Below are positions 1 through 33,469 of a stretch of DNA of 33,469 nucleotides, one piece after another. The number at the start of each line of letters is the position of its first letter. Positions within the stretch are counted from its first letter, which is position 1. A model generated the notes under the pieces. It made no database searches. It was not told where the DNA came from and saw nothing but the letters and a program-made list of their open reading frames with translations. The position numbers were made by a program, and so were the translations under genes. The stretch covers positions 1 through 33,469 of the forward strand of contig JAENWQ010000004.1 of assembly GCA_016649855.1 (NCBI GenBank). Direction: 5' to 3'. This DNA comes from Actinomycetota bacterium. GTDB lineage: Bacteria; Actinomycetota; CADDZG01; WHSQ01.

Positions 1-213
1 AAGAGCACTCGGTTCGCCCTCGCGCCGGACCTTGCCGCCCTCCATGATTACACCGTGCGACGCGACCTTGAAGCCGAGCCGCACGTTCTGCTCCACGAGG
101 AGGATCGTCCGCTGCTGCTCCGCGAACAGCCGGATCAGGTCCCACACCTGCGTCACCGCCTTCGGGTCCAGACCGAGGGAGGGCTCGTCCATCCCTCCTG
201 GTGGGACCTCCAT
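1..213 (-). pseudogene. 5'-truncated LivF-like ABC transporter ATP-binding fragment (runs off the window edge)
   Basis: Reverse-strand translation [72 protein letters not shown]. Walker B/D-loop ([10 protein letters not shown]) and H-loop region present; Walker A and signature motif absent; in-frame TGA upstream near 250-252. Confidence 0.7.
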
Positions 214-240
214 CCTAACTGCAATCGATTGCATGTTAGG
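214..240. promoter_or_regulatory. Imperfect 27-bp palindrome with perfect 14-bp core TGCAATCGATTGCA (220-233), LacI/GalR-type operator-like
   Basis: CCTAAC-TGCAATCGATTGCA-T-GTTAGG; core fits the TGNAANCGNTTNCA operator pattern. Confidence 0.55.
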
Positions 241-361
241 TTGCCAACGCGGTCACGTCAATGCCAAGTGCTCGACAAGCTTGGGACCATTTGATTGGTA
301 CCAGCCTGAAGGAAATCCAGCGGCGGGCTCAAACCGACGGATTTCCGCGCAGGTCTACTGG

Positions 362-1111
362 CTACGACGCGACCTCCAGCGCGTGGGTGAACACCGCGTC
401 CAGCATGTCGGGGGTCAGTTTTCCCGTGAAGGTGTTCTGCTGGCTGACGTGGTAGCTGCCGATCAGCGTGAAGCTCTCGAGCTTCGCCTCGGCACCGTGT
501 CCGAAGCGCGGCTTGGGACGTGGACGGCTTCTTCCGTGGAGCGGGAGCGACCGGGAGCAGAGGTCGAGGTCCGCGCGCAGCGCCTCGTCCCACGCGAACG
601 AACCAAGAGCGACGACGACCCGGAGACTTTCGAGCAGCGCGAGGTCGGTGACCATGTAGGGATGGCAGCGGTCCCTCTCCTCCGGGGTCGGCTTGTTGGC
701 CGGCGGGGCGCAGCGCACCGGAGCGGTGATGTAAACGCCGTCAAGGGCGAGGCCGTCGCCCCGGTGCTCCGAGGTCGGCTGGTTGGCGAGGCCCAGGCGG
801 TGGAGCGATGCGTAGAGGAAGTCGCCGGACCGGTCCCCCGTGAACATCCTGCCAGTGCGATTCGCACCGTGCGCGGCCGGAGCCAGCCCCACGATCGCGA
901 TCGTCGCGGCGGGGTCCCCGAAACCCGGTACCGGCCGCCCCCAGTACTCCTGGTCGGCGAACGATGCCCGTTTCTCTCTCGCGACCAACTCGCGCCACGC
1001 CACCAACCGGGGACATGCGCGGCACTCGATCACGATCTCGGCCAGCTCCTCGAGTGAGGACGCGACCAGGGGTGCCTGTGCGCGCGCATCTATGTCATCG
1101 TTGCGGGCCAT
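362..1111 (-). CDS. Uracil-DNA glycosylase, type 5 (UdgB-like)
   Basis: 249 aa; [76 protein letters not shown] motifs; Fe-S cysteine pattern. Confidence 0.93.
536..564. repeat. 29-nt interspersed repeat, copy A (inside UDG gene)
   Basis: GTGGAGCGGGAGCGACCGGGAGCAGAGGT; 28/29 identical to 1442-1470. Confidence 0.85.
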
Positions 1112-1141
1112 GACTGAGACACTAACGACCGCCGCGGGCCA

Positions 1142-1909
1142 ATGAGGGGCCTGGGAACACTGATCAACCTCGCCACGGTCGCCTTTGGCGGCAGCTTGGG
1201 TCTCTTCGTAGGTGACCGCCTCCCCGAGAGGATGCGAGTCACGATCATGCAGGGGCTCGGCCTCGTGACGCTCGCGGTCGGCATCACCGGATTGGAACCG
1301 CTCTACGACGCCGACCTCGGACTACGGCGCTTCATCATCCTGATCGGAGCGATCATCGCCGGGGGCTTGCTCGGAGAAGCCCTCCGGCTCGAGGATCGTC
1401 TCGAGAGATTCGGGAACCGCATCCGCAAACGCTTCGGGGTAGTGGAGCGGGAGCGACCGGGAGCAAAGGTGGATCCTCACGCCCATCACCTCCCCGACCA
1501 TTCGAGCTTCGTCGAGGGCTTCGTGGTCGCCTCGACCGTCTTCTGCGTCGGGCCCTTGACGATCCTGGGTGGGATCGAAGACGGCCTCGGTGACAGCATC
1601 CGGTTGTTGGCGATCAAGAGCTCGCTCGACGGCTTCGCCGCGCTCGGCTTCGCGTCGGTCTATGGGATCGGAGTGCTGGCCTCGCTCGCGGTCATCCTCG
1701 TCTACCAGGGCGGCATCACGCTCGCGGCGACGCTCGTCGAGCCGCTCATGACCACCGAGGTCATCGCGCAACTCGGGGCGGTCGGGAGCTTGTTGGTGCT
1801 GGGGATCGCCCTCCGGCTGCTCGAGATCAAGCAGATCCGGGTGGTCAACCTGCTCCCGGCCCTCGTCCTCGGCCCCCTGGCCGCAGGAATCGTGGAGGCG
1901 ATCTTCTGA
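1142..1909 (+). CDS. DUF554 (YqgA-like) membrane protein
   Basis: 255 aa hydrophobic protein: [27 protein letters not shown]..., [27 protein letters not shown]. Confidence 0.88.
1442..1470. repeat. 29-nt interspersed repeat, copy B (inside DUF554 gene)
   Basis: GTGGAGCGGGAGCGACCGGGAGCAAAGGT; one mismatch to copy A; encodes [10 protein letters not shown] in a linker. Confidence 0.85.
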
Positions 1910-1913
1910 ACGC

Positions 1914-2330
1914 TCAGGGCGCAGTGACGGTGAACTGCCCGAGCATCTGGGCCTCAGGGTGGTACTTGCAGAAGAAGATGTAGGTCTTGCCGACCTCGAG
2001 CAGGTCGGTAAGCGGCGGCCCGATCGAGTACTCCTCCCCCGTCTTGAGGTCGACGTCGATATGCGCCTCGACGAGCGTCACGTTGTGGAGGTTAGAGCCT
2101 TGGTTCTTGATCACCAGGGACCGGTCGCCCGCCAATTGGACGTCGTCCTCAGGGTGGACGTCGTGGAAGTGATCGTTGACCGCAACCGAGACGTAGGGAC
2201 CCGTGGTCGGCTGAAGGATCGTCCTGCTGCCGCCGGGCTCCTCCTCGGATGAGCCACAGGCGCCCACCGTGCCCAGGAGGAACGTCGCGGCGATGGCCGC
2301 CATGGGCTTCCAGGGACGACTACAGAACAT
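1914..2330 (-). CDS. Cupredoxin-like lipoprotein (start could be 2300 or 2330)
   Basis: Signal peptide with lipobox ([11 protein letters not shown]); type 1 copper ligand pattern NLHNV ... [11 protein letters not shown]. Confidence 0.8.
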
Positions 2331-3063
2331 GCGACAGGAACGACTTCGTCCGCTCGTCCTGGGGGGCGTCGAAGATCTCACGCGGCTTGCCGTCCTCCAC
2401 GATCCTTCCTCCGTCGGTGAAGATCAGGCGCGTCCCCACCTCGCGAGCAAAACCCATCTCGTGCGTCACCACCACCATCGTCATACCTTCTTCGGCAAGG
2501 CGGATCATCGCGTCGAGGACCTCCTTGACCAACTCGGGATCGAGGGCCGAGGTCACCTCGTCGAACAGCATCAGCTTCGGCCGCATGGCAAGAGCCCGGG
2601 CGATGGCGATCCGCTGCTGTTGTCCGCCGGATAGTTGTGACGGATAGGCATCCGCCTTCTCCGGCAGTCCCATGTGCTCGAGTTCCTCCATCGCGATCTC
2701 GTCCGCTTCCTCCTCACTCTTCCCCAGCACCTTGCGGAGCGAGATCGTGATGTTCCTCCTGGCAGTCATGTGCGGGAACAGATTGAAGGACTGGAACACG
2801 ATCCCGATGTGGGTACGGACCTCGTTCACATCGGTTCGGATGTCGGTGATGTCCTTGCCGTCGAACAGCACCCGCCCCTCCGTCGGCTCCTCGAGGAGGT
2901 TGATGGTGCGAAGCAACGTCGATTTGCCCGAGCCCGAAGGACCGATGATCACAACAACGTTCTTGGGTTGGACCGTCAGATCGATCCCGTTGAGCACATG
3001 GTTCTGTCCGAACCACTTGTGGATCTTCTCGAGTTTCACCAGTGAACCATCAGGATTGGGCAT
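2320..3063 (-). CDS. Polar amino-acid ABC transporter ATP-binding protein (GlnQ/HisP family)
   Basis: 247 aa; [49 protein letters not shown]. Confidence 0.95.
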
Positions 3064-4226
3064 CAGACCCTCCCCGCCATACCAGAGCGTAGCCGCTCCT
3101 CCACGTAGTTAACGAGTCGGATGAGAGGCAGCGTTACTACCAGATATGCCACTGCCGTCGCTGTGAAGAACGTCGCGTTGAAGCTGGAGGCGTACCCCTG
3201 GCGGGCATAGCCGAAGATATCCAGCTGCTCCGCAGTGAGTCCAAGCACCACGATCAAAGCCGTGTCCTTGATAAGGATCACGAATTCGTTCATCAAGGGG
3301 GGGATGACGCGCCGAACGGCCTGGGGGACGATCGCGTACCGCATAGCCTGCAGGTAGGACATACCAAGACTCCGTGCTGCCTCCATCTGGCCCTTGTCGA
3401 TGGACTCGATGCCGGCCCGAAAGACCTCGGCGGCGTACGCGCCGGTATTCAAGACGAAAACGATCGTCGCGACCGTGAAAGTTTCAAGTCGGATGCCGAA
3501 CCCGAAAGACAAGAGGTAGAAGAAAAACGGCAACTGCCAGATCAGGGGGGTTCCCCGAAAGAAATTGATGTAGATGCGGGCCGGAGCCCGAACGACACGA
3601 TGTTGGGAGATGACCAGCACGGCCAGGACGAGTCCTACTCCGATCCCGCCCAGTTCTCCGACGAACGCTAGTTGCAGGGTGTTCTTGGCTCCACGGACGA
3701 ACCCGTCGAAGGAATCCTGGAGAAGAGCGAAGTTGAGGAAGTTCCTCGCGAAGTCGAACACATTGCCCGACCTGAACCACATGAGGAAGATCACCAGTAG
3801 GGCACTTTGAATGCCGAGGACGGCTCCCGAGATGCACTGATCCCGCATGCGCCGTGTGGGCATGCTTCGGTAGAAGATCAGGCCCGCGACCGCAGCCCCC
3901 AGGCCCACGACCAGCGCTACCCAGAAGAGGAAACTCTGCGTGGGCGAGATGACCGCTCGCACAACATTGCATACCCCCAGAGCTCCGTTAACGAGTTCCT
4001 CTCCACCGGCCAGCTTGATGGTCAGCTCCTGAACGCATCCCGGGGTCATCCCACCGGCGCCGCCCCATGCGTACACGAGCTGGACGATCAGGGTGCCCAC
4101 GGTGGCGATCAGTGTTGCCGCGATGCCGGCGATCAGGATCCCCGCCGGAAGAGGCGCTGTGCCTCCCCTCGTGTCGGGTCGGCCATCGCTGCGCTTAAGG
4201 GTGTCTGTTACGGATGCTCTAGACAA
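3063..4226 (-). CDS. Polar amino-acid ABC transporter permease with long N-terminal membrane extension
   Basis: 387 aa; C-terminal His/Glu/Gln permease domain ([65 protein letters not shown]). Confidence 0.92.
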
Positions 4227-4254
4227 GCTCGTCTTCTTGCTGGTGAGAAGGAAA

Positions 4255-4281
4255 GGGGCGCCGGCTCGTTGCCGGCGCCCC
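4255..4281 (-). terminator. GC-rich hairpin between SBP and permease genes (attenuator or terminator)
   Basis: GGGGCGCCGGC-TCGTT-GCCGGCGCCCC, perfect 11-bp stem; followed on the minus strand by TTTCCTT. Confidence 0.7.
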
Positions 4282-4292
4282 TACTTTTAGGC

Positions 4293-5162
4293 TTAAGAAG
4301 CCGCGTACTCCTCGGGGACCGGAAGGTCCGGGAACCATTTGCTGAAGATCGCTGCGTAGGTACCGTCCGCGATGACCTCGGCCAGCGCCCCGTTGACTGC
4401 AGCAGTGAGTTCGGGGTTGTCCTTCGAGAAGGCCAGACCGTAGAGCTCGTCGGTGTCGATCGCCTGGACGACTTGAAGTCCAGGTCGCTCAGAGGCCTCC
4501 GCTATCGACGATCCCTCGTCGTTGATAACTCCGACGACGTTGCCGGCCTCAAGGTCGGTGAACGCGGCGGGAACTGCGTCGAATGACTTGATCTCGACCC
4601 CGTTGGGGGCGAGGTTCTCCTCGGCCCACGACTTGCCGGTCGTGCCCTTCTGCACCGCAACGACATCGCCCTCGCCGAGCTGATCGGTGGAAGTGATGTC
4701 CGGGGTCGCGTCGACGTTGACCGTGAATCCTTGTCGGGCGTTGAAGTAACCGTCCGAGAAATCGACGGCCTGGAGGCGCTCGTCCGTGATCGTCGAAGCC
4801 GCGGCCACCATGTCGAACTGCCCGGCCGCCACCGAAGTGAAGATGGTGTCGAAGTTCGCCGTGACCCACTCGACCTCGAGGCCGAGACGGCTGGCGATCT
4901 CTTCGGTCAGCTCAACATCGAAGCCCTGCTCGTCGCCGTCCTTTACGAACTCGAACGGTCGGTAGTCGAGGCACGAACCGACCTGGAGGATGCCCTCCTC
5001 GAGGGTGGAGAATTCGGGCGCCTCCGTCTCAGAGGGACTGCTTCCCGTGTCATCCGTCGGTTCGGTCTCGGTGGCGTCCTCGCCGCATGCGGCCGCCAGG
5101 ATCATCATCACCGCCAATAGCGTGAACAGCTTCAACCACCGGCTTCTCTTGGAACCCGTCAT
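4293..5162 (-). CDS. Amino-acid ABC transporter substrate-binding lipoprotein (SBP family 3)
   Basis: 289 aa; lipobox LAAAC; DYRPFEFVKDGDEQGFDVELTEEIASRLGLEVEWV...FDTIFTSVAAGQFDMVAA. Confidence 0.94.
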   Translation of the reverse strand: MTGSKRSRWLKLFTLLAVMMILAAACGEDATETEPTDDTGSSPSETEAPEFSTLEEGILQVGSCLDYRPFEFVKDGDEQGFDVELTEEIASRLGLEVEWVTANFDTIFTSVAAGQFDMVAAASTITDERLQAVDFSDGYFNARQGFTVNVDATPDITSTDQLGEGDVVAVQKGTTGKSWAEENLAPNGVEIKSFDAVPAAFTDLEAGNVVGVINDEGSSIAEASERPGLQVVQAIDTDELYGLAFSKDNPELTAAVNGALAEVIADGTYAAIFSKWFPDLPVPEEYAAS

Positions 5163-5204
5163 GCGTTCTCCCCCTGATGCGATAGCTCGGACTGCTGGAC
5201 CATA

Positions 5205-5239
5205 GCCGGAGAGAGGCCCCCCCGCCGACCTTCTCCGGC
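5205..5239. promoter_or_regulatory. Dyad in the SBP/AcnX divergent intergenic region
   Basis: GCCGGAGA (5205-5212) and TCTCCGGC (5232-5239), perfect 8-bp arms. Confidence 0.35.
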
Positions 5240-5347
5240 CATGCTACCTGCACCGCTTCGGATTCCCAAGGTAGTTGCTCCCTTTGTCGGATTCGCGACC
5301 CGGGCTTGGCCTCCGCTCCTGCGGGCACTCGACCGTAGACTCCCGCC

Positions 5348-6613
5348 GTGGCCGACCTACTTCTCACCAGCGATGACCGGGAGATGCTCGAAGGAGCGCG
5401 TGGTGAGGCAACGGCCCTCGCCATGCGCATCATCACCGAGATGGCGTCCCTGACGGGAGCGGCCCGGTTGATCGATATCACCTGCGCCCACATCGATTCG
5501 TGCCTCTTCCATGGGATCGCGGGACTCGATTTCGCCGAGAAGCTCGTCGCCGCCGGAGGGCAGGTGGCGGTGCCGACCACGCTCAACGTGACTTCTCTCG
5601 ACCTCCTCCACCCCAACCTCTACCGGGGAGACGAGGACACGCGCCTCCACGCCCGGCGCTTGATGGATGCCTACGTGGCCATGGGGTGCAAGGCGACCTG
5701 GACCTGCGCGCCCTATCAGCTGGCGGAGCGACCCTCGTTCGGCGAGCACATCGCATGGGCGGAATCGAATGCGATCGTCTTCGCCAACTCGGTCCTCGGG
5801 GCGAGGACCGATCGCTACGGCGACTTCATCGACATCTGTGCGGCGATCACGGGCCGAGCGCCCGAGGCCGGTCTCCATCTCGACGACAACCGGCGCGGGA
5901 CCGTCCTGTTCACGCTCTCCGGTGTGTCCGAGGCCCTCCTTCACGAGGACGTCCTCTACCCCGTGCTCGGCCACCTGATCGGGGCGGCGACGACCGGGGC
6001 CGAGGTTCCGGTGATCGACGGTCTGCCTTCGGGGGTCTCGGAGGACCGCCTCAAAGCGCTGGGCGCAGGGGCGGCCTCGTCGGGAGCGGTGGCTCTGTTC
6101 CACGCGGTCGGTTCGACGCCCGAGGCGCCGGATCTCGAGACCTCCCTCGGGGGCGGCGAACCCGAGCGAATGATCGAGGTCACTACGAACATGCTTAAGG
6201 GAGCGCGGGACGAGCTCAGCTCGACCGAGGACGGGCGCCTCGCCGCGGTGAGCCTTGGGACCCCGCACTTCTCGGTGGCCGAGTTCGAGGAGTTCCTCGC
6301 CCTCCTTCACGGCCGCGTCGCAGAGGGCGTGGATCTCTGGGTGTCCACCGGACGGGACGTGCTCGCCGAGATCGAGCGGCGGGGATGGCTCGCGCAGATC
6401 GAGGAGGCCGGGGTTCGGCTCGTCGTCGACACGTGCACCTACATCACCCCGATCCTGGAACCCAAAGAGGGAGTCGTGATGACGAACTCAGCCAAGTGGG
6501 CGTGGTACGCCCCCGGCAACATCGGGGTCGAGGTCGTCTTCGGGAGCCTGCGGGAGTGTGTCAGGTCGGCGACCCTGGGACGGGTGTGGCGTGACGGCGC
6601 GCTCTGGAGGTGA
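5348..6613 (+). CDS. Aconitase X catalytic (large) subunit
   Basis: GTG start; LTSDDREMLEGARGEATALAMRIITEMASLTGAARLIDITCAHIDSC, VPTTLNVTSLDLL, CAPYQ, VFANSVLGARTDRYGDFIDICAAITGRAPEAG, VDTCTYITPI, TNSAKWAWYAPGNIGVEVVFGSLRECVRSA. Confidence 0.92.
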   Translation: MADLLLTSDDREMLEGARGEATALAMRIITEMASLTGAARLIDITCAHIDSCLFHGIAGLDFAEKLVAAGGQVAVPTTLNVTSLDLLHPNLYRGDEDTRLHARRLMDAYVAMGCKATWTCAPYQLAERPSFGEHIAWAESNAIVFANSVLGARTDRYGDFIDICAAITGRAPEAGLHLDDNRRGTVLFTLSGVSEALLHEDVLYPVLGHLIGAATTGAEVPVIDGLPSGVSEDRLKALGAGAASSGAVALFHAVGSTPEAPDLETSLGGGEPERMIEVTTNMLKGARDELSSTEDGRLAAVSLGTPHFSVAEFEEFLALLHGRVAEGVDLWVSTGRDVLAEIERRGWLAQIEEAGVRLVVDTCTYITPILEPKEGVVMTNSAKWAWYAPGNIGVEVVFGSLRECVRSATLGRVWRDGALWR

Positions 6614-7013
6614 CCGGGGACTTCTCTCGGGGGACGCGAGAGGCGAGGTGGTGGTGCTCGATGCGCCGCTGTCGTTCTGGGGCGGCTTCAACGTCCACAC
6701 CGGAGAATTGAGCGACCCGCACCACCCTCAGGCGGGCGAGAGCCTCGCCGGGAAGATCCTCGTGATGCCCTCGGGCCGAGGGTCCAGCTCCAGCTCGAGC
6801 GTCCTGGCCGAGGCGATCAGGTTGGGCACGGCACCGATCGCGATCCTCCTGCTGGAGACCGATCCGATCGTGGTCCTGGGCGCGCTCGTGGCGCGCGAAC
6901 TCTATGGGGCAAGTGTTCCCGTCGCGAGGCTCTCGGCCGAGTCGTACGGGAAGTTGTCGAGTGGGGCCCGAGTCTCGGTCTCGGTATCCGGAGAAAGTGT
7001 TGCGATCAGTTGA
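6591..7013 (+). CDS. Aconitase X swivel (small) subunit
   Basis: VVLDAPLSFWGGFNVHTGELSDPHHPQAGESLAGKILVMPSGRGSSSSSSVLAEAIRLGTAPIAILL; overlaps end of the large subunit gene. GTG start at 6591 is likely; 6558 is an alternative. Confidence 0.9.
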   Translation: MTARSGGDRGLLSGDARGEVVVLDAPLSFWGGFNVHTGELSDPHHPQAGESLAGKILVMPSGRGSSSSSSVLAEAIRLGTAPIAILLLETDPIVVLGALVARELYGASVPVARLSAESYGKLSSGARVSVSVSGESVAIS

Positions 7014-8282
7014 GCGACGGCGGGTCGGAGCCGGGAGATCGGCCCAACAGCCGCAGGGCTTCGAAGATACGTGAGTAACCGGCGACCTCCGCCATGCTCG
7101 GTGGCTCCGGCGTTGCCGGGGCGGTAGTGGGATCGGGAAGCGGAGCCCGGCTTCGTAGCGCATGCCGCCCGGTTTGAACCACACCGGACGGTCGTGCTCG
7201 TCGAGCATCACGTTCCACCCGTACTCGTGCACGAGGTCGTGGTGGAAGCCGCACACCGCGATCAGGTTGTAGAGGTCGGTCGGGCCTTTGCGGGCGACCC
7301 ACCTGATGTGGTGGGGGACGAGGTAAGCCTTCATCTCGCATCCCGGGAAGGTGCAGCACCCTCCGTCGCGGTAGAGCACCTGGCGCCTCAACCAATGGGG
7401 GACGAGGCGGGAGGTATCCCCGATGCCCAGCGCGTTGCCCTCCTTGCTCTCCAGGACAACGCTCAAACGAGCATCACAGGAGAGGCGGTGGACGGTGGCG
7501 GGATCGAGCAGTGCGCTCCCGAAGGTGAAGCGCCGGTCATCACCTTCGAGCGCCTCGAGCGGGGCGTGGAGGACCATCGTGTGTGGGGCCTCACCGTTCG
7601 CCGTTCCGGTCACGAGCGTCACGAACGCATCGGCCCGGCGCTGGTCCATCTGCACCGACCCATCTAAAGAGTGCTCGGGGTGGTCCGGGAGCTCTTTGGC
7701 CAGCGCGTTGATCGCCTTCTCGACCAGTGCGCCGTGCTCGGGAGGGACCACCGCCTCGAAGTGGTAGCTGTCCTTGTCAAACGACAGCCAGCCCTTGAAA
7801 TAGCGGTCCCGGCGCAGCTGGGTCGCGTCCTCAATCTCTTTGTCGCGTTCCGCGGCCCGGTTCCTGATCCCTCCGACGGTCGTCTTCTTAGCCCACCTGA
7901 TGAGCCTCTCCTCGGTCTCGGGTGTGGCGAAGCGGGTCAGCTCGACGACCTTGTCGAGATGAAGCGAACCGTTGGCGAGCGCCGCGGCGATCCGAGGCAG
8001 GTTCTCGAGCGCCCGGGCGGAGGCAACCATCTTGTTGGTTCGGTAGCAGGACGTCCCGAGCACTGCGGCGAGATACTCGGTGGTGGTGCGACAGCCCTCG
8101 AGGCGGTGGAGCTCGGCCTTGTCGACCGAGCGGACCGTGGCCAGCAGCACCGAGTGCTCCCTGCCGATGCGCTCGACCGATCCTCGGAGGGCCGCCCGGA
8201 GATCCATGCGGTCGGCCACGATGGCCTCGCCGAGGACCGAGGGGTCGGTGGTTCTCACGAGCAATTCTGCTGCGATGACCAT
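7006..8282 (-). CDS. DUF222 / 13E12-repeat HNH endonuclease family protein, probably frameshifted near the 3' end
   Basis: LHLDKVVELTRFATPETEERLIRWAKKTT (DUF222), QVLYRDGGCCTFPGCEMKAYLVPHHIRWVARKGPTDLYNLIAVCGFHHDLVHEYGW (HNH). The 573-aa ORF runs antisense through the AcnX small subunit; the alternative frame stops at 7006. Confidence 0.88.
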
Positions 8283-8288
8283 CCTGCC

Positions 8289-8294
8289 ATACTA
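8289..8294 (-). promoter_or_regulatory. Putative -10 hexamer TAGTAT for the HNH gene, 6 nt from the ATG
   Basis: Minus strand: CGAACATATGTTCG-A-TAGTAT-GGCAGG-ATG. Confidence 0.5.
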
Positions 8295-8295
8295 T

Positions 8296-8309
8296 CGAAC
8301 ATATGTTCG
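8296..8309. promoter_or_regulatory. LexA/SOS-box-like perfect palindrome CGAACATATGTTCG
   Basis: Matches the Gram-positive/mycobacterial SOS box core CGAAC-N4-GTTCG, 13 bp upstream of the HNH start codon. Confidence 0.75.
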
Positions 8310-8337
8310 CTATGTCAAGTATTTCGAGCCAAGAAAC

Positions 8338-8359
8338 CCCCTGTACCCGGGGGCAGGGG
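8338..8359 (-). terminator. Hairpin downstream of the FAD oxidase gene
   Basis: Arms CCCCTG (8338-8343) and CAGGGG (8354-8359), followed on the minus strand by GTTTCTT; right after the 8364 stop. Confidence 0.5.
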
Positions 8360-8363
8360 CATA

Positions 8364-9464
8364 TCAACTGAGCACCTCGAGAGCCCGGGCGGCGATACGC
8401 CGACCGGACACGGGGCCGAACTTGAAGCCGTGGCCGCTGCATGCGGAGCCGACGACCACCCGCCCGTGACGTTCGATGATGAACCTCTCGTCGGACGTCG
8501 CCGTGAAGATGCACGTCTCCGCACCGATCGGATGAGCGTCGGCACCCGGGAAGCGGTCCGCTACCCAGCCGGACAAGCCTTCGATGATGTGCGGCTCGGG
8601 CGCGGCGGGCACGTCGGGGTCGTCGACCTGCACGCCGGCGTGGAACCAGCCGGCCTTGAGCCCATCGTTCGCGGGATCCCATAGCGAGAAGAACGGCAGC
8701 TCCCTGGTCCAGTCGACCACCGACGGGACCAGGACTCCCCCGCCGGTTGAGAAATAGGCAACGGTTTCGCGCGTCACGGTTACGGGGAGCTCGATACCGA
8801 CGGTGGCCAGCAGGTCGCGGCCCCAGGAACCGGCGGCGACCACGACGCACGCTGCCTGATGATCTTCTCCGGCTGCTCGAACGGTCACGTGGTCGCCCAT
8901 GACCTCGATCCCCTCGACCGGGGTGTGCGGCCGGAAGGACGCGCCGCGAGCTACGGCCGCCTCGACGTACGCCTTCACCGAGACATCCGCATGGGCTATG
9001 CCAGCATCCGGCTGGAAGAGGATCGGTTCGTCGCTTGGGAAGCGGATCAACGGCCAGCGTTCCCCGGCCACCGGGGCCTCGATCAGCTCGCTCACGGCAC
9101 CGCACTCGTCGAGCGCGGCCTTGTGCTTGTGGACGTGATCGCCGATATCGAAACCGCCCGTCGTCGTGATCAGGGTCGCGCCGGTCTCCTCTTCGAGCGC
9201 ACGCCATAGCACCAACGACTCCATCGCGTCGGCCACCCAATGCGGTTCGGCGTACGAGAACCGGAAGATACGAGAGGCTCCGTGGCTGGAGCCCTTCTCG
9301 TGTCCGAGATCGAAACGCTCGAGCAGGAGTACGCGGTGTCCCTCGCGTGCGAGCCAGTAGGCCGTCGCGGCTCCGCCGATCCCGGAGCCCACCACGATGA
9401 CTTCCCAGCTATCCCGGTCGCTTACCGCTCCGTTGTCCCGGTCGCTTAGCGCTCCGTTGCTCAC
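8364..9464 (-). CDS. FAD-dependent amine/amino-acid oxidase, sarcosine oxidase (MSOX/MTOX) family
   Basis: VIVVGSGIGGAATAYWLAREGHRVLLLERFDLGHEKGSSHGASRIFRFSY; ETCIFTATSDERFIIERH; SACSGHGFKFGP. GTG start inside a tandem repeat. Confidence 0.92.
   Translation of the reverse strand: MSNGALSDRDNGAVSDRDSWEVIVVGSGIGGAATAYWLAREGHRVLLLERFDLGHEKGSSHGASRIFRFSYAEPHWVADAMESLVLWRALEEETGATLITTTGGFDIGDHVHKHKAALDECGAVSELIEAPVAGERWPLIRFPSDEPILFQPDAGIAHADVSVKAYVEAAVARGASFRPHTPVEGIEVMGDHVTVRAAGEDHQAACVVVAAGSWGRDLLATVGIELPVTVTRETVAYFSTGGGVLVPSVVDWTRELPFFSLWDPANDGLKAGWFHAGVQVDDPDVPAAPEPHIIEGLSGWVADRFPGADAHPIGAETCIFTATSDERFIIERHGRVVVGSACSGHGFKFGPVSGRRIAARALEVLS
9412..9459. repeat. Two tandem 24-bp units (23/24 identical) encoding NGALSDRD-NGAVSDRD
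   Basis: TCCCGGTCGCTTACCGCTCCGTTG / TCCCGGTCGCTTAGCGCTCCGTTG. Confidence 0.9.
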
Positions 9465-9473
9465 CTCTCCAGG

Positions 9474-9514
9474 CTACCGCTCCGTCGTTTAACGCTCCGT
9501 CGCTACCGCTCCAG
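9474..9514. repeat. Degenerate continuation of the same repeat family across the OCD/oxidase junction
   Basis: CTACCGCTCCGTCG / TTTAACGCTCCGTCG / CTACCGCTCCAG; shares the GGAGCGGTAAGCGAC core on the minus strand. Confidence 0.75.
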
Positions 9515-10423
9515 CCTATCGACGAGGGCCCGGGCGACCGCGAGATCCTCGAACGCCACCCCTACCGACTTGAAGACCGTGATGTCGTCGTCCGAGGTTC
9601 GGACGGCCGCGCCCGTCACGACCTCGGAGAGATCGGCCACGATGCGATCCGCGTCGATGGCTCCCGACTCGAGTGGGATAACGACGTCGCCCGCTTCGGC
9701 GAGAGCAGCGTCGCGATCTTCCACGACGATCTTCGCGCGCTGCATGGTCGCGTCGTCGAGCTCACGGGTGTCGGTGGTGTACGCGCCGACCGCGTTCACG
9801 TGACACCCATCGGGAAGCAGCGATCCATCGAACACGGGCACCGGACTCGTCGTGCACGTACAGACGATGTCCGCGTCGCTCACCGAGGACGGGGCCCCGA
9901 CCTCGGCCTCGAGGCCGAGGTCCCTGGCCCTCGACGCGAGCTCCTCTGCCGGTCCGGCAGAGCGTGAGACGACCGTGACGTGGGTGACCGATCTGACGGC
10001 GAGCATCGCGTCGAGGTGGGCGTGGCCCTGGGTCCCGGCACCAAAGAGCACCAGCCTTGTTGCATCCGCGCGCGCGAGGTGTCGTGTCGCGAGCCCGGAG
10101 ACCGCTGCGGTCCTGAGCCCGGTCATCGCTCCGCCATCGACGATGACCTCAGGCTCGAGTGACCCGGCCGAGAACAGAACGTAGACGCCGTGGATGAACG
10201 GCAGGCCCTTGTCCGGGTTGGAGGGGTTGAGCGTGACCAGCTTGACCCCGACCCCTCCGTCGCCCGACGCCGGCATGAGCAGGAGAGTGCCGTCCGGAAC
10301 GTCGACGTGAGTGCGCTGCGGAGCATCGCCCAGGTGTCCGGATGCGAACGCATCCTGAAGCGCGTCGATGGCGTCACCCATCGGGAGAAGCTCGGCAATG
10401 TCGCTGGAGGAGACGAACCTCAC
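9503..10423 (-). CDS. Ornithine cyclodeaminase / mu-crystallin family protein (possible delta1-pyrroline-2-carboxylate reductase)
   Basis: 306 aa; MRFVSSSDIAELLPMGDAIDALQDAF, MTGLRTAAVSGLATRHLARADATRLVLFGAGTQGHAHLDAM, GAYTTDTREL, FKSVGVAFEDLAVA. Confidence 0.92.
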   Translation of the reverse strand: MRFVSSSDIAELLPMGDAIDALQDAFASGHLGDAPQRTHVDVPDGTLLLMPASGDGGVGVKLVTLNPSNPDKGLPFIHGVYVLFSAGSLEPEVIVDGGAMTGLRTAAVSGLATRHLARADATRLVLFGAGTQGHAHLDAMLAVRSVTHVTVVSRSAGPAEELASRARDLGLEAEVGAPSSVSDADIVCTCTTSPVPVFDGSLLPDGCHVNAVGAYTTDTRELDDATMQRAKIVVEDRDAALAEAGDVVIPLESGAIDADRIVADLSEVVTGAAVRTSDDDITVFKSVGVAFEDLAVARALVDRLER

Positions 10424-11172
10424 GTCACTTCGCCGAGGTACGCCTCCTGCATCTTCGGGTCGTTCAGCAGTTTCTCGGCGCTGTCCGAAAGAACGATGTT
10501 CCCGGTCTGCAGCACGTAGGCGCGATCGGCGATCTCGAGGGCCATATGGGCGTTCTGCTCGACGAGGAAGACCGTGGTCCCCTGATCGTTGATCTCCTTG
10601 ATCGTCTTGAACACCTGCTCCACGAGGATCGGGGCGAGGCCCATCGATGGCTCGTCCATCAAGAGCACCTCGGGCCGGGCCATAAGAGCACGGCCCATCG
10701 CCAGCATCTGCTGCTCGCCGCCGGACAGCGTTCCGGCCCGCTGGTTGATGCGCTCCTCGAGCCTCGGGAAGATCTCGAGGACCTTCTGCAGGTCCTTCTC
10801 GATCCCGTCCTTGTCGTCGCGGAGCTCGGCGCCGATCTCGAGGTTCTCGCGTGTTGTCATCCTGGTGAAGAGGCGGCGGTTCTCGGGGACCATCGTGACC
10901 TTCTGGGCGACGATCTCGGTCGTTTTCTTGCCGTCGATCCTGTTCCCCCTGAGGTAGATCTCGCCGGAGCGCGGCTTGACCATGCCCAGGATCGTCTTCA
11001 GCGTGGTCGTCTTACCGGCGGCGTTGGAACCGAGCAGGCAGACGATCTCGCCCTGATAGACCTCGATGTTGACGTCCTCGAGAGCACGGATCGGACCGTA
11101 ATAACTATCGACACCGACCAGCTTGAGAATCGGCTCGCCGGTTTGCTTGGGGGTTTGCTCTGAACCGCTCAT
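10420..11172 (-). CDS. livF: Branched-chain-type amino-acid ABC transporter ATP-binding protein LivF
   Basis: GSNAAGKTTTLKTILGMVKPRSGEIYLRG, LSGGEQQMLAMGRALMARPEVLLMDEPSMGLAPILVEQVF. Confidence 0.93.
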   Translation of the reverse strand: MSGSEQTPKQTGEPILKLVGVDSYYGPIRALEDVNIEVYQGEIVCLLGSNAAGKTTTLKTILGMVKPRSGEIYLRGNRIDGKKTTEIVAQKVTMVPENRRLFTRMTTRENLEIGAELRDDKDGIEKDLQKVLEIFPRLEERINQRAGTLSGGEQQMLAMGRALMARPEVLLMDEPSMGLAPILVEQVFKTIKEINDQGTTVFLVEQNAHMALEIADRAYVLQTGNIVLSDSAEKLLNDPKMQEAYLGEVT

Positions 11173-11951
11173 GCGGTCTCCTCGTGCCGGGCGCCGAGGT
11201 AAGCCTCGATCACGCGAGGGTTCCTGGCCACCTCTTGATACGTGCCGTCGGCGATCTTCTTGCCGTAGTCGAGCGCTGCAACCCGGTCGGACACACCTTT
11301 GACGACGGGCATATTGTGCTCGATCAGCACAACCGCGTAACCCTTCTCGTCGCGCAACCTTCCGATGAGAGTGATCAACCCGTCCTTCTCACCGGGGTTC
11401 ATCCCGGCGGCAGGCTCGTCGAGAAGCAGCAACTTGGCCTCGGTCGCCATCGCCCGAGCGATCTCGAGCCGGCGGCGGTCGGCATAGCTGAGCGAACCGG
11501 CAAGCTCGTTCTCGAGAGGGGACAGCCTCTTCCCGAAGAAGGCCAGCGCGTCGCGGGCGCTCTCCCTGATCTTCTTCTCCTCGGCACGCGTTCGGGGGCC
11601 CATGAAGATGGCGCCGCCGAGCCCGGCCTTCGTGCGACAGTGCTGTCCGACCATAGCGTTCTCGAGGACCGTCATGGCAGGGAAAAGCCGGATCGCCTGG
11701 AACGTGCGTGCGATACCTCTCTTGGCGACCTGGTTCGGCTTGAGGCCGATCAGGCTGCCACCGTCGAAGTTCATCTCGCCCTCGTCCGGCTGGTAGAAGC
11801 CGGTCACGATGTTGAACACGGTCGTCTTGCCGGCGCCGTTGGGACCGATGACTCCGACGATCTCACCCTCGTTAACGTGGAAGTCGACCTCGTCGACCGC
11901 GGTGAGACCGCCGAAGCGCTTGGTCAGCCCCTTCACCTCAAGTAGTGCCAT
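11169..11951 (-). CDS. livG: Branched-chain-type amino-acid ABC transporter ATP-binding protein LivG
   Basis: LLEVKGLTKRFGGLTAVDEVDFHVNEGEIVGVIGPNGAGKTTVFNIVTGFYQPDEG; LLLLDEPAAGMNPGEKD. Confidence 0.94.
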   Translation of the reverse strand: MALLEVKGLTKRFGGLTAVDEVDFHVNEGEIVGVIGPNGAGKTTVFNIVTGFYQPDEGEMNFDGGSLIGLKPNQVAKRGIARTFQAIRLFPAMTVLENAMVGQHCRTKAGLGGAIFMGPRTRAEEKKIRESARDALAFFGKRLSPLENELAGSLSYADRRRLEIARAMATEAKLLLLDEPAAGMNPGEKDGLITLIGRLRDEKGYAVVLIEHNMPVVKGVSDRVAALDYGKKIADGTYQEVARNPRVIEAYLGARHEETA

Positions 11952-11963
11952 CGTTCAGCTCCC

Positions 11964-13715
11964 TCATGTCACCACCGGCTCCGCTCCGCCCTGCCCTGCA
12001 CTGTCGTCGTACTGCTCCTCTTCCAGCTCGTCGGCGTGCAGCTCCATCTTCCGCCGCCTGCTCGGGATAAGACCCTCAGGCTTGAGAAGCATCAGCGAGA
12101 CGAGAACGATCCCGAAGATGAGGAGCCGGAACTCCCCGAACTCTCGCAGGAGCTCCGGTAACCCGACCAGCACGAAGGCTCCGACGATCACCCCCGGGAT
12201 ACTTCCCATCCCGCCCAGGATGATGAGCGCGAGCACGTTGATCGACACCAGGAGATTGAAGCTCGAAGGGAAGACCGAGCCCAGCTTGATGGCGAAGAAC
12301 ATGCCGGAGAGAGATCCAAGAGCGGCACCGGTCCCGAACGCGAGCAGCTTGTACCCGATGATGCTCACGCCCATCGCCTCGGCGACCTGTTCGTCCTCGC
12401 GCATCGCATTCCAGGCGCGACCGACTCGAGATCTCGACAATCGCCACGAGATGAACGCGACGAGGATCACGCTGATCAAGATCACGTAATAGAGGTTGCG
12501 GGGCTCGCGGAGGTCGACCCCGAAGACCTCCGGAGCCGTCACACCGAGGATGCCCTGCGCGCCGCCGAGCGTCGGCGACGCCCAGTCGGACTGGACGATG
12601 ACGCGAGCGATCTCTCCGAAACCAAGCGTCACGATCGCGAGGTAGTCACCCCTCAAACGGAGGACCGGCCCGCCGATCATGATGCCGATCACCGTTGCGA
12701 TCACGATCGTCAGCGGAACCACCTGCCAGTACGGCAGCGTCCACCCAAGTGACGACCTCTCCGACACGAACAGGGCGGTCGAGTACGAACCGACCGCCAG
12801 GAATGCCACGTAACCAAGGTCGAGAAGCCCCGCATAGCCGACCACGATGTTCAGGCCGAGGCCGAGAAGGATGTACAGACCCACGGTCCCGAGGATCTCG
12901 GAAAGGAAGGAGGTCAGGATCTGGGGGAGGTAAGCCATGAACAGGGCCAGGAGGAGAAGCGCGCCGCCCTTGATCAACCTGCGGTCCCTATTGGACCGAC
13001 CCGCATACGCCTGCCTCACGCGCTCGCCACGACTGGTCCACGCGAACACCCCGACGAACGTGAGCACCAAGACCAGGATCGCCCCGGTCACCGAGAGGCC
13101 GCCGCCCGTGTAGAGCCACGACGTATCGTCCTTGAGGCCGAGCTTGGACAGAACTTCCGGGATAACCGCATTGAGCAACGGCTCAGTCAGGCTGATCAGC
13201 AGGGCGGCTCCGAGGGCGATGACCAGCGGCCGCCTGATGCTCTGAGATATCAGCTGCAGTCCCGCGCCGAGGGCTCCGAGAGCCGCTCCCCCAACCGCCA
13301 TGATCACCACGGCCGAGCCGGCGCTTCCTCCGAACGACAACCGCTCGATGAGGGTCCCGGTCACGCTGATCAATACCGTACGCAGGTCGACACTGTCGGC
13401 GAGCAAGACGAAGAGTCCGGCCATCACGCCGGCGATCCCGGACGCGACGGCCCCGTAGAGGAGGGCGCTCGGCCCCGGCGGTTCGGGCTCCTCGCCCGGG
13501 AGGTGACGGGGTTTGGCCACGACGTATCCGGCGGCCAGGGCGATCACCAGGAAGATCGTGCTTCCGAGCGTGAGGACACCGTCGATGATGGTGCGGTCGT
13601 CGAAGCGTTCCGTGATCCCGACAACTGGGAAATAGATCGAGACGACCCCCGCGATCAAGCCGATCTTCGTAGCAAGCTTCATCAGCGAGCGTCCCGTCAC
13701 ATCTGTAGTGGCCAT
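11964..13715 (-). CDS. livM: Branched-chain-type amino-acid ABC permease LivM with about 250-aa N-terminal membrane extension
   Basis: 583 aa; C-terminal half GLGLNIVVGYAGLLDLGYVAFLAVGSYSTA..., RLRGDYLAIVTLGFGEIARV. Confidence 0.92.
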   Translation of the reverse strand: MATTDVTGRSLMKLATKIGLIAGVVSIYFPVVGITERFDDRTIIDGVLTLGSTIFLVIALAAGYVVAKPRHLPGEEPEPPGPSALLYGAVASGIAGVMAGLFVLLADSVDLRTVLISVTGTLIERLSFGGSAGSAVVIMAVGGAALGALGAGLQLISQSIRRPLVIALGAALLISLTEPLLNAVIPEVLSKLGLKDDTSWLYTGGGLSVTGAILVLVLTFVGVFAWTSRGERVRQAYAGRSNRDRRLIKGGALLLLALFMAYLPQILTSFLSEILGTVGLYILLGLGLNIVVGYAGLLDLGYVAFLAVGSYSTALFVSERSSLGWTLPYWQVVPLTIVIATVIGIMIGGPVLRLRGDYLAIVTLGFGEIARVIVQSDWASPTLGGAQGILGVTAPEVFGVDLREPRNLYYVILISVILVAFISWRLSRSRVGRAWNAMREDEQVAEAMGVSIIGYKLLAFGTGAALGSLSGMFFAIKLGSVFPSSFNLLVSINVLALIILGGMGSIPGVIVGAFVLVGLPELLREFGEFRLLIFGIVLVSLMLLKPEGLIPSRRRKMELHADELEEEQYDDSAGQGGAEPVVT

Positions 13716-13716
13716 G

Positions 13717-14775
13717 TCAGACCTTATCCGGCTCGTCGGAGCCCAGGATGCCGCCGGGCTTGAAGATCAGTACGAACACCAGAACCGAGAAGGAGATGAC
13801 GTCCTTCAACTGGTTCGGCGACGGTACGTCGTAACCGGTCAGAAGGAGCGCTGGAGCGACCCCTTCGAGCAGGCCCAAGATCAATCCCCCGAGAGCGGCG
13901 CCCACGACGTTGCCGATCCCGCCCAGCACGGCCGCGGTGAACGCCTTGATGCCCGGAAGGAATCCCATGTAGAAGTCGACCTGTTTGAAATTGATCGCCC
14001 ACAGGACACCGGCCGCTCCGGCCAGCATCCCTCCGATCGCGAACGTGGTCACGATGACCTTGTCGACGTCGATACCCATCAGGGCGGAGATCTCTTTGTC
14101 CTCACCGACCGCGCGCATCGCGCGTCCGGTCTTGGTCCGTTCGATGAAGAGGTAGAGGGCAACCACCAGGAGCGCGGCGCCGGCGATCACGAGCAGCTGG
14201 TCCTTGCCCACCACGAAGCTGAAGATGTTCACGGTTCCGCTGAGGATGTCGATCTCTGGGTAGGCACGAACCTTGGCGCCGTAGAGACCTCTGAAGGTGT
14301 TCTGCAAGAAGAGCGACGCGCCGATCGCGGTGATCAGTGGGACGAGGCGCGGCGCTCCCCGTAGAGGACGGTACGCGATGCGCTCGAGCAGGATCGCGAT
14401 GGTCGTCGAGACCAGCATCGAGACCAGCAGGAGGATCGCGATCGAGATGATCGGTTGATCGTTCAGGAAACCCGAGTTGTTGAGGGTTCGTGCGACGAAG
14501 AAGGCCGTGAAGGCTCCCGACATGAAGACCTCGCCGTGGGCGAAGTTGATGATGAAGAGGATGCCGTAAACGAGCGTGTAGCCCATCGCGATCAGCGCGT
14601 ACAGGCTCCCGAGCGCCAGACCGGTCGTGATCAGGGACTTCCATGCAGCAGCGGTGAACTTCCCGTCCGCGATGGTCGCCGAGACCCCCTTGAAGACGAC
14701 GAACAGCAGAAGAGCGCCCAAGAGGATCTTCACGATCCTCTGAACGGACCACCTTTCAGGTAAGGCGAACCGCAT
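13717..14775 (-). CDS. livH: Branched-chain-type amino-acid ABC permease LivH
   Basis: SLYALIAMGYTLVYGILFIINFAHGEVFMSGAF; RAVGEDKEISALMGIDVDKVI; GIKAFTAAVLGGIGNVVGAALGGLILG. Confidence 0.93.
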   Translation of the reverse strand: MRFALPERWSVQRIVKILLGALLLFVVFKGVSATIADGKFTAAAWKSLITTGLALGSLYALIAMGYTLVYGILFIINFAHGEVFMSGAFTAFFVARTLNNSGFLNDQPIISIAILLLVSMLVSTTIAILLERIAYRPLRGAPRLVPLITAIGASLFLQNTFRGLYGAKVRAYPEIDILSGTVNIFSFVVGKDQLLVIAGAALLVVALYLFIERTKTGRAMRAVGEDKEISALMGIDVDKVIVTTFAIGGMLAGAAGVLWAINFKQVDFYMGFLPGIKAFTAAVLGGIGNVVGAALGGLILGLLEGVAPALLLTGYDVPSPNQLKDVISFSVLVFVLIFKPGGILGSDEPDKV

Positions 14776-14840
14776 GCATCATCCTCTCCCCCAAGACGGT
14801 GCTCTATCGCCCCCCACGGACCACGCGGGGTTCGCCGGCA

Positions 14841-14890
14841 GGCCCGGTCGAGCCGGGCCGCAGGCGGGAGTCCCCAGTGGGACTCCCGCC
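14841..14890 (-). terminator. Tandem GC-rich hairpins between livK and livH (attenuator / RNA stabiliser)
   Basis: GGCCCGG-TCGAG-CCGGGCC (14841-14859) and GGCGGGAGTCCC-CAGT-GGGACTCCCGCC (14863-14890, perfect 12-bp stem). Confidence 0.7.
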
Positions 14891-14923
14891 GGTGCAGCTC
14901 AGTGCATCAGTGGGTCAGGCCCT

Positions 14924-16168
14924 TTACGGCCAGATGCGCTCGAAGGCGCCGTCCACGACCTGGCTGACGGAGATAGTGGCGCCCGGGTTGCAGTCGCCGT
15001 TCTCGTCGCAGGTCAGTGTGCCGGTGATGCCCGCGTAGTCCGAGGTCGCGAACATGGCGTCCCTGAGCGCGGTCCTCGGGATGAACAGCGAATCGCCGTC
15101 GACGATCGCCGCTTCCTTGATCGCGTTGAGCACCATGGTGGTGGCGTCGAAGGCGTGAGCGTGGAAGACCGCCGTCGGGTCGCCGTACGCCTCCTCGTAT
15201 GCGGGAAGGAACTCATCCTCGTAGAAGCCACCGCCGAACGCGAGGTCCGGTCCGGACAGGTATGTACCCTCGGCGTTGTCCGCGCCTGCGGCCTCAACCC
15301 AGTCCGGGGTCAGCATGCCGTCGGCACCACCGAACTTCGTGTCCTCGAGACCGGCAGTCTCACGTCCCTGAGCAGCGAGCGCGCCACCCTCGGCGACGAA
15401 GACCGGGAAGTACAGGAACTCGGGCTTCGCGGCCGCAACGCTCGTCAGGGCCGGTTTCATGTCCGTGTCACCGACCAAGATGGCCTCCTGACCCGTGATC
15501 TCACCGCCCTCACTCGTGAAGGTGTCGGCGAAGACCTGCTGGAGCTGCTCCGCGTACGGCGAACCGTCGTGGATGGTCGCCGCGGTCTTGAGACCGAGAT
15601 CCTCGCCCACGAACTGGGCCATCGCAGCGCCCTGGATCTTGTCGTTGTGCGCGGTACGCAGGTAGAACGGCTGGTGGGTCGCCGGGTCGGTCAGCGACGG
15701 AGCCGTGTTCGAGGGCGAGATCAGCACAACGCCGGCGTCCGAGGTGATCTGCGCGGCAGGCTCGCCGGCGCTCGAGCAGCTCGTGCCGATAACGGCAGCG
15801 ATGCTCTCGTTCGACACCAGGCTACGAGCACCGGTGGTGCCGCCCTCAGGGGTGCAACCCTCGTCCTCGTTGACCAGCTCGACGCTGTGGCCCTCGATGT
15901 CGCCGTACATGTCGACCGCGATCTGGACGCCGTACTGGCTGTCCAGACCGAGGGCTGAGTTCTCACCGACGATGACGAGCAGCGTGCCGAGCTGGATCGC
16001 ATCGCCTGCGGCGACTTCTACACAACCGAACTCATCCTCGTCGCACGCGGCCGTGGGGCTATCACCACCACTGTCAGTGCTACTTGGCTCGTCGTCGGCG
16101 CATGCTGCCGCGACCAGGCTCAGAACGAAAAGCAATGCTACGAAAGAAAACCATCTCGGCTTCCTCAT
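14924..16168 (-). CDS. livK: Branched-chain-type amino-acid ABC substrate-binding lipoprotein LivK
   Basis: 414 aa; MRKPRWFSFVALLFVLSLVAAACADDE lipobox; LGTLLVIVGENSALGLDSQYGVQIAVDMYG; SPSNTAPSLTDPATHQPFYLRTAHNDKIQGAAMAQF; preceded by AGGGGGAG RBS. Confidence 0.93.
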   Translation of the reverse strand: MRKPRWFSFVALLFVLSLVAAACADDEPSSTDSGGDSPTAACDEDEFGCVEVAAGDAIQLGTLLVIVGENSALGLDSQYGVQIAVDMYGDIEGHSVELVNEDEGCTPEGGTTGARSLVSNESIAAVIGTSCSSAGEPAAQITSDAGVVLISPSNTAPSLTDPATHQPFYLRTAHNDKIQGAAMAQFVGEDLGLKTAATIHDGSPYAEQLQQVFADTFTSEGGEITGQEAILVGDTDMKPALTSVAAAKPEFLYFPVFVAEGGALAAQGRETAGLEDTKFGGADGMLTPDWVEAAGADNAEGTYLSGPDLAFGGGFYEDEFLPAYEEAYGDPTAVFHAHAFDATTMVLNAIKEAAIVDGDSLFIPRTALRDAMFATSDYAGITGTLTCDENGDCNPGATISVSQVVDGAFERIWP

Positions 16169-16180
16169 TCACTCCCCCTT

Positions 16181-16231
16181 ACTTCTGCCAAACTTCTGCC
16201 AACGGGCCCCATTCCACTGTGGCCACTGTGG
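16181..16231. repeat. Two small perfect tandem duplications in the livK leader
   Basis: ACTTCTGCCAA x2 (16181-16202) and CCACTGTGG x2 (16214-16231). Confidence 0.8.
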
Positions 16232-16410
16232 CCCCCACCCTCGAACCGAGGAGGGACTAACCAAGCGGAAATCGGCGCTCAGTGTACCTACAGGCGCAGG
16301 GTTGTCCACCATCTAGGGAAAAATGAAAGGGGCGTTGTGCGTTCACGCCATGTAAGCAGAGGTACAGCCACCCGGACAGAACCCCGCGAACTTCCCCACT
16401 CGACAGGTTC

Positions 16411-17022
16411 CTAACCGGGGTTGGGCTCGCTCTCGAGGATGTCCGTCGCCACCTGCGCCATCGAGATCCGCTCGTCCATCGCCCGCTTCTGGATGTGCCG
16501 GAACGCCTCGGCCTCCGACATGCCCCCCGAGTCGATCAAGCGTCCTTTGGCCCTGTCGACCAATTTGCGGGTCTCCAGCTGCTTCTCTAGGGACTCGTTC
16601 TCCCCCTTCACCTGGGCCATCTCCTGGTAGCGGGCCAAGGCGATCTCGATCGCGGGCAGGAGATCCGACTTCTGGAACGGCTTGACCAGATAGCCCATCG
16701 CCCCCGCCTCCGCTGCCCGGTGGACCAGGTCCCTCTGCGAGAACGCGGTCAGGATCAACACCGCCGCGAGGTCGTCGTTCACGATGCTCTCAGCCGCCGT
16801 GAGCCCATCGGTCCCCGGCATCTTGATGTCCATGATTACGAGATCGGGCGAGCGCTCGGAGGCCAACCGCATCGCGGCGTCACCGTCGGCCGCCTCGCCG
16901 ACGACCTCGAAACCCTCCTCCTCGAGCATCTCCTTCAGATCGAGGCGGATGATCGCCTCGTCCTCGGCGATGAGGACGCGTGCCGCGGGAGAAGGAGGAG
17001 AGGAGGGGGCCTGGTCCGTCAT
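16411..17022 (-). CDS. Response regulator with REC and ANTAR RNA-binding output domain
   Basis: MTDQAPSSPPSPAARVLIAEDEAIIRLDLKEMLEEEGFEVVGEAADGDAAM...VIMDIKMPGTDG; ANTAR LVDRAKGRLIDSGGMSEAEAFRHIQKRAMDERISMAQVATDIL. Confidence 0.94.
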   Translation of the reverse strand: MTDQAPSSPPSPAARVLIAEDEAIIRLDLKEMLEEEGFEVVGEAADGDAAMRLASERSPDLVIMDIKMPGTDGLTAAESIVNDDLAAVLILTAFSQRDLVHRAAEAGAMGYLVKPFQKSDLLPAIEIALARYQEMAQVKGENESLEKQLETRKLVDRAKGRLIDSGGMSEAEAFRHIQKRAMDERISMAQVATDILESEPNPG

Positions 17023-17300
17023 CAGGCGTTGAGCATCCGGTCGAGGAGACGGTCCTGCTCGCGCTGGAGATCGTCGATCTCCGAGTTGACCGACGACCGC
17101 TGGCCGACCAGACGCTCGTAATCGTCCCTCGCGATCCGGAACTCCCGGTCGGCGATGGGCGTCTCGGAGACCAGCATGCGCGTCTTGGCTTCCTCGAGGA
17201 CGTCCATCTGGAACAGGATCTGCTCCTCGACGATGCGCAACTCGCCCCGGGCCCGGGCCAGTCGTTCTCGGAGTTGGGTCAAGCTCTTCTGGATGTGCAT
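17022..17300 (-). CDS. Small coiled-coil protein of unknown function
   Basis: 92 aa MHIQKSLTQLRERLARARGELRIVEEQILFQMDVLEEAKTRMLVSETPIADREFRIARDDYERLVGQRSSVNSEIDDLQREQDRLLDRMLNA; TGATG overlap with the ANTAR gene. Confidence 0.75.
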   Translation of the reverse strand: MHIQKSLTQLRERLARARGELRIVEEQILFQMDVLEEAKTRMLVSETPIADREFRIARDDYERLVGQRSSVNSEIDDLQREQDRLLDRMLNA

Positions 17301-17413
17301 AGGACGAGAAAGTATAGTTGTCCCGCCGCGGATGCGCGGCTTTCGCGACTCGGTTCCGATCTGGGATCTGTCGCACCTTCTCAAGCGCAGCCATTAATGT
17401 CATGAGTCATCGA

Positions 17414-17496
17414 GCCCCGGTGACGGAACGGAAGACGTGATGGATTCAAAATCCATTGTCCGAAAGGGCGTGTGGGTTCAACTCCCACCCGGGGCA
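17414..17496 (+). tRNA. tRNA-Leu (anticodon CAA); CCA not encoded
   Basis: Acceptor GCCCCGG/CCGGGGC, anticodon arm ATGGA-TTCAAAA-TCCAT, long variable arm TGTCCGAAAGGGCG, T-arm GTGGG-TTCAACT-CCCAC. Confidence 0.92.
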
Positions 17497-17696
17497 CTCG
17501 GGGCTGGTCTCTTCTAGGTCTGCCCCGGCTTCCTGCTGCTGCTATTTGCCTCTGGAGCCTTTCTTGCGGATCTGGATCTGTCGCATGTCGATCCCTCCCG
17601 GTTTGGGAAATCTTCCATCCGTTAGGGATATCGGCCCGGATATCGAGGGCTATTAGGTCATTTAGATAGTCCGAAAGGGCTACATATGGGCCCGTA

Positions 17697-18464
17697 TCAG
17701 GCGTCGAGGGCGGTGCGCACGGCGGTGAAGAACGACTCGACCGCGGCGTGACCCTCTTCCACCTGACGCTTGACCACGGCGCTGCCGATCACCACTCCGT
17801 CGGCGGTGGACGCGGCTTCGTGTGCCTGTTCGGGGGTCGAGACCCCGATGCCGACGAGGATCGGGAGATCCGTGACCGCGCGACAGGCCTCCACGACCCT
17901 CGAGGATCGCTCAGAAAGCGAATCCCTGACCCCGGTGACGCCCAGCGTGGAGACCGCGTAGACGAACCCGGTGGCGGTGGCTGCGATCGACATGACCCTT
18001 TGCGGCGACGACGTGGGGGCCACGAGGGGAACCCAGGCGAGACCGTGGGCGGCGGCAGCCGCTCTCAGCGAGCCGGACTCTTCGAGAGGCAAGTCGGGGA
18101 CGATCAACCCGGCGATGCCCCCCGTCGCGACCCGCCGGCAGAACTCGTCCTCGCCGAGATGGTGGATCGGGTTGTAGTAGGTCATCACGGGTCTCGGCGG
18201 GCCGGCGGGAGCCTGGGCCACGAGGTCGATCGCGTCGAGCGGCCCGATGCCACCCGCGATCGCCCGCTCCCCCGCCTCCGCGATCACCGGGCCGTCCATG
18301 AGCGGATCGGAGAACGGCAGCCCGACCTCGATAGCGTCGGCTTGATCGGACGCGAGCAGGTCCGAGAACGTGACTCGGTCGGGGATGCCCGCCATCAGGT
18401 AGGGGACGAAGATCTTCCGGCCCGCCGAGCGGACCGCCTCCAAGTGGTGGAGAAGGGCGGTCAC
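17697..18464 (-). CDS. trpA: Tryptophan synthase alpha chain
   Basis: GTG start overlapping the trpB stop (GTGA); [86 protein letters not shown]. Confidence 0.95.
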
Positions 18465-19681
18465 GAGGTGGCCGCCGCGCGAACCTTCGCGACGGTCTCG
18501 ACGTCCTTGTCCCCACGACCGGAGAGTCCGAGGAGAACCGTGCCCTTCTGTTCTGCCGGTCGTCGAGACGACCGGCTTCTGATGCCCTCCCCGGATCTCA
18601 GCAGGTACGCGAGCGCGTGCGACGGTTCGAGCGCGGGGATGATCCCCTCGGTCTCGGCCAGCGCCGCGAACGCGGCGAGCGCCTCGGCATCGGTGGCGGA
18701 TTCGTAGTGTGCTCTCCCGGAACGTGCGAGCCACGCGTGCTCGGGACCGACCCCCGGGTAGTCGAGTCCGGCCGAGATCGAGTGCGCGTGGGCGATGAGC
18801 CCCTCGTCGTCCTGAAGGAGCAGGCTGCGAGCACCGTGGAGGATGCCGGGCGTTCCGCGGGTGATCGACGCGCCGTGGGCGCCCTCACCGCCCTCCCCTC
18901 CGGCCTCGATCCCCACCAGCCGGACCTCGTCATCGTCGTAGAAACCCCGGAAGAGCCCGATCGCGTTGGAGCCGCCGCCGACACAGGCAACGACCTCGTC
19001 CGGTAGCTCGCCGGTCAGCTGGAGGCACTGCCTGCGAGCCTCTTCTCCGATGACCTGTTGCAGGCTCGCGACGATCTCCGGGTACGGATGCGGCCCGACG
19101 ACCGAGCCGATCACATAGTAGGTGTCCTCGACGTTCGTGACCCAGTCGCGCAGAGCCTCGTTGACCGCGTCCTTGAGCGTCGCCGAGCCCGCGTCCACCG
19201 GCACCAGTTCGGCCCCCAGGAGCTCCATGCGCACGACGTTGAGGTGCTGGCGCTCGACATCGGTCGAACCCATAAACACGACACACGGAAGTCCGAAGTA
19301 CGCGGCCGCGGTCGCGGTCGCTACCCCGTGCTGCCCGGCCCCCGTCTCGGCGATGATCCGCGTCTTGCCCATGCGTTTGGCGAGCAGGACCTGACCGATC
19401 GTGTTGTTGATCTTGTGCGCTCCCGTGTGCGCGAGGTCCTCACGCTTGAGGAGCACCCTGGCCCCGACCCTCTCGGACAGTCTCTTGGCCTCGTAGAGCG
19501 GGGTCGGACGACCCACGACCGCGGCGAGGAGGGCGTCCAGCTCGCGGCGGAAGCCGGGATCGGACCACGCCTCGGTCCACGCCTTCTCGAGCTCCAGGAC
19601 CGCGCCCATCAACGCCTCGGGCACGTAGCGGCCACCGAACTCCCCGTAGCGTCCGTGCTCGTCGACCACCGGGCCGCTCAC
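18461..19681 (-). CDS. trpB: Tryptophan synthase beta chain, with C-terminal-proximal insertion
   Basis: [94 protein letters not shown]. Confidence 0.95.
18546..18586. repeat. Palindromic in-frame repeat element, copy 1 (in trpB)
   Basis: TTCTGTTCT-GCCGGTCGTC-GA-GACGACCGGC-TTCTGATGCC; perfect 10-bp inverted arms; encodes [14 protein letters not shown] on the minus strand. Confidence 0.85.
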
Positions 19682-20493
19682 GTCTGTTTCGCGATTCGTC
19701 GAGACGGATCGCTTCTGATCGTGCCGCCCAGCAATTGCCTCAGCTTGGTGGCCGGGTCCTCCGCGGTCACGAGCGCCTCTCCAACCAGCACCGCTCCGGC
19801 ACCGGCGGCTCTCAGGGCGGCGACATCCGACGGCTCCTTGACCCCCGAGAGGCCGACGAGGAGAACGTCGTCGGGGATCTGGGGGGCGAGCTTCGCGGTG
19901 CGATCTGGATCGACCTCGAAGGTTTCGAGGTCCCGGTGGTTGACGCCGATCACCCGAGCACCCGCCCCGACTGCGATGGCGAGATCCCGTTCGTTGAACA
20001 CCTCGACGAGAGCGTCCATCCCGAGGGCGTGGGTCGCTCCCAGCAGGATGTCGAGCCGGTCACCAACGCAGCGAACGATGAGCAAGACCGCATCGGCCCC
20101 CCAGGCGCGCGATTCGAGGACCTGCAGCTCGTCGAGGATGAAGTCCTTGCGCAGCACGGGGAGCCCCGCCGTAGTCGCGGCCTCCAGGTCCTCGCGCGAG
20201 CCCTTGAAGTGATCTGGCTCGGTCAGGACCGAGATCGCGGCCGCACCTCCCTCGGCGAACAAGCGCGCCATATCGGCTGCGTTCATGTCCGGGTTCAGGG
20301 GACCGGCCGAGGGAGACTCCCGCTTGAGCTCGGCGATCACCGCGGTCCCGGGCCCCTTCAGGGCGGAGGTGAATCCCCGGGGGCCCGGCAGCGACGCGAT
20401 CCTCTGCTCTAGGGCATCCTCGGTGACGAGCTTCTCGAGCTCGTCTATCCGGACGCGTGTGGAAGCAAGGATCTCCTCGAGGAAGGACATCAC
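19678..20493 (-). CDS. trpC: Indole-3-glycerol phosphate synthase
   Basis: [99 protein letters not shown]. Confidence 0.95.
19683..19722. repeat. Palindromic in-frame repeat element, copy 2 (C-terminus of trpC)
   Basis: TCTGTTTC-GCGATTCGTC-GA-GACGGATCGC-TTCTGATC; encodes [14 protein letters not shown]-stop on the minus strand. Confidence 0.8.
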
Positions 20494-20499
20494 TCGACC

Positions 20500-21294
20500 C
20501 TAATCCGACTCGGGGGCCAGCCAGTCGAGGAGGACCTCGCCGATCAGCGCCGGATCTCCGGAGATCGTTACGCGGTTGAACCCCGCGTCCCCGAAGACGT
20601 CCGGAGCATCGGGAAAAGGCGGTAGCGGCTCGCAGCTGGGATCCTCATCCGGGGCGACCAAGGATCCGGGAACCTCAGGGCCCAGGATCTCGACGCAGGC
20701 GCCGTCTGCGATCCGTCCGAGCGAGATGACCAGGGGATGCGCATCGTCGTCGAGCAAGGCTTGCGCCGCGCGACGCGACCCGAGGTTCCCGCCTCCCAGG
20801 TCGACGTGCTCGGCCCCCAGCGCGACGAACGACACTCCGTGGAGTCCGCCGGAGACCCTCAGCGCGCGTGCGAGCTCGAGGAACAGGCCCAGGGCCAGGC
20901 CGGCCGAGGGGAACTCCTCCGAGGTGTCGTAGGGCGCGGTCACGACGACCGCCGGTGCATCACCCGAAGGGGCCCGGGCCACCACGTTCGTCGAGCGCAC
21001 CAGATCGCGCACGGGGACACCATCGAGGAACACGACGTAGCCGGCCAGCTGCAAGTGGCCGCTGATGTACGTCGCCGCAGCCAGCTCCTCCTGGGAGCCC
21101 GCCGGGCGTTCCGGCACGTCCGCGTCGAACTGCTCGGCGTGTCGTTCGACGACGTCCGCTTGGACCGCCGGGGGCCCGGTCGGCTCGACCTCGGGTATCG
21201 AGTCCCCCGCCGGAGAGCACGAGGCGATCAGCAATGATCCTGCCAGGAGAATCGGAAGAAGACGAGAACTCCCCGGTCTCGATCCCGGTCTCAA
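20500..21294 (-). CDS. Lipoprotein with degenerate M28-peptidase-like fold, in the trp operon (start inferred, TTG near 21294)
   Basis: RLLPILLAGSLLIASCSPAG signal/lipobox; AVVVTAPYDTSEEFPSAGLALGLFLELARAL...GVSFVALGAEHVDLGGGNLGSRRAAQAL resembles M28 but lacks canonical ligands. Confidence 0.65.
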   Translation of the reverse strand: MRPGSRPGSSRLLPILLAGSLLIASCSPAGDSIPEVEPTGPPAVQADVVERHAEQFDADVPERPAGSQEELAAATYISGHLQLAGYVVFLDGVPVRDLVRSTNVVARAPSGDAPAVVVTAPYDTSEEFPSAGLALGLFLELARALRVSGGLHGVSFVALGAEHVDLGGGNLGSRRAAQALLDDDAHPLVISLGRIADGACVEILGPEVPGSLVAPDEDPSCEPLPPFPDAPDVFGDAGFNRVTISGDPALIGEVLLDWLAPESD

Positions 21295-21301
21295 TCCGAT
21301 C

Positions 21302-22798
21302 TCATTCTCTCTCCAGCGCTTCGGCTCCGGCGATCGCGCGGATAAGGGCTTCGGCTTTGCCCCTCGTTTCCTCGGCCTCCATCTGAGGGACGGAGTCGGC
21401 GACGACCCCGGCACCGGCCTGCACGTAAGCGGTCCCGCCCGTGGCCACGATCGTCCTGATCGTGATGCAGGTGTCGACGTTGCCTGAGAAATCGAAGTAG
21501 CCGACTACCCCGGCATACGGACCCCGGCGCGTTCGTTCGAGTGAGTCGATGATCTCCATGGCGCGCACCTTCGGCGCTCCGGACACGGTTCCGGCCGGGA
21601 AGGACGCAGTGAGCGCGTCGAACGCCGTCTGACCGTCGGCAAGTCGCCCGCTGACGGAGGAGACGATGTGCATCACGTGCGAGTAGCGCTCGATGACCAT
21701 CAGTTCATCCACCGAAACCGTTCCGTAACGAGATACCCGCCCGACATCGTTACGGGCGAGATCCACCAGCATCACGTGCTCGGCGCGCTCCTTCTCGTCC
21801 GCGAGCAACTCTTGCTCGAGCGCGTCGTCCTCCTCGGGGGTGGCGCCGCGCCGCCGCGTCCCTGCGATCGGACGGGAGAGAACGAGATCCCCCGTGACGC
21901 GCACCAGGGGCTCGGGTGATGACCCTGCGATCTCGAACGCGGGATGCTCGTCGCCCTCTCCGAAACGCAGGAAATACATATAGGGACTCGGGTTGATCGT
22001 CCGGAGCACCCGGTAAGCCGAGAACGCGGATGCCGACATGGGAGCCTCGAACCGACGGGAGGGAACGGCCTGGAAGATGTCTCCCGCGTAGATGTGCTCC
22101 TTGCATATCTCCACCCAGCGCGCGTACTCAGCGTCGTCGACCGACGAGGAGAATGCGGGCGTCATGTCGTACGAGATATCGGTGCGGGCGGCTCCGAGTA
22201 GCGATTCGAGCTTGGCGATCACCTCGTCGCAACGGCGATCGGCGTCGTCGTAGGCGGCCCGGAGGTCGCCACGCACTCGCACGTTGGCGATCACGAAGGC
22301 CTTCTGCATCAGGTGGTCGAAGACAACGAGGGTCCGGGTGAGCAGCAAGGCCAGGTCCGGGAGTCCGAGGTCGTCTTCGGGGGCGTCCGGAAGGCGTTCC
22401 AGTTCACGCACGCAGTCGTAACCGAGGAAGCCGACCGCCCCTCCGTGGAGCGGTGGCAACCCGTCTATCGTTGGCGCCCGGCTCGCCTCGAGGAGGCGCT
22501 TGACGTAGGCAAGTGGAGGCTCTCCGTCACCCGGGTGGACGGGCGGATCACCCTCGACCGACACGACGCCGTCCTTCGCCTTGACGACGGCCAGAGCGTC
22601 CCCTCCGAGGAACGAGTAGCGGGCCCAGCGCTCGCCTCCCTCGACACTCTCGAGAAGGAAACCGTTCGGCTGAGGGTCGAGGCGCATGAACGCGGCGACC
22701 GGCGTCTGGAAGTCGGCGAGCACCTCTTTCCATACCGGCACGATGGGGAACCTGGCGGCAAGGTCCTCAAACGTAGCCCTATCCGGCTTTGGGTCCAT
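21302..22798 (-). CDS. trpE: Anthranilate synthase component I
   Basis: FLLESVEGGERWARYSFLG, NPSPYMYFLRFGE, SRPIAGTRRRGATPEEDDALEQELLADEKERAEHVMLVDLARNDVGRVSRYGTV, FPAGTVSGAPKVRAMEIIDSLE; TGATG overlap with hisI. Confidence 0.95.
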   Translation of the reverse strand: MDPKPDRATFEDLAARFPIVPVWKEVLADFQTPVAAFMRLDPQPNGFLLESVEGGERWARYSFLGGDALAVVKAKDGVVSVEGDPPVHPGDGEPPLAYVKRLLEASRAPTIDGLPPLHGGAVGFLGYDCVRELERLPDAPEDDLGLPDLALLLTRTLVVFDHLMQKAFVIANVRVRGDLRAAYDDADRRCDEVIAKLESLLGAARTDISYDMTPAFSSSVDDAEYARWVEICKEHIYAGDIFQAVPSRRFEAPMSASAFSAYRVLRTINPSPYMYFLRFGEGDEHPAFEIAGSSPEPLVRVTGDLVLSRPIAGTRRRGATPEEDDALEQELLADEKERAEHVMLVDLARNDVGRVSRYGTVSVDELMVIERYSHVMHIVSSVSGRLADGQTAFDALTASFPAGTVSGAPKVRAMEIIDSLERTRRGPYAGVVGYFDFSGNVDTCITIRTIVATGGTAYVQAGAGVVADSVPQMEAEETRGKAEALIRAIAGAEALERE

Positions 22799-23124
22799 CA
22801 GAGCGGCTCTACCCTGCGGTGGAAACATGACGTCTCCCCCGTGTGACACGCGGGACCATCGGGCTCCACCCGGTACAGCAAGGTGTCAGCGTCGCAGTCG
22901 TAGCGGACCTCGACGACGTGCTGGAGATTCCCCGATGTCGCTCCTTTGTTCCAGAACTCCTGCCGGGAGCGACTCCAGAACCACGTCGTGCCCGACTCGA
23001 GCGTCCTCTTCAGCGCTTCGGCGTTCACCCACGCCAGCATGAGGACCTCGCCGGTGCCGGCATCCTGCACGATCGCCGGTGCCAGCCCACGGTCGTCGTA
23101 CTTGATGTCGGGAAGCTCCGTCAC
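22798..23124 (-). CDS. hisI: Phosphoribosyl-AMP cyclohydrolase
   Basis: [105 protein letters not shown] overlap with upstream gene. Confidence 0.95.
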
Positions 23125-24263
23125 GGCGTCAGGTCGTAGGGGAACGGATCCGTGAAGCGCCCGACCCCACCTGCGGTTACGACCACGGTGTCCTCGAGAC
23201 GCACGCCCCCGATCCCCGGAAAATACAGCCCGGGCTCGATCGCGATCACATCTCCCACGAGGAACTCGTCGGGCCGCTGGCCCATCCACGGCCGCTCGTG
23301 AACCTCGAGGCCGACCCCGTGGCCGAGCGAGTGGAAGAACCCGGTGGTGAGAGGACCGTCGCCGGTGTGGTGGTCGAAGGTCGGGAAGCCGTTCGAGTGG
23401 AAGTATTCGACGACCTTCTCGTGGGCGTCTTTCGTTCCGGGACGGATCGACTCCATCGCGATCTTGAGTGCCTTCCTGCAGTGAGCATGAAGCTCCTTCA
23501 GCTCGTCCGAAGGTGTTCCGGGGACGAAAGTACGGGTCATGTCCGTGTACGCACCGGATCGTCGATCCCTCGGGAAGCAGTCGATGATGCAGGACTGGTT
23601 CGGAAGGATCGGGCCGTGACCGATCTTGTGTCCTTCGAGGCACGCGTCGCCAGAATGGACGATGATCTCCTCGGACTCGGCCCCCTGGGGCAGCAGGTCG
23701 GCTTGCATCGCCTCCCTGATGAGCTCGGCGGTGAGCACCTCTCCGCTGAAACGGAGCAGTCCGTCGGAGGTGGGTTCGGCCTCCCTCAACATGCGAGCGG
23801 CGGTCAGCATCGCGTTCTCGGTCGCTCGTTGTGCACGCTCGATGCCCTCGAGCTCCGTTGGGTTCTTCCGCCGTCGTCTCATGTCCCAGGCTTCGCCTTC
23901 TACGACCACGTCGACCGCGCGCTCCCTCAGATAGTCCGCGACGCTGAGCCTGAACGATGGAGGCACCGAGATCTTCGACACCCCAAGCTTCTCGAGGACA
24001 CGACGGACCAGCTCGGATCCGAGATCGGAGGTCGCGACGGACTGATCCTTGACCAGCTCGCGGTAGCCGAACGAGTCCCAGTTGAGGAACTCGTCGACGA
24101 CGTCCTCGCGCGTGGCGAAGATCGGCTGCTCGAGGACGCTCCCGACCAGGATCCGCCGCCCATCGGTCTCGAGGAATAGGACGGGATCGCCGATCGGTTC
24201 GGTGATCTCGTGACGGAGCTCGTAGCTGCGGAGTGCATCGTCGTACAGAAGATAGGTGGTCAT
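23121..24263 (-). CDS. M24-family metallopeptidase (Xaa-Pro aminopeptidase-like)
   Basis: 380 aa; metal ligands in [59 protein letters not shown]. Confidence 0.92.
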
Positions 24264-25048
24264 TCGCCCTCCCGTCGTGGCTGCGGAATCCTAACGGGCA
24301 AGCCACGGTCGGCGAGAGCCCGCTTCGCATCGAGTATCGAGAAAGTCCCGAAGTGAAACACCGACGCTGCCAGAGCGGCCTGCGCTCCACCTCTCGCAGG
24401 ATCGACCGCGTCGGCGAGATGCTCCGGCTCCCCGGCGCCGCCCGAGGCGATGACGGGAACGTCGACCGCGTCCGTAACCGCCCTCGTCAACTCCAGATCG
24501 TAGCCATCCGTGGTTCCGTCGCGGTCCATCGAGGTCAACAGGATCTCTCCGGCGCCGAGCTCCGCCGCCCGGGTCGCCCAGAGAACGGCGTCGAGCCCCG
24601 TCTCCTTCCGGCCCCCTTCCACGAGGACCTCCCAACCACCGTGACCCATTCGGGCGTCGATCGCTACGACGATGGCCTGGATGCCGAACTCGGACGCGGC
24701 CTCTTCGATCAGCTCGGGGCGGACGACCGCCGCGGTGTTGATGGCCACCTTGTCTGCGCCGGCCCGTAAGAGCCCGGCGACGTCTTCGACCGACCGCACG
24801 CCGCCGCCGATCGTCAGCGGGATGAAGACGGACTCCGCCGTCCGGCGAGCAACCTCGAGGATCAGGGCGCGTCCCTCGTAACTGGCCGTGATGTCGAGGA
24901 AGACGACCTCATCGGCTCCTTGCTCGTCGTACTTGGCAGCGAGCTCGACGGGGTCGCCCGCATCCCTGATGTCGACGAAACGGACGCCCTTCACCACTCG
25001 GCCCTTGTCAACGTCGAGACAGGGAATGATCCGTTTGGCGAGCGTCAT
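24260..25048 (-). CDS. hisF: Imidazole glycerol phosphate synthase subunit HisF
   Basis: [70 protein letters not shown]. Confidence 0.97.
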
Positions 25049-25818
25049 CAGCCCTCGACGAGCGGAGGTTCGTCCCGGCCGGCAACGACCTGATCGCTGG
25101 CGAACATGGCCTCGCCGACCGTGAATTTGCCTTCGTAGAAGGCGCGGCCCACGATCGCGCCACTAACGCTCTCGGAGTGGAGCCTCGCTACTCCCTTGAG
25201 ATCCTCGATGCTGTTGATCCCTCCCGACGCGATCACCGGAAGCGTGGTCGCTTCGACAAGCTTCCGGAGGCCCTCGATGTCTGCGCCCGACATCGTTCCG
25301 TCGCGATCGACATCGGTGTAGATGAACATCGAGACCCCGGCGCTTTCGAACTGGGCGACCGCGTCGAGCACGGGGATGCCGGTCCCCACGGTCCACCCGT
25401 GGCTCGTCAGATCACCGCCCCGGGCGTCGAGCGACACCGCGATCCGGTCCCCGAAGTGCTTACAGACCTTCTTCATCTCCTGCTCGTCTTCCAGCGCGAT
25501 CGTGCCGAGCACGGCGCGGTTGGCTCCCGCGGCAAGGACCTCGGTGACATCGTCGATCGACCGGAGTCCTCCGCCCGCCTGTACCGGACACGAAGCGAGC
25601 CTCACGACCTCGAGGACGAGGTCGCGGTTGACGGGTTCTCCCGTCTTCGCTCCATCGAGGTCGACGATGTGCAGCCACCGGGCACCCGCCTTGGCGAACC
25701 CAAGGGCGACCTTCACGGGATCGTCCGAATAGATCGTCTCGGTTCCGAACTTCCCCTGCAGCAGCCGTACGCACTTACCGCCGGAGATATCGACCGCGGG
25801 ATAGACCGTGAAACTCAA
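25048..25818 (-). CDS. hisA: 1-(5-phosphoribosyl)-5-[(5-phosphoribosylamino)methylideneamino]imidazole-4-carboxamide isomerase
   Basis: TTG start overlapping hisH stop; [60 protein letters not shown]. Confidence 0.95.
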
Positions 25819-26390
25819 GCGTTCACCCAGCCTTTCAACAATGAGATGCCGTCGTCGCCGCTCTTCTCCGGATGGAACTGGGTCGCAGTGATCGACCCGG
25901 TCGAGATGGAGGCGGCGAACCGTTCTCCGTGCTCGCACCAACCGCTGACCACGGCGTCATCGGTGGGCCGCGGCACGTACGAGTGATCGAAATAGAAGTA
26001 GGTGAAGCCACCATTCGCCTCCACCTCGTTCCATCCTATGTGAGGGATCGGAACATCCCCTTCAAGACGGGTGACCTGGCCACCGAGGAGGCCGAGACCG
26101 GCGACGCCTGACTCACCGCCGAACTCGAACAGGATCTGCATGCCGAGGCAGATGCCGAGGTAGGGCCGCTCCGCCTCGACCCATCCGGTCACGAGCTCGC
26201 CGAGACCGTTTCTGCCCAGCGCTGTCATGCACCGGCCGAAGATGCCCTGGCCCGGAACGCAGAGCGCGTCGCTGCGGGAGATCTCGTGCGGGTCCGCGGT
26301 CACTACGACCGTCGCCCCCGCCGCCTCGATCGCCTTGGCGACGCTCCTGAGGTTCCCCATCGAGTGGTCCATCACCGCGACCTTCCTCAC
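25815..26390 (-). CDS. hisH: Imidazole glycerol phosphate synthase subunit HisH
   Basis: MRKVAVMDHSMGNLRSVAKAIEAAGA; PGQGIFGRCM; GICLGMQILFE; TQFHPEKSGDDGISLL. Confidence 0.96.
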   Translation of the reverse strand: MRKVAVMDHSMGNLRSVAKAIEAAGATVVVTADPHEISRSDALCVPGQGIFGRCMTALGRNGLGELVTGWVEAERPYLGICLGMQILFEFGGESGVAGLGLLGGQVTRLEGDVPIPHIGWNEVEANGGFTYFYFDHSYVPRPTDDAVVSGWCEHGERFAASISTGSITATQFHPEKSGDDGISLLKGWVNA

Positions 26391-26977
26391 AGGCTGCCTT
26401 TCGTGGATGGGACCACGTCGGGGGCCCGGGGATCGATGGAGACAGCGTGGCCGAGGGCAACCGCGAGGGCCTTGAAGATCGCCTCGACCGAGTGGTGCGC
26501 GTTACCCGACGCGAGGAGCCGGACGTGCAGCGTCAAGCCACCGCTCCGAGTAAGGGCCATCAGGAACTCCTCGGTCAGGGGGGTCTCGTACTGTCCGATC
26601 ATCTCGGATGTGATGTCGGCGTCGAAGACCAGCAGGGGGCGCCCCGAGATATCGAGGGCAACCTGGGCCAGGGATTCCTCCATCGGAACCAGCGCGTCGC
26701 CGTAGCGGCGGATGCCGGATTTGTCCCCGAGGGCTTGCGTCAGCGCCTCACCGAGGGCGATCCCAACGTCCTCCACGGTGTGGTGCGCGTCGATCTCGAG
26801 GTCGCCTGTGGCGCGAACCGCGAGGCCGAGGCGTCCGTGGCGGCCCACCTGCTCGAGCATGTGATCGAAGAAGGGCACGCCGGTGGCCGCAGAAACGTCA
26901 CCGCCGTCGAGATCGAGCCTCACCTCGACCGTGGTCTCGCTCGTGGTTCGCTTCACTTCACCGACGCGAACGCTCAT
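26387..26977 (-). CDS. hisB: Imidazoleglycerol-phosphate dehydratase
   Basis: TGVPFFDHMLEQVGRHGRLGLAVRATGDLEIDAHHTVEDVGIALGEAL; SGNAHHSVEAIFKALAVAL. Confidence 0.96.
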   Translation of the reverse strand: MSVRVGEVKRTTSETTVEVRLDLDGGDVSAATGVPFFDHMLEQVGRHGRLGLAVRATGDLEIDAHHTVEDVGIALGEALTQALGDKSGIRRYGDALVPMEESLAQVALDISGRPLLVFDADITSEMIGQYETPLTEEFLMALTRSGGLTLHVRLLASGNAHHSVEAIFKALAVALGHAVSIDPRAPDVVPSTKGSL

Positions 26978-28050
26978 TACATCCCCTCCAATACTTCATC
27001 GAGCGCCTCCAGGAACGCATCCGTCTCGTCGGCCAGGCCCGCGGTCACCCGCAGCGTGGTCCCAAGCACCGGGCTCGAAGGGTAGTTGCGTACCAGAACC
27101 CCTCGTTCCAGGAGACCCTTCCATATCGTTTGAGCCCGGTCACCAACCTCGAACAGGACGAAGTTGGCCTCGCTCGGATACGGCTCGAAGCCGCGGTCCG
27201 AGAGACCCTGCGTGATCCGTTCGCGCTCGCCGACGATCGCGGCGATCCGCTGAGCGCCGTCGTCTTCGTGGCGCAGAGCAGCGTTCCCCACGAGCTGGGT
27301 GAACGTTGACAGGTGATACGGGAGCCTCACCCGGTAGAGCTCTTCAACGATCGCTGGATCGGCGAGCAGGTATCCGAGTCGCACTCCCGCGAGGCTCCAC
27401 GCCTTCGAGAACGTGTTGACGATCACCAGGTTTGGGTGATCGTCGAGCAACTCAGACAGGCTCGATCCGTCGCGAGCGAACTCGATGTAAGCCTCGTCGA
27501 CGACCACGATCGGCACCCGCTGCAACGCGATCTCCACCGCGGAGCGCGACTCGAGGAGTCCGGTCGGATTGTTGGGGGAACAGAACAACACGATGTCTGG
27601 GCGATGTTCGTCGAGCGCTCCCTCGAGCGTTCCGTCGGGGATATCCCAGGTTCGTGCTCTCGGCGCCGACGCCGTCATGGTGCCGGCGATGCGCGCGATG
27701 TTCGAGTGGAGCGAATAGGTGGGCTCGAAGGTCAGGCAGGTCCGCTCCGGCCCACCGAACGCGAGGAACAGGTGCAGGAACACCTCATTGCTCCCGTTCG
27801 CGATCCAGATGCCGTCGCGAGACCATCCCGTCCGAGCCGCGAGGCCGTCGGTAAGAACGAGCGCGTCCCGCTCCGGGTAACGGTTGAGGGCCTCGGCGCG
27901 CAACCCCTGCTCGACCTCCTCGAGCATCTCTCGGGACGGCGGGTACGGAGACTCGTTCGTGTTGAGTCGCACCTTCGCCGGGAGTTGGGGCGAGATGTAG
28001 GGGGCGAGATCCGCGAGATCGCTCCGCACGCCGAGCGCGGGCCGATCCAT
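26977..28050 (-). CDS. hisC: Histidinol-phosphate aminotransferase
   Basis: VRLNTNESPYPPS, RYPERDALVLTDGLAARTG, FCSPNNPTGLL, VVVDEAYIEFA, VNTFSKAWSLAGVRLGYLLA. Confidence 0.95.
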   Translation of the reverse strand: MDRPALGVRSDLADLAPYISPQLPAKVRLNTNESPYPPSREMLEEVEQGLRAEALNRYPERDALVLTDGLAARTGWSRDGIWIANGSNEVFLHLFLAFGGPERTCLTFEPTYSLHSNIARIAGTMTASAPRARTWDIPDGTLEGALDEHRPDIVLFCSPNNPTGLLESRSAVEIALQRVPIVVVDEAYIEFARDGSSLSELLDDHPNLVIVNTFSKAWSLAGVRLGYLLADPAIVEELYRVRLPYHLSTFTQLVGNAALRHEDDGAQRIAAIVGERERITQGLSDRGFEPYPSEANFVLFEVGDRAQTIWKGLLERGVLVRNYPSSPVLGTTLRVTAGLADETDAFLEALDEVLEGM

Positions 28051-29342
28051 CAGCCGTCATCCTCGAGGCGGAGAGCGACCGAGCGGCCGTGGGCCGGCAG
28101 GCCCTCGGCGGCCGAGAGGGCATCGATGTGAGGGGCCAGCCGCTCGAGGGCGGTGCGCTCGTACCCCGAGACATATATGTGCCGGACGAAATCGCGCACG
28201 CTGAGCCCCGACGACCACCGTGCGGCGCCACCGCTCGGAAGGATGTGGTTCGTTCCCCCGACGTAGTCGCCGACCGGCACCGGAGAGAACCTGCCCACGA
28301 AGATAGACCCGGCATTGGCGATGCGGTCCACCGCATCCCGGGCCCCCTCGAAGATGAGCTCGAGATGCTCGGGGGCAAATGCGTCGGCGGTGGCCAGGGC
28401 GTGATCGAGATCGGCGACCAGCACCGCCTGCCCGCCCTCAGTGAGCGCGCTCTCGACGTCGTCCCCCCGCGGGTGAACCATGACCTCGTGGTCGAGGGCG
28501 GCGATCACCTCATCCACCAGTTCGGGGAGCCACGTGATCAGCACGTGGGTCCCGAGAGGTCCGTGCTCCGCCTGAGCGACGAGGTCGGCGGCGATCTCCC
28601 GCGCGACCGCCCCTTCACCGGCGACGATCGCTAGCTCGGTCGGGCCGGCATCGGAGTCCACTCCCACCCATCCCGAGACCCTCCGTTTGGCGAGAGTCAC
28701 GTAGATGTTGCCGGGGCCGACGATCTTGTCCACCGGGCGGATCGACGCGGTTCCGTAAGCCAGCGCGGCGATCCCCTGGGCGCCGCCGACGCGGTAGACC
28801 TCGTCGATCCCGGCCACGGCACACGCCGCAAGGGTTACCTCGGAGACCTCTCCGTCGCGGCCCGGCGGGGAGCACATGGCGATCCCTTCGACCCCGGCCA
28901 CCTGTGCGGGAACGGCGCCCATGATCACGCTCGAGGGATACGACGCCCGCCCGCCGGGGACGTAGATGCCCACGCGGCGCAGCGGTCTCACGACCTCCCC
29001 CACGAACTCATCGGGACGTTCGTCGAACCAGCCCTCATCGACCTGTCGCTCGCACGTGGAGCGGAGCTTTTCCGCCATGACCTCGAGCGCGTCGATCAAC
29101 TCGGGCCGAACCAGCGAGCGGCTGCGCGCTATCTCACCCGGATCAACCCTCAGCTGTTCCGGCGATAGACGAGCGTCGTCGAACTGGGCCGTGTAGGCGA
29201 GGACCGCCTCGTCGCCCTTCAGCCGGACGTCTTCGACGATCTGCCGGACGGTGTCCTCCGGCTGTGCCCCCCGGCCGAGTGGGCGCGGCCTCAGGATGTG
29301 GACGGGGGACTTCTGCGCGCGCCCATCGATGATCTCCAGCAT
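28050..29342 (-). CDS. hisD: Histidinol dehydrogenase
   Basis: RRVGIYVPGGRASYPSSVIMGAVPAQVAGV, VYRVGGAQGIAALAYGTASIRPVDKIVGPGNIYVTLAKR, VGDYVGGTNHILPSGGAARWSSGLSVRDFVR. Confidence 0.96.
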   Translation of the reverse strand: MLEIIDGRAQKSPVHILRPRPLGRGAQPEDTVRQIVEDVRLKGDEAVLAYTAQFDDARLSPEQLRVDPGEIARSRSLVRPELIDALEVMAEKLRSTCERQVDEGWFDERPDEFVGEVVRPLRRVGIYVPGGRASYPSSVIMGAVPAQVAGVEGIAMCSPPGRDGEVSEVTLAACAVAGIDEVYRVGGAQGIAALAYGTASIRPVDKIVGPGNIYVTLAKRRVSGWVGVDSDAGPTELAIVAGEGAVAREIAADLVAQAEHGPLGTHVLITWLPELVDEVIAALDHEVMVHPRGDDVESALTEGGQAVLVADLDHALATADAFAPEHLELIFEGARDAVDRIANAGSIFVGRFSPVPVGDYVGGTNHILPSGGAARWSSGLSVRDFVRHIYVSGYERTALERLAPHIDALSAAEGLPAHGRSVALRLEDDG

Positions 29343-29366
29343 CTCAAGAGGGTAATCCAGGCAAAC

Positions 29367-29606
29367 TCATTCTCGGATGGTCTGGTCGTGTCCACACGAC
29401 CTGCAGACGATCGATCCCATGATCATCGACAGACGCGTGCTCGTGCAGGCCTCGCACGTCCGCAGTTGCTCGACCCAGGTGGGGTCGCCTGTCTGACAGT
29501 CGGGGCAGATGAGGATCTGCTCGTCGCCGACGACACCGCGAGCCCAGGGCGAGGGACCGCCCTTCCGGGGATCCGTCTGGACTGCGCCACATTTGAAGCA
29601 GGGCAT
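29367..29606 (-). CDS. Small zinc-ribbon protein with four CxxC motifs
   Basis: 79 aa: MPCFKCGAVQTDP...ILICPDCQTGDPTWVEQLRTCEACTSTRLSMIMGSIVCRSCGHDQTIRE. Confidence 0.75.
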   Translation of the reverse strand: MPCFKCGAVQTDPRKGGPSPWARGVVGDEQILICPDCQTGDPTWVEQLRTCEACTSTRLSMIMGSIVCRSCGHDQTIRE

Positions 29607-29613
29607 GGCGCGT

Positions 29614-29623
29614 AGAGTAGCTT
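29614..29623. promoter_or_regulatory. Overlapping divergent -10-like hexamers in a 23-bp intergenic region
   Basis: Minus TACTCT (29614-29619) 7 nt from the zinc-ribbon ATG; plus TAGCTT (29618-29623) 6 nt from the MBL GTG. Confidence 0.45.
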
Positions 29624-29629
29624 GCTCCC

Positions 29630-30286
29630 GTGAGAGAGATCGCAGCAGATCTGTACCTCCTGGGTGGGAAACCGCGGAACTTCTTCAACATCTACCTGAT
29701 GGGTGATGTCCTCGTGGACTCCGGCACGCGTTACGCGGCCCGCCGGATCCTCAGGGAGGTAGGGAAGGCTCCTCCGTCCGCGCTCGCGCTGACCCACGGG
29801 CACGCGGATCACCAGGGCTCGGCCCACGAGGTCTGCACCACGCTCGGTATCCCGTTGCTGTGCGGCGCCGCGGACCGGAGCGCGGTGGAGTCTGGAGATA
29901 TCCGCTCGTTGCTCCCCCCGCACTGGTCGTCGGCAGTCTCGACGAAGCTGTGGGCGGGCCCGGGGCATCCCGTCGAACAGGTCTTACGTGACGGCGATGA
30001 GATCGGCGGCTTCCGGGTGATCGACACCCCCGGGCACTCCCCCGGTCACATCTCCTTCTTCCGGGATGAGGACAGGGTGCTGATCCTGGGAGACGTCGTG
30101 TTCGGACTGAACCTCGTCACCGGGCGACCCGGCCTCCGGCTACCGCCCGATCTCTTCACCCCGGATCCGGAGATGAACCGGAACTCGGCGCGCGCGGTCG
30201 CAGCACTGGAACCATCGCTCGTCTGCTTCGGTCACGGTCGCCCGGTAGGTACGGAGGAGTTCGTCTCGTTCGTCGAAACTCTCTAA
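29630..30286 (+). CDS. MBL-fold metallo-hydrolase
   Basis: ALTHGHADHQGSAHEV (HxHxDH), VIDTPGHSPGHISFF, LILGDVVFG, FGHGRPV. Confidence 0.92.
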   Translation: MREIAADLYLLGGKPRNFFNIYLMGDVLVDSGTRYAARRILREVGKAPPSALALTHGHADHQGSAHEVCTTLGIPLLCGAADRSAVESGDIRSLLPPHWSSAVSTKLWAGPGHPVEQVLRDGDEIGGFRVIDTPGHSPGHISFFRDEDRVLILGDVVFGLNLVTGRPGLRLPPDLFTPDPEMNRNSARAVAALEPSLVCFGHGRPVGTEEFVSFVETL

Positions 30287-30291
30287 GCGCC

Positions 30292-33200
30292 TTAGCCGGC
30301 CGCCCTCTGACCGCCGGACTCTCCACTCGGTGGGAAGAGAACGTTCGGCCCGAAGTGATGCTTGAGCTCGGCGTGGAGGCCGTTCGTCTGATCGACCCAG
30401 TACTCGCTCGCGAGCTTCAGGGTGGTGGATTTCGTGCGGCTGCTGAGATGCAGGAACACCTGCGCCCCCCCGGCGTGACCCGAGAGGATGTCCTTGAGCT
30501 GATCGATCAGTTTCGGGGTGCACTCGTCGAGAGCGAAGTAGATCTCGAGCGGGCGGTTGTCCCCGAGCTTCGGCTCACGGACCTCCATCGCGACCATCTT
30601 CACGGAGTCGTCGCGCGCGTCGCGGTCGATCCGTCCCTGGATCAACAGGATCGCGTCGGGCTTTAGGTACATGCCGTACTTCTCTACCGACTTCGGGAAG
30701 CAGAGCACCTCGACCTGGGCTCCGGAGAGATCTTCGAGCGTCAGGATCATCATCACGTCTCCCTTTCGGGTGACGCGCTTCTGAAGCGCCGCGACGAGGC
30801 CGCCGATCGTGCAGTTCTCGCCCTGCCGCCGAGATTCGAGCGAGCTGATCGGACCGTCGGTCATCCGGCCGAGAAGGCCCTCGATCCCCAGGAGTGGATG
30901 GTCGGACACGAACACACCGAGCATCTCTTTCTCGTACTGGAGGAGGAGCTCTTTGGGGAACTCACCGAGCGGGACCGGCTGGTCGGGGTGGCGGGCGTCG
31001 TCGTCGCTCGCGTCGAGGCCGCCCCACAGCGCGAATTGGCCGGCGTCCTCCCTCTCTCTTCGCTCGAGGATCTCGGCGCGCAGCGACTCGAACGCATCCA
31101 TCAAGCCCTTGCGTGAATGACCGAGGGATTCGAAGGCGCCGGCCTTGATCAACGACTCGAGGGTCTTGCGGTTGAGACACACTGGATCGACCTTGCGACA
31201 GAAGTCGTGGAACGACTCGAACGCGCCTTTGGACTTGCGCGCCTCGACGATCTTCTCAACCACCCCTTCGCCTATACCCCTGACGGCCGACAGACCGAAG
31301 GCGACCTGCTCGCCCACGGGCGTGAAGTCCATGTCCGAGGTGTTGACGTCGGGCAGGGTCACCTCGATCCCCATGCGGCGAGCCATCGAGAGATACTTGG
31401 GCTTGTCGTCCTTTCGGTCCTTGACCGACGTCAGGAGGGCCGCCATGTACTCGACTGGATGGTGCGTCTTCAGCCACGCGGTCTGGTAGGCGACGTACGC
31501 ATAGCACGCGGAGTGCGCGCGGTTGAAGGAGTAGTCGGCGAAGGGCTGGATGAGGGTCCAGAGTCCCTTCGCTTCCTTCTCGGGCATCCCTGACTTGGCG
31601 CAGCCCTCGACGAACCGGGGTTCCTCCCTGGCCATGATCTGCCGGTCCTTCTTACCGATCGCCTTCCGGACCATGTCGGCTTCGCCCGGGGTGTACCCGG
31701 CGATGATCTGCAGCATCTGAACGATCTGCTCCTGGTAGACGAGAACCCCGTAAGTCTCCTCGGTGATCTCCTCGAGGAGCGGGTGCAGGTAGCTGATCTT
31801 CGCCGCGTCGTGTTTGCGGGCGATGTACTTGGGGATCTCGCCCATCGGGCCCGGGCGATAGAGCGCGATGAGCGCCATCACCTGCTCGAAACGATCCGGC
31901 TTCAGCTGCACCAAGAGGCGCCGCATCCCGTCGGATTCGAGCTGGAAGACCCCGTCTGAGTCACCCCGGCAGAGGATCTCGTAGACCTTCGGGTCGTCGA
32001 GGTCGAGGTGGTCGATGTCCGCCTCTTCGTTCTTGTTCGCCCGGATGTAGTCGAGCGTGAGTTCGATCACCGAGAGGTTCCTGAGACCCAGGAAGTCCAT
32101 CTTCAGAAGGCCGAGCTCATTGACGCCGCCCATGTCGAACTGCGTCACGATCTCACCGTGGTCGCCGCGCCTGAGCGGAAGGTGCTCGACGAGTGGGTCC
32201 GGACCGATCACGACCGCGGCCGCGTGGATCCCTGCGGACCGTTTCAGGTTCTCGACCTGCAGGGCCGTATCGATGATCTCCTTGGCGGCGCCACCGGAGT
32301 TGTACGCGCCGCAAAGTTCCGTCGAGGTCTCGAGGGCCTGGCGGAGTCCGTGGTCACGACCCTGGTCTAGCGGGGGGTACATCTTGGTGAGCTTGTCGCC
32401 CTCGGCGTACGGGAAGCCGAGCACGCGCGCCGCGTCCTTGATCGCCTGCTTACCTTTGATCGTGCCGTAGGTGACGATCTGCGCGACGTGATCCTCGCCG
32501 TACTTCTCTTGCACGTAACGGATCACGTCACCGCGCCGGCGGTCGTCGAAGTCGATGTCGATGTCCGGCATCTCGACGCGCTCGGGGTTCAGGAACCGCT
32601 CGAACATGAGGTTGTACCGGATCGGATCCAGTTCGGTGATCCCGAGCGCGTAGGTCACCACCGAGCCCGCCGCGCTCCCGCGGCCAGGCCCGACGCGGAT
32701 CCCCTGCTGCTTCGCCCAGTTGACGAAGTCCTGGACCACGAGGAAGTAACCGTCGTACTGCATGTCACCGATGGTCTTGAGCTCGTACTCAGCGCGCTTC
32801 TCGACCTCGGGCGTCGGCTCGCCGTAGCGCTTCTGGATGCCATCGAACACGAGCTTGCGGAGATGGGTCTCGAGCGTTTCCCCCTCGGGGACCTCGTAGC
32901 GCGGGAGCAGAGCGTTACCGAGCGTGATCTCGACATTGCATCGTTCGGCGATCTCGAGGCTCGTCTCGCAGGCCCCCGGCCAGCGTGCGAACCTCTGCTC
33001 CATCTCGTCCGGACGTTTGAGATAGAACTCGTCCGAGTCGAACTTGAAGCGGTTGGGATCGCTGAGCTCCGAGCCGGTGTTGATGCAGAGGAGCACCTCG
33101 TGCCCGGGTGCGTCTTCCTTGTGCGTGTAGTGGGAGTCGTTGGTGCAGACCCACGAGATGCCGAGCTCTTCGCCGATCTTGACAAGCTCGTCGTTGAGCG

Positions 33201-33469
33201 GCTTCTGCTCACGGATGCCGTGGTCCTGAAGCTCGAGGTAGAAGCGGTCGCCGAAAACATCCTTGTACTGCGCGGCCTTCTGCCGCGCCCCGACGAGGTC
33301 ACCGGCGACGATGCGCTTGGGGATCTCTGCCGAGAGGCAGCCGGAGAGACAGATGATCCCCTCGGAGAACTGCTCGATCAGTTCCCAGTCGGACCGAGGC
33401 TGGTAGTGGAAGCCCTCGAGCCATGCCTTGGAGCTGATCTTGATCAGGTTCTTGTAACCGGTCTGGTTC
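30292..33469 (-). CDS. dnaE: DNA polymerase III subunit alpha (5'-partial; continues past the window end)
   Basis: Frame stays open to 33469 (NQTGYKNLIKISSKAWLEGFHYQPRSDWELIEQFSEGIICLSGCLSAEIP...); RVGPGRGSAAGSVVTYALGITELDPIRYNLMFERFLNPERVEMPDIDIDF; C-terminal OB region. Confidence 0.97.
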   Translation of the reverse strand, partial: NQTGYKNLIKISSKAWLEGFHYQPRSDWELIEQFSEGIICLSGCLSAEIPKRIVAGDLVGARQKAAQYKDVFGDRFYLELQDHGIREQKPLNDELVKIGEELGISWVCTNDSHYTHKEDAPGHEVLLCINTGSELSDPNRFKFDSDEFYLKRPDEMEQRFARWPGACETSLEIAERCNVEITLGNALLPRYEVPEGETLETHLRKLVFDGIQKRYGEPTPEVEKRAEYELKTIGDMQYDGYFLVVQDFVNWAKQQGIRVGPGRGSAAGSVVTYALGITELDPIRYNLMFERFLNPERVEMPDIDIDFDDRRRGDVIRYVQEKYGEDHVAQIVTYGTIKGKQAIKDAARVLGFPYAEGDKLTKMYPPLDQGRDHGLRQALETSTELCGAYNSGGAAKEIIDTALQVENLKRSAGIHAAAVVIGPDPLVEHLPLRRGDHGEIVTQFDMGGVNELGLLKMDFLGLRNLSVIELTLDYIRANKNEEADIDHLDLDDPKVYEILCRGDSDGVFQLESDGMRRLLVQLKPDRFEQVMALIALYRPGPMGEIPKYIARKHDAAKISYLHPLLEEITEETYGVLVYQEQIVQMLQIIAGYTPGEADMVRKAIGKKDRQIMAREEPRFVEGCAKSGMPEKEAKGLWTLIQPFADYSFNRAHSACYAYVAYQTAWLKTHHPVEYMAALLTSVKDRKDDKPKYLSMARRMGIEVTLPDVNTSDMDFTPVGEQVAFGLSAVRGIGEGVVEKIVEARKSKGAFESFHDFCRKVDPVCLNRKTLESLIKAGAFESLGHSRKGLMDAFESLRAEILERREREDAGQFALWGGLDASDDDARHPDQPVPLGEFPKELLLQYEKEMLGVFVSDHPLLGIEGLLGRMTDGPISSLESRRQGENCTIGGLVAALQKRVTRKGDVMMILTLEDLSGAQVEVLCFPKSVEKYGMYLKPDAILLIQGRIDRDARDDSVKMVAMEVREPKLGDNRPLEIYFALDECTPKLIDQLKDILSGHAGGAQVFLHLSSRTKSTTLKLASEYWVDQTNGLHAELKHHFGPNVLFPPSGESGGQRAAG

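Follow-up and report, generated by a model that had tools for sequence, protein, structure and literature searches.

A degenerate M28-type lipoprotein encoded next to trpC in one family of Actinomycetota

Introduction

The transferrin receptor and nicastrin are non-catalytic eukaryotic relatives of the M28 metallopeptidases; they have an M28-type fold, are membrane-anchored, and are extracytoplasmic. To our knowledge, the clearest non-catalytic M28 proteins are eukaryotic. In actinobacteria, an envelope protein is often encoded between trpE and trpC, which is an old puzzle; in Mycobacterium tuberculosis, Rv1610 lies in this position (PMC5573416). Another accessory protein of a trp locus is TrpM of Streptomyces coelicolor, a small protein encoded in the trpCXBA locus; it binds PepA, a leucyl aminopeptidase, and influences tryptophan supply (PMC5036795). 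A literature search for an M28 protein in trp operons found none; it covered open-licence papers only and thus is weak evidence.

In this study, we analysed a stretch of DNA (the window) that constitutes an entire 33,469-base contig from the 2.5-Mb, 93% complete genome assembly of an uncultured actinobacterium. A preliminary description, made from the sequence alone, had noted between trpE and trpC a degenerate, probably non-catalytic M28-like lipoprotein, here called pseudo-M28. This characterization was strongly supported by the fold, by the loss of all zinc ligands in 13/13 orthologs, and by an inverted pattern of conservation. Pseudo-M28 has in common with the transferrin receptor and nicastrin a predicted non-catalytic M28-type fold and a predicted membrane-anchored, extracytoplasmic location; unlike them, it is bacterial, a small single-domain lipoprotein, and encoded in a biosynthetic operon. 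The bacterial family that it represents is uniform and can be compared with intact M28 paralogs encoded in the same genomes, and its genomic setting hints at a physiological context. The finding also sharpens the old puzzle, in that a structurally unrelated envelope protein is here encoded in the same place.

Results

Location of the pseudo-M28 gene in a his-trp supra-operon

The gene and its neighbors were assigned as follows.

20500..21294, minus strand: pseudo-M28 lipoprotein CDS, 264 aa, TTG start (basis: orthologs, dN/dS, and structural model)
21217..21294, minus strand: residues 1-26, with the signal peptide and the lipobox (LLIAS-C26); Cys found in 13/13 orthologs, lgt in the genome
21302..22846, minus strand: trpE, upstream neighbor of the pseudo-M28 gene, 7-nt gap
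19678..20493, minus strand: trpC, downstream neighbor of the pseudo-M28 gene in every relative with assembled trpC
18461..19681, minus strand: trpB
17697..18512, minus strand: trpA

The order on the minus strand was hisD-hisC-hisB-hisH-hisA-hisF-M24 peptidase-hisI-trpE-[pseudo-M28]-trpC-trpB-trpA, followed by an ANTAR response regulator. The GTG start of trpC was found at 20493, 6 nt past the pseudo-M28 gene. The 7-nt gap on the trpE side is peculiar to the window's genus; in G001, a sister species, the pseudo-M28 gene overlaps trpE as ATGA, the usual mark of coupled translation. The earlier picture of a lipobox protein tightly packed between trpE and trpC thus held for the window (gaps of 7 nt and 6 nt), but not for most relatives, in which a reverse-strand PRC-barrel gene intervenes and pseudo-M28 begins its own unit. 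An Rfam search of the window for a Trp-regulatory RNA gave a tRNA only.

The N-terminus of pseudo-M28 is basic and is followed by a hydrophobic stretch and the lipobox IAS-C26. Lgt is the enzyme that lipidates lipobox cysteines, and two lgt loci were found in the genome. A signal peptide, a lipobox cysteine invariant in 13/13 orthologs, and lgt are the features of a bacterial lipoprotein, and the protein is predicted to be exported. The motifs AVVVTAPYDT, GLFLELARAL, VSFVALGAEH, and GGNLGSRRA, quoted in the preliminary description, were all confirmed in the protein.

Two other genes of the window were noted. One, inside the his-trp supra-operon and next to hisF/hisI, encodes an M24 (Xaa-Pro-type) peptidase whose metal ligands seem intact (window 23121-24263, minus strand; also L002:3070-4206 and L003:4454-5593); it is kept in most family genomes. 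Downstream of trpA, the ANTAR response regulator (16411-17028, minus strand) is of the RNA-binding antiterminator type and is likewise found in several relatives; downstream of trpE in family f15, the PF09534 gene is followed by an ANTAR/response-regulator-like match. A link between ANTAR regulators near trp genes and trp regulation is possible.

Pseudo-M28 has a predicted M28-type fold

In a Pfam search, the window protein had no match and did not reach the PF04389 cut-off; weak PF04389 matches were obtained for 3/13 orthologs (best E 3e-4). A single-sequence search with the window protein gave a weak match to the 2ek8 aminopeptidase, and a profile of the 13 orthologs retrieved M28 aminopeptidases from the PDB (E 1.6e-7). 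AlphaFold2 models were obtained for the window protein (pLDDT 86.6, pTM 0.83) and for the divergent ortholog of G007 (pLDDT 89.1, pTM 0.85). When both models were compared with the PDB by Foldseek, M28-type structures came first (E ~1e-9 to 1e-10, TM 0.5-0.65), with glutaminyl cyclases, Vibrio aminopeptidase, and Streptomyces griseus aminopeptidase as the top matches. This comparison, which the preliminary description had named as a check, bears out the M28 aminopeptidase-like layout that it had read from the sequence.

Pseudo-M28 shares with the M28 family (PF04389; S. griseus and Vibrio aminopeptidases) the alpha/beta fold, the order of helices and strands, predicted export, and the structural motifs GxxxExxAAxYI, SxNVVA, ELAR, and LGSRR. 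It differs in that the five zinc ligands are lost, the C-terminal catalytic loop is deleted, the sequence falls below the Pfam cut-off, and conservation lies outside the active site. The best Foldseek matches were glutaminyl cyclases (3pb6 and 3pb7), which are M28-related single-zinc transferases; pseudo-M28 lacks the Asp, Glu, and His that hold their single zinc, and a glutaminyl cyclase identity was therefore ruled out.

All five zinc ligands are lost

The 13 orthologs were aligned with 11 canonical M28 proteins from Actinomycetota, 7 of which came from genomes of the same family. The altered sites in the window copy were the following.

20926..20934, minus strand: former HxD motif, now P121-Y122-D123, zinc His lost (alignment)
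20893..20925, minus strand: former GANDNASG loop, without the bridging Asp and of low conservation (alignment, conservation)
20806..20811, minus strand: former EE motif, now E162-H163, zinc Glu lost and general-base Glu kept (alignment)
20716..20718, minus strand: former SVDM Asp (zinc ligand), now G193 (alignment)
20503..20583, minus strand: C-terminal strand and helix, residues 238-264, with the last-His loop of M28 (YHxPSDT) deleted (alignment)

Each of the five ligands (H, D, E, D, H) was kept in 10-11/11 canonical proteins, whereas none of the five (0/5) was consistently kept in the orthologs. The column of the HxD His held P, A, or L in 13/13. The bridging Asp of GANDN was lost, the single Asp in this column (L010/G012) falling in an unalignable loop. 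The second Glu of EE was replaced by H, R, D, V, N, A, or F, and the SVDM Asp by G, T, S, I, L, E, or R; the last zinc His fell within the deleted loop in 13/13. The preliminary description had claimed loss of canonical ligands (Pro for the HxD His, no GANDN Asp, EH for EE), and the alignment with same-genome M28 proteins agreed at all three sites; the replacement of the SVDM Asp by Gly193 and the deletion of the last-His loop go beyond that claim.

Two catalytic-site residues persist: the general-base Glu and the second-shell HxD Asp, neither of which binds metal directly, were each kept in 11/13 orthologs. This counts against a wholly non-catalytic reading, as residual chemistry is conceivable by sequence, and it would suit a protein that is still an enzyme, by a rebuilt metal site or by metal-free chemistry. 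Where these residues are not kept (G in place of the Asp; Q or D in place of the Glu), the proteins are orthologs that share the synteny, which argues against this alternative. Moreover, no new conserved metal site was seen among the 13 orthologs: the other conserved His/Asp/Glu/Cys residues were C26 (the lipid anchor), H52, E70, E140, and H152, of which H52, E70, and E140 are structural positions also found in canonical M28, and H152 alone would be unable to make a metal site. We consider a surviving enzyme highly improbable. Because every zinc-holding residue has been lost, a role in binding rather than cutting is suggested, and we hold such a non-catalytic binding role to be very probable.

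Conservation is shifted away from the former active site

Conservation was measured as mean pairwise identity and compared between the pseudo-M28 and canonical M28 sets. The regions of the former active site were less conserved in pseudo-M28: the HxD-GANDN loop (0.36, versus 0.76 in the canonical set), the EE loop (0.28 versus 0.47), the SVDM strand (0.28 versus 0.52), and the SDH region (0.22 versus 0.47). Other segments were more conserved, namely the RPAGSQEE helix (0.66 versus 0.42), AGY..VPVRDLVRSTNVV (0.65 versus 0.51), the GLFLELARAL helix (0.66 versus 0.52), and the VSFVALGAE strand (0.72 versus 0.55). Conservation is thus inverted relative to canonical M28, with the old active-site loops relaxed and the N-terminal half tightened, as is expected when catalysis is lost and the fold and some other surface are retained. 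The candidate binding face was mapped as follows.

20974..21159, minus strand: most conserved N-terminal half, residues 46-107 (HAEQF..RPAGSQEE..GHLQLAGY..VPVRDLVRSTNVV) (conservation)

These data also bear on whether pseudo-M28 could be an extracytoplasmic receptor whose degenerate M28 pocket is kept to bind, report, or retain tryptophan, anthranilate, or indole. The position with trp genes would fit, as would the two residues kept in 11/13 orthologs; the pocket of S. griseus aminopeptidase accommodates the side chains of Trp and Phe, and L-/D-Trp complexes of this enzyme (1tf8, 1tkf) were among the best structural matches. These complexes, however, scored no higher than other M28 structures, and with the metal ligands and the C-terminal loop gone, the ancestral anchoring of amino acids is lost. 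The pocket-building loops are, in addition, the least conserved part of the protein (mean identity 0.22-0.36), which argues against a conserved small-molecule ligand there. We regard such a receptor as improbable.

The gene is confined to one family and is under purifying selection

The survey covered the 24 genomes of the window's class and, across the Actinomycetota, 397 sampled genomes. Only in the window's GTDB-level family were matches of 278-353 bits obtained; all others among the 397 genomes were at or below 74 bits, and those of them that were read as sequence were M28 proteins. Pseudo-M28 is thus a feature of one family, found in no other family of the 397 sampled genomes. The 16 family genomes, which are draft assemblies, yielded 13 full-length copies (the window copy and 12 others), a copy split over two contigs in G015, and a C-terminal fragment in G002; the assembly of G009 lacked trpC. 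True absence in G002 and G009 was set aside, as the G002 fragment lies at a contig edge upstream of trpC and G009 has no trpC in its assembly. The preliminary description had also called for a survey of trpE-trpC neighbors in relatives: the pseudo-M28 gene preceded trpC in 15/15 family genomes with assembled trpC, representing at least 12 genera, one of them with the C-terminal fragment only. The outcomes that the preliminary description had set against its own reading were an unrelated fold, a complete alternative metal site, and absence from the trp operons of close relatives; we found instead a predicted M28-type fold, no alternative metal site, and a gene upstream of trpC.

The 12 other full-length copies were 38-74% identical to the window copy, and all 13 reading frames were open. 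Between the window and G001, dN/dS was ~0.25 for the pseudo-M28 gene, indicating purifying selection, compared with ~0.15 for trpC and ~0.12 for the M24 gene and hisF (dS near 0.8-0.95); the gene therefore evolves faster than its neighbors yet is clearly constrained. A chance ORF in GC-rich DNA was ruled out by the orthologs, the dN/dS, and the structural model, and a decaying pseudogene by the open frame of every copy and the dN/dS. We are nearly certain of the pseudo-M28 identity of these proteins, which form a clade-specific family.

In a tree, the 13 orthologs grouped on one long branch apart from the M28 proteins of the family, with weak backbone support; this placement, weakly supported as it is, may argue against a recent duplication of a same-family canonical M28. 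Canonical M28 proteins were present in most family genomes, and the window genome encodes a PA-type M28 lipoprotein. Their presence would allow pseudo-M28 to be a regulatory subunit that pairs with and modulates an active M28 (or other exported) peptidase, as in other metallopeptidase families; pseudopeptidases in such roles have been reviewed (PMC11266112), and the pairing of TrpM with PepA (PMC5036795) may offer a distant parallel. On the other side, the only linked peptidase gene is the M24 gene, of cytosolic type, and the active M28 of the window genome is of another subtype than those of its relatives, so that no co-conserved partner is visible. Such pairing seems to us decidedly unlikely.

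A second, independent set of partly degenerate M28 proteins was seen in other Actinomycetota families (L018, L096, L097, L100, L102, L104). These keep HYD and the SVD-type Asp, and have GANxPG or similar for the EE motif, SDN for SDH, and TDN or similar for the last His.

Candidate promoter and operon context in relatives

A PRC-barrel/DUF2171 gene on the reverse strand was located, in 11 genomes of the family, between trpE and the pseudo-M28 gene, or directly upstream of the latter where trpE was non-adjacent or cut by a contig edge. In 9 of these 11, GATACTA stood exactly 5 nt ahead of the pseudo-M28 start codon, a spacing that fits the -10 element of a leaderless transcript beginning at the start codon; by this spacing, transcription of the gene is apparently leaderless. 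Together with the PRC-barrel gene upstream, it is most simply read as the trace of an ancestral unit of pseudo-M28, trpC, trpB, and trpA with its own promoter; in the window's genus, the PRC gene would then have been lost and the unit fused to trpE. Within the 20-50 nt that precede the pseudo-M28 start (L006, L007, L009-L014, L016), a short region shared between the reverse PRC-barrel gene and the pseudo-M28 gene contains GATACTA/TAGTATC which, being readable as a -10 on both strands, is a candidate bidirectional leaderless promoter.

A lipoprotein with a tryptophan-unrelated job, merely sharing the trpCBA promoter region, could show the same adjoining PRC-barrel gene and the same promoter-like GATACTA. 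In G013, moreover, a reverse GAF-ANTAR gene separates the pseudo-M28 gene from trpC, and in sister families f2 and f3 unrelated genes precede trpC. Against such an unrelated job is the position upstream of trpC in 15/15 genomes, which was kept though intervening genes changed, and we judge it somewhat unlikely. That synteny comes from one clade, in which slow rearrangement could explain it, and the his-M24-hisI-trpE-trpCBA order is conserved too; this counts against the reading that we prefer.

The preferred reading, which we consider probable, is that pseudo-M28 is a membrane-anchored extracytoplasmic pseudoenzyme with a binding or scaffolding role, expressed with trpCBA and tied to tryptophan supply; the tie to tryptophan, taken by itself, we put at slightly short of an even chance. 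On this view, the common ancestor of a single actinobacterial family would have captured an M28 metallopeptidase gene beside trpC, after which every zinc ligand would have disappeared, as would the C-terminal catalytic loop. The product may have been retained for non-catalytic binding or scaffolding, a task that would fall to the N-terminal half (residues ~46-107), along with the LGSRR helix, rather than to the old pocket. The protein would be lipid-anchored outside the cytoplasmic membrane and probably co-expressed with trpC-trpB-trpA; in most species transcription would start at a leaderless promoter of its own, and in the window's genus it would belong to that of the fused his-trp supra-operon. 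The role would be that of an accessory cell-surface component linked to tryptophan supply.

Relation to the Trp-associated membrane protein

The preliminary description had stated that a Trp-associated membrane protein fills the trpE-trpC slot in other actinobacteria. Consistent with this, and with the place of Rv1610 (PMC5573416), PF09534 (Trp_oprn_chp) was adjacent to trpE in all 13 strongest loci of other Actinomycetota, with trpC also within reach in 8 of 13. Pseudo-M28 resembles this family in being a predicted cell-envelope protein encoded between trpE and trpC, directly so in the window and G001 and with the PRC gene intervening in the others. It differs in that PF09534 is a membrane family rather than a lipoprotein and was not found above cut-off in the 24 genomes of the window's class; the window lipoprotein had no PF09534 match, and a hidden PF09534 homolog was thus ruled out. 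Replacement of one protein by a non-homologous one, as had been proposed, is a conjecture compatible with the absence of PF09534 here and its presence in this slot elsewhere; in the sister families f2 and f3, however, trpC is preceded by neither gene. With TrpM/TrpX of S. coelicolor, pseudo-M28 would share the character of a non-enzymatic accessory gene in the trpC-trpBA locus (PMC5036795); TrpM differs in being a small protein encoded between trpC and trpB, with unrelated sequence. The TrpM-PepA pairing is a suggestive parallel, with both proteins non-homologous to pseudo-M28.

It is conceivable, though unlikely, that the trp operon co-opted an inactive peptidase as a dedicated subunit, anchored at the cell surface, which would sense or manage, at the membrane, tryptophan, a Trp-containing peptide, or a partner in transport, in the slot of the Trp-associated membrane protein. 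If so, two unrelated envelope proteins would have converged on one step of tryptophan physiology.

In G023 of sister family f3, a small ORF in the trpE-trpC gap (L071:1227-1499, plus strand) encodes a single-membrane-span protein (MRTVAIVVIAVFLLSALYRW...), a candidate third unrelated envelope protein in this slot.
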